Origin: Bacteroidales bacterium | GTDB lineage: Bacteria > Bacteroidota > Bacteroidia > Bacteroidales > F082 | NCBI GenBank assembly: GCA_017508895.1 | Contig: JAFWRA010000141.1 | Location: forward strand, 1 to 64,000 | Reading direction: 5' to 3' | Length of the DNA: 64,000 nt | Shown here: piece after piece, positions 1-64,000 of the stretch | Position numbering within the stretch: position 1 is the first letter of the stretch | Layout: each line of letters starts with the position of its first letter | The notes under the pieces: model-generated | The model's input: the letters and a program-made list of their open reading frames with translations, nothing else | The model's database searches: none | Told to the model about the DNA's origin: nothing | Position numbers and translations under genes: made by a program

Positions 1-31
1 CATCAGCACCAAACGCGTGACCGTGATGTAA
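1..31 (+). CDS. C-terminal end of a gene cut by the window edge (tentative)
   Basis: From base 2 one frame reads I-S-T-K-R-V-T-V-M and then TAA at 29-31. It sits just before a hairpin at 50-79 that would suit as its terminator. Only nine codons are visible, so the product cannot be named. The call rests on position and the following hairpin, not on homology. Confidence 0.3.
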   Translation, partial: ISTKRVTVM

Positions 32-49
32 TTTTTATGGCTAATGACA

Positions 50-79
50 AAGAAAGGCGACCGCGAGGCCGCCTTTCTT
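50..79. terminator. Hairpin between two convergent genes
   Basis: AAGAAAGGCG (50-59) pairs perfectly with CGCCTTTCTT (70-79) around a 10-base loop. On the plus strand it is followed by GTTTTC. On the minus strand it follows the stop codon of the TonB-dependent receptor by four bases and is followed by TGTCATT. It probably serves both directions as an intrinsic terminator. The U-tracts are short. Confidence 0.6.
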
Positions 80-83
80 GTTT

Positions 84-2555
84 TCAATACCCTTCTTCGG
101 ATTGCTCTTCGCCGCCACCGTCGTCACCGCCTTCGTCGCCGCCCGGACGGTTGCGCTTCATGTTCTGCTGGTTGATGCGGTAGTTGAAGTTGAGCGAGAA
201 CGAACGACGGTTCCAAGTGCTGGTGTTGTATTGCCAGAAACCATCGCCCCACGACTCGCCTCCCCAGCTGCGGCTGTTGAAGAGGTCGCGCACGTTGAAA
301 GTGATGGTGCCGTTGCCATGGAAGATTTCCTTGCTCACCGCGAGGTCGACCCACCAATTGCCCTTACGCATACCGAGTGGTTCCTTGTGCGGACCCATGA
401 TGTGGGCCGTCAGCTGCAAGTCGAACCAGTTGCTGATCTTGAACTTCGACACGGCACGGCCAAAGAGCATCCAAGTGGCATCGTCATAGACCTTGTCGTT
501 AATGGTGCCTTTGAACTTGGAACGGAAGAAGTTGACGTTGCCGTTGAGGTTCCACCACTTGGTCATCTGGCCTTGGGCCACAGCCTCCACGCCGAAGTCG
601 TCGGCCTTACCGAAGTTGATGGGCATGCTGTAGAATACGCCATCGTCTTCGTAGGTGTAGTTGCGTATCATATTGGTGCCGTGGCGATAATAGGTCGTGA
701 AATTGAAGCTGGCATTGTCCCAGAAATGAATGTAACCCAACTCATAGCTATCCATGTAGGTCGGCGTCAAGGCGGGATTACCCAAACGGATGTTGCGGTT
801 GTCGTTGAACGAACGGAAGGGGCTCATCTGCCAAAAGCCCGGACGACGGATACGGCGGGTGTAGCTCACCTGGAACTGGTTGAACTCGTTCACCGAATAG
901 TTGATGTGGGCACTCGGGAAGAAGTCGAAATAAGGCTTACCGCCATTGATGGAGTCAGTGCCGTCATGGGCATAGCCTTTCAGGTTGGTCAAGATGTCGG
1001 TCATCTCGGCACGCAGACCCACCTGTCCCGACCAGCGGCCCCATTCATTGCCGAGACTGGTGTACAAGGCGGCCACCTGTTCGCTGTATTCGTAGTCGTA
1101 ACAATAGTTTTCCAATGGCTCCCAAATGCCGCCATTCTTCTGCCATACGCTGTCGTTGCTCAAAATATTGCGGTTGGTGTATTTGCCGCCAATCTCCCAC
1201 TGCGCCTTGGTGCTGAAAGGATGCACATAGTCAATGCTGACCTGGAGGTTGCGCATACGCTGGTCGTTGCCCGTCTTCTGATAGATGGTCCATAAAGCCT
1301 CCTGCGCATCCGAATTAGGATAGAGCGACTCATTGATGTCAGAACCCGCATTCTCGGTATTGGTGAAGAAACGCACATTGGCCTTCAGGCTGCGACCTTT
1401 GCGCTCAAAGGTCTTGTCGTAGTCCAAAGTGACCTCATACATCGGGTCGTATTCCCAATAGTCCTCGGCACGCACATCATACGAAGCGGAGTCCCACATC
1501 GGATACTCGTCGGAATAACGCACCACAGGATGCGTCTCGAGCTTGCCGTAACGGTAGACGAATGCGGCACTCACAATGTCGCGGTCCGTGATATAGTAAT
1601 CGGCACCCACACGCACGTTATGACCCATACGGTTCATCCTACGCTCGGTGGTCTGGTCGGTAAGTTGCGTGAAGAGGGTGTCACCATCGATGATATCGCT
1701 GAAACGTTTGGTCCTATTGACACCGCCGCCAATATTTCGACGGTTGTTGAAGCCGTAACTGCCGAAGAAGTTCCAACGTTTCAAGCGGTAGTTGTCCGAA
1801 AGGCTAGCGCCGTACATCCAAGGATAACCTCCTCTGATGTTGACCGCGCCATTGAAGCCCTGACGCTTGTCCTTCTTCAAGATGATGTTGATGATGCCTG
1901 CCGAGCCCTCGGCATCATAGCGCACCGAAGGGTTGGTGATGACCTCGATGCGTTCAATCATGTCGCCCTGCAAGGTGCGCAAAGCATCTTGGGTACTCAT
2001 GCCCGATAGTCCCGACTCCTTGCCGTCGATGAGGATACGCACGCCATCATCGCCACGAAGGCTCACATTACCCTCCACATCGACCGACACGGCAGGGATG
2101 TTCTCCAGCACCTCAATGGCATTGCCTGCAGTGTTGCCCACATCCTTGCCCACATTGAAGACGTGTTTGTCCAACGTCATCTCATAAGTGCTCTTCTCAG
2201 CCACCACATTCACCTCATTCAGCATGCGGCTGTCGGGCGAAAGATTGATCTTACCCACGTCGACCGTGCTTTTCGTGCCGTCAAGGTTGATGTTTTTATA
2301 GGAGGTGTTGAATCCAATATATTGGATTTCAAGCTCATAGCGGCCTTTCTCAAGTTCCAAGGTAAAGTGTCCCGTAGGGTCGGTGACGCAGCCCGAAACG
2401 AAAGTCTTATCTGGCAAAGTACAGGCACGCACCGTGGCATATTCCATGGGATGGCCGGTCGAATTGTCAATAACGCGGCCTTTCACCGTGATGGCGGCAA
2501 AAGAGAATTGGGCGCAGCAAAAGAGCGCCAAAAAGAATAGGACAGTTTTTTTCAT
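84..2555 (-). CDS. TonB-dependent receptor, CarboxypepD_reg-like/plug/beta-barrel
   Basis: Outer-membrane receptor of 823 residues. I chose the ATG at 2555 because it gives a clean signal peptide (MKKTVLFFLALF, cleavage after about residue 20) and lies 28 bases after a TAnnTTTG promoter; an upstream in-frame ATG at 2606 lacks both. A carboxypeptidase-regulatory-like beta-sandwich (about 22-105) starts with VKGRVIDNSTG. A plug domain (about 120-225) follows, with the typical RIEVITNPSVRYDAEGSAGIIN-type region and LRGDDGVRILIDG. The rest is a long aromatic-rich barrel of the OMP_b-brl_3 type. After the last barrel strand comes an unusual acidic Gly/Asp/Glu tail of about 20 residues. No SusD partner is adjacent, so the substrate is unknown. 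It stands alone as a transcription unit. Confidence 0.9.
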   Translation of the reverse strand: MKKTVLFFLALFCCAQFSFAAITVKGRVIDNSTGHPMEYATVRACTLPDKTFVSGCVTDPTGHFTLELEKGRYELEIQYIGFNTSYKNINLDGTKSTVDVGKINLSPDSRMLNEVNVVAEKSTYEMTLDKHVFNVGKDVGNTAGNAIEVLENIPAVSVDVEGNVSLRGDDGVRILIDGKESGLSGMSTQDALRTLQGDMIERIEVITNPSVRYDAEGSAGIINIILKKDKRQGFNGAVNIRGGYPWMYGASLSDNYRLKRWNFFGSYGFNNRRNIGGGVNRTKRFSDIIDGDTLFTQLTDQTTERRMNRMGHNVRVGADYYITDRDIVSAAFVYRYGKLETHPVVRYSDEYPMWDSASYDVRAEDYWEYDPMYEVTLDYDKTFERKGRSLKANVRFFTNTENAGSDINESLYPNSDAQEALWTIYQKTGNDQRMRNLQVSIDYVHPFSTKAQWEIGGKYTNRNILSNDSVWQKNGGIWEPLENYCYDYEYSEQVAALYTSLGNEWGRWSGQVGLRAEMTDILTNLKGYAHDGTDSINGGKPYFDFFPSAHINYSVNEFNQFQVSYTRRIRRPGFWQMSPFRSFNDNRNIRLGNPALTPTYMDSYELGYIHFWDNASFNFTTYYRHGTNMIRNYTYEDDGVFYSMPINFGKADDFGVEAVAQGQMTKWWNLNGNVNFFRSKFKGTINDKVYDDATWMLFGRAVSKFKISNWFDLQLTAHIMGPHKEPLGMRKGNWWVDLAVSKEIFHGNGTITFNVRDLFNSRSWGGESWGDGFWQYNTSTWNRRSFSLNFNYRINQQNMKRNRPGGDEGGDDGGGEEQSEEGY

Positions 2556-2583
2556 AGTAATAATTCTGCTCGTTTTAGGACTG

Positions 2584-2591
2584 CAAAAATA
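2584..2591 (-). promoter_or_regulatory. Promoter -7 element for the TonB-dependent receptor
   Basis: The minus strand reads TATTTTTG, a full match to the Bacteroidota TAnnTTTG element, 28 bases before the chosen start codon at 2555. The match supports the downstream ATG. Confidence 0.6.
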
Positions 2592-2632
2592 GGCTTTTTC
2601 AAGCAATTAGCGTTTGGAATTGTTGGAGAAAA

Positions 2633-5116
2633 TCACATCGGATCCACATCCACCTGCACCTGAACGGCCTTGTACTCGGAATTCTGCTGGAACAAACGAA
2701 TCTGCTGCGCAATCAACTCTTTCACTTTCTGGGTGTTGTAATCCCGTCTAAACTTCACCATCATCTGCTTGATATACAAATTCTTGACCCTTGAAACAAC
2801 TGGGTACTCCGGACCAAGGAGGTCTTGCTTGAAAATGGGCCGTAGCATCAAAGCCAACTCCGATGCGGCTGGATTGAGTCTCTGGTAATCCTTGTGCTTC
2901 AAACGGATGAGAATTAGGCGATAGAAGGGCGGATAGCCAAACTGCCTGCGGATGACCATCTGTTTCTCGTAAAGCCCACGGAAGTCGTTGCGCAACACAT
3001 CCTGCAAAACGGGATGCGCCGGCTCGTAGGTCTGGATAATGACCTTGCCTTGTTTGCCTTTGCGGCCTGCGCGACCCGCCACCTGAGCCATCAGCTGGAA
3101 ACTGCGCTCATGGGCACGGAAATCAGGGAAGGAAAGCATATTGTCGGCGTTAAGGATGCCTACCACCTTCACCGAGTCGAAGTCCAAGCCCTTAGTGACC
3201 ATCTGTGTGCCCACGAGGATGTTGGTCTCATGGTCTTGGAAAGCCTCCAAAATGCTTTGGTAGTCGTTTTTCGAACGCGTGGTGTCGAGGTCGAGGCGGG
3301 CCACTTTGGCTTCGGGCATGACAAGACTCAGGTCCTCCTCGATCTTCTCAGTGCCAAAGCCATGCATCCGAATGTTTGTGCTATGGCAAACGGGACATTC
3401 AGTCGGCACAGAAGCCGTGTAGCCACAATAATGGCATCGCAACACATTCTGACTCTTGTGATAAATGAGGCTCACGTCACAGTTGATGCACTGAGGCACA
3501 TAATGGCATTCGTCACATTCCAAACGAAGCGAAAAGCCGCGTCTGTTTTGGAACAAAATGGTTTGGTTGTGTTCGTCCAAAGTCTCCTTCATCGCGTCCA
3601 GCAAAGTGCTGCCAAAGTCGGCCTTCATGGTCTTGCGACGGCGTTCCACACGCATGTCGCTGAGGATGATTTCGGGCATCTGCACACCACCATAACGCTC
3701 GGTGATTTCCACCAAATGGTAGCGGCCGTTCAATGCATTGTAATAGCTTTCGTATGAAGGTGTGGCCGAACCCAACACGATGTTCGACTTGTGCATCGCG
3801 GCCAACACGATGGCAGCATCGCGGGCATTATAGCGCGGTGCAGGGTCGATTTGCTTGAAGCTGCTATCGTGCTCCTCGTCGACAATGATGAGTCCAATGT
3901 CGGAATAAGGCAAAAAGATAGATGAGCGTGAACCTATGATAATCTGATGCTTTGGCGATTGCGTCTGGCCAAAATCGCGTACCTGCTCCCACACCTCTAC
4001 CCTTTCATTGGTGCCATAACGCGAATGGTACACGCCTAATCTGTCGCCGAAATACTCCTTCAAGCGGTTAATGATCTGGGCAGTAAGCGCAATCTCAGGC
4101 AATAGATACAACACTTGCTTCCCTTGGTCGATAGCCTCCTTGATGAGCTTGATGTAGATTTCTGTCTTGCCGCTTGAAGTCACGCCATGGAGCAATACTG
4201 GCTTCTTCATTTCAAAACCCGACTTAATGCACTCGTAAGCCTTTTGTTGGGCATCAGTGAGTTGAATGCTGTCCACATCGGTCTGCACCTTGAATTCCTT
4301 CAGCCGACTGACCTTGCGCTCGTAAACCTCGAAAATGCCCTTTTCAGCCATGTTTTTCAGAATGGTGGAAGTGGCGTTGGCCTTTTGCAGCAAAGCTTTG
4401 GCCAAAATATCGTTGTCGGCATCGCCTCCAAGCGTGATGAAAGCCAGCAAGACTTCCAATTGCTTATAGGCACGCTTGGTCAGGGTGTCCATCAACTCAT
4501 GGACTTTCGCCTCATCGCGGTATTCCGAGGCAAGCCGCACAAAACGCTCGTATTTGGCCTTGTATTTCTCATTCAGCTCCTCCTCCATCACCAGAATGCC
4601 TTTCTCCATCATGCTATGAACAAGCGGCATCACTTTCTTAAAACCGATGATTTTGCTCACCTCACTGATGGCGATTTTTGGTTTGATTTGAAGAGCCTCA
4701 ACGATGAGATACTCGAAGTCATTCAATGCCACCGAGTCGAGAACATAATCGGGCGAAAGGGCCACCGTCGTCTCGCTGCTCAGCTTCAGTGCGGAAGGCA
4801 GTGCCGCTTGCATCACCTCGCCAAGATGACACATGTAATAGGTCTTCACCCAGTCCCAAAACTTCAGCTGTTTCTCGTTGACCAAAGGCTGGTCGTCAAG
4901 CAAATCCATGAGGAATTTGACTTCCACCGCAGGCACTTGTTCCGTCAAACCGACAATCAGTCCCGACATGATTTTGGTCTTGCCAAACTGCACCACGGCT
5001 CTTTGACCCACGCGCACCTGTTCGTTCAAAGCGAACGGAACACGATAGGTAAAAGTGCACGGAACCGGAATCGGTAGTAAGATTTCAGCAAAGAGGGTGA
5101 TACGGGAGTCGCTCAT
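2633..5116 (-). CDS. priA: Primosomal protein N' (replication restart helicase PriA)
   Basis: PriA is the 3'-5' DNA helicase that reloads the replisome at stalled forks. The 827-residue product has the full family layout: an N-terminal DNA-binding domain, the Walker A motif GVTSSGKTEIY (about residue 310), the DEEH Walker B box (IIVDEEHDSSFKQ) and GSATPS motif III. The zinc-binding insert shows CDECHYVPQCINC and CHYCGY/CPVC pairs, followed by GFGTEKIEEDL, GTQMVTKGLDF and the QVAGRAGR motif VI. Start choice: ATG at 5116 (MSDSRITLFAEILLP), since the seven codons before it come from the repeat-containing upstream gap. Nothing is missing compared with known PriA proteins. Confidence 0.97.
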   Translation of the reverse strand: MSDSRITLFAEILLPIPVPCTFTYRVPFALNEQVRVGQRAVVQFGKTKIMSGLIVGLTEQVPAVEVKFLMDLLDDQPLVNEKQLKFWDWVKTYYMCHLGEVMQAALPSALKLSSETTVALSPDYVLDSVALNDFEYLIVEALQIKPKIAISEVSKIIGFKKVMPLVHSMMEKGILVMEEELNEKYKAKYERFVRLASEYRDEAKVHELMDTLTKRAYKQLEVLLAFITLGGDADNDILAKALLQKANATSTILKNMAEKGIFEVYERKVSRLKEFKVQTDVDSIQLTDAQQKAYECIKSGFEMKKPVLLHGVTSSGKTEIYIKLIKEAIDQGKQVLYLLPEIALTAQIINRLKEYFGDRLGVYHSRYGTNERVEVWEQVRDFGQTQSPKHQIIIGSRSSIFLPYSDIGLIIVDEEHDSSFKQIDPAPRYNARDAAIVLAAMHKSNIVLGSATPSYESYYNALNGRYHLVEITERYGGVQMPEIILSDMRVERRRKTMKADFGSTLLDAMKETLDEHNQTILFQNRRGFSLRLECDECHYVPQCINCDVSLIYHKSQNVLRCHYCGYTASVPTECPVCHSTNIRMHGFGTEKIEEDLSLVMPEAKVARLDLDTTRSKNDYQSILEAFQDHETNILVGTQMVTKGLDFDSVKVVGILNADNMLSFPDFRAHERSFQLMAQVAGRAGRKGKQGKVIIQTYEPAHPVLQDVLRNDFRGLYEKQMVIRRQFGYPPFYRLILIRLKHKDYQRLNPAASELALMLRPIFKQDLLGPEYPVVSRVKNLYIKQMMVKFRRDYNTQKVKELIAQQIRLFQQNSEYKAVQVQVDVDPM

Positions 5117-5134
5117 GGGAATAGGTCTTTTTTG

Positions 5135-5221
5135 CACGCAGAATCCACAGAAATCGCAGAACCTACCAGCTGTTATTTTTGCGTCGCTTTGCGTTTCTCA
5201 TAATTCTGCGTATTCTGCGTG
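5135..5221. repeat. Intergenic inverted repeat, TTCTGCGT family, copy 1
   Basis: CACGCAGAAT (5135-5144) is inverted as ATTCTGCGTG (5212-5221). Each arm carries extra TTCTGCG units, and the middle contains GCGTCGCTTTGCG. A second copy with the same orientation and a similar core lies at 6555-6648. The pair brackets the plug-protein gene. No coding sense is apparent. Confidence 0.7.
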
Positions 5222-5231
5222 AGACAATTTC

Positions 5232-6503
5232 TTAATGTGAATTCACCACGGAATAGCCAATCAGCTCATCGTAGCCCTTTATGGAGTTAAAGTAGTAGAA
5301 ATATAGCTTATACACGTTGTCGGTCTCCCAATGGTTGCCTGCAGTCAGCTCGGTGGCAATCATGCCGGTCGTGCGGTCGAGGGTGACGAACATAAAGTTG
5401 TAATAGCCTTGTTTGAGCACCATCGAGCAGGTGTAGCCATGCAAGCGGTAGTCGTAGCTCATCTTGTTGCTTTCGTTGAAGCACCAGTCGTTGAGTGCGC
5501 CCATAATGTAAATGTCCTCGTGGGTCAGTGGTGTCTCGCTTTTATAGAAAAAATTGACGCGGCAATAGTCAGCTTCAGTGGCATTGTCCAAGTTTTCGTT
5601 CTCCACATAAATGTATTTTTCGCCATGGATGTCTTCATAAGTGACATAAGCTTTCCTCGCACGCGGTTCACAAGTGGCAATGTCAATTTCATAGCAATCA
5701 TCGTTTTGCCGGATATGGGCCAAATTCTCCGACTGGAAATAGAAGTTGCTGGTATTGAATCGTCTGTATTGGTTGGTCCCTTCAAAAACGGTCTGAGGAT
5801 GATGTTCAAAGGAAAGATAATCGGGATAGACGTAAGTGGGCTTGAGTCCCTCGGCGGCATTGTCCCAACGACCATTCTGACGGATGGTCAAATAGCTGAA
5901 TTGCTGCGTATTGCCCGTCAGATAGTTGTTCACATTCACCCTGATATCGAGTTGCTGGTGAGTGTCGGTCAACGACAAATCATCAGGATAGCGTGGTATA
6001 GTGGCTCCCACATGGGCTTTCTCGTCAACCACCATGAAACGGCGAGTGAAGTAGAGGTCGTTCAAGTCGTCGCCATACACGATGAGCAGATAATTCCCCG
6101 AAACCAATGGCATCATGTCCTCGTTGGGAAACTTAAGCTCATAATTCACATATTCTATTAATGTGTTACGCGAAAAAGCATAGTCATCCAAACGGTCGGA
6201 TTCGAAGCCCGAAGCATATTGTATACGCTGAAGTTCAGTAGGCTGCCACTCGTGATCGCAATGGATGAAAGTATAGTTGAGCACTTCTCCCTCACCATCT
6301 ATAATGTCGAATGAAAGGGTCAGTCTGCCCAACATGTCTTCCAAAGGGATGATTGGGTCGTGAAGTTGGTCATCGTCGGCATAAAGCAACACCGTCTGCA
6401 CTTGGGGCTTGTAGTTAATATTGCCGCAAGGCAAGTCGAAACTCTGGGCAAAGAGACCTGCCACACACAGAAGCAAGGTCGTCAAGAAAACACTTTTTTT
6501 CAT
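5232..6503 (-). CDS. Type IX secretion system plug protein (DUF5103 family)
   Basis: Exported protein of 423 residues that I recognise as the DUF5103 / T9SS plug family. In the described T9SS a protein of this family closes the SprA translocon pore on its periplasmic or outer side when no cargo is engaged. Visible features are a signal peptide (MKKSVFLTTLLLCVAGLFAQ), an N-terminal region with QTVLLYADDDQLHDPIIPL, the strongly conserved-looking FIHCDHEWQPTELQ, a middle with FMVVDEKAHVGATI, and a C-terminal Ig-like half with IMGALNDWCFNE and GYYNFMFV. ATG 6503 fits the signal peptide and an upstream TAnnTTTG element 17 bases away. It is a single-gene unit, flanked on both sides by copies of the TTCTGCGT repeat. 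No other T9SS translocon gene is adjacent. Confidence 0.85.
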   Translation of the reverse strand: MKKSVFLTTLLLCVAGLFAQSFDLPCGNINYKPQVQTVLLYADDDQLHDPIIPLEDMLGRLTLSFDIIDGEGEVLNYTFIHCDHEWQPTELQRIQYASGFESDRLDDYAFSRNTLIEYVNYELKFPNEDMMPLVSGNYLLIVYGDDLNDLYFTRRFMVVDEKAHVGATIPRYPDDLSLTDTHQQLDIRVNVNNYLTGNTQQFSYLTIRQNGRWDNAAEGLKPTYVYPDYLSFEHHPQTVFEGTNQYRRFNTSNFYFQSENLAHIRQNDDCYEIDIATCEPRARKAYVTYEDIHGEKYIYVENENLDNATEADYCRVNFFYKSETPLTHEDIYIMGALNDWCFNESNKMSYDYRLHGYTCSMVLKQGYYNFMFVTLDRTTGMIATELTAGNHWETDNVYKLYFYYFNSIKGYDELIGYSVVNSH

Positions 6504-6520
6504 CACACCATACATTTCGG

Positions 6521-6528
6521 CAAAAATA
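6521..6528 (-). promoter_or_regulatory. Promoter -7 element for the T9SS plug gene
   Basis: The minus strand reads TATTTTTG, full match to TAnnTTTG, 17 bases before the ATG at 6503. Confidence 0.6.
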
Positions 6529-6554
6529 CTCAATTTTCCGATTACCATAAACTA

Positions 6555-6648
6555 TTTCACGCAGAATTCGCCGAATCTTGGGAAGCGCTTTGCGACACAA
6601 TGCTTGCGTCCGACTGGCTTCTGCGTGTTCTGCGTATTCTGCGTGAAA
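6555..6648. repeat. Intergenic inverted repeat, TTCTGCGT family, copy 2
   Basis: TTTCACGCAGAAT (6555-6567) is inverted perfectly as ATTCTGCGTGAAA (6636-6648). The right arm has three tandem TTCTGCGT units. The core contains GCGCTTTGCG, as in copy 1 at 5135-5221. It fills most of the gap between the plug gene and the HIT gene. Confidence 0.75.
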
Positions 6649-6666
6649 CGGAAACTTCGCTGGAAA

Positions 6667-7059
6667 TCAAAGTTGCTCCACAATGCGCTTCTGCACCTCA
6701 AGGAACTCGGCCTCGCTCAGATGGACGTGTTCTTTCTTGAAGTCCAAGTCACCCTCTTGCGTGATGGGAATGAGGTGGATGTGGGCATGAGGCACTTCCA
6801 AGCCTATTACAGCCACGCCAATGCGTTTACAAGGCACAGCCTTTTCGATGGCCTTGGCCACTTTTTTGGCAAAGACCATCATGGCCCCGATTTCGTCGTC
6901 TTCGAGGTTGAAGATATAGTCGTCTTCGTGCTTAGGCACCACCAATGTATGCCCTTTCATCACGGGATTGATGTCCAAGAAAGCAAAGAAACGCTCGTCT
7001 TCGGCAATTTTATAGCAAGGGATATCCCCTTTAATGATTTTAGAAAAAATAGTAGCCAT
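6667..7059 (-). CDS. HIT-family nucleotide hydrolase/transferase
   Basis: Cytoplasmic HIT (histidine triad) protein of 130 residues, the usual size for the HINT branch, which hydrolyses AMP-linked phosphoramidates. It opens with ATIFSKIIKGDIPCYKIAEDE and has FLDINPVMKGHTLVVPK in the first half. The active-site triad is HAHIHLIP near residue 98. The ATG at 7059 starts the family-typical N-terminus; a longer open frame upstream is only overlap with greA. It follows greA by 10 bases and is very likely cotranscribed with it. The physiological substrate is unknown for most bacterial members. Confidence 0.93.
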   Translation of the reverse strand: MATIFSKIIKGDIPCYKIAEDERFFAFLDINPVMKGHTLVVPKHEDDYIFNLEDDEIGAMMVFAKKVAKAIEKAVPCKRIGVAVIGLEVPHAHIHLIPITQEGDLDFKKEHVHLSEAEFLEVQKRIVEQL

Positions 7060-7069
7060 AACAATAGTA

Positions 7070-7543
7070 TTAACGGGTGATTTCCATAACTTCAAACTGA
7101 ACCTTGCCGGCAGGCACCTGGATTTCGGCAACCTCACCCACTTGCTTGCCCAAAAGACCTTGGCCGATAGGCGAGTTGATGGAGAGTTTGCCTTCCTTGA
7201 AATTGGCTTCCTTTTCCGGCACGATGGCATAGGTCATCATCATGCCCGACTTGGTGTTCTTGATTTTCACGGTCGAATAAAGCAGCACCTTAGAGTTATC
7301 CATCTTGGATTCGTCGAGGATGCGGGCATTGAAAATCAAGTCTTGCAATTCGGCAATCTTGGCTTCAAGCAAGCCTTGGGCTTCCTTGGCGGCATCATAT
7401 TCGGCGTTTTCGGAGAGGTCGCCTTTGTCGCGTGCTTCCTGTATGGCTTGCACAATGCGCGGACGCTCGCGAAGAATCAAGTCGTCGAGCTCGTCCTTCA
7501 GTTTCTGTAACCCTTCAGGGGTAAAGTATTTAATTTCTGACAT
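7070..7543 (-). CDS. greA: Transcription elongation factor GreA
   Basis: GreA stimulates cleavage of backtracked RNA by RNA polymerase. The 157-residue protein has the N-terminal coiled coil with the conserved tip acidic segment (GDLSENAEYDAAKE, residues about 41-54) and the C-terminal FKBP-like domain ending GKVQFEVMEITR with SPIGQGLLGKQVGE. Length and motifs are normal. First gene of a greA-HIT unit. Its roughly 80-base leader carries a terminator-like hairpin (7587-7610) downstream of a good promoter (7629-7636), which suggests control by premature termination. Confidence 0.97.
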   Translation of the reverse strand: MSEIKYFTPEGLQKLKDELDDLILRERPRIVQAIQEARDKGDLSENAEYDAAKEAQGLLEAKIAELQDLIFNARILDESKMDNSKVLLYSTVKIKNTKSGMMMTYAIVPEKEANFKEGKLSINSPIGQGLLGKQVGEVAEIQVPAGKVQFEVMEITR

Positions 7544-7579
7544 AGTAATTTATATAATATTCAATTCGTTACAAGTTGC

Positions 7580-7610
7580 AAAAAAGAGACCCTTACCGAA
7601 ATAAGGGTCT
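7580..7610 (-). terminator. Terminator hairpin in the greA leader (attenuator or porV-like gene terminator)
   Basis: AGACCCTTA (7587-7595) pairs perfectly with TAAGGGTCT (7602-7610) around a six-base loop. Read on the minus strand the hairpin is followed by CTCTTTTTTG, a proper U-tract. It lies after the PorV/PorQ-family gene (stop at 7664) but also downstream of the promoter at 7629-7636. It could therefore end readthrough from the upstream operon, or terminate part of the greA transcripts after about 40 bases, or both. Confidence 0.75.
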
Positions 7611-7628
7611 TCTTTTGGTTTGCGACTG

Positions 7629-7636
7629 CAAAGATA
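7629..7636 (-). promoter_or_regulatory. Promoter -7 element for greA-HIT
   Basis: The minus strand reads TATCTTTG, full match to TAnnTTTG, between the stop of the PorV/PorQ-family gene and the hairpin. Expected start of transcription is near 7622, upstream of the hairpin. A -33 element is only weakly matched. Confidence 0.6.
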
Positions 7637-7663
7637 CGAATTATTTCTTATCCTGAGACAGAA

Positions 7664-8761
7664 TTAGAAAATAATTCTAGCGCCAACACTGTGCGTGCCA
7701 CCAAAGGTGTAGGTGTCTCTGTAGGAATAATCCACAGCGAGCTTCAAGCCGTCTTCTTTCTTCGACAGCGGCACCTTGATGGACACACCAGCGCTCAGGC
7801 CTCTGTTGATGTTCATGCAGTTGTCATCGTAAAGGACACCTTCCTTGAAGCCTTGCTTCGACCAGATGCCTTTTTCCCAGGTATAACCGGCACGAATCAT
7901 GAACATTTCTCTCCAACCATACTCCAAGCCACCGGTCAGCTGGTCGTTGGTGAAGGAGTTAGAGCAGAAGTTACCAGCAATGGTGATTCTGTTTGTTTCG
8001 GCAAACAGGAAGTCATAGGCGGCCGAGATGCTCAACTGGGTGGGCAATTCGAAGTCGTCGACGCGTTGCACCATGGTGAACTGCTGGTTGCTAGTGTTGT
8101 CCATGAACACACGCAGAGAGATACCGTCGCCAGAGAATTTCATCGTGGGTCCGATATTCTTCAAGGTGATACCAAAGTGGACATTGTCGAAAGGACCGGT
8201 GACATACTGGATACCGGCATCGATGGCGACACCGACACCACCCATATCCTTAATGGACTCGCTGATGATCTTCAAGTTGAAGCCGCCGCTGATGCTGTTG
8301 GAGAACGACTTGGCGAAGGCTAAGTTGATGTTCATCAGGTTGGGTTTGTAAGTACCGAGACCACCATCAGGATTCTGTACAGTGGTAATCGGAATCTCAC
8401 CGATGCTGAACGACATGAAGGAGAGGCCCAACACGCTCGATTCACCCACGCGAGCCAAGAAGCCGAACGAGGAGATACGAGTGTCGTTGCCTACTCCAAC
8501 CAACCAGCTGGTGTGGCTAAAGTTAATATCCAGGGAGTGGCATGAGGTGATACCGGCCACGTTGCCGAAAATGGCATCAACGCCATTCACAAACGACATG
8601 CCTGCATTGCCCCAGCCAGACGAAGCTGCCCAAGGGTTGATCAACAGCTCTGAAGCGCCAGCTTGGCCTGAACGGTCTTTATTTCCTGCAAATGCTTGAG
8701 GAGCACTTAATCCCATAAGGACTACGAAGCTCAAGACGATATATCTAAATGATTTCTTCAT
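7664..8761 (-). CDS. PorV/PorQ-family outer-membrane beta-barrel protein
   Basis: Outer-membrane barrel of 365 residues with a signal peptide (MKKSFRYIVLSFVVLMGLSA, cleavage near AFAG). PorV in the T9SS is a FadL-like barrel that shuttles cargo from the translocon to the sortase PorU. The family signs here are AGASELLINPWAASSGWGNAGMSF near the N-terminus, SGGFNLKIISESI, GVAIDAGIQY, and a barrel-type C-terminus ending SVGARIIF. It is the last gene of a three-gene operon with a giant exported protein and a TonB-dependent receptor. Because porU is not adjacent, I treat it as a PorV/PorQ paralogue dedicated to that operon, not as the housekeeping PorV. That assignment is inference. Confidence 0.8.
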   Translation of the reverse strand: MKKSFRYIVLSFVVLMGLSAPQAFAGNKDRSGQAGASELLINPWAASSGWGNAGMSFVNGVDAIFGNVAGITSCHSLDINFSHTSWLVGVGNDTRISSFGFLARVGESSVLGLSFMSFSIGEIPITTVQNPDGGLGTYKPNLMNINLAFAKSFSNSISGGFNLKIISESIKDMGGVGVAIDAGIQYVTGPFDNVHFGITLKNIGPTMKFSGDGISLRVFMDNTSNQQFTMVQRVDDFELPTQLSISAAYDFLFAETNRITIAGNFCSNSFTNDQLTGGLEYGWREMFMIRAGYTWEKGIWSKQGFKEGVLYDDNCMNINRGLSAGVSIKVPLSKKEDGLKLAVDYSYRDTYTFGGTHSVGARIIF

Positions 8762-8796
8762 GATGATAAATTATTTACGGTTAGCAATTACATTGT

Positions 8797-11700
8797 TTAG
8801 AATGTGTTCAGGTCAACTTGACGCATGGCACCGAAGAACTTGATGGTACGCTCGCTGCCACTGGTCAGATCCTTGATGTGGATCAGGTAGAAGCCACTGG
8901 CCACAGGCGTGTTGGCAAAGTTCGTGAGGTCCCATTCAATACTCGGTTCTTCGTTGTCCTTACGGAACTGACGCACCTTGGTGCCGCTCAACGTGTAGAT
9001 GGAAACAATACACTTGTTGGGCAGGTTGGCGATCTTCACCTTGTTGGTCAGTGCGTTGCCTTCGTATGCATCGTAGGCATAGTAAGGATTGGGCACCACC
9101 GTGATGAGATTAAGGTCACTTTCCGTCTTTTCAGGCTCGTTCAGAAGCGGATCCCAACCCTCGATGTTGAAGGTGTACTTCGGCAACATGTTGTTGACCA
9201 CCAACTCCTGGTTGGGCGTCTGCAACGGATAACCGTAGCCACTGTCGTAAGGCTTGGCAACACGGATACGGATGCGGCAGTCGTTGCCTTCGGGCAACCA
9301 CTTCATGCCTTCAATACCCATTGGCATACCAACCCACATCAACAAACGATAGAAATAGTTGTTGAAGACATTTTGGCTGTTCATGTTCTTAACATTCTGA
9401 ACATAGTTCATGGAGTTGAACAGCAACTGGCCGCCATCATATCCGAAGTTCTTGGTTTGCTTCCAATCCGAATTGGTAGGAATGGAGTCGCAACGCCAGA
9501 TATAGAGGTAGTGCTTACCACCAAACACGGGTTCCAAGTTAGCACCACGGAAGAGGGCGGGATCTATCAACTGATTCAACGGGTTTTCCAAAGTAATCTT
9601 CTGCAACTTGGCAGGATTGAAGAGCATGTCGCGGCCGTTCATATCCTCATAATAGGAGTCTTCACCAAAGGCCACATTCAGACGCATGCCCGTCTCCACA
9701 TCGATGACATAGCCCGGGAACCAACCCATACCTTGAGGAGCGATGAAGTTAGCATCGTCCGGATTCGTTGAACCATAGGCAAAGCCTTCGGCATTCGGGT
9801 CGTCAGGATTGTTTTGGAGGAGATATTCGTTTTCCTTACAATCCCAGTTGTTGGTATAGGAATTACCATCCTTGTCAACAGAGGGATGACGACGCAGGAA
9901 GAAGCGGGCAGCTCCACCTTCAGACAGGTTCTTGTCCATACACATCTCAATGACAGGACAACGGCTCCACTTGCTCTTGTCGGCAGTAAACACGATATCG
10001 ATACTTGCTGTCTTATAGAACATGGAATCCATATAGGCATTACTTGAATAGATAGGACCTGGGTTCTCATGCTCACCTTGTCCGGAATAGGAACTGAGGA
10101 TAGCAGGAGCAAAGGTGCGGTTAGCCAGCTTTTCAAAGTTCTCGGTCGGATCCCAAGGATTGTTCACATTATCGCCCGTTGCAGCCGAGCAGCCGTGGTC
10201 ATTATCAGCAGGCACGTCCTTAGAGGAATAGTTACCAGAACGAATCCAGTTGAGGAAGGAGTGGGCACCAGCTTCATCGGTGTCGCGGATACCATCCAGC
10301 CAGACAGAATCGGGCTTCTGGAATTCGATGGATGAAGTAATCACACCATTGTTCTTGGCAATCACGTCTGTATAGGTCTTCCACTCATTGTCAGAGTAGA
10401 ACTTACCAATTTCAAGACGGCCGATTCTATACGGTTGGGCAATAGTGACAGAGATACCTTTGTCGATGAACAGTTGTTCGTTGTCGTAGATGGTCGTAGT
10501 ATCACTGTATGCAGGGTTGATGCCCTCGTCGTCGACAGGTTCATCAAGATCCAGCAAGTGCCAATGGCTCACCATACGTGAAGCAGAGTCACCTTGAATT
10601 TCTTGGTTGCCAGTAACATTGTGGGTGTAAACCTCAACCAGGTCATCGAAATAAAGCTCATATTTGTGTGATTTCACATTCAACGGGTCGATGATCTTCA
10701 CAGCGAGAGGACCATTGCCAGCTTCATAAGCGGGATGATAGCTGACCGGGTAGTCGGAATGACCAAAGACAACAGGGGTGGCTACGTCAGGATTGTGATC
10801 CTGGAAGACGAGATTATGATCTGCATCTTCGGTGTAACCATCAGCAATCCTCTTGCTCAGGATTTCATCGATGGTACTTTGTGAGAGTTCAAGCTCATTG
10901 CCTCCGTTACCGACACCAACGACGCGGGTGATGGCTGGGCTGTCGCCATAAGAGGCGCGAAGCTTGGTACCATTGATGGTCTTGTGAGGCACAGCCTTAT
11001 ACACTTGGATGTTCTTTCTACCTTCGAGATAAGGCTTCTTCTGACCGAGGAGGCCGTTCAGATCGCCAGGCTCCTGAGAATAGGTGAGGTAGTTGTTGTA
11101 GGCGTAGGCCACAGCCATATAGTAATAAGCGGTGTGGTTGACCAAGTTCGGGTCATCGCCCAAGGCAAACTCATCTTGGGTCAGCACGAAGCTGTGGGTG
11201 ATACCGGCATCGCCGCCGACCACCTTACGTACTGGCACATTGGCATGCAACGACTCGTCAAACTCATAGTTGATAAGGGTGGCCACATTGTTGCGCACGT
11301 CGCACTGGAACACCAGACGGGCCTTGTCGGAATTGCCGAGTTCGTCAGCACCCACTTCGCCATTGGCTAACTGATACACCTTATAACCTTCGAAACGATA
11401 GTATCTGTCGTAGAAGACCTCTTCCTCATGGTTCTCGATGGAGACCGAAGGAGCAAGGGTATCACCCGTATTCGGGTCAAGAATCCAATTGGTATCAATA
11501 GTCGTAGTGTTGTCGATTCTCGAAACCGGAATTTCAGGATCGATTTCAATGTATCCTTCCTTATAGTTGTTGGAAAGGGCGGTGTTCGACAGATAAACGA
11601 TGAGTTGACGGTCGAGTTCGCGGATGGTCAAGTCAGGAGCACTGGGGCCATCGATAACCTTGAAGCAGTTGTCGAACAGGGCTTGGCACTTGTCGTCAAC

Positions 11701-13413
11701 CACACGCAGCAGCTCAACAGAAGCCCAGGCACCGCCTGAAGTGGCACGAGCCCACGGCACACCGAAGGTGATATAGTTGACAGCACCGGGTTCCAAGGTG
11801 AAGGGGCCTGCCGACTGCATGAAACGACGGTCGCTCGGGGCGTTTTGGCACTGCTCTTCCGACCAGTACTTATCGCCAGTGTTATAGTTGCCGTTAGGAG
11901 GCGTGCCTTGGGTACCCCAGTTCCACGGGTCGGTATCGCCAGGGAACATGAAGTCGCATTCGGGACCCACCACATCGCTACCGGTGTAAGCATTGCCACC
12001 GTAACGCATCTTGGCACCGTTCTTCCAAATACCACGCAGATAGTTGTAATATTCAGGAGCGGTTTGAGGGTCGCAGTTATCACCACTACCATTGTTGTGA
12101 TACACGAAACGGCGCATACCGAAACGTTCGTCATCGATGATGCCGTTGCCGAAGTTCACACCATTGATACTTTCGTCGACCACTTGGATGGCTTCAGTAG
12201 TATCATTGATGAAGACGGAGTCGCCAGTGGCAGGATCGAGGTGGCTGAAGTGGCTCTCGATAATGAAGTTATACTTGGGATTGTCGATTCCGTCGGGGTC
12301 CATATAAGGGCCTTGGAAGAAGTCGATACCAATCGCAGGAGGTTGTGCACCGTAGGCTTCAGGTTCACCGCTACCGTCAACAGAGGCACCGTTGTAGCCA
12401 TAACCCAGACCACGCTTGACGTCGCAACCTACATAGTCGTCCCAGCCATAACCGAGGTCAACATCGGTCCAGGGTGAGAAGTAAGTACCCGTCAAGGTAT
12501 AGGTGGAACGGTTGATGATTTCGTAGCTGTAGAAAGTCATGTTGTTGATTTCGTCGTTGGTGGCGAAAGCGAAAGCTTGGGCACGCACTTCGATACCAAT
12601 AGCTTGACCCTTTGATTCGGTGTGAGAAGCACCTTTATCATTGAAAATCCACCACAGGGTTTGGTCACCTTTCAGCACTTGGTCAGCAAGGATGGAGCCG
12701 TGCATGGTGCCATCAAGTTCCTCTTCCATGGTCGGAATCTTGGTGTGGCAGAGTTCGTTGTTGATGTCGTAGTAAGGATAGTCACCTTGGGTGGGGTCAT
12801 AGTCTCCACTGCCGTCGGCATCGTAGAAGGGAGCCAGATACGTGGCAATGCCTTCGGGGTCGTCGCTTGAACGCATGGCCGGCCAATCCTTGATGATGGA
12901 CGGAATCTCATAGCCATTGCCAATTTTGCCTTCATTATAGGCGGCAAGGAACTCGTCGACTTCAGCGCGGGTAATCTTGAAAATCTTATCCCACTTGGCG
13001 CAGGTCTCGGGAGTAATGGAGGCCGAACCATCAACGGTCAGAGGGCCAGTGTAGTAGTCGTTACCGACCTGACGGAAACGCAGGGCAGCGCACTTCAACT
13101 GATTATTGACGTCAACGCCAGCAATCCAAAGAGAACCGGCAAACAGTGAAGTAGCAGAACCGTTGGCGGGAATGAAATACTTGGAACCAGTACCAGAGGG
13201 GAGGTCCCACCACATGTCACCACCAGAGTTGATACGCGTTCTAACATTGTTGATGTCAAGCCAATCGTAAGAAGACGAAGGCGTACATCCGGCTGCGGTC
13301 TGTGCGCGCTGGTTTCTGCCAGGTTGCACATCTTTCAACATCTCAGCCTTTCCAGGAATCACAGCGCCTACGATGAGCAGCGCCGCAAACAAAGTTCGAA
13401 ATATATTCTTCAT
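8797..13413 (-). CDS. Giant exported protein with FlgD/T9SS-like C-terminal domain
   Basis: Exported protein of 1538 residues with a signal peptide (MKNIFRTLFAALLIVGAVIPGKAE). The body is rich in Asp, Asn, Gly and aromatic residues and shows DADGSGDYDPTQGDYP, a calcium-loop-like stretch. The C-terminal 120 residues resemble a FlgD-like/T9SS sorting fold (ITVVPNPYYAYDAYEG, LPNKCIVSIYTLSGTKVRQF, SGFYLIHIKDL). Unlike normal cargo, it continues past that fold to end in KFFGAMRQVDLNTF. I know similar large proteins next to PorV/PorQ-like genes in other Bacteroidota but know no function. Middle gene of the operon: 37 bases from the receptor, 35 from the PorV-like gene. Likely surface-exposed. Confidence 0.75.
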   Translation of the reverse strand: MKNIFRTLFAALLIVGAVIPGKAEMLKDVQPGRNQRAQTAAGCTPSSSYDWLDINNVRTRINSGGDMWWDLPSGTGSKYFIPANGSATSLFAGSLWIAGVDVNNQLKCAALRFRQVGNDYYTGPLTVDGSASITPETCAKWDKIFKITRAEVDEFLAAYNEGKIGNGYEIPSIIKDWPAMRSSDDPEGIATYLAPFYDADGSGDYDPTQGDYPYYDINNELCHTKIPTMEEELDGTMHGSILADQVLKGDQTLWWIFNDKGASHTESKGQAIGIEVRAQAFAFATNDEINNMTFYSYEIINRSTYTLTGTYFSPWTDVDLGYGWDDYVGCDVKRGLGYGYNGASVDGSGEPEAYGAQPPAIGIDFFQGPYMDPDGIDNPKYNFIIESHFSHLDPATGDSVFINDTTEAIQVVDESINGVNFGNGIIDDERFGMRRFVYHNNGSGDNCDPQTAPEYYNYLRGIWKNGAKMRYGGNAYTGSDVVGPECDFMFPGDTDPWNWGTQGTPPNGNYNTGDKYWSEEQCQNAPSDRRFMQSAGPFTLEPGAVNYITFGVPWARATSGGAWASVELLRVVDDKCQALFDNCFKVIDGPSAPDLTIRELDRQLIVYLSNTALSNNYKEGYIEIDPEIPVSRIDNTTTIDTNWILDPNTGDTLAPSVSIENHEEEVFYDRYYRFEGYKVYQLANGEVGADELGNSDKARLVFQCDVRNNVATLINYEFDESLHANVPVRKVVGGDAGITHSFVLTQDEFALGDDPNLVNHTAYYYMAVAYAYNNYLTYSQEPGDLNGLLGQKKPYLEGRKNIQVYKAVPHKTINGTKLRASYGDSPAITRVVGVGNGGNELELSQSTIDEILSKRIADGYTEDADHNLVFQDHNPDVATPVVFGHSDYPVSYHPAYEAGNGPLAVKIIDPLNVKSHKYELYFDDLVEVYTHNVTGNQEIQGDSASRMVSHWHLLDLDEPVDDEGINPAYSDTTTIYDNEQLFIDKGISVTIAQPYRIGRLEIGKFYSDNEWKTYTDVIAKNNGVITSSIEFQKPDSVWLDGIRDTDEAGAHSFLNWIRSGNYSSKDVPADNDHGCSAATGDNVNNPWDPTENFEKLANRTFAPAILSSYSGQGEHENPGPIYSSNAYMDSMFYKTASIDIVFTADKSKWSRCPVIEMCMDKNLSEGGAARFFLRRHPSVDKDGNSYTNNWDCKENEYLLQNNPDDPNAEGFAYGSTNPDDANFIAPQGMGWFPGYVIDVETGMRLNVAFGEDSYYEDMNGRDMLFNPAKLQKITLENPLNQLIDPALFRGANLEPVFGGKHYLYIWRCDSIPTNSDWKQTKNFGYDGGQLLFNSMNYVQNVKNMNSQNVFNNYFYRLLMWVGMPMGIEGMKWLPEGNDCRIRIRVAKPYDSGYGYPLQTPNQELVVNNMLPKYTFNIEGWDPLLNEPEKTESDLNLITVVPNPYYAYDAYEGNALTNKVKIANLPNKCIVSIYTLSGTKVRQFRKDNEEPSIEWDLTNFANTPVASGFYLIHIKDLTSGSERTIKFFGAMRQVDLNTF

Positions 13414-13450
13414 AATACTTGTAATTTATCGTTATGAATTTTCTTTCATT

Positions 13451-16400
13451 TTAGAAGTTAAAGCTCAAACCAACTCTGATATGGCGAGGCATAGAGTAGT
13501 TGTAACCGCTATTCACAATCAGTTGATACATCTGGATGAAGGCCTGCGGGTCAATCTGTTCGTTGATTTCACGCTGCCAAGCGGGAGCCGAGAGGTAACC
13601 ATCGTCGTCGGCATTACCCGTGGCGTTGTACACACCAACGATGTTCTTTGAATTGAGCAGGTTCAGCACTTGCACGTAAACATTCAAGAAAGCATCACGG
13701 CCTTTCTTTTCGCCATCCTTGCTAGCACCGATTTTGAAGGTGAAGTCCTTGTCAACACGGAGGTCGAAACGGAAGGAGGCAGGAATTCTAGAACCGTTGT
13801 AAGTACCTTGCAAAAGTCTGTTACCACCGGAAATCGGGGAAGTGACCGTACGTGAAGCGGTGTAAGGCGTACCAGAACCACCATTAACTGACAGGTTTAA
13901 GCCAGTGTTGGAAAGGATCTGGATGTCTTTGCCGTCCTTGCGGTGGATGACAGGACCATCATAGTCCTTACCATCGGCAAAACGATAGTCGAGTGACAGG
14001 TTGAAGCCGTGACGACGGTCGGAGCTTGACGGGAAGGTGGATCTCAGGTTAGGCACACCAGCAGCAATCAAAGCCGAAGCCGTTGAGGTCGAAGAACCAG
14101 TCATGTCGGCATACTGCAAAGTGTAGCTGGCACGGATACGGGCGTTCTTCGTACGACGCATGTCGTAGCTGGCAGTTAAACCCTTGACGGTACCGAAGTC
14201 GAGGTTGCTGAACGAGTTGTATGACTTAGGATAAGCACCGTTGAAACGATACATCTGAATCATGTTACGCAATTCGTGGTAGTAAGCCGAAATGGTCAAG
14301 GATGAAGTGTTGGTCACCTTCTGCGTGAAACCGAGTTCATACTCAATGGTCTGAGCGGGTTTCAGGTTGGGGTTGGCAATGTCATCATTGTTTTCGTTAA
14401 AGCGGTAGTAATACAACGGGCTGCAATAGAAGTCGCTCGAAGGACGCTGGGTCAGAACATCGTAGTGGGCGAAGAACAAGGCTTCGTCAGAAATCGGGAA
14501 GGAGAAGGAGATACGCGGCATGACGCTCCAAGCAGGATCATAATCCTTGAAGGAGTTGATGTCGACATTCTGCTGCTTGGCATCCTTCAGCCAAGGTGCG
14601 GAACCGGAACCCATACCAATGACTGTCGGGTCGTTGACTTCGACACCATCACCATTGTACCAAGTATTGCCGTTACGGTAACCGACAATGGAGGTCTTTT
14701 CCGTCAGTTTGTTGACGTAAACGACATAATCGTTACCAATATTCTCTGGCACCTCGGCCCACGACTGGTCGTCCATCTGGATCTTTCTGCCGTTCTGCAT
14801 CAGGTCGCCAGCGGTATAGAAATCATAAAGTACGTATGGATCCTTCAACACACTTTGGTTGGCATCGAAACGGTCGACACGCACACCGATGTTGAAGATC
14901 AGGTCTTTGAAAGCGAACTTATCCTGGATATAACCAGCCATGTAGATGGGCTGCTGTGCACCAATCGGGCGGGTCAGCACACCCTGGTCATCTGTCTTGT
15001 TGAAGAAGTCGGCGAGTGAAGGACGCTCTGTGAAACCATATTTTCTGTTACCGTCGTATGTAAAGCCATAATAGTAAACAGACAGCTGGGCGTCACGGGT
15101 GAGTTCGTCAGCGCCGAACATGTTCATATTGAGGCCACCCTTCACCGTTGCAGTCTGCAGGTTACCATCGGCATCATAATATTTCATCGTATTGCTGTTG
15201 AAATCGTAGGTGTCGATAAGGAGCCAATCCGTTCCGTCAACAGGCAAACCCATGGCCTGACGCAGACGGGAGTCGATGACGAACTGGGTGGTTCCATCAT
15301 ACAATCTGTTGTACATGATTGTATCGACAAAGCCGTCATAGCTGATTGCGTAGGGGTGTGCAAGATCAAGTTCCATGATGTGGGAGTTGACCATTTGGCG
15401 CATCAGCGTCCACGGGTTTCTATTACTGTTATTAATTCTGTAATTCATGTTAGAATTGTTCTGCTGCTCGTATTGGAAGCCCAACTTGATTTCGTGCGAG
15501 TTGTCGCCTCTTCCAAGAGTCATGGAGCCGTTGACATTGACAGCGATCTGATCCCTGACCGTCTTGGCATAAGCCGTCTGAACCATGCCAGGCACAGCAA
15601 ACATGCTATATACAGCACCGGGAGACATACCATTGACCAAACCTTGGTGCTGCATGATGTTGGAGATATTGTCATAATATCCTGCTGCACCGAAAGGTTC
15701 GTACAAGTCATAGAAGTTTTCGACGTATGTGGCAAGCAGAGGATTGAATTCGGAACGTTCGAAATCAACATAAGTGTCGTAGTAGTTGTTCAACACCCAA
15801 GCATTGCTGATGGTCTTGTATTGGCCATCCACCAAAACCGAGTCAATGCTTCCCGTCAAGTAAGCGAAGTTAGGCTCACGTGTGGTGGTGAACTTACCAA
15901 TGTTACCGTAGGCGAAGATATTGTCCCAAAGGTCGGGGTCGCCCGATTCGCCTTTGTAGTGCGAATAGTCAGCCTGGATGCTGTAATACACGTTGGAGAT
16001 CAGTGAACTGGTTTCACCCTCGGTAGGAGCAGGGAAGCGCTGGCTGAAACGGACATAACCACGATAGGTACCCGACTTCGACAGGTAGTTCTTGGCCGTA
16101 TTGAAGAAATGCTGGCCGCTACCATAGTCGTAGTAACCACCGCTTCTATACATCGAACCACCGAAAGTGAGGTTGGTGTTCTTACCAGTGCGAACGTCAA
16201 TCTTACCAGTCAAGTTGATGTTATTGTTAGCCGTGTTGTTGAGGAAGCGGGTTTTGAAGAGATTGTCTCTTTGTGTGAAAGCAGCAGTCTGATAGGTGCT
16301 GTTGCCTTGGCCCGCCAAAGTCAGAGGACGTTCGCTGATGTGTTTCATCCAATCGTCAGTGGCACGCCAGTAACCCACAGCCGACTGGCTACCGTATTGC

Positions 16401-17233
16401 TCACGGTTGATATCAAAAGCGAGGAAGAAACCGAGGAGGGCTTCCTGATCATCTTTCTTGCTCTTGATGAGCGGTCCATTGATGGTACCACCCAAGCGGC
16501 CGTGACCATAACCGTCAACGGAGTATTCGGCTTCGAGACCACCACCCCAAGTACGGCTGGGGCCTTTGGTGGTCATGTTGATGATACCACCCATGGCATC
16601 ACCATACATGGCGGGCGTACCACCCAAGATGACGTCGACTTGGTCGATGGCACCTTGCGGGACGCTGTTGCTACCGATGACTTTCACACCGTCGATGTAA
16701 TAGACGGCACCTTCACGTGAACCACGGATGGAGCCGACCTCACCGTCGGACGAGAACACGCCACCGACGCTGGAAGCGACACCTTCAGCCGAACGGACAG
16801 GCAACTTGGCAATTTCTTCAGCGGTAATCGTGGCACCCGTCGAGGTGTTATCCGCCGAAATCAAAGGAATCTCATAATCGATAACCACAACGTCGTCAAG
16901 TTTGATGGCGCCACTGGTCATCTTAATGTCGTAAAAGGTGATCTTGTTGGCCGGAATCACAATGTTCTTCAGAACAAAGGGATTGTAGCCGATACAGCTC
17001 GCCTTGAGGTCATACGTTCCCGGAGGGATCGGGTTGATGTCATAATTACCGTCAAAGTCTGAGGAGGCACCTCCCACTTGCGTTCCGCCCTTTTCAACAA
17101 TGACGTTTGCAAATGGTACCGTTTCTCCTGTTTCATCGGTAATCTTGCCTTTGAGTCTTCCTTGCGCTTGAGCCATGGTCATCGAGCAGGTGGCCAATAC
17201 TACGGCAAGGGTCATTAGTAAATTTTTAAACAT
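13451..17233 (-). CDS. TonB-dependent receptor with CarboxypepD_reg-like domain
   Basis: Outer-membrane receptor of 1260 residues, first gene of the operon with the giant exported protein and PorV-like protein. A signal peptide (MFKNLLMTLAVVLATCSMTMAQ) is followed by a carboxypeptidase-regulatory-like domain (GRLKGKITDETGETVPFANV, about 25-110). The plug domain contains LPVRSAEGVASSVGG, IRGSREGAVYYIDGVKV and MYGDAMGGIINMTTKGP. A barrel of some 950 residues ends HIRVGLSFNF with the usual C-terminal aromatic. The barrel is large compared with siderophore receptors. No SusD homologue is next to it; the partner appears to be the giant protein. Energy would come from TonB-ExbBD encoded elsewhere. 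A promoter element lies at 17293-17300. Confidence 0.9.
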   Translation of the reverse strand: MFKNLLMTLAVVLATCSMTMAQAQGRLKGKITDETGETVPFANVIVEKGGTQVGGASSDFDGNYDINPIPPGTYDLKASCIGYNPFVLKNIVIPANKITFYDIKMTSGAIKLDDVVVIDYEIPLISADNTSTGATITAEEIAKLPVRSAEGVASSVGGVFSSDGEVGSIRGSREGAVYYIDGVKVIGSNSVPQGAIDQVDVILGGTPAMYGDAMGGIINMTTKGPSRTWGGGLEAEYSVDGYGHGRLGGTINGPLIKSKKDDQEALLGFFLAFDINREQYGSQSAVGYWRATDDWMKHISERPLTLAGQGNSTYQTAAFTQRDNLFKTRFLNNTANNNINLTGKIDVRTGKNTNLTFGGSMYRSGGYYDYGSGQHFFNTAKNYLSKSGTYRGYVRFSQRFPAPTEGETSSLISNVYYSIQADYSHYKGESGDPDLWDNIFAYGNIGKFTTTREPNFAYLTGSIDSVLVDGQYKTISNAWVLNNYYDTYVDFERSEFNPLLATYVENFYDLYEPFGAAGYYDNISNIMQHQGLVNGMSPGAVYSMFAVPGMVQTAYAKTVRDQIAVNVNGSMTLGRGDNSHEIKLGFQYEQQNNSNMNYRINNSNRNPWTLMRQMVNSHIMELDLAHPYAISYDGFVDTIMYNRLYDGTTQFVIDSRLRQAMGLPVDGTDWLLIDTYDFNSNTMKYYDADGNLQTATVKGGLNMNMFGADELTRDAQLSVYYYGFTYDGNRKYGFTERPSLADFFNKTDDQGVLTRPIGAQQPIYMAGYIQDKFAFKDLIFNIGVRVDRFDANQSVLKDPYVLYDFYTAGDLMQNGRKIQMDDQSWAEVPENIGNDYVVYVNKLTEKTSIVGYRNGNTWYNGDGVEVNDPTVIGMGSGSAPWLKDAKQQNVDINSFKDYDPAWSVMPRISFSFPISDEALFFAHYDVLTQRPSSDFYCSPLYYYRFNENNDDIANPNLKPAQTIEYELGFTQKVTNTSSLTISAYYHELRNMIQMYRFNGAYPKSYNSFSNLDFGTVKGLTASYDMRRTKNARIRASYTLQYADMTGSSTSTASALIAAGVPNLRSTFPSSSDRRHGFNLSLDYRFADGKDYDGPVIHRKDGKDIQILSNTGLNLSVNGGSGTPYTASRTVTSPISGGNRLLQGTYNGSRIPASFRFDLRVDKDFTFKIGASKDGEKKGRDAFLNVYVQVLNLLNSKNIVGVYNATGNADDDGYLSAPAWQREINEQIDPQAFIQMYQLIVNSGYNYSMPRHIRVGLSFNF

Positions 17234-17292
17234 ACCTTGTAATTTTATGTAATACTACTTTGTTTGGTGCATATTGGTGCATTAAAAGTCGT

Positions 17293-17300
17293 CAAAATTA
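17293..17300 (-). promoter_or_regulatory. Promoter -7 element for the three-gene receptor operon
   Basis: The minus strand reads TAATTTTG, full match to TAnnTTTG, 59 bases before the receptor ATG. The rest of the 264-base gap (17234-17497) is AT-rich with no other feature that I can name. Confidence 0.5.
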
Positions 17301-17497
17301 CAACCTTATTTGAAAGTACGCAAGAAAAATGTGCTTTTTCAGTGATTTTTTTTCAAGAAAAAAATGCTGCAAAGAATTATATTTTTGATTTTCAGTCATT
17401 TGCAAAATCACCATTTAAACAAGATTTTTTCCGCTTCAGTCGTAATTTTTCATTTACAATGCCTTTCCCCTAGATGATACCTTATTAATATGGTTTC

Positions 17498-17758
17498 CTA
17501 GAAGAACGGATTGGTCTTTTGGCGACGGCGCATCCGCTCGGCATGGCGTTTGTCCTTTTGAATCATCTTTTTTGTCTTTTTCGCCTGACGTTTGTAGTGC
17601 GTCGTCTTGGCCCGTTCATACTGTTTCTTCGACTTCCTCTCCATCTGTTCCATCTGCCGCTCGGCTTTACGCATCGCCCTTGACCTTGACGAAGCACATG
17701 AACTGAAGAGCAGCATACCCACTAACAGCACGGAAATAAGTTTCACCAGTTTCTTCAT
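17498..17758 (-). CDS. Small basic lipoprotein
   Basis: An 86-residue lipoprotein of unknown function. The ATG at 17758 gives MKKLVKLISVLLVGMLLFSSC, a signal peptide with lipobox LFSSC, so Cys21 would be lipidated. The mature part is almost entirely Lys, Arg, Gln, Glu and Met (RAMRKAERQMEQMERKSKKQ) and would form one highly basic helix. A TAnnTTTG element lies 18 bases upstream, supporting this start over the upstream in-frame ATG. It is divergent from the next gene. I do not recognise a family. Confidence 0.75.
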   Translation of the reverse strand: MKKLVKLISVLLVGMLLFSSCASSRSRAMRKAERQMEQMERKSKKQYERAKTTHYKRQAKKTKKMIQKDKRHAERMRRRQKTNPFF

Positions 17759-17776
17759 AGCTTCAAAATTTGAGGG

Positions 17777-17784
17777 CAAAAATA
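17777..17784 (-). promoter_or_regulatory. Promoter -7 element for the small basic lipoprotein
   Basis: The minus strand reads TATTTTTG, 18 bases before the ATG at 17758. Confidence 0.55.
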
Positions 17785-17838
17785 AGATTTTTCCCGAAAT
17801 AAATACGATTTTCAAAAAAGCAGCGTTTTTCAACCGTT

Positions 17839-18330
17839 ATGAAACACGCAAAATTACACCTATTAATATTAATAGCACTCCTGCCTTTCATTCATGGGTG
17901 CAAACACTACCCTGAAAACCCCAACCGGCCGGTTCTCCCAGCCCCTATCACGATTTATCCGAACTCCATGCAATATTACGACTTGAACTTTGTGAGCGGG
18001 TGGCTCTATATCACTTCCGACGTGGAGAGCACCAGTCGGGGCATCATCGTCTACCGTCAGAGCGACACGGAGTTTCTGGCCTACGACCGCATTCCGCCCA
18101 ACGAGCCCGATGCCTGCACCGACAGCCATGGCAATACTACCCGTCTTGTGGTAGACTTCCCTTTCGTTGTCGACCGCTGCAACAATGCCTATTACAACAT
18201 CCTTAACGGACAAATCATCATTGCCGAACCTGACAAAATACCCAGTTTTCCCACCGACGGCACTACGATTTACCCGCTCGTACAATACCATACCCTATAT
18301 GATGGAAACCGTTTGACCATTTCAAACTAA
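17839..18330 (+). CDS. Lipoprotein with Rieske-like fold lacking cluster ligands (tentative)
   Basis: A 163-residue lipoprotein: signal peptide MKHAKLHLLILIALLPFIHGC with Cys21 as the lipidation site. The C-terminal half has the order of segments of a Rieske ferredoxin-like domain: GIIVYRQSDTEFLAYDRI, a short Cys-containing loop, VDFPFVVDRCNNAYYNILNGQII, then YPLVQYHTLYDGNRLTISN. The paired CxH and CxxH ligands of a 2Fe-2S centre are absent; only isolated Cys residues remain. I infer a fold relative without a cluster. Similar lipoproteins exist in Bacteroidales, as far as I recall. No operon partner: the neighbours are divergent and convergent. Confidence 0.6.
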   Translation: MKHAKLHLLILIALLPFIHGCKHYPENPNRPVLPAPITIYPNSMQYYDLNFVSGWLYITSDVESTSRGIIVYRQSDTEFLAYDRIPPNEPDACTDSHGNTTRLVVDFPFVVDRCNNAYYNILNGQIIIAEPDKIPSFPTDGTTIYPLVQYHTLYDGNRLTISN

Positions 18331-18453
18331 AGTCAAATCTGTAAAGTATTTTCTTAATAATCAACTTATTATTTGAAATCTGTTGATATTTTTAGAGAAA
18401 TGAGAGAAGGTTTTTCTTGCCCAGTTTTTGGGCTTGGGATACTTTTGCAGCGT

Positions 18454-18531
18454 AATCGTAAAACTACTGAGTTTGGTGCATCAACAATATGCGACGGCAT
18501 GTATCGATAAAGCCCGTCTTAGGCGGGCTTT
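18454..18531 (+). ncRNA. Candidate small RNA antisense-adjacent to the DAHP synthase gene (speculative)
   Basis: A full TAnnTTTG match (TACTTTTG, 18440-18447), with TTG at 18417-18419 in -33 position, points into a gap without a plus-strand gene. About 80 bases downstream lies the hairpin 18509-18531. No convincing reading frame follows the promoter. The convergent DAHP synthase gene ends at the same hairpin. This is a sequence-only guess. Confidence 0.25.
18509..18531. terminator. Hairpin at the end of the DAHP synthase/chorismate mutase gene
   Basis: AAAGCCCG (18509-18516) pairs with CGGGCTTT (18524-18531) around TCTTAGG, extendable by two more pairs. It overlaps the stop codon at 18530-18532. 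There is no U-tract on either side, so termination strength is uncertain. Confidence 0.45.
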
Positions 18532-19774
18532 ACTCGTTGTCACCTTCCATAATACAACTTTGCCGCTCAATGGAAGCCTGATGGATGGCTTCGAAAACCT
18601 CAACGATTAATGAATCGGGCAAACCCAAATCGATGCCTGTGGCGACATGGTCAGCCAGAATCTTTTTCCAGCGGTCCATCTGCACCACGGTGACGTTGTT
18701 ACGCTTCTTGTATTCACCAATTTGCGCACTCACCTCCATACGTCGTGCCAGAAGTTGAATCAGTTCACTGTCAATATCATCAATCTCGCCACGAAGTCCG
18801 GCCAAGTCGCGTTCCACATTACCCGACTGCTTTGATCGGAATGTCAAGTTGGCCAGCAACTGCTTTAACGCTTCGGGGGTGATTTGCTGTTTGGCATCGG
18901 TCAAAGCTTCTTCAGGATGGATATGACATTCTATCATTAATCCATCAGTGGCTAAGTCGAGGGCTTTTTGTGCTGTGGCTTGCAGCAGTTCGCGGTTGCC
19001 GCAGATGTGGCTCACATCGGTGATGAGCGGTACATTCAATCGCTGCGTCAGCTCAATGGGAATCTCCCACATGGGGAAGTTGCGGTAAGGCGACTCTTTA
19101 TAATAAGCGAAACCACGATGGATGGCGGCCAGTTGAGTCAAGCCAGCCTTCTGGAACCGCTCGAAAGCCCCCACCCATAAGTTAAGGTCGGGCGAGACTG
19201 GGTTTTTGATGAACATGGGGATGTCAACGCCACGCAGTGCGTCAGCCAATTGTTGCACCGAGAACGGGTTGACTACCGTGCGGGCACCAATCCAAAGTGC
19301 ATCGACGTCGTATTTCAGAGCCAATTCGACATGTTCTGGTGTAGCAACTTCAGTAATGATGGGCAAGCCTGTCTCTTGCTTCGCTTCGCGGAGCCAGACG
19401 AGGCCTTGCTCTCCCCTACCCTCGAAGGCATCGGGGCGTGTGCGGGGCTTCCAGATGCCACCGCGGAGCATCGTCACCTCAGGGATTTTGGATAGGGCTT
19501 GCGCCGTGGCGAGGATTTGGTCTTCGCTTTCTACGCTGCAGGGGCCAGCGATGATTATCGGTTCTTCGTTTGTAAAAGCAGGGGATGAATCCACCTGCTT
19601 AATGTCCTGCGTCCCTACGGGACTGGGCGAAACCCCGTAGGGGTGACGGACATTAAGCAGGTTGTGAAACTCCTGCTCACAACCAACTACCGACTCTGAA
19701 GAAACCCCGTAGGGGTGATAGGAATCCGCCTCGTCAATCCCTAAATGCATATCGTTCGTCATACTCGATTCCAT
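18530..19774 (-). CDS. DAHP synthase fused to chorismate mutase; N-terminus runs through repeats
   Basis: Bifunctional enzyme of the shikimate pathway. The first domain condenses PEP and erythrose-4-phosphate to DAHP; the second turns chorismate to prephenate. The synthase is the KDO8P-synthase-like type: IIIAGPCSVESEDQ (from residue 71), MLRGGIWKPRTRPDAFEG, IITEVATPEHVE, DALWIGARTV, MIECHIHPEEALTD. The AroQ helices follow (LRGEIDDIDSELIQLLARRMEVSAQIGEYKK). Residues 1-60 are not enzyme-like: they include two copies of HPYGVS, encoded by palindromic repeats at 19594-19716, and the first 14 codons overlap the transposase gene. A GTG at 19594 (residue 61) would give a normal 354-residue enzyme. 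I list the longest frame, but the true start is probably internal. Confidence 0.9.
   Translation of the reverse strand: MESSMTNDMHLGIDEADSYHPYGVSSESVVGCEQEFHNLLNVRHPYGVSPSPVGTQDIKQVDSSPAFTNEEPIIIAGPCSVESEDQILATAQALSKIPEVTMLRGGIWKPRTRPDAFEGRGEQGLVWLREAKQETGLPIITEVATPEHVELALKYDVDALWIGARTVVNPFSVQQLADALRGVDIPMFIKNPVSPDLNLWVGAFERFQKAGLTQLAAIHRGFAYYKESPYRNFPMWEIPIELTQRLNVPLITDVSHICGNRELLQATAQKALDLATDGLMIECHIHPEEALTDAKQQITPEALKQLLANLTFRSKQSGNVERDLAGLRGEIDDIDSELIQLLARRMEVSAQIGEYKKRNNVTVVQMDRWKKILADHVATGIDLGLPDSLIVEVFEAIHQASIERQSCIMEGDNE
19594..19716. repeat. REP-like nested hairpins behind the RAYT gene
   Basis: CCTGCTTAATGTCC (19594-19607) is inverted perfectly as GGACATTAAGCAGG (19648-19661). Inside it CCCTACGGG (19613-19621) pairs with CCCGTAGGG (19634-19642). 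Next GGTTGTGA (19660-19667) pairs with TCACAACC (19677-19684). The unit ACCCCGTAGGGGT occurs twice, at 19632-19644 and 19704-19716. The block starts 18 bases after the transposase stop codon and lies inside the open frame of the DAHP synthase gene. Confidence 0.8.
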
Positions 19775-20189
19775 ACGCTTTCAACGTTTCGCAATATTCG
19801 TCATGATACGATTTCACTTTATGATGCTCAGCCTGACCGAAAATGTATTTTGTAGTCCGTTCCATCAATGATGGGCTAACACTGAAAGCACCATAACCCT
19901 CCTGCCATTGGAATGGCTCATAATACGTATTCACCGTTTTCAACCACTTGCTACTTTTTGCCTTGATGACTCGCACAAAATCTGACATGGCAACCGTCTT
20001 CGGCAACGTCATTAAAATATGAATATGATCAGCAACACCACCAACAGCAAATGGTATAGAGCCTTCACTGCGGATAATGCCACCTATATATTCAAACACA
20101 CAACTTAAATCTTCCTCACGCATTACGATGCCCGTGCTTTTCGTGTGAAAAACCACATGTGTGTATAACTGGGTATATGTATTAGCCAT
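19734..20189 (-). CDS. IS200-like / REP-associated tyrosine transposase (Y1_Tnp, RAYT)
   Basis: Single-strand HUH transposase of 151 residues, full family length. The start MANTYTQLYTHVVFHTK at 20189 is the typical N-terminus. The HUH metal motif is H55-I-H57 (GVADHIHILM). The catalytic tyrosine is Y115 in KYIFGQAEHH, with the conserved Gln and His pair after it. SKWLK and FQWQEGYGAFSVS are also family-typical. All catalytic residues are present, so the gene looks intact. No accessory tnpB is present. Directly downstream lie nested palindromes of REP type, the expected substrate of RAYT proteins. Its last 41 bases overlap the long form of the DAHP synthase frame. A TACTTTTG element ends only nine bases before the ATG. 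Confidence 0.9.
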   Translation of the reverse strand: MANTYTQLYTHVVFHTKSTGIVMREEDLSCVFEYIGGIIRSEGSIPFAVGGVADHIHILMTLPKTVAMSDFVRVIKAKSSKWLKTVNTYYEPFQWQEGYGAFSVSPSLMERTTKYIFGQAEHHKVKSYHDEYCETLKAYGIEYDERYAFRD

Positions 20190-20198
20190 AATGATTTG

Positions 20199-20206
20199 CA
20201 AAAGTA
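20199..20206 (-). promoter_or_regulatory. Promoter -7 element for the transposase gene
   Basis: The minus strand reads TACTTTTG, full TAnnTTTG match, nine bases before the transposase ATG. The mRNA would have almost no leader. Confidence 0.5.
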
Positions 20207-20238
20207 CAACATTTTCAAACCTGCATTGCATTTTTTTG

Positions 20239-20246
20239 TAACTTTG
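20239..20246 (+). promoter_or_regulatory. Promoter -7 element for asnS
   Basis: TAACTTTG, full TAnnTTTG match, 40 bases before the asnS start codon. Confidence 0.55.
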
Positions 20247-20286
20247 CACATTATTTATATAACGCAACAAATAAAATCAACATACC

Positions 20287-21726
20287 GTGAAAAGAGTAGA
20301 AATCAAGCAAGCCTTGCAGATGCAAGCCTCTGACAATGAGATTACTGTAATGGGCTGGGTGCGCAACAAGCGCGGCAGCAAGAACGTGGCCTTCATCGCC
20401 CTCAACGACGGCTCCACCATCAACAACCTTCAGTTGGTCGTCGACCTGAACGTCATCCCCGAAGAAAAACTGGCCTTAATGCATGCCGGTGCCTCACTTT
20501 GGGCCAAGGGTGTCCTTGTCGCCTCAATGGGCAGCGGCCAAGCTGTGGAGCTTTCCGTGAAGGAGATCGGCTTGTTCGGTCCCGCCAACCCCGACGAATA
20601 TCCGTTGCAACCCAAGAAACATTCCTTGGAGTTCCTGCGCGACATCGCCCACTTGCGTTTCCGCACCAACACTTTCGGTGCCGTCATGCGTCTGCGTCAC
20701 GCCATGGTGTTTGCCATCCATAAGTTCTTCACCGAGCGAGGCTTCTACAACATTCACACGCCACTCATCACGGCATCAGACTGCGAAGGCGCTGGCGAGA
20801 TGTTCCAGGTGACCACCTTGGACCTCAACAACCCGCCCCGCGATGAACAAGGCAATGTTGACTACAAGCAAGATTTCTTCGGCAAGTCGACCAACCTCAC
20901 CGTTTCGGGTCAGCTCGAAGGCGAGTTGGCAGCCACAGCATTGGGCAAGATTTACACCTTTGGTCCGACCTTCCGCGCCGAGAACTCCAACACCACACGT
21001 CACCTGGCCGAGTTCTGGATGATCGAACCTGAGATGGCTTTCTACGACATCAACGACAACATGGACCTCGCCGAGGAGATGCTGAAATACTTGATCCAAT
21101 ACGCTTTGGACAACAACATGGACGACCTCCAGTTCCTCAGCAAGCGCCTGCAAGACGAAGAGAAGGGCAAGAAAGAGGAAGACAAGTCGATGGAGCTCAT
21201 CAGCAAGTTGCACTTTGTGCTGGAGCATGAGTTTGTCCGTCTAACTTATACAGAGGCCATCGACATCCTGCGCAACTCCAACTACAACAAGAAGGGCAAG
21301 TTCCAGTATCCCGTCACGGGTTGGGGCATCGACCTGCAGTCGGAGCACGAGCGTTACCTCGTCGAAAAGCACTTCAAGAAACCTGTCATCCTGACAGACT
21401 ACCCGAAGGAAATCAAAGCCTTCTACATGAAGCAGAACGAAGACGGCAAGACCGTCCGCGCCATGGACGTGCTCTTCCCCGGCATCGGTGAAATCATCGG
21501 AGGTTCAGAGCGTGAGACCGATATTAATAAGATCCTCGACCGCATGCACGAGGTCGGCATCCCTGAGGAATCCATGAACTGGTACCTCGACAGCCGTCGC
21601 TTCGGCTCGGTGCCGCATTCGGGCTACGGCCTCGGTTTCGAGCGTCTGCTGCTCTTCATCACCGGCATGACCAACATCCGCGACGTCATCCCGTTCCCGA
21701 GAACACCGAAGAACTGCCTATATTAA
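20287..21726 (+). CDS. asnS: Asparaginyl-tRNA synthetase
   Basis: Charges tRNA-Asn with asparagine. The 479-residue class IIb enzyme has the N-terminal OB fold ([25 protein letters not shown], residues 18-43) and the catalytic domain: motif 2 [22 protein letters not shown] and motif 3 [17 protein letters not shown] near the C-terminus, ending PRTPKNCLY. Those details separate it from AspRS. The start is GTG at 20287, which matches the family N-terminus [10 protein letters not shown]; no closer ATG fits. A repeat follows between it and rpoN, with which it may be cotranscribed. Confidence 0.97.
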
Positions 21727-21730
21727 TGCA

Positions 21731-21797
21731 GAATGAAGAATGCAGAATGCAGAATTATAATAGTGACAAACGATTCTGCATTCTACATTCTACATTC
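21731..21797. repeat. Intergenic inverted repeat between asnS and rpoN (GCAGAATGCAGAAT family)
   Basis: A 25-base arm at 21731-21755 (units of GAATGCA) is inverted at 21773-21797 with two mismatches, around a 17-base centre. The left end supplies an ATG overlapping the asnS stop codon and an open frame into rpoN, but that N-terminal extension is repeat-encoded. The same repeat family appears inside the coding region at 36978-37016. Confidence 0.75.
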
Positions 21798-21809
21798 ATA
21801 ATTCAACAG

Positions 21810-23312
21810 ATGATGAACAACCAACGATTGACTCAAACCCAGCGGCAGGAATTGAAGCTTTCGCCGCAGCAGATCCAGCTAATGAAGCTGTTGCAACTGC
21901 CATTAATTGAACTCGAGCAACGCATCAAGGAGGAGATGGAGATCAACCCCGCCTTGGAAGACTCCCATGAGAACGATTATGAGGACAACGAGCCAATCAA
22001 CGACGACAACAGCGACGAAGGCGAAAACGACGACTACAACGACGACGAGATTAACTTCAGCAAAGACGATGAGTTTGACATCAATGACTACCTTCCTGAA
22101 GAAGACCGCGACGACTACTCCTATAAGTTGCAAGCCAACAACTACAGCAGCGATGATGATCCGTATGAAGCTCCCATCGTCAACGAAGAGACTTTCCAAG
22201 ACTATCTGAACCAACAACTTGCCTACCGCGACCTGACAGACAAGCAACTTGAAATCGGGGAATACATCATAGGCAACCTTGACGACAACGGCTACCTCAA
22301 CCGTCCTGTACCTAACATCGCTGACGACCTGCTGTTCACCATGAACCTCTCGGCTTCTGAAGATGAGGTTAATGAAGTACTGAAAATTGTGCAGGAGCTC
22401 GACCCGCCCGGCATCGCCGCCCGCGACCTACAAGAATGCCTGTTGATACAACTGAAAAGACTCCAAGAAGAAAATCCATATAACGACTACAGCCTATCCA
22501 TCACCATCGTCAAAGACTATTTCGAGGAGTTCACCAAGAAACATTACGACAAGATTGCAAAGAAGTTGGAAGTCAGCAACCGTGAGCTGAAAGCCGCTTT
22601 GGACGAAATCCTAAAACTCAACCCGAAGCCCGCCGACGCTTCCAGCTCTGGTTCAAAAAACATCCATTACATCACGCCCGACTTCTTTGTGTATATCAGA
22701 GACGGGAAAGTTGAACTCTCTTTGGACGGCAGAAACACACCTGAATTGCACATCAGCAAGTCGTACATCAAGATGCTGGAGGAATTCTCGAACAGCAAAG
22801 ACAACAGGAGCAAGCAGGAAGCTGTGCAGTTTGTAAAACAGAAAATCGATGCGGCCAAATGGTTCATCGATGCCATCAATCAAAGGCAGAACACCTTGTA
22901 TATCACCATGAAAGCCATCGTTGACATCCAAGAAGAATATTTCCTCACCGGCGACGAGACCAAACTCAAACCCATGATTCTGAAGGATGTAGCCGACAAG
23001 ATTGGCTTGGACATTTCCACCGTGTCACGCGTGGCCAACAGCAAATATGTGCAGACACCTTATGGTACTTTCCTGCTCAAGTTTTTCTTCAGCGAAGGCA
23101 TCACCAACGACGAAGGCGAAGAGGTCTCGACCCGCGAAATCAAGAAAATCCTGAAAGACGCTGTGGAGAATGAAGACAAGGCCAACCCGATGACCGACGA
23201 ACAACTGATGGTGGTCCTGAAAGAAAAAGGCTATCCCATTGCACGCCGAACGGTGGCGAAATACAGGGAACAACTCGGGATTCCTGTAGGTAGGATGAGA
23301 AAGAAAATGTAA
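21810..23312 (+). CDS. rpoN: RNA polymerase sigma-54 factor
   Basis: Sigma-54, the sigma factor that recognises -24/-12 promoters and needs AAA+ activators. The 500-residue product starts MMNNQRLTQTQRQELKLSPQQIQLMKLLQLP, the glutamine-rich region I. A long acidic linker (about residues 45-110, mostly Asp, Glu and Asn) is typical of region II. The core-binding domain has DLTDKQLEIGEYIIGNLDDNGYL and ELDPPGIAARDLQECL. The C-terminus has the RpoN box ARRTVAKYRE. ATG 21810 is chosen since the 28 codons before it come from the upstream inverted repeat. No sigma-54 activator lies in the window. Confidence 0.96.
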   Translation: MMNNQRLTQTQRQELKLSPQQIQLMKLLQLPLIELEQRIKEEMEINPALEDSHENDYEDNEPINDDNSDEGENDDYNDDEINFSKDDEFDINDYLPEEDRDDYSYKLQANNYSSDDDPYEAPIVNEETFQDYLNQQLAYRDLTDKQLEIGEYIIGNLDDNGYLNRPVPNIADDLLFTMNLSASEDEVNEVLKIVQELDPPGIAARDLQECLLIQLKRLQEENPYNDYSLSITIVKDYFEEFTKKHYDKIAKKLEVSNRELKAALDEILKLNPKPADASSSGSKNIHYITPDFFVYIRDGKVELSLDGRNTPELHISKSYIKMLEEFSNSKDNRSKQEAVQFVKQKIDAAKWFIDAINQRQNTLYITMKAIVDIQEEYFLTGDETKLKPMILKDVADKIGLDISTVSRVANSKYVQTPYGTFLLKFFFSEGITNDEGEEVSTREIKKILKDAVENEDKANPMTDEQLMVVLKEKGYPIARRTVAKYREQLGIPVGRMRKKM

Positions 23313-23413
23313 CTTTACGGGGATTACATATCCCAGTTCCGTTCGGCCGGACTTGCAATTCGCTCGAACTATACGAACTATAATAATTCGGTAACTTTAT
23401 CGTTTTTATCATT

Positions 23414-24922
23414 GTGAAAACGAATCTCTATACAAACAAAAAACGTTGGAAATGGGCTTTGGCAGTCATCGCCTTGCTCATCATTGGCGTCTCTTTGTGG
23501 TATACCAACCACTTGGTGAAATCCATTGCACAGCAGGAAGTCAAGCAAGTGAAGATGTGGGCCGCGGCCATGGAGCAGCACGCAGTGATGATGAAGTCGA
23601 CGGAAGAGTTTTTTAATAAGGTGAACGAACAGGAACAGCTTCGTGTCGACCTTTTGGCTAACGCCTATCGCCGTATCATGGACATCTCATCCAACGAAAA
23701 CACGGCCATCTATCTCGAAATCTTACAAAACAACATCAGTATCCCCTTGGTACTCACCGATGGAAAAGGCAACATCTTATCGTGCAACAACCTTCCTCCC
23801 GACCAAGAAGGAAAAACGGTCTTTGATGCTGAGATGAAACGTGCCTACTCGAAATTTCCGCCTATCAAAATCGACCCAGGCTATGGCATCGTGCAATATC
23901 TCTATTACAACGAGTCAAGAATCTATACTGACTTGAAGGCCGTTCTGGAAGACATGAGCGACCACTTCATGGAGGAAATCACGCTTAACTCGATGGGCGT
24001 TCCCGTCATTGTCACAAACGAAGACCAAACCCAAATTCTCAATTTCGGCAACCTCGACTCTTTACTCATGCAGGACACCAACTATGTCAAGCAACAGTTG
24101 GAAATCATGCGCGACGAGAACGATCCCCTCCAAATCGAATTCATGAACAAAGGCAAAGCCACCATCTTCTATCGCACAACAGACTTGGTCCAGCAAATGC
24201 GCTACTATCCTGTCATTCAATTTGTTGTATTTGCTTTATTCTTATTGATTGCCTATCTGCTCTTTAGCTACGCCCGTCGTTCGGAACAGAATCAGGTATG
24301 GGCAGGTATGGCTAAGGAAACCGCACACCAATTGGGCACACCGCTCTCCTCACTGATGGGTTGGATTGAACTGCTGAAGATGCAAGAGGAACCTTTTGTG
24401 GGCACACATGAGATGGAGAAAGATATCGAACGCCTGCAAATCGTCACCGACCGCTTCTCGAAAATCGGCTCCGTTCCCGTACCTGAGCCAACCGACATCA
24501 ACTACCTCATCCGCGACACGATGGACTACCTACAAAAGCGGTTTTCCAAAAAGTTCGAATTTGAGATTAATTTGCCCGAAGGTGAATTAATCATGCCGTT
24601 GATTCCCTCCCTATTCCGTTGGGTACTCGAAAACCTGACCAAAAACGCTGTTGATGCCATGGGCGACCACGGCAAAATCACCCTCGACCTTATTGACGAT
24701 GGCGACCACATTCACATAGACCTGAACGACACGGGCAAAGGCATCCCGAAGTCACAAATCAAGCAGGTGTTTAATCCAGGCTTCACCAGTAAGAAACGTG
24801 GCTGGGGCTTGGGGCTCTCACTTGCCAAGCGCATCATCGAGGACTACCACAAGGGCAAAATTTTCGTAAAATCATCAGTGGTAGGCGAAGGAACCACTTT
24901 TAGAATTACGCTAAATAAATAA
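23414..24922 (+). CDS. Membrane sensor histidine kinase without adjacent response regulator
   Basis: Sensor kinase of 502 residues. A first membrane helix (about 14-33) and a second (about 262-285, FVVFALFLLIAYLLFSYA) enclose a periplasmic sensor of roughly 230 residues with no family that I recognise. The phosphoacceptor is H305 in AKETAHQLGTPLSSLMGW. The ATPase domain shows the N box NLTKNAVDAMGD, the G1 box DTGKGI, FNPGFTSKKRGWGLGLSLAKRI and GEGTTFRITL. The start is GTG at 23414. Genes on both sides are housekeeping, so the partner regulator must be elsewhere. The 101-base gap before it has no clear promoter match. Confidence 0.92.
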   Translation: MKTNLYTNKKRWKWALAVIALLIIGVSLWYTNHLVKSIAQQEVKQVKMWAAAMEQHAVMMKSTEEFFNKVNEQEQLRVDLLANAYRRIMDISSNENTAIYLEILQNNISIPLVLTDGKGNILSCNNLPPDQEGKTVFDAEMKRAYSKFPPIKIDPGYGIVQYLYYNESRIYTDLKAVLEDMSDHFMEEITLNSMGVPVIVTNEDQTQILNFGNLDSLLMQDTNYVKQQLEIMRDENDPLQIEFMNKGKATIFYRTTDLVQQMRYYPVIQFVVFALFLLIAYLLFSYARRSEQNQVWAGMAKETAHQLGTPLSSLMGWIELLKMQEEPFVGTHEMEKDIERLQIVTDRFSKIGSVPVPEPTDINYLIRDTMDYLQKRFSKKFEFEINLPEGELIMPLIPSLFRWVLENLTKNAVDAMGDHGKITLDLIDDGDHIHIDLNDTGKGIPKSQIKQVFNPGFTSKKRGWGLGLSLAKRIIEDYHKGKIFVKSSVVGEGTTFRITLNK

Positions 24923-24974
24923 TTAAAAACCAAACCTTTAAGAAAAAAAACTTGACAAAACTTTTGTCCTGCAT

Positions 24975-24982
24975 TATATTTG
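24975..24982 (+). promoter_or_regulatory. Promoter for queA
   Basis: TATATTTG matches TAnnTTTG. TTGAC at 24952-24956 sits at the right distance for the -33 element. The queA ATG follows 40 bases downstream. Confidence 0.65.
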
Positions 24983-25022
24983 CACGCTTCTTTAGAGCAA
25001 AAAATAGCAAACCTTACATACA

Positions 25023-26072
25023 ATGAAACTCTCACAATTTAAATTTAACCTGCCGAGCGAGCTGATTGCACTACAGCCATCACAAAACCGCGATGAAGCC
25101 CGCTTGATGGTCGTTGACCGCAAGACTGGAAAAATCGAACACCGCATTTTCAAGGACCTGGTGGATTATGTTAAAGACGGCGATGTGTTTGTCATCAACA
25201 ACACCAAGGTGTTTCCCGCCAAACTCTACGGCGAGAAGGAGAAAACTGGTGCTAAGATTGAAGTGTTGCTGCTCCGTGAGCTGGACCACGAGAGCCGCCT
25301 TTGGGATGTGCTCGTCGACCCGGCCCGTAAAATCCGCATCGGCAATAAACTCTATTTCGGCGAAGGCGACGAACTGGTGGCCGAGGTCATCGACAACACC
25401 ACCTCGCGCGGCCGCACGTTGCGTTTCCTCTACGACGGCACCTACGACGAGTTCAAGAAAACCCTTTCCGGACTCGGACATACCCCCATCCCGAAGGAAC
25501 TCAATCGCGACGAACGCCCCGAAGACGCAGAAGACTTCCAGACCATTTATGCCAAAGTAGAGGGCGCCGTCTCTGCCCCTACCGCTGGCATGCACTTCAG
25601 CAAGATTTTGATGAAACGTTTGGAAATCGTTGGTGCCTCCTTCGCCGAGCTAACCCTGCATCCTGGCATGGGCAACTTCCGTGACATCGAAGTGGAAGAC
25701 CTCACCAAGCACAAACCCGATTCGGAAGAGATGTACATCGACGAGGAATGCTGCACTCTGGTCAACGAGGCCAACGCACGCCACAACAATGTGTTTGCCG
25801 TGGGCACCACCTCATTGAAGGCCCTTGAGACAGCCATGACCATCGGTGGCAAAATCAAGCCCTACAAAGGCTGGACGAACAAGTTCATCTTCCCGCCCTA
25901 CACCTTCTCAGTGGCCAATTGTATGATTACCAACTTCCACCTGCCCAAATCGCCTATGATGATGGAAGTGGCAGCGTTTGCCGGCTACGACCTGCTCATG
26001 AAAGCCTACAAGGAAGCTATTGCAGAGAAGTATCGTTTCTTCACTTATGGTGACGCGATGCTGATTATATAA
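25023..26072 (+). CDS. queA: S-adenosylmethionine:tRNA ribosyltransferase-isomerase QueA
   Basis: Makes epoxyqueuosine in tRNA by transferring the ribosyl part of SAM to preQ1. The 349-residue protein has the family's hallmarks: [20 protein letters not shown] start, [37 protein letters not shown], the active-site region [45 protein letters not shown] and the C-terminal [22 protein letters not shown]. Length normal. A strong promoter lies directly upstream, so it is expressed independently of the kinase gene. Confidence 0.97.
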
Positions 26073-26145
26073 GCTGTTAGCTATTAGCTGCTAGCCATTA
26101 GCTTGCAGTGACGCTGCTAAAAGCTAATAGCTAACTGCTAACAGC
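26073..26145. repeat. Intergenic inverted repeat of TAGCTATTAGCT type between queA and glyQS
   Basis: The left arm GCTGTTAGCTATTAGCT (26073-26089) is inverted on the right in AGCTAATAGCTAACTGC and its continuation to 26145, with one seven-base insertion. It starts at the queA stop codon and may act as its terminator. Between it and the next start lies AT-rich simple sequence with repeated TTGAATTTT units (26169-26205). Confidence 0.75.
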
Positions 26146-26215
26146 CAAACAAGCCAATAGCAACAAAACTTGAATTTTGAATTTTAAATCTTTGAATTTT
26201 AAATAATTAACAATA

Positions 26216-27739
26216 ATGAACCAAGAAGACTTTTTCAAGAAAATAACCGCTCACGCCAAGGAATATGGATTCATCTTCCAGTCGAGCGAAATTTATGACG
26301 GACTTTCAGCCGTTTACGACTACGGTCAGAACGGCGTAGAGCTGAAGAAGAACATCCGTGAATATTGGTGGAAGGCCATGGTGCAGATGCATGAGAACAT
26401 CGTCGGCATCGACGCGGCCATCTTCATGCACCCCACCACCTGGAAGGCCTCGGGGCACTTGGATGCCTTCAACGACCCGCTCATCGACAACCGCGACTCG
26501 AAGAAACGCTATCGCGCCGATGTGCTCGTCGAGGACTACATGGCCAAAATCGAGGAGAAGATTAATAAAGAGGTGGAGAAAGCCCGCAAGCGCTTTGGCG
26601 ACGCCTTCAACGAGGAACAGTTTGTGACCACCAACCCACGCGTCCTTGAACACAAAGCCAAGATCGAGGAAATCAGCCACCGCCTGTATGGCGCCATGGA
26701 GCGTAACGACCTCGATGCCATCAAGCAGCTTATCCTCGACCTGGAGATTGTCTGCCCCATCAGCGGTACCCGTAACTGGACCGACGTGCGTCAGTTCAAC
26801 CTGATGTTCGCCACCAAGATGGGTAGCGTAGCCGACGGCTCCGACACGATTTATCTGCGTCCCGAGACGGCACAAGGCATCTTCGTCAACTACCTCAACG
26901 TGCAGAAGACTGGCCGTATGAAGATCCCGTTTGGCATCGCGCAGACCGGCAAGGCCTTCCGTAATGAGATTGTGGCCCGTCAGTTCATCTTCCGTATGCG
27001 CGAATTCGAGCAGATGGAGATGCAGTTCTTCGTCCGCCCCGGCACGGAACTCGAATGGTTCCAACATTGGAAGCAGGAACGCCTCGCTTGGCACCTCTCC
27101 TTGGGCCTGCCCGCCGAGAAATACCGCTTCCACGACCACGAGAAGCTGGCTCACTACGCCAACGCCGCCACCGACATCGAGTTCGACTTCCCCTTCGGCT
27201 TCAAGGAGCTGGAAGGCATCCACAGCCGTACCGACTTCGACCTCTCGGCCCACGCCAAATACTCGGGCAAGAAACTCCAGTACTTCGACCCCGACACCAA
27301 CGAGAGCTACACACCTTACGTCATCGAGACCTCCATCGGCCTCGACCGCATGTTCCTCGCCATGTTCAGCAACGCCTTCACTGAAGAGAAGTTGGAAGAC
27401 GGCTCGGAGCGTGTGGTGCTGAAGCTGCCGGCCATCCTGGCACCTTACAAAGTTGCCGTGCTGCCGTTGGTCAAGAAAGACGGTCTGCCAGAAAAAGCCC
27501 GCGAGATTATCGACTCGCTGAAGGCCGACTTCATGTGCCAGTACGAAGAGAAAGACTCCATCGGCAAGCGCTACAGAAGACAGGATGCCATCGGTACACC
27601 GATGTGCGTCACGGTGGATAACGACACCTTGGTCGATAACACCGTCACTGTCCGCGACCGCGACACGATGGCCCAAGTACGCGTCCCGATTGAGAATCTG
27701 CGTACGATGATTTTCGATGAATTGAAGCCGAAGAAATAA
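26216..27739 (+). CDS. glyQS: Glycyl-tRNA synthetase, alpha2 (class IIa) type
   Basis: Charges tRNA-Gly. The 507-residue enzyme is the eukaryote/archaea-like homodimer, not the alpha2beta2 type of proteobacteria. Signs are SSEIYDGLSAVYDYGQNGVELKKNI (motif 1 region), MHPTTWKASGHLDAFNDPLIDN, LRPETAQGIFVNY, GKAFRNEIVARQFIFRMREFEQMEMQ (motif 2), IETSIGLDRMFLA (motif 3) and an anticodon-binding domain with YKVAVLPLVKKDGL and GTPMCVTVDNDTL. Length and motifs are complete. The zinc-ribbon gene follows after five bases, so the two are probably cotranscribed. Confidence 0.96.
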   Translation: MNQEDFFKKITAHAKEYGFIFQSSEIYDGLSAVYDYGQNGVELKKNIREYWWKAMVQMHENIVGIDAAIFMHPTTWKASGHLDAFNDPLIDNRDSKKRYRADVLVEDYMAKIEEKINKEVEKARKRFGDAFNEEQFVTTNPRVLEHKAKIEEISHRLYGAMERNDLDAIKQLILDLEIVCPISGTRNWTDVRQFNLMFATKMGSVADGSDTIYLRPETAQGIFVNYLNVQKTGRMKIPFGIAQTGKAFRNEIVARQFIFRMREFEQMEMQFFVRPGTELEWFQHWKQERLAWHLSLGLPAEKYRFHDHEKLAHYANAATDIEFDFPFGFKELEGIHSRTDFDLSAHAKYSGKKLQYFDPDTNESYTPYVIETSIGLDRMFLAMFSNAFTEEKLEDGSERVVLKLPAILAPYKVAVLPLVKKDGLPEKAREIIDSLKADFMCQYEEKDSIGKRYRRQDAIGTPMCVTVDNDTLVDNTVTVRDRDTMAQVRVPIENLRTMIFDELKPKK

Positions 27740-27744
27740 AACCT

Positions 27745-28533
27745 ATGCAAGTCAAATGTGATTTCTGCGGGGCGATGATTGACGAGACAAAGGAGCGCTG
27801 CCCGAATTGCGGCGCTCCGCTCTCGGGTGCTAATCGTACGTCCGCTGAGCAGCCCAAGACCATCGAAGAGCTGCAGAAATGGTATGTGGCGCACCATCTA
27901 CCGCCAGAAGAAATCACCAGGTTCTTCATCGGCAAGAACATCACCGAGCCCAAAGCTTTCGGCATCTATAGGGATGGCAACGGTGACTTTGTGGTCTACA
28001 AGAACAAGTCGACTGGAGAACGTGCCATCCGCTATCAAGGTGCCGACGAGAAGTATGCCGTCAACGAATTGTACCAGCGCCTGAAGGCGGAAATCGCGGA
28101 CCAGAAAGGCAACCGTCCTGCAAGCAGCACGCAGCAGCCTTTATTGGACAATAAGAAAAAGAGGAGAAAAGGCTGCCTGATTGCCGTCATTATCTTTTTT
28201 GTCATGGGCATCTTGATGGCCGTTTTTGACAACACACCTCCTAACGGCTACTACAACTACAACGGTACACAATACTACCATCAGGGCTCGTCATGGTATT
28301 ACTACGACAAAGGGCAAGACGATTGGTTCAAATCCTATGACGACCCCGACATCACGGACAAAAATGCAAAGGACTACCAAACCTACCACCATACTGGTAA
28401 ATCGTTTGAAGAGTCTTGCTGGTACGATTCAGGGAGCCATAGCGACGATTCCGGCTGGGACAGCGACAGCAACTGGGATAGTGGCAATGACTCGTGGGAC
28501 AGCGGTAGTACCGACTGGGATTCGGACTGGTAG
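27745..28533 (+). CDS. Zinc-ribbon membrane protein with Ser/Asp/Trp-rich tail
   Basis: Unknown function, 262 residues. Residues 5-23 form a zinc ribbon (CDFCGAMIDETKERCPNCG). A soluble region of about 110 residues contains YGIYRDGNGDFVVYKNKSTGERAIRY-like strands. A basic stop (KKKRRKG) precedes one membrane helix (about 145-163). The outer part is Tyr/Gly rich (YYNYNGTQYYHQGSSWYYY). The tail repeats a WDSG-type unit (SGWDSDSNWDSGNDSWDSGS). The layout suggests a cytoplasmic metal-binding head tethered to the inner membrane. Similar zinc-ribbon/one-helix proteins are common and uncharacterised. An intrinsic terminator follows at 28603. Confidence 0.8.
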   Translation: MQVKCDFCGAMIDETKERCPNCGAPLSGANRTSAEQPKTIEELQKWYVAHHLPPEEITRFFIGKNITEPKAFGIYRDGNGDFVVYKNKSTGERAIRYQGADEKYAVNELYQRLKAEIADQKGNRPASSTQQPLLDNKKKRRKGCLIAVIIFFVMGILMAVFDNTPPNGYYNYNGTQYYHQGSSWYYYDKGQDDWFKSYDDPDITDKNAKDYQTYHHTGKSFEESCWYDSGSHSDDSGWDSDSNWDSGNDSWDSGSTDWDSDW

Positions 28534-28602
28534 TATTAGGATTGCCTCTGGCAAGAAAGGCTCTGCCTTCGGCGTAGCCAAATCCGAGAAAAATCATTTT
28601 CA

Positions 28603-28637
28603 AAATCTCTCAAAATTCAGTTTTTGGGAGATTTTTT
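28603..28637 (+). terminator. Intrinsic terminator after the zinc-ribbon gene
   Basis: AAATCTCTCAAAA (28603-28615) pairs with TTTTGGGAGATTT (28622-28634) with one wobble, and runs into TTTTTT to 28637. Typical rho-independent form. The gap 28534-28879 otherwise holds the two promoters and a small leader hairpin of the next gene. Confidence 0.8.
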
Positions 28638-28753
28638 GCTTTGATTTTAATATGTTTCTTGCGAAGCAATCCCTTAACAACATAGACAACCCCATAGACA
28701 ACGGTTGAATTTCGATTTTACAACAAATTGAAATCCAATCGTTTATTTTTTAT

Positions 28754-28761
28754 TATCTTTG
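28754..28761 (+). promoter_or_regulatory. Distal promoter of T9SS cargo gene A
   Basis: TATCTTTG, full TAnnTTTG match, 118 bases before the start codon. The resulting leader would contain the hairpin AAGCCC(TGAAA)GGGCTT at 28776-28792, which is followed further on by GTTGTTTTT. Confidence 0.5.
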
Positions 28762-28823
28762 CGGATTGATAGACAAAGCCCTGAAAGGGCTTGACAAGTT
28801 GTTTTTCGTTTGGAGAAATGCTA

Positions 28824-28831
28824 TACATTTG
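28824..28831 (+). promoter_or_regulatory. Proximal promoter of T9SS cargo gene A
   Basis: TACATTTG, full TAnnTTTG match, 48 bases before the start codon at 28880. TTG at 28799-28801 could serve as the -33 element. Confidence 0.5.
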
Positions 28832-28879
28832 CATTGCAAACCTCAAAAACGAAACAATAACCATTAAAAACATACCATC

Positions 28880-31330
28880 ATGAAAAAGTTATTTACATTA
28901 GCATTAATCTTGTTGGTAGCCACAATGGGCCACTCACAAGTGAGAAAGGTGTCGAAGAACGACGCTAAGAATAAAGTCGCTACCAGGCAAGTCACCAAAG
29001 GCATGGAAAGCTTAAAGAACAAGCAAAGCGAACTCAACAAGACCCGCACCGACGGCGAACTCGACTACACGGTCTACGATTGGCAGACCAACTGGAGCAA
29101 CATCAACCGCACCATCGTTTGGCCTGACGGCACAGTGAACTTCGCTTACAACTATGCATTGGACGATAGCTTCAGCGACTGTGGAACTGGCATTGGCTCT
29201 TACAATGCCATCAATGACGAATGGATTCCGTCAGATGGACGTATCGAAACCGAAAAAACCTGCTTCGGCTCCATTGCTCGTTATCAGGAAAACAGCATTG
29301 TTGTTGCTGCCCAAACTGATTACATGTGTGGCTTGTACATTGTGGAGGACAAAGACAACATAACCCCTAACAGCGTGCCCCCTGTCAGCTACCTCAACCC
29401 CTCATACGATCCTCGCTGCCCCAATGTGATGACCTCGGGAGCCAACCGGGACATCATCCACGTGGTTGCCACTGCCAATAGTGATTTTGGTGTCCCTGGT
29501 GCCGAAGGCGTCAACATGCCCATCATTTACTTCCGTTCGATGGACGGTGGCGAAACTTGGGACAAAGAAAACATCGTTCTTCCCTATATGGGTCCTGAAT
29601 ATGGTTTTGCTTGGGGCAACCACATCTGCTATTGGATGGAAACTACTGATGACAACTGCCTCGCTTTAGTTGTCAACAACCCTTGGAGCGACGGTATGGT
29701 TATCTACAGCTATGACGATGGTGAAACATGGGAAAGAAAGGTATTCTACCATCATCCTGGCATCAACACTACTTTCGACACTTGGTTCATGTATCCGCGT
29801 TGGACCTCCTGTGTCTGGGGAGCCAACGATGAGCTCTGTCTTGCCTACGAGTTTAATTGCATCACTGGTGAACCTGGTTCAAGAAATTACGATCCAAGCA
29901 TTGGCGGTGTTGCATTTTGGAGCGAAAGCCTGCCTTACCATGGTGAGACCCCACCCCCCACTCCTGGCCAGCCCTTTGTCATGAACACTGATTACATACT
30001 CGAACTCTATAATAGCTGGTACAACACCTTTAACAACTACTATAACTGGTACAACCCTTTGCAAGAGATATGGACTGAATTATTTGGCTACATTGAAGAA
30101 GGAAATACATACTATTTAGGTGTTCACGGCAATTATTACTGTGGTCCAGTGGCCATGCCTGTCCTCTGCAAGGTGCCAAATACCGACGATGACCTAATAG
30201 CTGTTTGGATTGCCTTGGATCCAAATAATATGGAATATAATGGCATTTTTTACTTTAAACTCTTCGCCAGCTATTCCCTTAATGGTGGTCTCACGTGGAC
30301 TCCTCAAACCCAACTTACCGACAATTTCATGTGGACACTCAACGAGTTCGTTTATCCACAAGCCGCTGTGATTGGATCAACCCTCGTAGTTGCTGTCCAG
30401 ACTGATAATGAAACGGGTACCTTCATCCAAAACGACGACCTAGATGGTGACAACAACTTTTACCAAGGCTTCACCTTCGATATCAGCGGTTTCATTCCCC
30501 CGGTCCCACCCTCACCACACCCGAATAATTCAGAATGGTACTACGAAATCGAGTGGGACAACGGCGACATCACCTACCAACACTTGGAATGCACAGGCGA
30601 CACCGTCATGCAAGGCAAGCGACCTAAGGTAATCGTGCGCAGCAACACGCATTACGACCGCGAAGAAATCGAAGTGACGCACGAATACATTTATGAAGAG
30701 GATGGCATCGTCTATTGGTGGAATAAGAATTTGGAAGAATTCACCATTCTATATGACCTCAATGCCGATGTGGGCGACGAATGGGAAATCAAAGTCGGCT
30801 TGGAAAGCCTAACCATGCACGTGGATGCCGTAGAGAATTACGAATACGAAGGCTACACCTATCGGATGCTGACAGTGAGCGACCCCGAAGACCTCTTCAG
30901 CGGCGACATCGTGTGCGGCATCGGCCACCTTACCAGTTTCTTCCCCGAACGGCTGATGAACAGAGACAAAAACTACAGCGTGGAAGGCATACGTTGCTAT
31001 TGGGTTGACGGCAACTTGATATTTAAAATCGGCGAGGAAGACTGCGATGCAATTTATGGCGAACTTCATGGAATGGAAGAGATCGGCCCTTCGACAGGCT
31101 CAGGGACTTTCACGGTCTATCCCAATCCAGCCAATGGCGTTTTGTTTGTACGGACGTTGCGCGCAACGTCTCTACCAGACCAGACCTACCGTATCACCAA
31201 CCTCATGGGGCAAACCCTGCTGCAAGGCCACATCACCGGCGAAATCCAGCAGATTGACATTGCAAATTTGCCCATGGGTATGTATTTCATCAGCGCGGGC
31301 GGACAAACTGTGAAATTTGTTGTAAAATAA
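28880..31330 (+). CDS. T9SS cargo paralogue A: Asp-box (sialidase-like propeller) head, shared tail module
   Basis: Secreted protein of 816 residues. The signal peptide is MKKLFTLALILLVATMGHSQ. The head (about 30-540) has three Asp-box motifs of the BNR type: SMDGGETW, SYDDGETW and SLNGGLTW, which indicate a beta-propeller like sialidases; no catalytic residues can be assigned. Then comes a module of about 170 residues shared with paralogues B and C (WYYEIEWDNGDITYQHLECT to GEEDCDAIYGELHG). The C-terminal sorting domain follows (VYPNPANGVL, YRITNLMGQTLLQG, LPMGMYFISAGG, KFVVK), which directs export by the T9SS. A palindromic repeat is embedded in the sorting domain at 31153-31170 and another repeat-like stretch in the linker at 31087-31107. 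First gene of a run of four on the plus strand. Confidence 0.85.
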   Translation: MKKLFTLALILLVATMGHSQVRKVSKNDAKNKVATRQVTKGMESLKNKQSELNKTRTDGELDYTVYDWQTNWSNINRTIVWPDGTVNFAYNYALDDSFSDCGTGIGSYNAINDEWIPSDGRIETEKTCFGSIARYQENSIVVAAQTDYMCGLYIVEDKDNITPNSVPPVSYLNPSYDPRCPNVMTSGANRDIIHVVATANSDFGVPGAEGVNMPIIYFRSMDGGETWDKENIVLPYMGPEYGFAWGNHICYWMETTDDNCLALVVNNPWSDGMVIYSYDDGETWERKVFYHHPGINTTFDTWFMYPRWTSCVWGANDELCLAYEFNCITGEPGSRNYDPSIGGVAFWSESLPYHGETPPPTPGQPFVMNTDYILELYNSWYNTFNNYYNWYNPLQEIWTELFGYIEEGNTYYLGVHGNYYCGPVAMPVLCKVPNTDDDLIAVWIALDPNNMEYNGIFYFKLFASYSLNGGLTWTPQTQLTDNFMWTLNEFVYPQAAVIGSTLVVAVQTDNETGTFIQNDDLDGDNNFYQGFTFDISGFIPPVPPSPHPNNSEWYYEIEWDNGDITYQHLECTGDTVMQGKRPKVIVRSNTHYDREEIEVTHEYIYEEDGIVYWWNKNLEEFTILYDLNADVGDEWEIKVGLESLTMHVDAVENYEYEGYTYRMLTVSDPEDLFSGDIVCGIGHLTSFFPERLMNRDKNYSVEGIRCYWVDGNLIFKIGEEDCDAIYGELHGMEEIGPSTGSGTFTVYPNPANGVLFVRTLRATSLPDQTYRITNLMGQTLLQGHITGEIQQIDIANLPMGMYFISAGGQTVKFVVK
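31153..31170. repeat. Palindrome inside the sorting domain of paralogue A
   Basis: GACGTTGCGCGCAACGTC is a perfect 18-base palindrome, flanked by GTA on the left and TCTAC on the right as in an imperfect longer palindrome. It encodes part of the stretch between NGVLFV and YRITNL, where paralogues B and C carry other repeats. Confidence 0.8.
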
Positions 31331-31350
31331 ACCATTAAAAACATAATACC

Positions 31351-33174
31351 ATGAAAAAAATGATCACTTTAATAGTGCTTCTCACCATGACCCTATGTGC
31401 AAAAGCATCTGTCTACGATTTCATTGCATTTCCAGAACATGTCATTGGGCGAAAGATAAACTCCTCCGGCCAAGTCACAAATGAATACCCCTCCGATTTC
31501 ATCTATAACCAAAACGGCGTATTGACCAGATTCGATTTTCCGACAATGCTTTCAAACACTTACTATTTTGTCGATTACCCTTCTATGGTTTCGTCCGTTC
31601 ATACTAGCTATCTAGGTCATCCCATTATTACAGAAAACCACACCTACCAATACAATAACTTCGACCAAATCATGCACTCGGAACACACCCACTCACAGTA
31701 CGGCATCGCTTATTATGATTATCTCTACGACAATAACCATAAACTGACAAAAATCAACCACGATGTCACTGATCCGGATTATGAATTTCATGAGCAAACC
31801 ATTTATGAATATGAAAACAACTATAGGACCCAAATTGAATACTATTACAGTGGCTATCAAACCTTATTGCTGAGTTCTCGGACAACAAATTGTTATGATG
31901 AAAGACTTCAGATTTTGACATCCCAAATCGAGAAATATAATGGAACAGGCGAAATCATTGCCACTTCACTCAAAACTTATTCATACACGCCCAACAACAA
32001 GACAAACAACATCATCACCCAAACTCTAATTGATGGAGACTGGGTAAACTCAAGCATTATCCAATATGTTTATGATGACAAGGACCGTGTTATCGAATTT
32101 CAGAAGTGGCTGTGGTCAGACGAAAATGAAGATTGGAACATCACCAATAAAATTGTTTATGACTTTAATGACGATGAACAAAAACTCACTATCTCGTTCC
32201 GCAAGACAAACACTACTGGCGAATGGATATGGGACGAATTCTCTAGCCAAACCCTGTTTTATGAATCAGATTTGAACGAATGGCAAAAAGCTATTTCAAA
32301 CTACAAAAACCTTAACATCAACCAATTCGAAATCGATATACATTATGTAACTAAAGAGATCGAGTTCCCGATGCTTTCGGAATGGTATTACGAACTCAAG
32401 TGGGACGACGGCAGCATCACCTATCAACACTTGGAATGCACAGGTGACACCGTCTTGCAAGGCAAGCGTCCCAAAGTCATCGTGCGCAGCAATACACATT
32501 ATGACCGCGATACCATTAACGAAGTGACCCATGAATATATCCTTGAGGAAAACGGCATAGTTTATTGGTGGAACAATACATTGCAGGAATTCACCACGCT
32601 CTATGACAATAACGCTGATACAGGCGACGAATGGGAAATCAAGGTGGGCACGGAGAGCATCATCGTACACGTGGACCATGTGGATGTCTTCGAATATCAA
32701 GGGGGAACATTTAAAATGCTGCAAATCAGCGATGCAAATGACATCTTCAACGGTGACATTATCGTCGGATTTGGCCACATGACCAGTTTCTTCCCTGAAA
32801 AACTGATGAACCAAGGCAAAGGCTTCCGCGTGGATGGACTCCGATGCTACTGGGTGGAAGGTGCCTTGCTCTATCACAACGGTGAAGAGGACTGCGATGC
32901 CATCCATAGCGAACTGCAAGACATTGAAGAACATCCTTCGAAAACCGCTTTCGTGGTGTATCCCAATCCCACCAACAATATCCTGTTTGTAGAGACGCAA
33001 AATCTTGCGTCTCAACCGACGACAACCGAATACAATATCACCAACCTCATAGGCCAAACCCTGCTGCAAGGCCACATCACCGCCGAAATCCAGCAGATTG
33101 ACATTGCAAATTTGCCCATGGGTATGTATTTCATCAGCGTGGGCGGACAAACTGTGAAATTCGTAAAGCAATGA
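31351..33174 (+). CDS. T9SS cargo paralogue B: Tyr/Asp-rich repeat head, shared tail module
   Basis: Secreted protein of 607 residues with signal peptide MKKMITLIVLLTMTLCAKA. The head (about 25-340) consists of beta-repeat units rich in Tyr and Asp that resemble YD/RHS-like repeats (YDYLYDNNHKLTKI, YVYDDKDRVIEFQKW, YDFNDDEQKLTISF). The shared module starts at WYYELKWDDGSITYQHLECT and ends near GEEDCDAIHSELQD. The sorting domain follows (VYPNPTNNIL, YNITNLIGQTLLQG, LPMGMYFISVGG). Its final 107 coding bases are nearly identical to those of paralogue A (two mismatches). The stop codon overlaps the start of the TPR/HTH gene (ATGA), so the two are translationally coupled. Confidence 0.85.
   Translation: MKKMITLIVLLTMTLCAKASVYDFIAFPEHVIGRKINSSGQVTNEYPSDFIYNQNGVLTRFDFPTMLSNTYYFVDYPSMVSSVHTSYLGHPIITENHTYQYNNFDQIMHSEHTHSQYGIAYYDYLYDNNHKLTKINHDVTDPDYEFHEQTIYEYENNYRTQIEYYYSGYQTLLLSSRTTNCYDERLQILTSQIEKYNGTGEIIATSLKTYSYTPNNKTNNIITQTLIDGDWVNSSIIQYVYDDKDRVIEFQKWLWSDENEDWNITNKIVYDFNDDEQKLTISFRKTNTTGEWIWDEFSSQTLFYESDLNEWQKAISNYKNLNINQFEIDIHYVTKEIEFPMLSEWYYELKWDDGSITYQHLECTGDTVLQGKRPKVIVRSNTHYDRDTINEVTHEYILEENGIVYWWNNTLQEFTTLYDNNADTGDEWEIKVGTESIIVHVDHVDVFEYQGGTFKMLQISDANDIFNGDIIVGFGHMTSFFPEKLMNQGKGFRVDGLRCYWVEGALLYHNGEEDCDAIHSELQDIEEHPSKTAFVVYPNPTNNILFVETQNLASQPTTTEYNITNLIGQTLLQGHITAEIQQIDIANLPMGMYFISVGGQTVKFVKQ
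32992..33013. repeat. Inverted repeat inside the sorting domain of paralogue B
   Basis: GAGACGCAA (32992-33000) and TTGCGTCTC (33005-33013) form a perfect nine-base inverted repeat with loop AATC. It encodes the insertion between NNILFV and YNITNL, equivalent in position to the repeats in paralogues A and C. Confidence 0.8.
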
Positions 33175-34514
33175 AAACCCGATGTATATTAATGACCGTG
33201 CTTGTGCTGGCGAGCCTTTCGGCCTGTCGGCATGAGGCGCGCTGGCTCAAAGAAGCGGAGACGCACTATCAGCAAGGCCTCGAACAGCGTGCTGCCAGAC
33301 AGTCGGAGGAGGCGGCCGAGTCGTTCAGCCAGGCGCTGATCGACATCAACCGCTGCGACCAAGACCACCCCGAGGTGAAACGCCTGAAAGCACAAATCGA
33401 GGACAACCTCGGCTTCACCTATTGGAAGCACGAACTGTTTGCCGAAGCCCTGCCGCTGCACACCGACGCCGCCACGCTGGCCCGCGAACTCAACGACTCC
33501 ACCTTATTGATGAACGCCCTGCGCAACTGCGGTCGCGCAACGGCCTCGTTAGGTGATACCGATGCGGCAGAACAGCATTACAACGAAGCCCTTGCCATCG
33601 CCAAGGCCTTGAACGACAAGACCATGGAAAACGAAGTTCTATTGGAATCGAGCCGCGACGTGTATTTGGTGAAGGAAGACTTCGGCCAGGTGATTGAGCG
33701 CATCACCCGAGCACGCGCTGCCGGTGCCGAAGGCGACAGCCAACTGACCTTGGGTCTGGCTTACTATTATCTGGAACAGGACAGCCTCGCCATCGTCCAC
33801 CTCACTGAAGCCACCCATAACGAGATGGCTGGCGTGCGCATGTCGGCCTACCAAAGCCTCTATTTCATCCATCAGATTGAGGAGGACTACCAAAAGGCTT
33901 TGGAATGTCACGAACTGTTCAACGAGAACATGATGCAGGCCAACCAAACCCACCGCAGCGAGCAGGTGCAGCGCATCAAAGCGGAATACGACCTCCAGAT
34001 GCAGAAAAGCCAACTGCAATCGGAACAAAAGCTGAAGAGCCTCTACCTTTATCTCATCCTCGGTCTCTTGTTGGTCGTTTTGGCTATCACTTTGCTACTC
34101 TTGCGACAGAAAACACTGAGTGCCAAGTTGAAAGCCGAAGAGATGAAGAACCAGCTGGAGTTAGAATTGAAGAAAAACAAGGTGTATGTGACCGCCCTCG
34201 CCCTCACCGAGCAAATCACCGCCTCGACCCTTGACTTCGACTTGAAGGAAAATGAATGGGACGACTTCGTGACGCTCATCGACAAGGTCTACAGCGACTT
34301 CACCAAACGGCTAATGGACAAATACCCCACCCTCACCAAGAGCGACCTGCAAATCTGCTGCCTCACCAAGCAAGGCTTCAGCAACCAAGTCATCTCCATC
34401 CTGATGAACCTGCAAACCAACTCCTATGCCCGCCGCAAGTCGCGCATCAAGCAGGAGAAGATGAACGGCTTGGAGGACGAGCGGAGTTTTGAAGAAATTA
34501 TCAATTCGATATAG
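33171..34514 (+). CDS. TPR lipoprotein/membrane protein with C-terminal LuxR-like HTH
   Basis: A 447-residue protein with signal sequence MKTRCILMTVLVLASLSAC (lipobox LSAC), about six TPR-type helical repeats (residues 25-270), a membrane helix (about 290-310, LYLYLILGLLLVVLAITLLLL), a coiled coil, and a C-terminal helix-turn-helix region (PTLTKSDLQICCLTKQGFSNQVISILM). Bacteroidota have many such TPR-membrane-HTH proteins, thought to pass a periplasmic signal to a cytoplasmic DNA-binding or partner domain. It overlaps paralogue B by four bases (ATGA). That suggests a regulatory or assembly link with the T9SS cargo cluster, which is inference. The following 90 bases are simple repeats of GTTGTTCAGTTATTCAG type. 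Confidence 0.8.
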   Translation: MKTRCILMTVLVLASLSACRHEARWLKEAETHYQQGLEQRAARQSEEAAESFSQALIDINRCDQDHPEVKRLKAQIEDNLGFTYWKHELFAEALPLHTDAATLARELNDSTLLMNALRNCGRATASLGDTDAAEQHYNEALAIAKALNDKTMENEVLLESSRDVYLVKEDFGQVIERITRARAAGAEGDSQLTLGLAYYYLEQDSLAIVHLTEATHNEMAGVRMSAYQSLYFIHQIEEDYQKALECHELFNENMMQANQTHRSEQVQRIKAEYDLQMQKSQLQSEQKLKSLYLYLILGLLLVVLAITLLLLRQKTLSAKLKAEEMKNQLELELKKNKVYVTALALTEQITASTLDFDLKENEWDDFVTLIDKVYSDFTKRLMDKYPTLTKSDLQICCLTKQGFSNQVISILMNLQTNSYARRKSRIKQEKMNGLEDERSFEEIINSI

Positions 34515-34606
34515 TTGTCTGTTGTTCAGTTATTCAGTTGTTCAATTGAAATATTGATTCTATGAATCTTAAATCTTTGAATCAAATAATAAAAACCTAA
34601 AATACC

Positions 34607-37150
34607 ATGAAAAAGTTACTTACAATTACAGTTCTAATGGCTTTGGCCTTGGGTGGATTTGCTCAAATCCTCCATTATGATTTCTCTGCTGTTTGTGAGA
34701 CAGGACAAACCTTGTACTACCGTATCTCAAACGAGGAAGAAAAAACAGTAATGCTAACCTACCCGTTTTCGGAAGAAAACTCTTGGTTTACGGGCGATAA
34801 TTATTATGATGGTCATCCTGAGCCACAAGGAGAAATTACTCTGCCATTAACTGTGACTTACAACGATATACAATACTTCATAACCGCAATCGATGACAAT
34901 GCTTTCAATTATTGTTGTGGTTTGACGGGAAACCTAACCATACCCGAAGGTATCGTATCCATTGGATCCAGGGCTTTTCGTCATTGTAACTTTACATCCA
35001 TTACACTACCCAAAAGCCTAGAAGTAATAGTTTCCTTAGATTATGGATACGGTACTCCGTTTGTTTACTGTAGTTCTTTGGAGTCCATTTCTGTTGATGA
35101 CGAGAATCCGATATTCTATTCAGAAAACAATGCCATTATCAGAAGAGAAGATAAAACTTTAGTGGTGGGATGTAAAACAACCACCATTCCAGACGAGATT
35201 GAAACCATTGGCCATTCGGCTTTTCAGGGAGCTGGTGACGGCGGTGATTTGGTTATCCCCAATTCTGTAACAGCTATCAATGACTATGCTTTCTATGAAA
35301 GCCAGTTTTCAGGAACAATCACGTTTTCGGATTCATTGAGATACATCGGTGTGAAGGCATTTAGTTATTGTCATATTTCAGGTTCGCTAAGCATTCCCAG
35401 TTCCGTAACGGAGATCGGGAATTATGCCTTTTCTGATTGTAGTCATTTGACAGGTAATTTATCACTTTCTTCATCACTTTCCACAATTAATAAAAGAGCT
35501 TTCCAACATGTTGGCTGTAATGGTACCTTAATCATCCCAAACTCAGTGAACCATATCGGTGAGGGAGCTTTTTATTTCACTAATTATTCCGAACTTGTTT
35601 TAGGAAATTCTGTCACAACTATTGAAGACAATGCATTTAATAACATCTGGAATAGTATTCATCTAACAGGTGCATTAAAACTACCTACCTCACTCATCGA
35701 AATTGGCCGTGAGGCATTTGCGTACACTGCCTTCGATGAAATCCATTCTCCAAACACGACACCACCCACGCTTAATACACTTGCTTTTCAACAGTGCGAT
35801 AATAATATTCCGATTCATATTCCTTTTGGCTGCACAGAAGCTTATCAAAACGCCGAGGGTTGGAACTATTTCACCAACTTTATCGAAGAAGAGCCTATCC
35901 TTTATACCGACTATGAACCAGACACTTGTAAGTTCATCACTTCCAGCCATGAATCAGACTTTATGTTCGACATTGACCTTGACGGCACAGTCGATATGAC
36001 CCTATCTGGATATACACAACATGGCGCCGTTCTTATTAACATTGCCATGTCGAATGGTTTTCAACTATGTCGCTCAAACGAAAATACCATTTTGAATGCT
36101 GATACAATTAACTGGTTCCAAGCCGATGACCTATCGAATGGATTTCCTTTGGATAGTTATAGAAAAAGATTCGGATTCAGAAAAACTGTTGGCGAGCACT
36201 ACTTCTATGGATGGATGGAAATTTACTGGGATGGTATCTTCGTTCCCGAAGGCAAAATGATCTATTTAGACAGAATGGCTTTCTGCACCATCCCCGACTA
36301 TCCTTTCCGCTGGGGACAAACAAGCTTAGACAGCATAACGATGGAAGGCTCCGAATGGTACTACGAAATCCTCAACGACGACGGCAGCATCACCTACCAA
36401 CACTTGGAATGCACAGGCGACACCGTCATGCAAGGCAAGCGACCTAAGGTAATCGTGCGCAGCAACACACACTACGACCGCGATACCGTCACTGAAATAT
36501 CACACGAATACATCTATGAGGAAAACGGCTTCGTCTATTGGTGGAACAATGAGTTGGAAGAATTCACCACACTTTACAACCTCAATGCCAACGTTGGCGA
36601 CGAATGGGAAATCAAGGTTGGAACTGAAAGCCTCACCATGCATGTGGATGCCGTAGAAAATTACGAATATGAAGGCAGAACCTATCGGATGCTTCATGTG
36701 AGCGACCCCAATGACCTTTTCAGTGGCGACATCGTGTGTGGCATCGGCCACCTCACCAGTTTCTTCCCCGAAAGGCTGATGAATCGAGGAAAAGGTTATC
36801 GTGTGGAAGGCATGCGTTGCTATTGGGTGGAGGGCGAACTGATCTTTAAATACGGAGACAGGGACTGCGACGAGGTGTATGAACAACTGCACAACGGCGT
36901 AGAGGACAACCCTTCGGCAGGCTCAGGGACCTTTGTGGTTTATCCTAATCCTACCAACGGCATTCTCACCATTCATCATTCTGCATTCAGCATTCCGAAT
37001 TCAGAATTCAGAATTACCAACCTCATGGGACAAACTCTGCTGCAAGGCAACATCACCACCGAAACACAACAAATTAATATTGAATCATTGCCTGCTGGAA
37101 TGTATTTCATCACCTTTGCAGGCGAAACACGGAAATTTGTGGTTCGATAA
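34607..37150 (+). CDS. T9SS cargo paralogue C: BspA-like leucine-rich repeat head, shared tail module
   Basis: Secreted protein of 847 residues with signal peptide MKKLLTITVLMALALGGFAQ. Residues about 75-420 are BspA/LRR_5 leucine-rich repeats (LTIPEGIVSIGSRAFRHC, LVIPNSVTAINDYAFYES, LSIPSSVTEIGNYAFSDC). A second domain (about 430-570) has no family that I recognise. The shared module (WYYEILNDDGSITYQHLECT to GDRDCDEVYEQLHNG) and the sorting domain (VYPNPTNGIL, FRITNLMGQTLLQG, LPAGMYFITFAGE, KFVVR) follow. BspA-like repeats are often adhesins, so a surface-binding role is plausible. In its 81-base identity with paralogue A (36388-36468) it is closer to A than to B. Sequence at 36978-37016 is a repeat element read as protein. 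Confidence 0.85.
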   Translation: MKKLLTITVLMALALGGFAQILHYDFSAVCETGQTLYYRISNEEEKTVMLTYPFSEENSWFTGDNYYDGHPEPQGEITLPLTVTYNDIQYFITAIDDNAFNYCCGLTGNLTIPEGIVSIGSRAFRHCNFTSITLPKSLEVIVSLDYGYGTPFVYCSSLESISVDDENPIFYSENNAIIRREDKTLVVGCKTTTIPDEIETIGHSAFQGAGDGGDLVIPNSVTAINDYAFYESQFSGTITFSDSLRYIGVKAFSYCHISGSLSIPSSVTEIGNYAFSDCSHLTGNLSLSSSLSTINKRAFQHVGCNGTLIIPNSVNHIGEGAFYFTNYSELVLGNSVTTIEDNAFNNIWNSIHLTGALKLPTSLIEIGREAFAYTAFDEIHSPNTTPPTLNTLAFQQCDNNIPIHIPFGCTEAYQNAEGWNYFTNFIEEEPILYTDYEPDTCKFITSSHESDFMFDIDLDGTVDMTLSGYTQHGAVLINIAMSNGFQLCRSNENTILNADTINWFQADDLSNGFPLDSYRKRFGFRKTVGEHYFYGWMEIYWDGIFVPEGKMIYLDRMAFCTIPDYPFRWGQTSLDSITMEGSEWYYEILNDDGSITYQHLECTGDTVMQGKRPKVIVRSNTHYDRDTVTEISHEYIYEENGFVYWWNNELEEFTTLYNLNANVGDEWEIKVGTESLTMHVDAVENYEYEGRTYRMLHVSDPNDLFSGDIVCGIGHLTSFFPERLMNRGKGYRVEGMRCYWVEGELIFKYGDRDCDEVYEQLHNGVEDNPSAGSGTFVVYPNPTNGILTIHHSAFSIPNSEFRITNLMGQTLLQGNITTETQQINIESLPAGMYFITFAGETRKFVVR
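36978..37016. repeat. ATTCTGCATTC/GAATTCAGAATTC repeat inside the sorting domain of paralogue C
   Basis: ATTCTGCATTCAGCATTC on the left and GAATTCAGAATTCAGAAT on the right form an imperfect inverted repeat of the same family as the intergenic element at 21731-21797. It encodes HSAFSIPNSEFRI, between NGILTI and the conserved ITNLMG. Confidence 0.75.
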
Positions 37151-37159
37151 ACATGAGCT

Positions 37160-37232
37160 TGTAGGGCTGTCGTACTACGGAAGTCGCTCGATAAAAACGA
37201 CACAGCGGCGGCTACGATGTGACAGCCCTACA
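37160..37232. repeat. Inverted repeat between convergent genes (TGTAGGGCTGTC)
   Basis: TGTAGGGCTGTC (37160-37171) is inverted perfectly as GACAGCCCTACA (37221-37232) around a 49-base centre. It lies between paralogue C and the convergent AsmA-like gene. It could serve as a terminator for both, but there is no U-tract. No other copy in the window. Confidence 0.75.
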
Positions 37233-37247
37233 GGCAAACGAAAGCAT

Positions 37248-40200
37248 TTACCTCACATTCGACTTCAAGCGGTCGGCGATTTTCTTCTTTAGTTCGAAAT
37301 ACAGTTGCTCTCGGTCGCTACGTTTGTTGGGTTTGTAAAGATTGGGGTATTTGCAGTCTTCAAGCTTGTATTCCAACTTGTTGAATGGTCCCGAAATCTT
37401 CAATCCCAATCTCACTGGCAAAGGCGACTGCGTCACTGAGAGATGGTATTCACCGTTCTTGTCCAAAGTCATACGTCCGTCAACCGTTACCTTGTATTTC
37501 CCGATGGCAATCTGCGAAGGCCACAGATCAATCTCATCCTTAAATGCCGTGAGTTGCACATCGAGACTATCGACACGGTACTCACCATTGGTGCTGACAT
37601 TCAGCATGTCGGTAATCTTCGTAAAGGTGAATTTATCATTCACTGTCAGGTTCTTGCCCTCAATGTCGGCAGCGGCACGCAAGGTGGAAATCTTGGGCTC
37701 GTAGTTCGACTTGAGATTGGTCTCAGCCCCAAGATGGAACTCGCCCTGTCCATCGAAGGTCTTCAGCATAGGCACCAACGTATCGATATAGGGAATCATG
37801 TGCAACAAGTCGTTAATCTGCACATTGAGCAGGTGAAAGTCCATGGCCAAGAAGAGGTTGTTCTTCCGTGGTGACTGGTACATGGCCGTAAGTTGCATCT
37901 CGGCAGCCTTGTTGGTGAAACCGATTTCCTGCAAAATCAAGGTACCATCCTTCACCGTGAGCGTTCCGTTGAGGTTGTTCAGGTCAAAGTTGTCATACAA
38001 AGCCTTCTTCGTGTTTAGGATGAAGCTGAAATCGACTCCCTCAGGAACCATAAACGGATTGTCTTCGCCATAATCATTGGTTTCGGTTGCTGAGCCCTCG
38101 GATGAAGGCGAAGCACCAAGGCCGCTGGTCAAATCCATGATTTCGTTGATATCCATAAGATTGGAGGTGAGTTGCATCTCACCTTTCATCAAATTCTTGT
38201 GGTCTTCTATCCACTTCTTGACACCAATGACGCTCCCTTGCAGGCTCATGTCGGACTGCCCGATGCGGAAGGTGCTCTTCTTGAAATCGAGTTCGTCGGA
38301 ATTAAAGAGGAAATCAATGTTGTTGATGCGGATTTCTTCATCGAGACCCGACACCTGCACCACGGCATTGTTAAGCATAAAGTCGGCCAACGGATTCCAT
38401 TGGTTCAGGAAATCTTTCTTGTCTTTGTTTTGATCCACTGACGCATCCACTTTCAATGACTTCGTGTTCAAAGCATAACTCTTGCCCATGGCGGCATCCA
38501 GTTCGTTGCTGTTGAAGACGACATGTGCCTTCAGTCCCTTTGAATGTTTGGTAGGCTGAGTAACGAAATTAACGGAGGGTCGGTTGATTTGTGCCGAAAT
38601 GCTATCATACTTCAAATCCAAATGGCCGAACTTCAGGTCGGCATTCAGGTCCATCTTTTCCATTCCTTTCTTGATATTGTCGGCACTCACATCAACGGCA
38701 AAATCCTTCACATCGGCTCGAATGCCTTCACCCATTCGGGCCTGGAACACATCGGAAGCAAGGGATACAAAGCCTCCCCTACGACCCTTTTCCTTTGCCG
38801 AGGCAGGTAAGGTGAGTCCCAGATGAAGCATAGGTGCCGTTGCATGAATGGTATCCATATCGAATGCAAAATTCTTGACTTTCAACTTTCCTTTGGCAAC
38901 AAGACGGTTGAGGTTGTAGTCTTTCAGAGTCTTCATCAGTTGCTTCAGTGTGAAATTGGCATCCAGGTTGAGGTCAGTACGGCCGTCCAACTTGAGGTTC
39001 TTAGGCAGAAAACCTTTCAAATCATTTATCGGCACATCCCCTTTCACGTTGAATTTGAAACGCATGTCACCCAACAAGTCCTTGATCGTGCCTTTTAGAT
39101 TAAGGTCGCTGCGGTTGAATTTGGCATTCAAGCTATTGACTTCTACACTACCCGTACTTTCGTTGAGGTCCAAATCCAGCAAGCCATCCAGATTGATAGC
39201 TGTAAAAGGATAAGGCAGACGTGGAACGTTGACCGTGGCATTGTCGGTTTGGATTTTAGCCGATATCACGGGCATGAGGCTGTCGTTGTATATGCCTTTC
39301 ACCTCGACCGCATTGAGTGTCAACTTGCCGGAATAATTAATATCGCTCAGCCGCTGCTGAATGCGTTCTGGTAAGTAGGTCAACACATCCTCGATGAGCA
39401 AAGTATTGGTATTCAAGTTCAAATCAAGATTGTAATCACCATTCTCAGCCATTCCAGCATCGCCTCCCAAATCAATTAGATAACTGTTTAATCCGATTTG
39501 CGCCTGATCCAAATGGGCGGCTTTGTCCTTCAAACTCAACTGAAGCGGCAGATTCAAGCTCAACGTATCGTTTTTCAGATAAGGCTCCTTGAGATCCAGA
39601 CAAATGCCCGGAGTGCCCAATTTCAAAACCCCTGAAATCTGATTCATCTCAGTGACATCGCCATCGAAATCCAGATTCAATGATTTCAATGCCATTTTGA
39701 TAGCTTTCATCTTCAGATTCAAATCATCTGCTTTCAAGGTCAGGTTTGCGCTGATGTCTTGATTTTGCATATTGCCTTTCAAATCAAGATTGAGGCCTTT
39801 GACTTGAGCCATCATCCCATTGCGGTCATCAGAATACAGCAAAGTGGAATTCTTCAGTTTCACTTCCTCAATGTCAACCAGATAATCAAAAGAAGTATGG
39901 GTTGTATCATCACTCGTGTTGAACACATTGAGGTTGCTGTTGCCTATGGAATCCGTATAGAGGTTGACAAAAGCGTCCTCAAGGATGCAACGCCTGAGAA
40001 TGATTTCCTTCTCTTTCAAGAGTTTCTTGGCATCCACAACAACAATAAGGTTGTCGATGTTGGCCATGGTATCGGAAGGTGAGCCCGGCATCGGATTGAT
40101 GAGCGCGACATTCTCGATTGCAATGCCTACATTGGGAAAGGTCTTGAACAAGGTAAGATCAGCCTTGCCCAACTGCATCTCACAGTTCACAAACTGCGGT

Positions 40201-40331
40201 GCGTATTTTCTGACCATTTTGGTGAGTCTACCCGAGGAAGTAATCATCGCTGCTGCAATGCCAGCAACAACAAGCACCAATCCGACAAGGGATGCCAAAG
40301 TTATACCCGTGATTTTCAGTGCTTTTTTCAT
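37248..40331 (-). CDS. AsmA-family protein
   Basis: Large envelope protein of 1027 residues. One N-terminal membrane helix (about 7-31, ITGITLASLVGLVLVVAGIAAAMI) is followed by a very long region of repeating short beta strands typical of AsmA-like proteins, now seen as bridge-like lipid-transfer proteins between membranes. Family-like segments are LGKADLTLFKTFPNVGIAIENVALIN near the N-terminus and the AsmA C-terminal domain with LNGTLTVKDGTLILQEIGFTNKAAEM and FDGQGEFHLGAETNLKSNYEPKISTL. The role in lipid transport is inferred from the family. It is second in an operon: the small lipoprotein gene ends three bases before its start. Confidence 0.87.
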   Translation of the reverse strand: MKKALKITGITLASLVGLVLVVAGIAAAMITSSGRLTKMVRKYAPQFVNCEMQLGKADLTLFKTFPNVGIAIENVALINPMPGSPSDTMANIDNLIVVVDAKKLLKEKEIILRRCILEDAFVNLYTDSIGNSNLNVFNTSDDTTHTSFDYLVDIEEVKLKNSTLLYSDDRNGMMAQVKGLNLDLKGNMQNQDISANLTLKADDLNLKMKAIKMALKSLNLDFDGDVTEMNQISGVLKLGTPGICLDLKEPYLKNDTLSLNLPLQLSLKDKAAHLDQAQIGLNSYLIDLGGDAGMAENGDYNLDLNLNTNTLLIEDVLTYLPERIQQRLSDINYSGKLTLNAVEVKGIYNDSLMPVISAKIQTDNATVNVPRLPYPFTAINLDGLLDLDLNESTGSVEVNSLNAKFNRSDLNLKGTIKDLLGDMRFKFNVKGDVPINDLKGFLPKNLKLDGRTDLNLDANFTLKQLMKTLKDYNLNRLVAKGKLKVKNFAFDMDTIHATAPMLHLGLTLPASAKEKGRRGGFVSLASDVFQARMGEGIRADVKDFAVDVSADNIKKGMEKMDLNADLKFGHLDLKYDSISAQINRPSVNFVTQPTKHSKGLKAHVVFNSNELDAAMGKSYALNTKSLKVDASVDQNKDKKDFLNQWNPLADFMLNNAVVQVSGLDEEIRINNIDFLFNSDELDFKKSTFRIGQSDMSLQGSVIGVKKWIEDHKNLMKGEMQLTSNLMDINEIMDLTSGLGASPSSEGSATETNDYGEDNPFMVPEGVDFSFILNTKKALYDNFDLNNLNGTLTVKDGTLILQEIGFTNKAAEMQLTAMYQSPRKNNLFLAMDFHLLNVQINDLLHMIPYIDTLVPMLKTFDGQGEFHLGAETNLKSNYEPKISTLRAAADIEGKNLTVNDKFTFTKITDMLNVSTNGEYRVDSLDVQLTAFKDEIDLWPSQIAIGKYKVTVDGRMTLDKNGEYHLSVTQSPLPVRLGLKISGPFNKLEYKLEDCKYPNLYKPNKRSDREQLYFELKKKIADRLKSNVR

Positions 40332-40334
40332 GGG

Positions 40335-40697
40335 TTATTCGACTTTCGTATAATAATGGGTTTTGCCATAGTCGTCGCTATAAACAAGCGTTGATGGGGT
40401 AAGCGAAGAGACCGTATATACTTTGGGGACGGTAACAAAGGTTCCAATATGCTCATGAACAAGTGTCGCACCATCCAGCGACCACTTGAAGAGCTGGGCT
40501 TCTGCCTCGCTAACATCATCACTCACATCCCATGTGGCCCCCAACCCAGTATTGTCATAGCGTTCAAACACAGAGCCTTCCTGCCAACGGCCATACAACA
40601 ACGTCGCGTCGAAGTTATCCTCGTTACCAAAGCCACTACAGGAGCTAACGCCCAGCATCAGTAGCACTCCCATAAGTAAATAGAGTAGTTTTTTCAT
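40335..40697 (-). CDS. Lipocalin-like lipoprotein
   Basis: A 120-residue lipoprotein: MKKLLYLLMGVLLMLGVSSC with lipidation at Cys20. The mature part looks like the small lipocalin-like domains common in Bacteroidales: LLYGRWQEGSVFERYDNTG, a middle strand LFKWSLDGATLVHEH, and a final TPSTLVYSDDYGKTHYYTK. Ligand unknown. It is first in an operon with the AsmA-family gene (three-base gap), and has a TAnnTTTG promoter. Coupling to an AsmA protein hints at an envelope or lipid-related job, which is inference. Confidence 0.75.
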   Translation of the reverse strand: MKKLLYLLMGVLLMLGVSSCSGFGNEDNFDATLLYGRWQEGSVFERYDNTGLGATWDVSDDVSEAEAQLFKWSLDGATLVHEHIGTFVTVPKVYTVSSLTPSTLVYSDDYGKTHYYTKVE

Positions 40698-40737
40698 TGT
40701 TTAGTATTATTCGTTTGCTTTGATTCTTATTTTTCGG

Positions 40738-40745
40738 CAAAAGTA
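40738..40745 (-). promoter_or_regulatory. Promoter -7 element for the lipocalin-like/AsmA operon
   Basis: The minus strand reads TACTTTTG, 40 bases before the ATG at 40697. It is divergent from the amidase promoter at 40758-40765. Confidence 0.55.
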
Positions 40746-40757
40746 ATAAGATTTTTC

Positions 40758-40765
40758 TATCTTTG
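40758..40765 (+). promoter_or_regulatory. Promoter -7 element for the amidase-tadA operon
   Basis: TATCTTTG, full TAnnTTTG match, 20 bases before the ATG at 40786. Confidence 0.6.
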
Positions 40766-40785
40766 CATCAGTATTCAATTTAATC

Positions 40786-41580
40786 ATGCAAAACCTCAAT
40801 ATCGCTTACATTCAGTCCGATCTCAAATGGGAAGACAAATCAGCTAATCTGCAGCATTTCAACCAGTTGTTGGAACAAGTCAAACCCGAAACCGACTTGA
40901 TTCTTTTCCCAGAGACTTTTACAACGGCCTTCCCGGTTGACCCCAAAAACTATGCCGAAAAAGAAGACGGCACGACGATGCAGTGGCTAAAAACGCAATC
41001 CAAAGCCCAAAACGCAGTGATTTGCGCTACTTTCCCGTTGGAAAAGGATGGACACTATTACAACAGTCTCGTCTGGATGCGCCCCGACGGCAGTTATGAG
41101 CTCTATTTCAAGCGGCACACCTTCACTATGGGTGGCGAAGACAAATTGGTGGAACACGGTGAGAAACAACTGGTTGTGGAGCTGAAAGGCTGGCGCATCC
41201 GCCCCATGGTGTGTTATGACATCCGCTTCCCTGTGTGGGCCCGCAACCGCTACGAAAACGGACTATATGAATACGATTTGGCCTTCTATCTCGCCAATTT
41301 CCCCGACTCCAGAATGATTGTGTGGAACACACTCCTGGTAGCCCGCGCCATTGAGAACCAAGCCTATTGGATAGGTGTGAACCGTGTCGGTGAAGATGCC
41401 AACGACTTGCACTATAGCGGAGAGTCGCAGGTCATCAATTCTCGTGGCGAGGTCATCTCGAAGGCTGAAGCCTACAAGGAAGCGGTGATGCACTGCACCT
41501 TGGACTATGAAAAGCTGGAGCGCTTCAGACAAAAATTCCCTTTGGGACCCGATTGGGATGGGTTTGAAATCAAAAACTAA
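40786..41580 (+). CDS. Nitrilase-superfamily amidase (YafV / omega-amidase type)
   Basis: Carbon-nitrogen hydrolase of 264 residues. The catalytic triad is visible: E43 (LILFPETFTTAF), K109 (YFKRHTF) and C143 (MVCYDIRFPVWARN). These contexts are those of YafV/Nit2-type omega-amidases, which hydrolyse alpha-ketoglutaramate or alpha-ketosuccinamate in metabolite repair and methionine salvage. NFPDSRMIVWNTLLVARAIENQAYWIGVNRVG is also typical. The exact substrate is inferred from family. tadA follows after four bases, so the two form an operon. Confidence 0.9.
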   Translation: MQNLNIAYIQSDLKWEDKSANLQHFNQLLEQVKPETDLILFPETFTTAFPVDPKNYAEKEDGTTMQWLKTQSKAQNAVICATFPLEKDGHYYNSLVWMRPDGSYELYFKRHTFTMGGEDKLVEHGEKQLVVELKGWRIRPMVCYDIRFPVWARNRYENGLYEYDLAFYLANFPDSRMIVWNTLLVARAIENQAYWIGVNRVGEDANDLHYSGESQVINSRGEVISKAEAYKEAVMHCTLDYEKLERFRQKFPLGPDWDGFEIKN

Positions 41581-41584
41581 AACT

Positions 41585-42028
41585 ATGCCATTGACCGTTT
41601 TCTCCGACGAATACTACATGAAACAAGCCTATCAAGAGGCTCAAGCTGCCCTTGAGGCCGAAGAAATCCCCATTGGTGCTGTGGTAGTGTGCAACAACAA
41701 GGTCATCGCCCGCGCCCACAACCAAACCGAAACCCTCAACGACGTGACCGCCCATGCCGAGATGCTGGCCATCACTGCCGCTGCCAACGCATTAGGAGCC
41801 AAATACTTGGACGAATGTACGCTGTATGTCACCTTGGAGCCCTGCCCCATGTGTGCCGGAGCCCTATGCCATGCCCATATCGGCAAAATCATTTGGGCTG
41901 CCGACGACCCGAAAAATGGATTCTCACGCTTCGGCAACATGCTCCATCCCAAGACGAAGATCGATACTGGTATCATGCACGACGAATGTCTCTCGTTATT
42001 GACTGAGTTTTTCAAGAAAAGAAGATGA
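41585..42028 (+). CDS. tadA: tRNA-specific adenosine-34 deaminase TadA
   Basis: Converts A34 to inosine in the anticodon of tRNA-Arg(ACG). The 147-residue zinc deaminase has the HAE active site (VTAHAEMLAI) and the PCPMCAGAL zinc motif. EEIPIGAVVVCNN and KNGFSRFGNMLHP are TadA-like, which sets it apart from guanine or cytidine deaminases. The ATG at 41585 begins just after the amidase stop codon; an earlier in-frame start lies inside that gene and is unlikely. Operon with the amidase. Confidence 0.95.
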   Translation: MPLTVFSDEYYMKQAYQEAQAALEAEEIPIGAVVVCNNKVIARAHNQTETLNDVTAHAEMLAITAAANALGAKYLDECTLYVTLEPCPMCAGALCHAHIGKIIWAADDPKNGFSRFGNMLHPKTKIDTGIMHDECLSLLTEFFKKRR

Positions 42029-42086
42029 TTTTGCGCGAAACAGCTTTTTCTGTGCAATCATTGCAATTTTGCCGAAAAATAAATGG

Positions 42087-42094
42087 TAAATTTG
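42087..42094 (+). promoter_or_regulatory. Promoter -7 element for the membrane AraC-type gene
   Basis: TAAATTTG, full TAnnTTTG match, 23 bases before the ATG at 42118. Confidence 0.6.
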
Positions 42095-42117
42095 CACACT
42101 TTTAAGACAAGATTTCA

Positions 42118-42789
42118 ATGACAGGGCCTCAACTGCTTACATTAGCCATTATTATTGCGTTCGTATTGGCTTTCATTATCACAATGGTCGTGCTAAACAT
42201 CCATGCCAAAAAGATGTTCTCCACCAATTCAAGGTTGGTGGACAACCAAAATGCCTTATTGGAGCAAAACAAGCAGCAGGAAAAAGACAAAACCGAGTTG
42301 AAAAAACGAATTAATGAGTTGGAGGAAGAACTGAAGAACCAAACAGGAGGTGAAGTGGCTCAACTGAGGGAGCAAACGCGCGAGTACCGCGAGAACATCG
42401 AACTGACTTCCGACATGAGCGACGATGACCTGTTGGCTTGGATAGACAAAAAGATGGACGAAATGCGCCTATATACCGACACCAATCTCACTTTGAAATC
42501 CTTAGCGAACGCCCTGGGACTGACGCAACGGCGGTTAGGGTCTTTGTTCAAAAGCCATCCTAACTACACCAGCTTGGGCGACTATCTCAACGAGAAACGT
42601 GTTTTGTTGGCCTGTAGGCTACTGCGCGAGAAACCCAACTGGACCATCGAAGCCATTGGAACGGAAGCCGGATTTGGCAGTCGCCGCACTTTCCAAATGG
42701 AAATGAAACACCGTTTTGGCATCACGCCTTTGCAATACCGACAGGGGATGGAAACCGCCCATCAAGAAACACCACAAACTTCAGATTAA
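42118..42789 (+). CDS. Membrane-anchored AraC-type HTH regulator
   Basis: A 223-residue protein that starts with one membrane helix (about 6-28, LTLAIIIAFVLAFIITMVVL), then a coiled coil (about 35-100, rich in Gln, Lys, Glu) and a C-terminal AraC double helix-turn-helix (about 115-210). The HTH shows LTLKSLANALGLTQRRLGSLFK and the family signature IEAIGTEAGFGSRRTFQMEMKHRFGITPLQYR. No ligand-binding domain is present. The layout resembles the C-terminal end of Bacteroidota TPR-AraC regulators with the sensor removed. Target genes are not visible. It overlaps the convergent membrane-protein gene by nine bases. Confidence 0.85.
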   Translation: MTGPQLLTLAIIIAFVLAFIITMVVLNIHAKKMFSTNSRLVDNQNALLEQNKQQEKDKTELKKRINELEEELKNQTGGEVAQLREQTREYRENIELTSDMSDDDLLAWIDKKMDEMRLYTDTNLTLKSLANALGLTQRRLGSLFKSHPNYTSLGDYLNEKRVLLACRLLREKPNWTIEAIGTEAGFGSRRTFQMEMKHRFGITPLQYRQGMETAHQETPQTSD

Positions 42790-43383
42790 TACCCGCCGCT
42801 GCACCCAAGCATAAATGACGATAACAGCCATGGTGGAAATTTCCATAGGTAGGTTGGCCAAACCCGATTTGGGGCCGACTAGCAGGAAGGAGACAACGGG
42901 GATAATGCTGGAAATCAAGATGTAGAGCGCCATCCAAATGCCCACCTGACGGAGCCGACCACGGTAGCTGAAAGCAATGACACAGCCCAAAGGCAGATAA
43001 ACCAACATGAGCGAAACGGCTACAGGCAGACCAACACTATACATGATGGCTGGAGCCAACTCTGTCACAAACCCAGCGAGGTTCAGCGCAATGACCACCC
43101 ACCACCATGTCGTGAATGGACGGTAAAGAGGCTTCATGCCTCGCAACAGCCCAAAATACATCACCAAGGCCCCAAAGGTCTGGATGATGCCTCGTACCCA
43201 AGAAAGATGGGTTTCCTCTAACCAGTGCATCAGCGGGGCATAGTTGACGACAGCTTGCAAAAGGTAGCACACAAAAGCCACCTCGATGAGCCAACGCGGC
43301 AGGCCGCTGTCCACATGGTTCACAAGGCACTGGCTTTCCATGCTTTCCGCCTTCTCGATAGGGGTTTGTTCTTTTGTTTCCAT
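42781..43383 (-). CDS. Multi-pass membrane protein of unknown function
   Basis: A 200-residue protein with about six hydrophobic helices (for example LIEVAFVCYLLQAVVNYAPL, WWWVVIALNLAGFVTELAPA, VAVSLMLVYLPLGCVIAF, IWMALYILISSIIPVVSFLL). A short hydrophilic N-terminus precedes the first helix. I do not recognise a family. A TACTTTTG promoter element ends five bases before the ATG at 43383, so this start would give a leaderless mRNA; the next in-frame ATG is 14 codons further in. It overlaps the convergent AraC-type gene at the 3' end. Confidence 0.7.
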   Translation of the reverse strand: METKEQTPIEKAESMESQCLVNHVDSGLPRWLIEVAFVCYLLQAVVNYAPLMHWLEETHLSWVRGIIQTFGALVMYFGLLRGMKPLYRPFTTWWWVVIALNLAGFVTELAPAIMYSVGLPVAVSLMLVYLPLGCVIAFSYRGRLRQVGIWMALYILISSIIPVVSFLLVGPKSGLANLPMEISTMAVIVIYAWVQRRVLI

Positions 43384-43388
43384 GACCG

Positions 43389-43396
43389 CAAAAGTA
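43389..43396 (-). promoter_or_regulatory. Promoter -7 element very close to the membrane-protein start
   Basis: The minus strand reads TACTTTTG, five bases upstream of the ATG at 43383. Transcription would begin at or next to the start codon. Confidence 0.5.
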
Positions 43397-43440
43397 CAGT
43401 TTTTGCAACAATGTTCAGAAAAAATGAGATGTTTGTCCAC

Positions 43441-43486
43441 AAAAAACAATTTGCCCGGCCTTCCAAACAGGGGAAAGTCGGGCAAA
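43441..43486 (-). terminator. Intrinsic terminator after the lipoprotein cluster
   Basis: TTTGCCCG (43450-43457) pairs with CGGGCAAA (43479-43486). On the minus strand the hairpin is followed by TTGTTTTTT. It ends the run of three lipoprotein genes, whose last stop is at 43512. Confidence 0.7.
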
Positions 43487-43511
43487 TAAAAGAGAATCTC
43501 CTTACCGATGC

Positions 43512-44009
43512 TTAGTTAACCGACATGGTAAAACTAAAGTTCAGCATATCTGGATGGGTACTGAGAAAATCGAGGAATTGCTGCTTGTTATGGAACTCTT
43601 TAAAATTTGGATTAGTTGTTGTAGTATGATTAAAAGTGATAGAGCCCAGCGCACCAAAATAAACTTTTCCCTCTTCAGGAAGTTCAATCTCATTATACGT
43701 CACTTTTCCTTCCAGTTTGGCTTCAAAAGGAGTCGTCACTGAGATTTCCTTTGTCCATGGCAAAGTGGGATTATTCACTTCAACCATCGTTCCATTGGCA
43801 TCCTTGTAACTGAAAGTATAATGGAAGCAAGGAGAAACAGTAGCCGTATATGATGATATTTGGTCAAAATAAGTGTTATCCATCTTGTAAACCACTGTCT
43901 TCGTTGCCGGCGTAGGTGTTGGCGTAGGTTTCGGGTCATCTTTCTTGCAGCCCGAGAACATCATGCCACCGATAAGCAGGGTGGCGAGCAAAAACATTAC
44001 TTTTTTCAT
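43512..44009 (-). CDS. Small lipoprotein, Pro-Thr linker (paralogue of 44454-44948)
   Basis: A 165-residue lipoprotein: MKKVMFLLATLLIGGMMFSGC (lipobox FSGC, Cys21). A linker KKDDPKPTPTPTPA spaces the folded part from the membrane. The rest is a beta-rich domain with LPWTKEISVTTPFEAKLEGKV and TYNEIELPEEGKVYFG, matching the third gene of the cluster segment by segment (LPWTSPELTVTLPFDAKMEGK). Function unknown. Last of three lipoprotein genes that are likely cotranscribed. Confidence 0.8.
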   Translation of the reverse strand: MKKVMFLLATLLIGGMMFSGCKKDDPKPTPTPTPATKTVVYKMDNTYFDQISSYTATVSPCFHYTFSYKDANGTMVEVNNPTLPWTKEISVTTPFEAKLEGKVTYNEIELPEEGKVYFGALGSITFNHTTTTNPNFKEFHNKQQFLDFLSTHPDMLNFSFTMSVN

Positions 44010-44054
44010 TTTTTTAAACTCTTGAATTAAAAGTTATGGAAAAGATATAGATCT

Positions 44055-44417
44055 TTAATTAGCGGGTGCATGTCCCCATGTATGTTCACCGATGGTCTCA
44101 ACATTGACAAACTGACCGTCTTTCTCTTCCCTACGGCAGAATTTAACTGTATAGTAACTTGAGTCATTCAAAGTCACATTGATGTTTGAGACCGAAGACA
44201 TGAAACTGTTCCATTCGGCGTGAGCCTCTGACTTTGTCAATTGCATCGTTTTGCCGAGTTTAGGACGCAGAGCATCGTCAAGCTCTGTGGTGTTGTTGCC
44301 AGGTCCATGAATGTTCATTATCGGAGAATAGGAATAATAACCTTTGGTATCGGTTTTAGTACACGAGGTGCACACTAAGGCTACCAATGCGATAGCGAGA
44401 AACATTACTTTTTTCAT
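44055..44417 (-). CDS. Small lipoprotein between two paralogues
   Basis: A 120-residue lipoprotein: MKKVMFLAIALVALVCTSC (lipobox CTSC). The mature part has a helical stretch with LTKSEAHAEWNSFMSSVSNINV and a strand VTLNDSSYYTVKFCRREEKDGQ. It is not similar to its two neighbours except in the signal peptide. I do not recognise it. Confidence 0.75.
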   Translation of the reverse strand: MKKVMFLAIALVALVCTSCTKTDTKGYYSYSPIMNIHGPGNNTTELDDALRPKLGKTMQLTKSEAHAEWNSFMSSVSNINVTLNDSSYYTVKFCRREEKDGQFVNVETIGEHTWGHAPAN

Positions 44418-44453
44418 CTGTCTGTTGATTAAGAGTTAACAAAAACAATAATC

Positions 44454-44948
44454 TTATTCAACTTTTACACTGAGGCTGAAACTTGTGGCGTCAGAATTTT
44501 GCGAAATGTAATTCAAAAAACCAGCCTTCGGAAGGGATACAATATTATCATCAGTTCCAGTGGCAATCAATTTTTCGCCAGAAAAGATATACGTAATTTG
44601 TCCAAAACCGACTTGGTCGGGAAGCTCTTCCTCTTTATAGGTGTATTTTCCTTCCATCTTGGCATCGAAAGGCAGCGTCACCGTAAGTTCAGGTGAAGTC
44701 CAAGGCAAGGTGACATCATTCACCGTGACATTGTTACCGTCAGCACCAACATAAGTGATGGTGTACTTGAAACAATCGGAAGTGACGAAAGGAAGCGTGT
44801 TCATCTTGTTGTCAACCTTGTAGGTCACTTTGGCGGTTGTCGGCGTTGGTGTCGGCGTTGGTGTTGGTTTCGGGTCTTCTTTCTTGCAGCCCGTGAGCAT
44901 CATGCCACCAATAAGCAGGGTGGCGAGTAAAAACGTTACTTTTTTCAT
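44454..44948 (-). CDS. Small lipoprotein, Pro-Thr linker (paralogue of 43512-44009)
   Basis: A 164-residue lipoprotein, first of the three: MKKVTFLLATLLIGGMMLTGC, then the linker KKEDPKPTPTPTPTP and a beta domain (LPWTSPELTVTLPFDAKMEGK, YKEEELPDQVGFGQITYIF). A tandem duplication with divergence explains its likeness to the gene at 43512. A TAnnTTTG promoter lies 51 bases upstream. Function unknown. Confidence 0.8.
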   Translation of the reverse strand: MKKVTFLLATLLIGGMMLTGCKKEDPKPTPTPTPTPTTAKVTYKVDNKMNTLPFVTSDCFKYTITYVGADGNNVTVNDVTLPWTSPELTVTLPFDAKMEGKYTYKEEELPDQVGFGQITYIFSGEKLIATGTDDNIVSLPKAGFLNYISQNSDATSFSLSVKVE

Positions 44949-44999
44949 TTTGTTGAAATTTTATTAAACGATTTATTAAACATTTATTCAATCAAATTG

Positions 45000-45007
45000 C
45001 AAAAATA
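45000..45007 (-). promoter_or_regulatory. Promoter -7 element for the lipoprotein cluster
   Basis: The minus strand reads TATTTTTG, 51 bases before the ATG at 44948. The remainder of the gap 44949-45156 is AT-rich with no other feature. Confidence 0.55.
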
Positions 45008-45156
45008 ACCAATTTGGCATAGTGAAAGTTTTTTTTACTACCGAAACAGCAAAAAAAATGGGGTTTTTGCGCAAAATCGAACATTTTTCGCAAGAATGCC
45101 CAGAAACTTCTGATAATTCTGCATGCCAAAAAGCACTTTCCTTTACGTGAAAAAAA

Positions 45157-46935
45157 TCAATCCTCCGAAATCTCGCTCATCATGGCACGGTAAGCCGAAA
45201 ACACATTGGCGCGAGAGAGGTAACCCAAATACTTCCCTCCTTGAATGACAGGAATATTGTATTTCCCCGATTTTTGGAACTTATGCACAATCTCTTCCAT
45301 AGGCTCCTCTGGATGGATGACATAGTCAGGAAGCACCGCATAATTCTGTATAGATTGGTTGTAATGACTTGAATCGAAGAGGATGGCACGCACGTCATCA
45401 AACAACACATGGCCACAGAAAAAACCCTCCTTGTCGACCACCGGGAAGATGTTACGTTTTGATGAAGCCACCAACGGCAACAGGTCACCAAAAGTACAAT
45501 TGGGATCTATAGGGCTGAAATTGGTCTCAATCAATTGATTGATAGCCAACATATTGAGAATACTCCTGTCCTTGTTGTGCGTCACCTCCACGCCTTTCTC
45601 TGCCACGGCATTGGTATAAATGGAATGGCTGAAAAACAGCCTGTTGATGGCGTAGGCCAAGGCCGACACAATCATCAACGGGACGATGAGCGCGTAGCCA
45701 TTGGTGATTTCAGCAATGAGGAAAATACCTGTCAAAGGCGCATGAAGCATGCCTGCCACCAATCCGCTCATGCCTACGAGAGCAAACTTGGCAGGGTCTA
45801 AGTGCCCGATTCCGAGGTAATTGACCAACAATGCAAAGAAAAGCCCAGTGAATGCCCCAATGAACAATGCTGGAGCAAAGGTGCCACCTACGCCACCTGC
45901 ACCAAAGGTAAAGGCCGTTGCAAAAGCCTTCAGTAAAATCATGCCCGCAAACAAAATGATGACCACCAAATCATATTCTTTGAAATTGGCAAACCAAGGA
46001 TTGTTGAACACGGGGCTATAGTCACCACGCAAAGCCGAGTTGATGGCCTCGTAACCCTCACCATAAAGAGCTGGAAACAAGAATATTAAAATACCCAACA
46101 TCGAACCACCAACAAAAAACCTCGTCCATGGGGATTGAATCTTTTTGAAACGCTTTTCCACTCCGAAACTCACCTTCAGGAAATAAGCCGAAACCAGACC
46201 TGCGAAGAGACCTAACAGAACATAATACAAGGCATTGGATGGAATGAAACCCTCCACGATGACGGCTGGATATTCCACTGTCTGACCAAGGAACCAATAG
46301 GCGGTCAAGATGGCAACAAACGAAGAGCAGATAATAGGAACTAATGCGTTGAGTGACAAGTCTATCATAAACACCTCAAGGGCAAAAACGATACCCGTTA
46401 TGGGTGCTTGAAAGATGGCCGCCAAAGCTGCAGCGCCACCCATGCCGATGAGTTGGATGGTGTGTTTGTAGTCTAGTTTCAACAATTGGGCGATGTTGGA
46501 ACCAATGCTACCGCCAGTCGAAACTGAGGGACCTTCCAAACCCACCGAACCACCGAAGCCAACAGTCAAAGCACTTGTGATGATACTCGACCAAGTGCTG
46601 CTGCGGTCCACCTTGCCCTTGTTTTTCGAGATAGCGTAAAGGATGCCCGGTATGCCGTGACCAACATCTTTTTTCAGGATGTACTTGCAAAACAAGATGG
46701 TCAACAAGATACCGATGGCAGGACATATAAAAAAGAGGAAATGTGCATATTGACCCTGAAAATTGAACACCAATTCCCGGATGCCATGAGCCAACTTCTT
46801 GATAATCACGGCGGCGGCACCTGCAAGGAAACCCGTAGGGATGCTGAGCAACAGCATGAAGCGGCGATCCGTCATGTGGGTCGCACGCCAAGCATTGAAC
46901 TGGTCAATCCATCCGTTGAGCTTGTCTCTAAGCAC
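45157..46935 (-). CDS. ClC-family chloride channel/transporter with CBS pair
   Basis: Membrane protein of 592 residues. The ClC core (about 25-430) shows GHGIP (92-96) where most members have GSGIP, GLEGP with gating glutamate E134, and GGTFAPALF (GxFxP). At the proton-glutamate position (E203 in E. coli ClC-ec1) the alignment QAPITGIVFALEVFM puts V188, as in animal ClC channels, instead of Glu. Two CBS domains fill the C-terminus (about 445-585, NIFPVVDKEGFFCGHVLFDD and YNIPVIQGGKYLGYLSRANV) and may sense nucleotides. The substitution suggests channel-like or uncoupled anion flow, not strict chloride/proton exchange. That is inference from an alignment done by eye. Confidence 0.93.
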   Translation of the reverse strand: MLRDKLNGWIDQFNAWRATHMTDRRFMLLLSIPTGFLAGAAAVIIKKLAHGIRELVFNFQGQYAHFLFFICPAIGILLTILFCKYILKKDVGHGIPGILYAISKNKGKVDRSSTWSSIITSALTVGFGGSVGLEGPSVSTGGSIGSNIAQLLKLDYKHTIQLIGMGGAAALAAIFQAPITGIVFALEVFMIDLSLNALVPIICSSFVAILTAYWFLGQTVEYPAVIVEGFIPSNALYYVLLGLFAGLVSAYFLKVSFGVEKRFKKIQSPWTRFFVGGSMLGILIFLFPALYGEGYEAINSALRGDYSPVFNNPWFANFKEYDLVVIILFAGMILLKAFATAFTFGAGGVGGTFAPALFIGAFTGLFFALLVNYLGIGHLDPAKFALVGMSGLVAGMLHAPLTGIFLIAEITNGYALIVPLMIVSALAYAINRLFFSHSIYTNAVAEKGVEVTHNKDRSILNMLAINQLIETNFSPIDPNCTFGDLLPLVASSKRNIFPVVDKEGFFCGHVLFDDVRAILFDSSHYNQSIQNYAVLPDYVIHPEEPMEEIVHKFQKSGKYNIPVIQGGKYLGYLSRANVFSAYRAMMSEISED

Positions 46936-47026
46936 AGTCGTTATCGTTTTTTCGGCCGCTAAAATAGGAAAAAGTAACGCGCAAAGAAAAAAGAAATGAC
47001 TTTTTCCTTAATTTCGCACCATCGGA

Positions 47027-47061
47027 CAACAATTCAACAATCAACAATTCAACAATTCAAC
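47027..47061. repeat. Simple repeat of CAACAATT units before xth
   Basis: Four to five imperfect units of CAACAATT immediately before the exonuclease gene. Upstream at about 47010 TAATTTCG is a near match to TAnnTTTG. The repeat is translated only if an unlikely earlier start is used. Confidence 0.6.
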
Positions 47062-47064
47062 TCA

Positions 47065-47826
47065 ATGAAAATCGTCAGCTACAACGTAAATGGCATCCGT
47101 GCGGCCATCAACAAAGGCCTGCTGCAATGGATCAACGACTACCAACCCGATGTGCTCTGCTTCCAAGAGCTGAAAGCCACCCCCGACCAAATCCCCTTGA
47201 TGGACTTTGAGATGATGGGCTATCATCATTATTGGTTCCCTGCGCAAAAGAAAGGTTATAGTGGTGTGGGGCTCATCACAAAGCAAGAGCCTGACAATGT
47301 GGTCTACGGCATGAATGAGCCTTTATACGACAATGAAGGCCGCTTTCTCCGTGCCGACTTTGGGAACCTTTCGGTAGTGAGTGTTTACCATCCCTCGGGC
47401 ACCACGGGCGACGAAAGACAGGCTTTCAAGATGGTGTGGCTCGACTTCTTCCGCAAGTATGTCAACGAGTTAAGGAAAGAACGTCCCAATCTTGTGCTTT
47501 CGGGTGACTACAACATCTGCCACGAGGACATCGACATCAACAACCCGAGGAAACACGACACCTCTTCGGGCTTTCTGCCCGAGGAGCGGCAATGGATGAC
47601 CGACTTCCTCAGTGATGGTTACATCGATAGTTTCAGGCATTTGGTGAAGGAGCCCAACCAATACAGTTGGTGGAGTTTTCGCGCTGGCGCCCGAGCCAAG
47701 AACCTCGGTTGGCGCATCGACTACCACATGGTGACCGACAGTCTTGAGAACCGTATCGCCGACGTTGGCATCTTGCCCGAGGTGATGCACTCTGACCATT
47801 GTCCTATTGTATTGGAATTGGCATAA
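47065..47826 (+). CDS. xth: Exodeoxyribonuclease III / AP endonuclease
   Basis: Base-excision repair enzyme that cuts 5' to abasic sites and removes 3' blocking groups. The 253-residue protein has the endonuclease/exonuclease/phosphatase fold motifs: KIVSYNVNGIRAAINKG, the metal ligand in LCFQELKA, VYHPSG, VLSGDYNICHEDIDINNP (catalytic Asp-Asn), GWRIDYHMVTDSL and the final HSDHCPIVLEL with the catalytic His. ATG at 47065 fits; upstream codons are made of simple repeats. Single gene. Confidence 0.95.
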   Translation: MKIVSYNVNGIRAAINKGLLQWINDYQPDVLCFQELKATPDQIPLMDFEMMGYHHYWFPAQKKGYSGVGLITKQEPDNVVYGMNEPLYDNEGRFLRADFGNLSVVSVYHPSGTTGDERQAFKMVWLDFFRKYVNELRKERPNLVLSGDYNICHEDIDINNPRKHDTSSGFLPEERQWMTDFLSDGYIDSFRHLVKEPNQYSWWSFRAGARAKNLGWRIDYHMVTDSLENRIADVGILPEVMHSDHCPIVLELA

Positions 47827-47854
47827 ACTCCAACATATCTTATAGCTAGCCTCC

Positions 47855-48035
47855 CATGTCATTCCAGCAGAGACATGTGCGTTGGAGGGAAATGCTTTGC
47901 ATTCGACGTAGTCAATCTATGGGAGGCGGTACAAAGAAAGTTACAACCATGATTGACGGCATCAGAAAGCATAGATTGACTACGTCGAATCTTCGATTTC
48001 CATGCCCTCGCTCAGCCCAGCGCTGGAATGACATG
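47855..48035. repeat. Composite 181-base inverted-repeat element (MITE-like)
   Basis: Outer arms CATGTCATTCCAGC (47855-47868) and GCTGGAATGACATG (48022-48035) are perfect inverses. Inner arms of 21 bases at 47901-47921 and 47970-47990 are also perfect inverses (ATTCGACGTAGTCAATC and onwards). A 48-base centre separates them. No reading frame of interest. The structure suggests a non-autonomous element or a very stable folded RNA. It fills most of the 350-base gap between xth and the tRNA gene. Confidence 0.75.
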
Positions 48036-48150
48036 CTTTCTGCTGCCTGCTTCTGCCCTCGCGGGGATGACATACCTGTTGAGGCCTGCAACAATTCACC
48101 ACATGGTAAACGTTTTTTCAAAACATTTGTTCCTATCTCAGAAAAAGTAG

Positions 48151-48158
48151 TACCTTTG
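48151..48158 (+). promoter_or_regulatory. Promoter for tRNA-Arg
   Basis: TACCTTTG matches TAnnTTTG, and TTTG at 48126-48129 sits in -33 position. The mature tRNA starts 17 bases downstream. Confidence 0.7.
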
Positions 48159-48175
48159 CAGCGGATTTATCCAAT

Positions 48176-48247
48176 GGCCTAATAGTTCAAGGGATAGAAC
48201 GGAAGTTTCCTAAACTTTAAATCTAGGTTCGAGTCCTAGTTGGGCTA
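48176..48247 (+). tRNA. tRNA-Arg (anticodon CCU)
   Basis: The 72-base cloverleaf is complete. The acceptor stem GGCCTAA pairs with TTGGGCT using two G-U pairs. T8 and A9 precede the D stem GTTC/GAAC with loop AAGGGATA. The anticodon stem GAAGT/ACTTT holds loop TTCCTAA, giving anticodon CCT, which reads AGG. A four-base variable loop precedes the T stem CTAGG/CCTAG with loop TTCGAGT. The discriminator is A and CCA is not encoded. It has its own promoter and a hairpin downstream. Confidence 0.9.
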
Positions 48248-48250
48248 CAG

Positions 48251-48284
48251 AAACCTCCATTTTGAAGCCTCAAAATGGGGGTTT
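48251..48284 (+). terminator. Hairpin after tRNA-Arg
   Basis: AAACCTCCATTTTGA (48251-48265) pairs with TCAAAATGGGGGTTT (48270-48284) with one G-U pair and a four-base loop. It begins three bases after the tRNA. No long U-tract follows. Confidence 0.65.
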
Positions 48285-48299
48285 GGAGTAGTTATACCT

Positions 48300-48655
48300 C
48301 TACTCTTTCACCACTTTGTTTGTATAGGTCTTCCCATTCCTCATAGTCACTTTCATCAAGTATTGTCCAGCTGTAAGATTTTGCAAATCAACATTTTCAA
48401 AATCCGACTGCACCAAATACACACAATGCCCTTGCAGGTCATAAAACTCAATAAGAGCAGGCTGCACATCAGGGGAATACCGTAAGTGAAGTTGATTTGC
48501 GGCGGGATTGGGCCAATAGTCGTAGGGACGAACGTAGGTTTCTGCTTCAGGAGTGTTTTCTATACCATTGTCGTTGAAGAAAAAGAAACAATAAATGTTG
48601 CCATCACATTGAATGTCAATGTGATGGCGAAAATAGAAAGTAACGATTTCTTCAT
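48300..48655 (-). pseudogene. Frameshifted mini-protein: signal peptide plus T9SS sorting domain
   Basis: From the ATG at 48655 the minus strand reads MKKSLLSIFAITLTFNVMA, a clear signal peptide, then ends at a stop after 31 codons. In the next frame a T9SS C-terminal sorting domain runs to TAG at 48300: PYDYWPNPAANQLHLRY, PALIEFYDLQGHCV, LQNLTAGQYLMKVTM, KTYTNKVVKE. Adding one base near GGCAACATT would join both into a 118-residue protein with almost no cargo part. The promoter TAATTTTG at 48675-48682 is intact. Either a recent frameshift in a small exported protein or an error in the sequence. It lies divergent to porZ. Confidence 0.75.
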
Positions 48656-48674
48656 TTTGTTCTTATTTTCCTTG

Positions 48675-48682
48675 CAAAATTA
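48675..48682 (-). promoter_or_regulatory. Promoter -7 element for the mini T9SS gene
   Basis: The minus strand reads TAATTTTG, 19 bases before the ATG at 48655. Confidence 0.5.
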
Positions 48683-48752
48683 TAAAACAATTCGCCCAAA
48701 ACCGCGTTATCTTCCTATAAATTCGTATTTTTACCGCCTAAAATTGAATTGT

Positions 48753-51077
48753 ATGAAGTATCTGAAGTTTTTTACCCTCATTATAGCCTCTTGGCTTGTT
48801 TCGGCAAACCTTTTCGCTCAAGACGGAGTATCTATCGGCAACTGGAGAACCCATCTGCCTTACCAAAAAGTCATCGCTGTGGAGCCTGTCGGCAACAAAA
48901 TCTACGCTGCCACCCAGTTTGAGCTGTTCTACTTCGATACGGAGGACAACTCCATCAATATCTTAAACAAAATCAACGGCTTGTCGGATATCGGCATCAG
49001 CACCATGCGCTACAATGAGAGCCAGCGCAAACTCTTTGTGGCCTACACGAATACCAATGTAGACCTCATTGATTCCAACGGCAACATCAAGAATATGAGC
49101 GACATCAAGGACAAGAACATCGTGGGCAACAAAAGCATCAACCACGTCACTTTCAATGGTGATTTGGCATACGTGGCTTGTGGTTTTGGCATCGTGGTCT
49201 TTGACCTTAAAAAAGAAGAAGTAAAGGATACCTATTATATTGGTAACCAAGGAGACGCTGTTAATGTTACCGATATTGCCTTCTTCAACGGCCGTATCTA
49301 TGCTTGCACTGATGACGGGGTGTATTATGCCTCCCTTGACGCACCTAATCTAGCCAATTACTCCGCATGGCATTTCGACTCCAGTTTGATTCATCCTCAT
49401 TTGGCTTATACTGAGATGGAAGTTTTCAACAGCAAGCTCTATCTTAACTACGATGGTGGCTTCGAAACCGACACGGTTTTTGTCAACGACGGCAGCCAAT
49501 GGAGCTATTTCAACAAACAAGATATCAGCCAAAAAAGGGAACTCCGAGCCTACAATAATTGTTTCCTCATGACCAGCCGCTACAACATCAAAGGCTACGA
49601 CTTGAACATGAACGAGACGATTAACATCTTCTCGCCAGGCGGTTCTATTGAGCCTCTTTCAGCTGCAATAGACCATAGTGGCAACTATTGGATTGGCGAT
49701 ACCAAACGCGGCCTCATCATGACAACCGACGGATGGAATAACCAAGACGTGAAACCCAATGGCCCCTACTCAAAAAACGTCTTCGAGTTACAAGCCTGCG
49801 GCGACCAAGTTTGGATTGCCACAGGAGGCCATGCTGCTAACTGGGGCAAACGCTACATGAAAGAAGGTGTGGCCCGCTTTGATGGTTTATGGACCATCCT
49901 AAACAGCACCACCCTCACTGACTTTAGTGACTATTCCGATTTTGTTTGTACGGCCACCAACCCCAACGACCCTTCGGTTACCTACGTCGGTACATGGGGC
50001 AACGGTATTCTAAAGTTCAAGGACAATGAATTAGTTGAAGTCTACAACACAGAAAACAGTACTCTTGAGTGTTGGGTTAACGACCCAGAACTTATCAACA
50101 TCAGTGGCCTGGCCTTCGACAGCAAAGGCAACCTTTGGGTGGCAAACACTGGTGCCAGCAATCTCCTCTCGGTGCTTGAGCCTAACGGGACTTGGCATTC
50201 CTTCAACCTCGGAGGCAGCCTCAGCGGCATCGATATCGGCACAATCCTCGTCGACCATAACAACTACAAATGGATTACCCGTAGAAATGGCGAAGTCATC
50301 GTTTTCAACGACAACGGCACTTTAGACATTAATGCTGACGACCAAACTGTCAACCTCACCACCGCCACTGGCAACGGGCATCTGACTGGTTCCGTCGCTT
50401 GTCTCGCCGTCGACAACAAAGGCAATGTTTGGGCAGGCACCGACAAAGGCCCTTGCTTGTTTGACGACTCAAAAAAGATTTTCAATGGCTCCAACTTCGA
50501 CGCCACCCAAGTCAGTGTGCCTCGCAATGATGGCACCAACCAATACGACTACCTCTTCGACGGCTCCAATGTACTATCCATGGCCGCCATGGAAGGCACC
50601 AACCAAATCTGGTTCGGACTTGAGTCGGGTGTATATCTCATGTCGTTCGACGGCAAGCCCAAGGAAATCCATTATTTCAACACGACAAACAGTCCTTTGC
50701 TCGACAATGCCGTCACCACTATGGCCGTCGACAAGAGCGGTGAGGTGTTTTTCGGCACCTCCAACGGCATCATCTCCTATCGCGGTGAATATGCCACCCC
50801 AGAACCCATTATCAGTGATGTGGTAGTCTATCCTAATCCCGTCCGAATGGGTTACAACGGATATGTTGGTATCAAAGGTCTGGTTGCCAACTCATTGGTC
50901 AGAATCACTACCGTTGATGGCGCTTTCGTCACACAACTGATATCAGATGGAGGTCAAGCCGTTTGGGATTGTACTAATATCAATGGCGAGAAAGTAGAAC
51001 CTGGCGTATATCTTATCTTCGTCAGTACCAAACAAGGCACCAACAAGTTTGCTACCAAGATTCTTATCATGAACTGA
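48753..51077 (+). CDS. porZ: Type IX secretion system protein PorZ
   Basis: PorZ is a surface subunit of the T9SS attachment complex (PorU-PorV-PorQ-PorZ) that supplies A-LPS-type anchor to cargo. The 774-residue protein has signal peptide MKYLKFFTLIIASWLVSANLFA, two beta-propellers of the two-component-regulator type (family N-terminus VSIGNWRTHLPYQKVIAVE, then NKINGLSDIGIS, YVACGFGIVVFDL; later GLAFDSKGNLWVANTG, LAVDNKGNVWAGTDKG, TMAVDKSGEVFFGTSNG) and a C-terminal sorting-like domain (VYPNPVRMGYNGYVGI, VEPGVYLIFVST). ATG 48753 is chosen for the signal peptide; a longer open frame upstream overlaps the pseudogene. The stop overlaps the recO start (TGATG), a neighbourhood known for PorZ. Confidence 0.9.
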   Translation: MKYLKFFTLIIASWLVSANLFAQDGVSIGNWRTHLPYQKVIAVEPVGNKIYAATQFELFYFDTEDNSINILNKINGLSDIGISTMRYNESQRKLFVAYTNTNVDLIDSNGNIKNMSDIKDKNIVGNKSINHVTFNGDLAYVACGFGIVVFDLKKEEVKDTYYIGNQGDAVNVTDIAFFNGRIYACTDDGVYYASLDAPNLANYSAWHFDSSLIHPHLAYTEMEVFNSKLYLNYDGGFETDTVFVNDGSQWSYFNKQDISQKRELRAYNNCFLMTSRYNIKGYDLNMNETINIFSPGGSIEPLSAAIDHSGNYWIGDTKRGLIMTTDGWNNQDVKPNGPYSKNVFELQACGDQVWIATGGHAANWGKRYMKEGVARFDGLWTILNSTTLTDFSDYSDFVCTATNPNDPSVTYVGTWGNGILKFKDNELVEVYNTENSTLECWVNDPELINISGLAFDSKGNLWVANTGASNLLSVLEPNGTWHSFNLGGSLSGIDIGTILVDHNNYKWITRRNGEVIVFNDNGTLDINADDQTVNLTTATGNGHLTGSVACLAVDNKGNVWAGTDKGPCLFDDSKKIFNGSNFDATQVSVPRNDGTNQYDYLFDGSNVLSMAAMEGTNQIWFGLESGVYLMSFDGKPKEIHYFNTTNSPLLDNAVTTMAVDKSGEVFFGTSNGIISYRGEYATPEPIISDVVVYPNPVRMGYNGYVGIKGLVANSLVRITTVDGAFVTQLISDGGQAVWDCTNINGEKVEPGVYLIFVSTKQGTNKFATKILIMN

Positions 51078-51802
51078 TGGACGACAAAATCCAAGGCATA
51101 GTCCTGCAATCGCTGCGGTATGGGGATACCAGTTTGATTGTAAAGATATTCACCCGAAGCCAAGGATTAAAGTCCTACATGGTGAAAGGGGCGTTCAACC
51201 GAAATGCCAAAAGCCGCTCCGCCCTATTCCAACACCTAAACCTCATTAATTATATAGAGGCAGGCAAGCCCAATAAAAGCAGCTTGGGCTATTTGAAAGA
51301 AGTGCAACTCGCCACAGTTTATCAAAGTATCCCCTTTGTGATGAATAAAAGCGCCATCATGTTGTATGTCAGCGAACTGCTTACAAAAACCATTACCGAG
51401 CAAGAACAAAACGAAGCACTTTATGACTTTATCGTGAAGTCGCTGCTATGGCTCGATTTGGTGGAGCAGAGTTACGCCAATTTCCCAATATATTTCACCC
51501 TTGAACTGACGCGCCATCTTGGTTTCTATCCCAAATCAAACCACAACACGGACTATTGCTTCGACATGATGGAAGGCTTATTTGTACACGACTATCCACT
51601 ACATCCCTATTATTTCGATGCAAAGGACGCCGCTTTGCTCTCTCGGCTGCTTGATGCAAGCATTGACGAGGTATGTAAAGTGCCGCTCAACGTGAGTCAG
51701 CGTCGTGGATTGCTTGACGGACTCATCATCTTCATGCGACTTCATGCACCTATAATGAAAGATTTTCACTCACATGAGGTGTTGAAGACCGTACTGGAAT
51801 AA
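51077..51802 (+). CDS. recO: DNA repair protein RecO
   Basis: RecO loads RecA on single-stranded DNA coated with SSB. The 241-residue protein has the N-terminal OB fold (KIQGIVLQSLRYGDTSLIVKIFTRSQG, then YMVKGAFNRNAKSRSALFQHLNLINYI) and an all-helical C-terminal part with LELTRHLGFYPKSN and the region of HDYPLHPYYFD. The zinc-finger cysteines of some RecO proteins are absent, as usual in Bacteroidota. Translationally coupled to porZ by a one-base overlap. Confidence 0.93.
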   Translation: MDDKIQGIVLQSLRYGDTSLIVKIFTRSQGLKSYMVKGAFNRNAKSRSALFQHLNLINYIEAGKPNKSSLGYLKEVQLATVYQSIPFVMNKSAIMLYVSELLTKTITEQEQNEALYDFIVKSLLWLDLVEQSYANFPIYFTLELTRHLGFYPKSNHNTDYCFDMMEGLFVHDYPLHPYYFDAKDAALLSRLLDASIDEVCKVPLNVSQRRGLLDGLIIFMRLHAPIMKDFHSHEVLKTVLE

Positions 51803-51806
51803 AATC

Positions 51807-51858
51807 GAAATCGCCCGTCTATGTCATTCCCGAATGGAATCGATAGACGGGCGATTTC
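51807..51858. terminator. Bidirectional hairpin between recO and the coiled-coil gene
   Basis: GAAATCGCCCGTCTAT (51807-51822) pairs perfectly with ATAGACGGGCGATTTC (51843-51858). Inside the loop ATTCC/GGAAT can also pair. It sits between two convergent genes. Its centre TGTCATTCC resembles the ends of the element at 47855-48035. Confidence 0.75.
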
Positions 51859-51890
51859 AAGGCATTTAAAAGCCTTTGTCGCTTAGAAAA

Positions 51891-52799
51891 CTACTTCAAA
51901 TCAATGGCCGTTTGGCCAATCAGTTTGCCTCCTTCTTCATAGACGTCAATGAAATAGGTTCCAGGCATCAACTCATAAGCATCCGGCTTGTTGTAATAAG
52001 CACGTACGGGAGTTTCTTTGCCATCAAAATTGACCCTAACCAATTCCGTGAATTGTAGGGTTTCTCCATTCGATTTAAAGGCAAATTCGTCACCTGTCCC
52101 TTTGCTAATAATAGCACGTTTTGGGTCGGCGATACGCACATAAAACAGCTTGGTACCCGGTTGAACAAGGTCGTTTGCCGCCAATGTGAAATCGATTCTG
52201 ATACGCTCGGCACGGGCAGCTCGGTCGGTTGGTGTTTCCTTGCCACTGCCTTTGAAACGTACGGCTTGTGCGGTGTAGTTGTAAAGCTTCATCGTAGTCG
52301 CCTGATTCACCTTGTTGGTCAGCTCTTCCTTCTGACGGGTGAGGTTGGTATTCTGACGACGTTCGTTCTGAAACTCTTCACGGATACGCTCGTTCTCGGC
52401 CACCAACTCACGGTTGACCGTATAAAGCGAGTCCATCTGACGCACATAATGCTGTGAGATTTCCTGCAGTTCCGAAAGTTTTTTCTTGACGCGATAATAA
52501 TCCCATTGAGAATCAAGGAGCTTTTTGATTTCAACGGCATCAGCTTGGATGATACTGTCTTTCTCAGCCAATTCCTGACTCAGCTCACCATAACTATCCT
52601 TCAGTTCATTGTGAACCTTCATCAGACTATCCACTTCAGCTTGAAAGTCAGCGCGTTGCAATTCCTTTTCGGCTTCAAGCATTTCCTTGTCGTTTTTCAA
52701 CGACGAATTGCGAACTGCCAGAAACGCCAGTGCAACGGCCAATAAACCAAGAAGAACATAAAGCCAAATTGGTGTTCTTGTTTTTTTCTCTGAGTCCAT
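51891..52799 (-). CDS. Inner-membrane coiled-coil protein with C-terminal beta domain
   Basis: A 302-residue protein: one membrane helix (about 10-29, PIWLYVLLGLLAVALAFLAV), a coiled coil of about 140 residues (Glu, Lys, Gln, Leu heptads) and a beta-rich domain of about 120 residues (MKLYNYTAQAVRFKGSGKET, RIRIDFTLAANDLVQPGTKLFYVRI, PGTYFIDVYEEGGKLIGQ). I know this layout from uncharacterised Bacteroidota proteins. The large part would be periplasmic. It has its own promoter at 52825 and is downstream of the polysaccharide genes on the same strand; no functional link is shown. Confidence 0.75.
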   Translation of the reverse strand: MDSEKKTRTPIWLYVLLGLLAVALAFLAVRNSSLKNDKEMLEAEKELQRADFQAEVDSLMKVHNELKDSYGELSQELAEKDSIIQADAVEIKKLLDSQWDYYRVKKKLSELQEISQHYVRQMDSLYTVNRELVAENERIREEFQNERRQNTNLTRQKEELTNKVNQATTMKLYNYTAQAVRFKGSGKETPTDRAARAERIRIDFTLAANDLVQPGTKLFYVRIADPKRAIISKGTGDEFAFKSNGETLQFTELVRVNFDGKETPVRAYYNKPDAYELMPGTYFIDVYEEGGKLIGQTAIDLK

Positions 52800-52824
52800 G
52801 ATTTATAGTTTTGATATTGTTCTG

Positions 52825-52832
52825 CAAAAATA
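52825..52832 (-). promoter_or_regulatory. Promoter -7 element for the coiled-coil gene
   Basis: The minus strand reads TATTTTTG, 25 bases before the ATG at 52799, so this gene can be transcribed apart from the upstream antiterminator gene. Confidence 0.55.
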
Positions 52833-52855
52833 GTAATAATCCAAGTGATGGGTGA

Positions 52856-53386
52856 TTAGCCTTCAATCACGCGCTCCACTCTTGTTCTGGGGATATTGAC
52901 AGGTATGTACTGCCCCACCACATCGATATAGACAATCAAACGTCGCTTATCCTTAATTGCATCAAGCCGTCCAACAAGACCTTTCATTGGACCATTGATG
53001 ATACGGACCATTTGCCCTTCTTTCAAATCCTCGTTATCATTCATGATCCTACCCTCTTCTCCACGCTCGTAGTCCTGAATATATCGCTTGATGGCGAGAA
53101 TCTGGTTTTCGGGAACCACCACAGCGGCACGCTCAAAAGTTACAAACTTAAGAACTCCATAAACATTCAAGACAGGAATGTGTTCCTTTTCATTTGAATA
53201 CACGAACACGTACGACTTGAACAGTGGCTCCTCCACCTTTTTCTTGCGGTCACTCCATTGTTTGACGTGCGTAATCAAGGGCAAGTAGGCTTGGATGCCC
53301 ATATCCTCAAGCTGAGCCAAGACCTTTTTTTCGGCCCTCGACCTGACATAGAGGGCATGCCAATACCTAACTGCTTGATCCTTCAT
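52856..53386 (-). CDS. UpxY-family NusG-like transcription antiterminator
   Basis: A 176-residue NusG paralogue. The NGN domain opens with YWHALYVRSRAEKKVLAQLEDMG and has PLFKSYVFVYSNEKE. The C-terminal KOW domain shows EGQMVRIINGPMKGLVGRLDAI. In Bacteroides, UpxY proteins are encoded at the start of capsule operons and prevent early termination there. Here the gene is downstream of the tyrosine kinase (seven-base gap) with no glycosyltransferase genes next to it, so it may act on a distant locus or on its own operon. That is inference. Confidence 0.85.
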   Translation of the reverse strand: MKDQAVRYWHALYVRSRAEKKVLAQLEDMGIQAYLPLITHVKQWSDRKKKVEEPLFKSYVFVYSNEKEHIPVLNVYGVLKFVTFERAAVVVPENQILAIKRYIQDYERGEEGRIMNDNEDLKEGQMVRIINGPMKGLVGRLDAIKDKRRLIVYIDVVGQYIPVNIPRTRVERVIEG

Positions 53387-53393
53387 TTATAGC

Positions 53394-55886
53394 TTATTCT
53401 TTGTCTTTACTCTTGTGTTTGGACTTTTTTCCTTCGTTTTCAGCTTCACCGTAATAGTCATTGCCATAATAACCACTGCTGTTGCTGCCATATCTGCCAT
53501 AGCCGTAACCATAGGCATAACCGTAACCGTAGCCATACTTCTTACCATAACCGTAGCCACCCTTGTTGGTTTGGATACCATTGATGACAATTGAAATATT
53601 GAGATCACGGTTTTCAAGATCCTTGATAATACTACCGAAGATGTTCTTGTTGGTGACACCTTGACGGACAATGAACAAGTTCACATCAGAGTACTTCATC
53701 AACAGGAAGGCATCGGTCACGAGACCAACAGGCGGCGTATCAATGATGATATAATCATAGCGTTCTCTCAGCAAATCGAAGAGCTCTTTACACTTATCGG
53801 AGGCGATAAGCTCTGCCGGATTAGGCGGAATAGGACCGCTGGTGATGATGTCAAGACTTGGAATGGCTGTCGTTGATTGGATGATATTATCAAACGACTC
53901 CTTATTGGAAAGGAACGAGCTCAAACCAATATTGTTACTCAGTCCGAATTCCTTGAAAAGTTTCGGTTTACGCATATCGAAGCCCAACAGCACGGTCTTC
54001 TTACCATACAACGCATAGATAGAAGCCACATTGATACTGTTGAAGGTCTTACCGATGCTCTGCATATCACCGGTTACAAGAATCGTACTCTTTGATTTGC
54101 CCTGGGTAAGGAATTCCACATTGGTACGAATTGAGCGGAACGACTCGGCAATAGGCGACTTGGGAGAGTTGACCACAACAAGCGGATCCTTGCCACCCGC
54201 CAAAGCAACTTGACCGATAATCGGGAAATGCGTGAGTTTTTCCACATCCTTGCGGTCGTTGATAGACACATTGAAGAAGTCCTTGAGGAACAAATACAAG
54301 GCAGGAATCATCAGACCCAAAATGATGGCAATAAGATAATTCATGGAAGTGCGAGGCGAGATTTTCATCACTCTCTCAATTCTTGCCTCATCCAGAATGG
54401 CATTGTCAGGCGTGTTGGAAGCCTTAAGAATCTGGGCTTCAGCACGACGCTGCATCAAATACTTGTAAGTCTCATCGTTGAAATTGAATTTACGCTGATA
54501 GTTGATCAACTGCTGTTGTTTCTCGGGGAGCACTTTTGATTCGGACATTGCCTTAGCAATTCGTTTGTTGATTTCCTCAAGGCTCAATTCCGCATTGCTC
54601 ACCAAATTGTTGATGGTTTCCAAAAGGGTTCTCTTTGTCGTGACAATTTGTTCGTCAAGCTTAACAATTTGCGGGTGTTGTTCGGTCTGGGTCAACAATT
54701 GTGTGGCCTTGGTCTGCGAAAGTGTAACCAACTCCGTGACCAAACGGTTCAACAGCGGGTCGGTGATGCCCATCGTACTAGGGGCAGCCAAGTTTTCCGG
54801 GTCGTTGATCTGTTCCTTGATATAATCCTGCAAGCGTTTGTAAATCTTAACATTAACAGACATCTCAGCTCTCTCTCTATCCAAAGCTTGCAACTGGCTG
54901 TAAATCTGAGAAGTTTGCATATCAAGGTTCATCAGGTCGTTTTGCGTGCGGAAATCCTTCAATTCGCTTTCAGCACTGCTCAAAGACTCTTGAATTCCTT
55001 CCAACTCATTATCAATAAACTGAATTGTGTTTTCCGATACGCTGTTCTTCTTTTCCAAGCCACTATTCACATATTCCGTCATCAACATATTCGTGAATTC
55101 AACAATCTTACGAGGGTTGTTGCCATTCATAACGAGAGAAGCTACGGACGACTGCTTGCTTGTGGCAGCCACAGTGAATGTGCTCATTTGCCTGACCAAA
55201 TTCGGATAGCTATTAATGCGGAAAGAAAAGCTCTTGGTGTTATCGGTTTCAGCATTATACCGGTCATTCAAGACAATACGAATGCGGTTGTAGCCATTGT
55301 CGATCCATTCTCCTTGTTTACACTCAGTAATAAAATCAATTTTGGAGGGAACGCTCGACAAAGTTTGGCAAAGGACAAAGTCGTATTTGGTCAAATACTG
55401 GGAAGTGCCATGAAGCACTATTTTACCATCGCCCAAACCCGAAACCTCATAAACAATCCCCACTGCCTGAGGCACACTACGGTCAAATTCCACGTCATAA
55501 GGAGCTGTCTTATACATTTCACTTGTCAGAAAACGGCCTTTTTCAAAATAGGTGACTTCCAGATTCATCTTTTTGATGGTCCTTTCGGTAAGGGTATATG
55601 AACGCAAAATGGCCATTTCGTTCTCAACATTCGATTTACCCGTGCTCAAGTTGGTCATCAAAGCAGTAGGATCGAATCCTTGATCATTTTTGATGAGTAT
55701 GGTACCCGAGGCTTGATACACAGTGGGTTTGTACCTATTGATAAAGAAACCTACCGCCAAAGCGATGATAACACCTATCACAAACAAATACCAATGACTA
55801 AGACAAACGTAAATCAATTGCTTGATATCAACAGATTGCTCGTCAGTGGTCTGCTGTGGTCTGTAATTTGTTGTTTCGTTCTGCAT
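53394..55886 (-). CDS. Polysaccharide co-polymerase / tyrosine autokinase (Wzc-like)
   Basis: An 830-residue inner-membrane protein that controls polysaccharide chain length and export. The N-terminal Wzz part has a membrane helix at about 31-50 (LFVIGVIIALAVGFFI), a long periplasmic coiled coil and a second helix at about 515-535 (YLIAIILGLMIPALYLFL). The cytoplasmic BY-kinase has Walker A GDMQSIGKTFNS, A' VLLGFDMRKPK and Walker B YIIIDTPPVG. In A' the usual first Asp is Gly, as I recall in other Bacteroidota. The tail is a striking Tyr-Gly stretch (YGYGYGYAYGYGYGRYG, then SGYYGNDYYG) for autophosphorylation, ending in a Lys-rich end. Operon with the Wza-like gene. Confidence 0.92.
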   Translation of the reverse strand: MQNETTNYRPQQTTDEQSVDIKQLIYVCLSHWYLFVIGVIIALAVGFFINRYKPTVYQASGTILIKNDQGFDPTALMTNLSTGKSNVENEMAILRSYTLTERTIKKMNLEVTYFEKGRFLTSEMYKTAPYDVEFDRSVPQAVGIVYEVSGLGDGKIVLHGTSQYLTKYDFVLCQTLSSVPSKIDFITECKQGEWIDNGYNRIRIVLNDRYNAETDNTKSFSFRINSYPNLVRQMSTFTVAATSKQSSVASLVMNGNNPRKIVEFTNMLMTEYVNSGLEKKNSVSENTIQFIDNELEGIQESLSSAESELKDFRTQNDLMNLDMQTSQIYSQLQALDRERAEMSVNVKIYKRLQDYIKEQINDPENLAAPSTMGITDPLLNRLVTELVTLSQTKATQLLTQTEQHPQIVKLDEQIVTTKRTLLETINNLVSNAELSLEEINKRIAKAMSESKVLPEKQQQLINYQRKFNFNDETYKYLMQRRAEAQILKASNTPDNAILDEARIERVMKISPRTSMNYLIAIILGLMIPALYLFLKDFFNVSINDRKDVEKLTHFPIIGQVALAGGKDPLVVVNSPKSPIAESFRSIRTNVEFLTQGKSKSTILVTGDMQSIGKTFNSINVASIYALYGKKTVLLGFDMRKPKLFKEFGLSNNIGLSSFLSNKESFDNIIQSTTAIPSLDIITSGPIPPNPAELIASDKCKELFDLLRERYDYIIIDTPPVGLVTDAFLLMKYSDVNLFIVRQGVTNKNIFGSIIKDLENRDLNISIVINGIQTNKGGYGYGKKYGYGYGYAYGYGYGRYGSNSSGYYGNDYYGEAENEGKKSKHKSKDKE

Positions 55887-55925
55887 GATTGTATTCTTTT
55901 TATTTATTGTTTCGATTAGCTATTT

Positions 55926-56729
55926 TTATTTTTGCATACTACGTACTAAAGTGACCAAAGTGACGCCCAATGAGATAACAGAAATGACGGTCGAATACGG
56001 GAATGCAGTGAAGCCCCATTGCTTGATCTTGAGCGGCTCGACATAGATGATATCGTTCGGCTTCAGATAGTAATAAGGTGACGAAAGGATGTCAGCCTGA
56101 CCCATATCCACGGTTATCACTTCAGATCCATTGTCGGTTTGACGAATGATTCTCACTTCACTGTTTTTGGCAAAGTTGGTCATATTGCCAGCCATTGAGA
56201 TGGCTTCAAACAAATTGATTTGTGACTGATAGACCTTATACATACCTGGACGGGTCACTTCACCCAACACGGTAAGATTGAAATTGGAAAGTTTTACGAT
56301 AATCGTTGTCTGGTTGACAAACTTGTCAAGCTCGGTTTGCAGTTTTGCCTTGGCTTGGTCGATGGTCAGGTTTTTCACCTCTATTTTTCCTGTCAATGGC
56401 ATTTCGATGCAGCCTTCCTCATCCAACGTATAGGATTGAAGGTAAATGGAAGCGTCAGATGACAAATAATTCCGGGCTCCATACTCACCAGAAATAGCCG
56501 AAGCACTTCGCTCGTCAATGGTGTTCAGCACTCGAATGAAAAGGTTGTCACCAGGCTGCAGCTTGTAGTCGACCGAGCGATCATTGATATACTCCTTTGA
56601 AATGTTTGCTGCCGCCATTTCGGCGTCTTTCAAATAAAGCATTTTCTTTTGCGGCACACATGACACGAAGGCCATTGCAAGCAATAACAAAACAAATCCT
56701 GATTTTTTAAGACTATTAACGTTTTTCAT
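55926..56729 (-). CDS. Polysaccharide export protein (Wza-like lipoprotein)
   Basis: Outer-membrane export component of 267 residues. Signal peptide with lipobox AFVSC (Cys24). The Poly_export domain begins DYKLQPGDNLFIRVLNTID; SLBB-type domain with NLTVLGEVTRPGMYKVYQSQINLFEAISMAGN. A hydrophobic segment close to the C-terminus (about 243-262) may be a membrane anchor. PDxIYVEP-like PNDIIYVEPLK is family-typical. It is shorter than E. coli Wza, as usual in Bacteroidota. It lies between the GldH-like gene and the kinase gene, in one operon. Confidence 0.92.
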   Translation of the reverse strand: MKNVNSLKKSGFVLLLLAMAFVSCVPQKKMLYLKDAEMAAANISKEYINDRSVDYKLQPGDNLFIRVLNTIDERSASAISGEYGARNYLSSDASIYLQSYTLDEEGCIEMPLTGKIEVKNLTIDQAKAKLQTELDKFVNQTTIIVKLSNFNLTVLGEVTRPGMYKVYQSQINLFEAISMAGNMTNFAKNSEVRIIRQTDNGSEVITVDMGQADILSSPYYYLKPNDIIYVEPLKIKQWGFTAFPYSTVISVISLGVTLVTLVRSMQK

Positions 56730-56739
56730 AATTTATAAT

Positions 56740-57210
56740 TTAATCATTTGCATTATTAAACAAAGTCAATTCTTTCACGCCCACCAGCGGAGTTATTGGC
56801 ATGCGGTTTTCAATTTGAAAACGATATACGCCTGGGTCTGCTATCATTAAACTCTTATTAATGGGAAAATTGAAAGTGTAACACCCATCGGAAAGTTGCG
56901 AATTCCATCGACCTTCAGCATCCTTCAAATTGAACTTGTATCCTTTACAGCGATAAGGTTGTCCGTCCTTGTCGAATACAGTGAAAATCATAGAAAAGTC
57001 GTCATTAGGATAATCCTCTGTAAAACTGATTTTCATACTCAAGTTAAATGTGGTACTCTCCTTGACTTCCACATCAGTACGCACATAATCAAAGCGTTCC
57101 CATACCGCATTGTAAAAATCACGGTGTAACATTTCCGCATTTTTTTCCTTCGACCCACATCCCCAGAGACACAGGCAGCAGATTATTACAAGTATGGCAC
57201 ACTTCTTCAT
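56740..57210 (-). CDS. Lipoprotein, possibly GldH-like
   Basis: A 156-residue lipoprotein: MKKCAILVIICCLCLWGC (lipobox LWGC). The mature part shares the order of features of GldH family lipoproteins: YNAVWERFDYVRTDVEVKES near the start, a beta region with FSMIFTVFDKDGQPYRC, and the C-terminal YRFQIENRMPITPLVGVKEL. GldH proteins are needed for gliding and T9SS function in Flavobacterium. The resemblance is by eye and the usual neighbours are absent, so the name is tentative. First gene of the operon leading to the export genes, with promoter at 57231-57238. Confidence 0.6.
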   Translation of the reverse strand: MKKCAILVIICCLCLWGCGSKEKNAEMLHRDFYNAVWERFDYVRTDVEVKESTTFNLSMKISFTEDYPNDDFSMIFTVFDKDGQPYRCKGYKFNLKDAEGRWNSQLSDGCYTFNFPINKSLMIADPGVYRFQIENRMPITPLVGVKELTLFNNAND

Positions 57211-57230
57211 TTTAAGTATAAAAAATCGTG

Positions 57231-57238
57231 CAAATATA
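57231..57238 (-). promoter_or_regulatory. Promoter for the GldH-like/polysaccharide export operon
   Basis: The minus strand reads TATATTTG, full TAnnTTTG match, 20 bases before the ATG at 57210. Confidence 0.65.
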
Positions 57239-57332
57239 CGAAAAAAGATAATTTCCACAATGAATGGGATAGTTTTTCTAAAAAAAGGAGTTTTTTTGTT
57301 GAAACGGCCTTCCGTATACCAATAAAAACATG

Positions 57333-57340
57333 TACTTTTG
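57333..57340 (+). promoter_or_regulatory. Promoter for mrdA-rodA
   Basis: TACTTTTG, full TAnnTTTG match, 18 bases before the ATG at 57359. Confidence 0.65.
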
Positions 57341-57358
57341 TAAACTCAATTTCGCTCG

Positions 57359-59212
57359 ATGAAAACGAAGAATAACAATCTGTCATCCAGAAAAATACTC
57401 ATCCTAGGCATTTTTATTGCCATAGGCGTGCTTTATATTGTCAGGTTGTTTTCACTTCAAGTCATCGACAAGCACTACAAGCAACTTGCCGACAACAACG
57501 CTTTGCGGTTTGTGACGCAATATCCTGCCCGAGGAAAAGTTTACGACCGAAACGGAGACCTGCTTGTGTTCAATGAAGCCGTCTACGACTTGATGGTTAT
57601 TCCCAAGCAGGCCATGAAATGTGATTCGACGGATCCTTTCGACACGTTGACGTTTTGTCATCTATTAAATATCGACAAGACTTCGTTCATTGAAAGGATG
57701 AATAAAGCGACAAAGGAATCGAAAATGAAACCCTCTCCTTTCATGACGCAAGTATCAAAAGAAAACTTTGCACATATCGCCGAGATTCTGTACCGATATC
57801 CAGGGTTTTACTTCCAAACCCGTACCGTCCGCCACTATCCTCAGCCCATCGCAGCCCACACCTTGGGCGACATTGGCGAAATCAGCCAGAAGGAATTGGA
57901 TAAAGACCAGGAAGGCTACTATCGGCAAGGCGATTATGTTGGAAAGTCAGGCATTGAGAAATCGTACGAAAAAGAACTCAGAGGCGTGAAAGGCCTGAAA
58001 GTCATGATGGTGGATGTGTATAACCGCGAGATGGGCAGTTTCATGGACGGCGAACTTGACAAAGACCCGGTTGCAGGAAAAGACATCTACTTAGGAATGG
58101 ATGCCGAGCTGCAAGCCTATGGTGAGCAGTTGATGCAAGGCAAAGTGGGTTCCATCGTAGCCATTGAGCCCTCTACAGGACAAATCCTTGCGTTCGTTTC
58201 CAGTCCCACATACGACCCCAATCTGCTGGTCGGACGTGAACGCGGCAACAACTATACCGAGCTCCAAAAAGACCCGATGAAGCCCCTCATCAACCGTGCC
58301 ATCAGTGGAACTTACCCACCTGGCTCCACGTTTAAGACAGTCGTCGGGATGATTGCCCTCCAAAGCGGAACCATCACTCCTGCCACTGTTTTTCACTGCA
58401 GCGGACCAGCCTCCTTGCCCATTAAATGCACCCACAGCCACGGCAGCAGCCCCGATTTCGCCAATGCCATCATGAATTCATGTAATCCCTATTTCTATGA
58501 GGCTTTCAAAGCCACTATCAACAACCCGAAATTCGGAAACATCAAAAAAGGCTATGAATATTGGAAGGACATGACCTACAACTTAGGATTTGGTCGCAAG
58601 TTCAAGACAGATATTCCTTATGAAGTTGCAGGAAACATCCCATCGCGCGAATACTACGACAGAATGTACAACGGACAATGGAACTCTGTGACTATCCGCT
58701 CTTTAGGTATCGGTCAAGGCGAAGTTTTGGTAACCCCCTTGCAATTGGCCAACATCGCTGCCATGATTGCCAACGAAGGATATTACTATCCTCCTCACCT
58801 GATCAAGTGCTTCGGCGACACCACGGCCATTCCGGAAGTGATGACCACCAAAATTGAACCTGGCATCGAAAGACGACATGTCAGAACCATTAAAAACGGC
58901 ATGAGAACCGTATTCAGCGGGCCTGCCGGCACGGCACGTCGTTACGAGATGAAAGACATCCCCCAATGCGGAAAGACTGGCACGGCCCAAAACCCACACG
59001 GCAACTACCACTCCAATTTTATTGCCTTCGCGCCCTTCGACAATCCCAAGATTGCCCTCGCCGTCATTATCGAAAACGGAGGCTATGGTGCTACTTGGGC
59101 AGCGCCCATCGCCAGCTTGATGATAGAAAAATACATCCGAGGCTACACCACGCGTGAGGAATTGGAAAAACGTATGATGGAAGGCAGAATCTCTTATAAG
59201 AACGAAAGATGA
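57359..59212 (+). CDS. mrdA: Penicillin-binding protein 2
   Basis: Class B transpeptidase that, with RodA, builds side-wall peptidoglycan. The 617-residue protein has an N-terminal membrane helix (about 13-31), the PBP dimer domain (YPARGKVYDRNGDLLVFNEAVYDL) and the transpeptidase domain with S323-T-F-K (GTYPPGSTFKTVVG), S374-C-N and K539-T-G (CGKTGTAQNPHG). All active-site motifs are intact. The stop codon overlaps the rodA start (ATGA). The mreBCD genes that often precede the pair are not upstream here; the upstream gene is divergent. Confidence 0.96.
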   Translation: MKTKNNNLSSRKILILGIFIAIGVLYIVRLFSLQVIDKHYKQLADNNALRFVTQYPARGKVYDRNGDLLVFNEAVYDLMVIPKQAMKCDSTDPFDTLTFCHLLNIDKTSFIERMNKATKESKMKPSPFMTQVSKENFAHIAEILYRYPGFYFQTRTVRHYPQPIAAHTLGDIGEISQKELDKDQEGYYRQGDYVGKSGIEKSYEKELRGVKGLKVMMVDVYNREMGSFMDGELDKDPVAGKDIYLGMDAELQAYGEQLMQGKVGSIVAIEPSTGQILAFVSSPTYDPNLLVGRERGNNYTELQKDPMKPLINRAISGTYPPGSTFKTVVGMIALQSGTITPATVFHCSGPASLPIKCTHSHGSSPDFANAIMNSCNPYFYEAFKATINNPKFGNIKKGYEYWKDMTYNLGFGRKFKTDIPYEVAGNIPSREYYDRMYNGQWNSVTIRSLGIGQGEVLVTPLQLANIAAMIANEGYYYPPHLIKCFGDTTAIPEVMTTKIEPGIERRHVRTIKNGMRTVFSGPAGTARRYEMKDIPQCGKTGTAQNPHGNYHSNFIAFAPFDNPKIALAVIIENGGYGATWAAPIASLMIEKYIRGYTTREELEKRMMEGRISYKNER

Positions 59213-60477
59213 ACGAAAGGAATAGTATCATAGGGAAAATCGACTGGACGATTGTACTCATCTACTTGGCATTGGTGATGATAGGCTGGTTCAGCATCTT
59301 CTCCGCACGTTACAATGAGGCACATCCCAGCATCTTCGATATGTCGCAAGTATATGGAAAACAATTGGTTTGGATTGGCATTTCCCTTCTGATTGGTTTC
59401 ATCGTCCTGCTTATCGATGCTAAATTTTTCAACGCCTTTTCGCTTTGGATCTACATCGCTGTTTTGTTTTCATTATTCGCTGTTTTGGTCTACGGCAAAG
59501 CCACCAAAGGCGCCACCGCGTGGATTGAGTTTGGACCCATTAAATTCCAACCTTCCGAATTTGCAAAGATGGCTACAGCCTTGGCTGTAGCAGGCTATCT
59601 CGACCGATTAGACGTTGACTTGCAAAAGCGCAAAGACCAACTCGTTGCCATTGCACTCGTCCTCATCCCTATGGCTCTTGTTTTGCTTCAAAACGACACG
59701 GGGTCAGCCATCGTTTTTGTATCTTTCATTTTTGTCTTTTACCGTGAAGGATTGCCTGGCACGGGGTGGGTCATGATAGCTGGTGTGGTCGCTATTATTC
59801 TGTTTGTATTCACACTGATTTGGTCGCAAAAAATCATGTATATCATCTTAGGCAGCCTATTCGTCCTCACGTTAACCTATTACTTGCTGAACAAGAAGAA
59901 GGGGCTCTTGACGATGGTGGCTGTTTTTGCATTCATGTTTGCTTTTGTCTTCTCCGTAGACTATGCCTTCAACAAAGTGCTTCAGGATCACCAACAGAAC
60001 CGAATTCTGGTGCTATTAGGCCAGCTCGACGACCCGAAAGGCGTAGGCTATAATGTGCACCAGTCGAAAATTGCCATAGGCTCGGGCGGCCTGACTGGCA
60101 AAGGCTTCCTCCAGGGCACCCAAACCAAGTATGATTTTGTCCCCGAGCAACACACCGACTTCATTTTCTGTACGGTAGGCGAAGAGGGCGGTTTCCTTGG
60201 GACCTCTATCGTCGTACTACTGTATATAGTTCTATTGGTGAAAATCATATTCATGGCCGAACGACAACGCTCCACCTTCAGTCGTGTTTATGGCTATGGC
60301 ATAGCAGGCATCTTGTTTGTTCACGTGGCCATCAATATCGGGATGACCATTGGATTGGTGCCTGTCATCGGCATCCCATTGCCTTTCCTAAGCTATGGCG
60401 GTTCAAGCATGCTGGCCTTCACCATCATGCTGGCGATTTTTGTGAAGCAAGACGCTTATAGATTGAACATCTTATAA
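59209..60477 (+). CDS. rodA: Rod-shape glycosyltransferase RodA
   Basis: SEDS-family peptidoglycan polymerase of 422 residues with about ten membrane helices. Family motifs: KGATAWIEFGPIKFQPSEFAKM, LLQNDTGSAIVF, the loop QHQQNR-like region DHQQNRILVLLG, VHQSKIAIGSGGLTGKGFLQGTQTKYDFVPEQHTDFIF-type segment (with the conserved WPEQHTDF equivalent VPEQHTDF) and C-terminal GIPLPFLSYGGSSML. Coupled to mrdA. Its last six bases overlap the convergent GNAT gene. Confidence 0.96.
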   Translation: MNERNSIIGKIDWTIVLIYLALVMIGWFSIFSARYNEAHPSIFDMSQVYGKQLVWIGISLLIGFIVLLIDAKFFNAFSLWIYIAVLFSLFAVLVYGKATKGATAWIEFGPIKFQPSEFAKMATALAVAGYLDRLDVDLQKRKDQLVAIALVLIPMALVLLQNDTGSAIVFVSFIFVFYREGLPGTGWVMIAGVVAIILFVFTLIWSQKIMYIILGSLFVLTLTYYLLNKKKGLLTMVAVFAFMFAFVFSVDYAFNKVLQDHQQNRILVLLGQLDDPKGVGYNVHQSKIAIGSGGLTGKGFLQGTQTKYDFVPEQHTDFIFCTVGEEGGFLGTSIVVLLYIVLLVKIIFMAERQRSTFSRVYGYGIAGILFVHVAINIGMTIGLVPVIGIPLPFLSYGGSSMLAFTIMLAIFVKQDAYRLNIL

Positions 60478-60966
60478 CACCTTGTAATACAAATTCCTGA
60501 CCAACCCTCCGTATTTCATTTCAGTTTTGGCATACACATAACCTTCTTTGAGAAAGTTATTGATACTGAAATCGTTATTTGGTGCTACCGTAGTGCAAAG
60601 CAGATTATAACCCCGTGCAGCTGCTGTTTTCTCCACTTCTCGGATGAGTCTTCTCTGCAATCCCAAGCCACGATAGCGGTCTCTCACCAAAAACAATTTC
60701 TGGTTTGCCGATTTGTAATCGCCTTGCAAATCCAAGTCGTGGAAATGGTCTTCTTCAATACATTGTGGTACATAGAGCATCCCTATGGCCACCAACAAAT
60801 CACCATCCCAAACGCCCAAAGTGACATTAGGCTCTTCAAGACAGGAAGCTATCATCTCGGGCGAATTATGACGCAGCACCGACTTGTCGGGTAACGCGGC
60901 ATATATTGCCTCATTCAAGTCAATGATAACTTGTAAATCAGCAGGTTGGCATTGTCGTAACTGCAT
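60472..60966 (-). CDS. GNAT-family N-acetyltransferase
   Basis: A 164-residue acetyltransferase. The acetyl-CoA-binding motif A is LVRDRYRGLGLQRRLIREVEK (about 93-113), with the R-x-x-G-x-G/A pattern. GVWDGDLLVAIGMLYV is motif D-like. The C-terminal part has NNDFSINNFLKEGYVYAKTEMKYG. Substrate unknown. The start overlaps the adenine deaminase stop by one base, so the two are translationally coupled and may share a metabolic context. Confidence 0.88.
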   Translation of the reverse strand: MQLRQCQPADLQVIIDLNEAIYAALPDKSVLRHNSPEMIASCLEEPNVTLGVWDGDLLVAIGMLYVPQCIEEDHFHDLDLQGDYKSANQKLFLVRDRYRGLGLQRRLIREVEKTAAARGYNLLCTTVAPNNDFSINNFLKEGYVYAKTEMKYGGLVRNLYYKVL

Positions 60967-62600
60967 TATTCCTTAAAAACTGAAATGAAACCGAATTGCT
61001 TGACATCAAACAGACCCTTGTCGCTGAGTTTCAGCTCGGGAATGACCAATAATGCCATAAAAGATAAGGTCATAAACGGTGCGAAAAGCTTTGAGCCCAA
61101 GCGTTTGGCCAAAGCATCGGCGTTTTGATAGGCGGCGGCCACCTCGTAGCCGTCCTCATTGCTCATCAGTCCCGCAACGGGCAAGGGCACTGCCACCATC
61201 TCTGTATTGCAATAGGCCGTCACGCCACCTCCATGCTCAATAAGCAGGTTGACAGCATGAAGGATGTCATTGTCGGTGACACCCACTGCCACAATGTTGT
61301 GACTGTCATGGGCCACACTCGAAGCTAAAGCGCCACGTTGCAGGCCAAAATTCTTGATAAAGGCAACTGCAGGTTTTGTGGGTTTGTAACGATTGACGAC
61401 GACTAGTTTCAATATGTCGCGCTCCACATCGCTAACAAGGCCACCGTTTTCAACTTTCGGCTCAGCAAAAAAAGATTTAGTAATCAGCTGTCCATCAAAG
61501 CACTCGATAACTTTAATCCGCTTCCCCTCATCAGGCACAAAAAGGTCATCGGCATAAAGGAAATGGGCCTCAAACCGGTTGGGGGTCTCGGTTTCCTTGT
61601 ATTTGATGTTCGACACACCATTTTCGGCAACCAGCACGCCTCTAATATAAGTCTGTCTTGCCACTGGACTGTGCAGGTCGTCGACCACGATGAAGTCGGC
61701 ATCATCGCCTAATTGGAGCATTCCGACATTGAGCTTGTAATGTTTCACAGCATTGAGTGAAGCCGCTTTAAGTACATCCAACACATTGTAGCCCAATGCT
61801 ATAGCCTTACGAACCAACACATCAATATGACCATCATCCAATTCATCGGGATGCTTGTCATCGGAGCAGAACATCAACTTGTCGGGATGTGTGGCCATCA
61901 GTGGAATCAATGCATCGAAATTTTTGGCCGCACTGCCTTCACGAACGAGGATCTTCATGCCAAGACCGATTTTTTCCAAGGCTCCCTCAAGACGGAAACA
62001 CTCATGGTCGGTGGTGATGCCCGCACTCACATATTTCTGCAAATCGGGGCCTGTCACAGCGGGAGCATGTCCGTCGATGGGCTTGCCATATCGCTTTGCC
62101 GAAGCTATCTTTTCCATGACTTCACGGTCGTCGAAGATAACTCCGGGATAGTTCATCATCTCTGAAAGATAATAAATATCGTCGGAAGCCATCAGTTCTT
62201 CTATATCCGAAGCATTGAGAGAAGCACCAGCCGTCTCAAAGGCTGTGGCAGGCACGCAGCTGGGAGCACCAAAGAAAAACTTGAAAGGCACCTTTTTGCC
62301 GTTGTCGATCATATAACGAACACCTTCCTTGCCAAGTACATTGGCTATTTCGTGAGGGTCGCTGACGGTAGCCACTGTACCATGACAGCTGGCCAGCCGG
62401 GCAAACTCTGACGGCACCAGCATCGAGCTTTCAATATGCACATGCGCATCGACGAAGCCTGGCATGATATACCGTGTGTTGCCTACCGCCTTTTCCTCTA
62501 TTTTGCTAATCTTCCCGTTTTCGACAACGACAACCCCCGAAAAAATCCTTGAGTTGACAAGGTCGACTATTTGACCTCCTATGGTGAATGAATTGTTCAT
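60966..62600 (-). CDS. ade: Adenine deaminase
   Basis: Converts adenine to hypoxanthine. The 544-residue amidohydrolase has [22 protein letters not shown] with the metal-binding Hx[57 protein letters not shown], and the C-terminal domain [16 protein letters not shown] and [24 protein letters not shown]. These are adenine deaminase, not adenosine deaminase, motifs. ATG 62600 matches the family start; the frame extends upstream over the promoter. First of a two-gene operon with the GNAT gene. Confidence 0.96.
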
Positions 62601-62621
62601 GAATGTTGTTTTATTTTGGCG

Positions 62622-62629
62622 CAAATATA
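62622..62629 (-). promoter_or_regulatory. Promoter for ade-GNAT
   Basis: The minus strand reads TATATTTG, full TAnnTTTG match, 21 bases before the ATG at 62600. Confidence 0.65.
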
Positions 62630-62663
62630 CAGAATCAATCCCAAACTTGAACAAATAGCATGT

Positions 62664-62972
62664 TTAATCATTGTCCCAAAAGTAAAAGAAACTCACTATC
62701 CGACAGAAGAGCTCACGATACCAAGCTTGTTTCAGTTCAAGGTCTACGTCTTTGGTGCGGCTGCGGAAAATGTGTATCCGATAGAAGAAGTTATGCGACC
62801 TCCATTCACGCACCTGTGACTCTATATCGCGTTGACAAACAGCCATTTCAGGTGGTACAGACGCGCGCAATTCCTGCAAATAATCACGCATGGCGCTTTT
62901 GCTCTTGACGATGCAAGAATCCAGAATTTTTGTGTTGGTGACTGTAGGAATGGCATTTGAGGTATCCATCAT
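62664..62972 (-). CDS. Conserved small protein coupled to the MATE gene
   Basis: A 102-residue protein of unknown function. It overlaps the MATE stop codon (ATGA), which supports it as a real gene. The sequence is polar with a basic-aromatic middle (VREWRSHNFFYRIHIFRSRTKDVDLE) and a hydrophobic aromatic end (FCRIVSFFYFW). I believe similar short proteins exist in Bacteroides, but no function is known to me. There is no signal peptide. Confidence 0.65.
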   Translation of the reverse strand: MMDTSNAIPTVTNTKILDSCIVKSKSAMRDYLQELRASVPPEMAVCQRDIESQVREWRSHNFFYRIHIFRSRTKDVDLELKQAWYRELFCRIVSFFYFWDND

Positions 62973-64000
62973 TCTGTGGGTCTAAACACTTTTCTTTGGG
63001 ACAACATCAAGACAAAAGCAAGCAATGCACCCATCATATCAGAGATGGTCATCGAAGCCCACACCCCCGTCAATCCCAATCCGCCCATATTGACAAAGAG
63101 TGGCGGAATGATGTAGATCATCGGGGCAAGAAACAGCACCTGACGCGAAAGGCTGGTGACAATGGCAATCCAAGGTTTGTCGATACTTTGAAAGAAGTTG
63201 GAGTTGGTGATGGTGAAACCTACCAAAGGAAACATCACCATCATAAAGCGCATAGCGGGTACTGCAATTTCAATCAGCGCATCGTCGGTGGTAAAAGCCC
63301 GCAGCAAAAGGCTTGGAATGGTCAAAGCAAGCAAGGCTCCGACAAAGCCTATCAGCACATTGATTTTCATGGTCAACGTATAAACCGACTTCAACCGGTC
63401 GAGATGTCCCGCACCATAATTATAGCCTGCGATGGGCTGCATGCCTTGGCACACGCCAAGGATCAGCATCACGCTGAGGCTGCCGAAAGTGTTCACGATA
63501 CCGTATGCACCCACAGCAAGGTCGCCACCATACCGTATCAGCTGCCGATTGAGCAAAGCCACCACGCCAGAGGCCGCCACATTCATCAAAAAAGGACTCA
63601 TGCCGATAAGCAGAATGTTACGGAATATGTAGAGCTTCGGCTTCCAGGAATGCCGACGGAAGCGGATAAACGAGCTCCGCTGCAGGAAATGCCAAACGGC
63701 CACAATACCCGAGCATGTCATAGAGATTGTGGTAGCCCAAGCCGCACCTCCGATGCCCCAATCCAACACGAAAATGAACAAGGCATCAAGCACTATATTG
63801 AGTATGGCACCTCCTGCCAAAATCCACATGGATTTGATAGGATAACCCGTAGCACGTATCAAACCCGTCAAATTGAAAGTCACAGTGGTCATGAACATAC
63901 CCGGCAGCACAATGTCCATATACTCGCGGGCATAGGCAATAGTATCATCGGAGGCGCCAAACAAAGTCAAAATACGGTCCATGAAAAGATAGCCTCCCGA
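62969..64000 (-). CDS. MATE-family multidrug efflux transporter, start outside the window
   Basis: The last 343 residues of a MATE antiporter; the frame continues through the window edge (SGGYLF precedes the first visible Met at 63982). Family signs are ILTLFGASDDTIAYAREYM, GLIRATGYPIKSMW, LDWGIGGAAWATTISM, the start of the second half GMSPFLMNVAASGVVALLN, GVCQGMQPIAGYNYGAGH and MFPLVGFTITNSNFFQSIDKP. It would export cationic compounds using sodium or proton gradients. The stop overlaps the small downstream gene. Confidence 0.93.
   Translation of the reverse strand, partial: SGGYLFMDRILTLFGASDDTIAYAREYMDIVLPGMFMTTVTFNLTGLIRATGYPIKSMWILAGGAILNIVLDALFIFVLDWGIGGAAWATTISMTCSGIVAVWHFLQRSSFIRFRRHSWKPKLYIFRNILLIGMSPFLMNVAASGVVALLNRQLIRYGGDLAVGAYGIVNTFGSLSVMLILGVCQGMQPIAGYNYGAGHLDRLKSVYTLTMKINVLIGFVGALLALTIPSLLLRAFTTDDALIEIAVPAMRFMMVMFPLVGFTITNSNFFQSIDKPWIAIVTSLSRQVLFLAPMIYIIPPLFVNMGGLGLTGVWASMTISDMMGALLAFVLMLSQRKVFRPTE

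Follow-up and report, generated by a model that had tools for sequence, protein, structure and literature searches.

The window, meaning the whole stretch of 64,000 nucleotides analysed here, carries three genes on its forward strand for cargo proteins of the type IX secretion system (T9SS). Gene A (28880..31330, + strand) encodes 816 amino acids with an Asp-box-like body, whose match to PF02012 (Asp-box) reaches 24.9 bits, under the cut-off of 27, and a sorting domain at 31115..31327 that matches PF18962 (E 2.2e-10) and TIGR04183. Gene B (31351..33174, +) encodes a protein of 607 amino acids with matches to the same two domain families, and its sorting domain (32956..33171) was delimited from these and from the subfamily profile described below. 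Gene C (34607..37150, +) encodes a BspA-type leucine-rich-repeat cargo protein of 847 amino acids (PF13306, E 1.2e-56; PF18962, E 2.2e-13), with a PF18962/TIGR04183 sorting domain at 36938..37147. The TIGR04183 scores of the A, B and C domains (35.7, 36.5 and 45.3 bits) all exceed the curated cut-off of 23.

Each of the three domains contains a repeat that keeps the reading frame and lies after the first strand and ahead of the Y/F-R/N-ITNL motif, at the coordinates given in a preliminary description of this DNA. That description took them for three different palindromic repeats. Those in A and B are instead two subtypes of one 28-nt palindrome family, here called P1 and defined as GTAGAGACG-N10-CGTCTCTAC, with common arms and a variable, mostly palindromic core (A, GTACGGACG TTGCGCGCAA CGTCTCTAC; B, GTAGAGACG CAAAATCTTG CGTCTCAAC). 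The A copy (31148..31175, +, core TTGCGCGCAA) encodes the turn between strands 1 and 2 as V-R-T-L-R-A-T-S-L, and the B copy (32989..33016, +, core CAAAATCTTG) encodes the same turn as V-E-T-Q-N-L-A-S-Q. The repeat of C (36971..37015, +) likewise fills this turn and is a 7-nt tandem repeat, (ATTCNNN)6-ATT, rather than a palindrome; it belongs to a family of the form (ATTCNNN)n, called H7, and reads I-H-H-S-A-F-S-I-P-N-S-E-F-R-I, that is, as I-x-x-S-x-F-x heptads (IHHSAFS/IPNSEFR/I). It can still fold on itself as RNA (z -3.97), as do the P1 copies of A (z -2.9) and B (z -5.3). The labels P1, P2, P3, P4 and H7 were coined in this analysis.

Further repeats can be seen nearby. One that the preliminary description had missed lies just ahead of the sorting domain in both A, where CCCTTCGACAGGCTCAGGG (31087..31105, +) is an exact match and encodes PSTGSG, and C, where CCCTTCGGCAGGCTCAGGG (36910..36928, +) differs from it by one mismatch; it is referred to as the linker repeat. 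An inverted pair of H7 repeats is found at 21731..21804, in the interval between a tRNA synthetase gene and rpoN. The preliminary description had called this an intergenic relative of the C repeat (21731-21797); the kinship holds, but the pair is also covered by an open frame, where the rpoN ORF has its 5' end. A palindromic repeat, GTAGGGCTGTC...GACAGCCCTAC, is seen in the sequence 3' of gene C (37161..37231), and its right half resembles the P3 cassette from the loop of the C orthologue in the nearest genome compared (5 mismatches over 29).

The A and C domains were modelled with a pLDDT of 87.3 and 86.1, respectively (seven strands predicted for A). In both models the residues encoded by the repeat form the turn that joins the strands at residues 9-13 and 22/23-27/28, and this is where confidence is lowest. 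In these predictions both flanking strands are kept intact around the turn, in agreement with what had been said of the fold beforehand. A fold search with the A model gave the C-terminal domain of mirolase as its top PDB match (8qb1, E 4.3e-3, TMq 0.69) and the NucA substrate 8glk at rank 6; these matches are weak, none having an E value of 0.001 or below. The domain shares the family match (TIGR04183/PF18962) with published T9SS type A sorting domains such as the RgpB CTD (PMC4804311), with weak agreement from the fold search, and differs from them in that, in the subfamily studied here, the turn is built from repeats. According to the account of that structure, the strand 1-2 hairpin is exposed at one end, and PorU cleaves the sorting domain off after export in Porphyromonas gingivalis (PMC4804311). 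If such cleavage holds here, the loop would be absent from the mature protein. The suggestion that the repeats supply diversity in a surface-presented loop finds no support as a function, and none of the comparisons made here revealed selection for diversity.

Loop classes and genomic spread of the repeats

At three or fewer mismatches, P1 occurs in the 64-kb window at exactly two sites (31148-31175 and 32989-33016), with 0 expected from 100 shuffles. The H7 pattern ATTCNNNATTCNNNATTC gives 10 overlapping matches, confined to 21731-21804 and 36971-37014 (shuffled mean 0.02). Both families are found genome-wide in the nearest genome compared (G001), which has 48% of sampled 31-letter words in common with the window: 44 P1 sites at up to three mismatches (1 for a reversed-pattern control) and 280 overlapping H7 matches (control 13). 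The preliminary description had held that absence of the repeats elsewhere would favour chance; they are in fact present elsewhere. The linker repeat CCCTTCGACAGGCTCAGGG has 45 sites at up to three mismatches in the same genome (control 1). All 8 further genomes of the genus examined contain P1 at one mismatch or fewer, with 33 to 77 sites each (control 0), and across the phylum it occurs with exact arms in 37 of 296 genomes, representing 27 of 140 genera. Two of the three reading frames of the P1 arms are free of stop codons.

The nearest genome holds at least 150 sorting domains above the cut-off (150 of 231 candidates scored). To separate those akin to A, B and C, a subfamily profile was built from 11 A-, B- and C-type domains, with ITNLMGQT as its marker. 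The subfamily forms a clean group, its members scoring at least 92 and other domains at most 48. Loops were then counted over the distinct members that all the fetched loci, together with the window, provided (n = 163), with a P1 loop called at up to five mismatches over 18 arm positions. P1 accounts for 131 of these loops and H7 for 19. Another 12 were termed repeat-like by palindromic form or likeness to a window repeat, not by genome-wide copy number, comprising P3 (7, reading RLPQCDSP), P2 (3, a variant palindrome) and P4 (2, another palindrome); a single loop held no recognised repeat. P1 starts exactly at nucleotide 33 in 125 of the 131 P1-type domains, and all 131 use a single frame, V-E-T-x-x-x-x-S-L. 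Each also keeps the palindrome, by the definition used, so that the same protein sequence encoded without it, named beforehand as a sign of chance, was not encountered among them.

The relative loci were the best 80 of 221 and the collection was confirmed with a P1-type row, which biases it toward P1. As a check on this bias, a second sample was chosen through residues 1-770 of protein C, which make up its body, giving 120 proteins listed of 668. Loops could be read in 114; of the other six, three had no domain in view and three were broken at or after the loop. Judged from the protein, 112 of the 114 loops among these 120 look repeat-coded (80 P1, 23 P3, 8 H7 and 1 P2), 88 being P1 or H7. In reaching these numbers, 75 P1 rows called by pattern were inspected and 15 rows classed as other were placed by eye (5 P1, 8 P3 and 2 none).

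Across an order-wide sample of 247 genomes, subfamily matches at E <= 1e-22 were found in only 4, three of them from the genus and one (G358) from another family of the order, both of whose subfamily domains carry P1. One genome, G553, has a mixture of P1, H7 and P3 loops. The idea that P1 is generally coding across the Bacteroidota was rejected: other classes or families of the phylum contributed 20 loci with 21 sites read, 19 of which sit in stop-free spans of fewer than 160 codons. From these sequence comparisons, in-frame use of P1 looks largely local to the genus and its near kin, with G358 as at least one exception.

The cores are drawn from a small set. Of the 131 P1 cores in domain loops, 103 are exactly one of 9 sequences, and 35 of the 44 P1 cores in G001, only 3 of which lie in such loops, are within one mismatch of a loop core, as against 1.1% of random palindromic 10-mers. 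Arms tend to go with cores: 23 of 27 copies of the TTGCGCGCAA core have the left arm GTACAGACG, suggesting that the 28-mer often moves whole.

Cassette turnover at the loop and at other P1 sites

Orthologues of A, B and C are all present on one contig of G001, and every pair differs in its cassette. Where the window has P1 in A, G001 has an H7 repeat holding another repeat; B has P1 in the window and H7 in G001; and C has H7 in the window and P3 in G001. In the last pair the flanks are near-identical on both sides and little except the loop differs (51 versus 60 nt), with the frame kept. More widely, 22 pairs from different genomes are at least 95% identical across the 500 nt upstream, and in 13 of these the two loops are of different classes, although the pairs share loci and are not independent, and genome labels were merged (48 labels), perhaps incompletely. 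Pairs that differ in loop class have a lower mean identity in the 3' tail, in values that are only rough, some tails having been misplaced by the anchor pattern, and many domain swaps also change the tail. Such less-alike tails suggest that paralogues converted one another. Differences of class clearly confined to the loop were also found, the script giving three such pairs, one of which sets a plain loop against H7; an alignment of two loci (L162 and L174) shows one more loop-only difference by eye, in which the linker repeat differs too. Close relatives bear different repeats at the same loop, so the genes appear to trade ready-made loops.

This loop is not the only place where P1 is translated. 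By eye from the open frames, and with Pfam support for 7 proteins, 22 of the 44 P1 sites in G001 were judged to be read in frame inside genuine genes: this loop accounts for 3, a second type of sorting domain, where P1 occupies a different loop in a different frame, for 4, and other proteins for 15. The latter include Vsr, a methylguanine methyltransferase, MBOAT, AlkZ-like, BadF-like, EamA and TPR proteins. The proposal that the loop is a tolerated landing site for repeats is supported, with two corrections. Tolerance agrees with the 150 of 163 loops built from P1 or H7 and the 12 more that are repeat-like, with the genome-wide presence of P1 and H7 and with the strands kept in the predicted fold, but the loop is not special, since P1 is also read in frame in the other sorting-domain type and in unrelated proteins, and it is not a simple landing site, since cassettes and cores are repeatedly replaced at one position.

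One case outside the sorting domains is the AlkZ-like gene, for which 35 of 60 genomes each gave a single match at E <= 1e-40. Thirty loci were read, of which 20 carry P1 at one site (residue 244 of 356, inside the gene), 7 are empty and 3 hold other inserts. The cores differ among species: mean pairwise divergence reaches 0.64 for the core, compared with 0.21 for 45 nt of left flank and 0.09 for the arms. Mapped on a tree of the gene without the loop, core class changes 12 times, where the minimum is 5 and the shuffled mean 11.8 (157 of 200 shuffles are as low), on a tree that is poorly resolved, with 6 of 17 inner branches well supported and 8 open. Two pairs have 100/100 support; one has different cores and the other the same core. 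No second copy of the AlkZ core is present among all 33 P1 sites of the F082 genome (G004), so that no donor is left there; in G003, the sites listed include CAAAATTTTG once more in addition to its AlkZ copy.

Two further proteins behave in a similar way. P1 is present in the methyltransferase in 14 of 30 loci, with cores differing at one site. It is also present at one site in 16 of 30 loci of a conserved protein that has no family in Pfam and that we take to be kinase-like; the cores differ here as well, in a comparison that took in one row (L395) with P1 away from the site. In this gene P1 replaces existing codons, its P1 forms being 2 codons shorter than the 'VEQLETNN' forms among the 25 of 30 rows compared. 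Where P1 is present it stands in place of other sequence, and no clean target-site duplication, the criterion for a MITE, could be read.

Origin of the repeat-coded loops

Taken together, these data are probably best explained by short interspersed repeats, mainly the REP-like P1 and H7, that are read in frame as the strand 1-2 turn of a subfamily of T9SS type A sorting domains. These belong to one genus of uncultured Bacteroidales from the rumen, where the repeats would be tolerated cassettes whose cores, or whole loops, are repeatedly exchanged among copies. The open frames of P1 and H7 fit a strand-turn-strand arrangement, so copies would survive in exposed turns. Selection would act mainly to purge copies that break the frame or the strands, whereas exposed turns would retain them, and the sorting-domain family may show the most copies because of its many paralogues. 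Cores may be swapped when copies exchange by recombination or template switching on their near-identical arms, and cassettes and tails may be swapped among paralogues by exchange through flanking sorting-domain sequence. Core replacement with the arms kept, at the loop and at the AlkZ-like site, makes exchange among copies the best explanation; as a mechanism, we infer it from sequence comparison.

Several other explanations were weighed. They are not mutually exclusive with this one or with each other, and the likelihoods given to them are not meant to add up to a whole. Gene conversion among paralogues alone, from one old insertion per repeat kind followed by spread and swapping via the near-identical 3' ends of the sorting domains, would suit the clean clade formed by the subfamily, the 95% identity of the 3' tails of A and B, the frequent taking along of the tail in swaps and the mixture of P1, H7 and P3 loops within one genome (G553), and it could by itself explain the swaps that change the tail too. 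It is nevertheless unlikely to be the whole account: the same core turnover is seen in the AlkZ-like gene, which paralogue conversion does not readily explain since that gene has one match per genome, as well as at one site in each of the two other proteins, and loop-only differences exist between near-identical flanks. Transfer of the AlkZ-like gene between species with different old alleles could give part of its pattern. A mobile element that prefers certain sites and inserted independently many times, in the way proposed for REPs and their RAYT transposases, was considered rather improbable. The length of P1 (28 nt), its GTAG start, the existence of P1-less forms of the AlkZ-like site and of the sites in the two other proteins, and the several repeat kinds in one loop speak for it. 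The identical codon in 125 of 131 domains and the replacement of codons, rather than their addition, in the kinase-like gene speak against it, and mobilisation of P1 by a RAYT was rejected, there being just three Y1 transposase matches (PF01797) in G001, none with P1 (at up to six mismatches) within 1.5 kb.

The pairing of the cores, at 4.44 of 5 positions compared with 2.00 when their halves are re-dealt, and the good RNA folding of the A, B and C repeats could reflect a selected mRNA or DNA hairpin near the 3' end of the gene, acting in stability or pausing, with core changes held complementary by selection. This reading is improbable, however: most cores are copies of a few exact sequences common to unrelated sites, and copying explains the pairing without selection. 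Moreover, the P3 cassette in the G001 counterpart of C does not fold more strongly than expected (z -0.28), and the AlkZ site lies inside its gene and not at the end. Mis-joining of repeats in assembly or binning is the least probable source of the pattern and fits poorly with the in-frame cassette in 131 of 131 P1-type loops, with the small difference outside the loop between C and its G001 orthologue, or with the recurrence of the window A and C loops in database proteins from other contigs whose bodies are 98-99% alike (P0002, P0122), even though nearly all genomes used are metagenome assemblies, in which consensus errors at repeats are possible, and one contig (G001:C39) begins inside such a domain.

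Beyond tolerated cassettes exchanged among copies, a bolder proposal can be made, though it is held only tentatively and is doubtful as it stands. P1 may be an active genome-wide cassette system, in which constant arms would serve as exchange sites and turns at fixed positions of many unrelated proteins would draw their cores anew from a common stock of about a dozen, at a pace ahead of species divergence and with frame and fold unbroken.

Relation to known repeats and wider meaning

P1 works like the Rickettsia palindromic elements (RPE; Ogata et al. 2000, via PMC2229807 and PMC3733652), which are described as in frame in conserved proteins as well as intergenic, with a copy in gmk that is translated in an active protein. 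Like them, P1 is palindromic and interspersed, with both intergenic and in-frame copies. It differs in its host, being found in Bacteroidales assemblies and not in Rickettsia, and in its end motif, which is CGTCTCTAC with CGTC internal where these repeats end in CGTC (PMC3733652). Its length is 28 nt and that of the best-known RPE kind 105-146 bp (PMC2229807), although the shorter RPE-4 and RPE-6 are known and counted among CGTC repeats (PMC3733652). P1 also recurs at one codon throughout a paralogue family, and its core is replaced at fixed sites, of which the portions of the RPE accounts available here hold no description.

A second likeness is to the GTAG-tagged REPs, described as palindromes of 20-40 bp with GTAG at one end and with subfamilies that have alternative complementary stem residues; some are intragenic, and those in recB of Xanthomonas are reported to lie at about the same site (PMC3733652). 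P1, as a 28-nt GTAG...CTAC palindrome, resembles them. The REP tag is unpaired (PMC3733652), whereas in P1 the GTAG is complementary to the CTAC at the other end; in G001 a search for a RAYT gene with P1 beside it found none; and the REP account, in the part available, has no family of loops filled by unrelated repeat kinds. P1 works like an RPE but falls outside that group by host and end motif, and resembles the GTAG REPs with a paired tag and no RAYT nearby in G001.

A literature search, with subscription journals mostly outside its reach, found no paper joining T9SS with in-frame palindromes or gene conversion, and a text search for GTAGAGACG gave nothing relevant by title among the matches listed. 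In the literature that was found, as far as its available text goes, protein-coding palindromes have so far been treated mostly as scattered, tolerated insertions. Here repeats fill one turn of a whole paralogue family, several unrelated kinds use one slot and close relatives disagree in which they carry. Around T9SS sorting domains, both orthologue alignments and metagenome assemblies call for caution. The subfamily offers a natural system for asking how short repeats pass between sites, and points to a route by which normally intergenic DNA supplies exchangeable protein loops.

P1 in the sorting domains and at the AlkZ site

A second type of sorting domain, represented by a cluster on G001:C15 (a contig of the nearest genome, G001; L129 and L253), was found to carry the 28-nt palindrome P1 at a different loop and in a different frame (CRDAMHCVST type, 4 sites). 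Where the P1 core is asymmetric, its two orientations are represented by 33 versus 6 copies in the sorting-domain loop and, in the same order, by 0 versus 5 at the fixed site in the AlkZ-like gene. Judged from these sequences, orientation would appear to differ between the two sites, although the comparison (Fisher p 4e-4) is only indicative because the sequences are related. The kinase-like gene of L383 and L390 contains two tandem P1 copies, an arrangement that resembles a REP dimer.

Other repeats at loops, in linkers, and between genes

Inverted repeat ATTCGACGTAGTCAATCTATG (47901-47990) includes TTGACTACGTCGAAT, which recurs within the H7 loop (period-7 tandem repeat) of the G001 orthologue of gene A and is also contained in relatives L296 and L339, with the translation LTTSNASHF. 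An inverted repeat of the AGCTATTAGC type lies between genes at 26072-26139. The CCCTTCGACAAGCTCAGGG repeat at G001:C9:564-582 (L031) codes for STLRQAQGS, close to the final hairpin of a further sorting domain. In the linker before the sorting domain of the near-identical genes L162, L174, and L194, a CCCTTCGAC-type repeat is variously present, altered, or absent. The reading frame of three LRR relatives of gene C (P0222, P0223, and P0224) departs at the loop or immediately after it.

Possible in-frame repeats at the N termini of other ORFs

The DAHP synthase/chorismate mutase ORF (18530-19774, minus strand) has an N-terminal stretch (codons at 19560-19774) with two HPYGVS copies derived from a CACCCCTACGGGGTTTC-type repeat, and its domain begins near residue 70, after this stretch; the repeat is possibly another in-frame one. 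Upstream of rpoN, the H7 inverted pair (21726-21804) is free of stops in the rpoN frame and therefore could be an N-terminal extension of rpoN instead of intergenic sequence.
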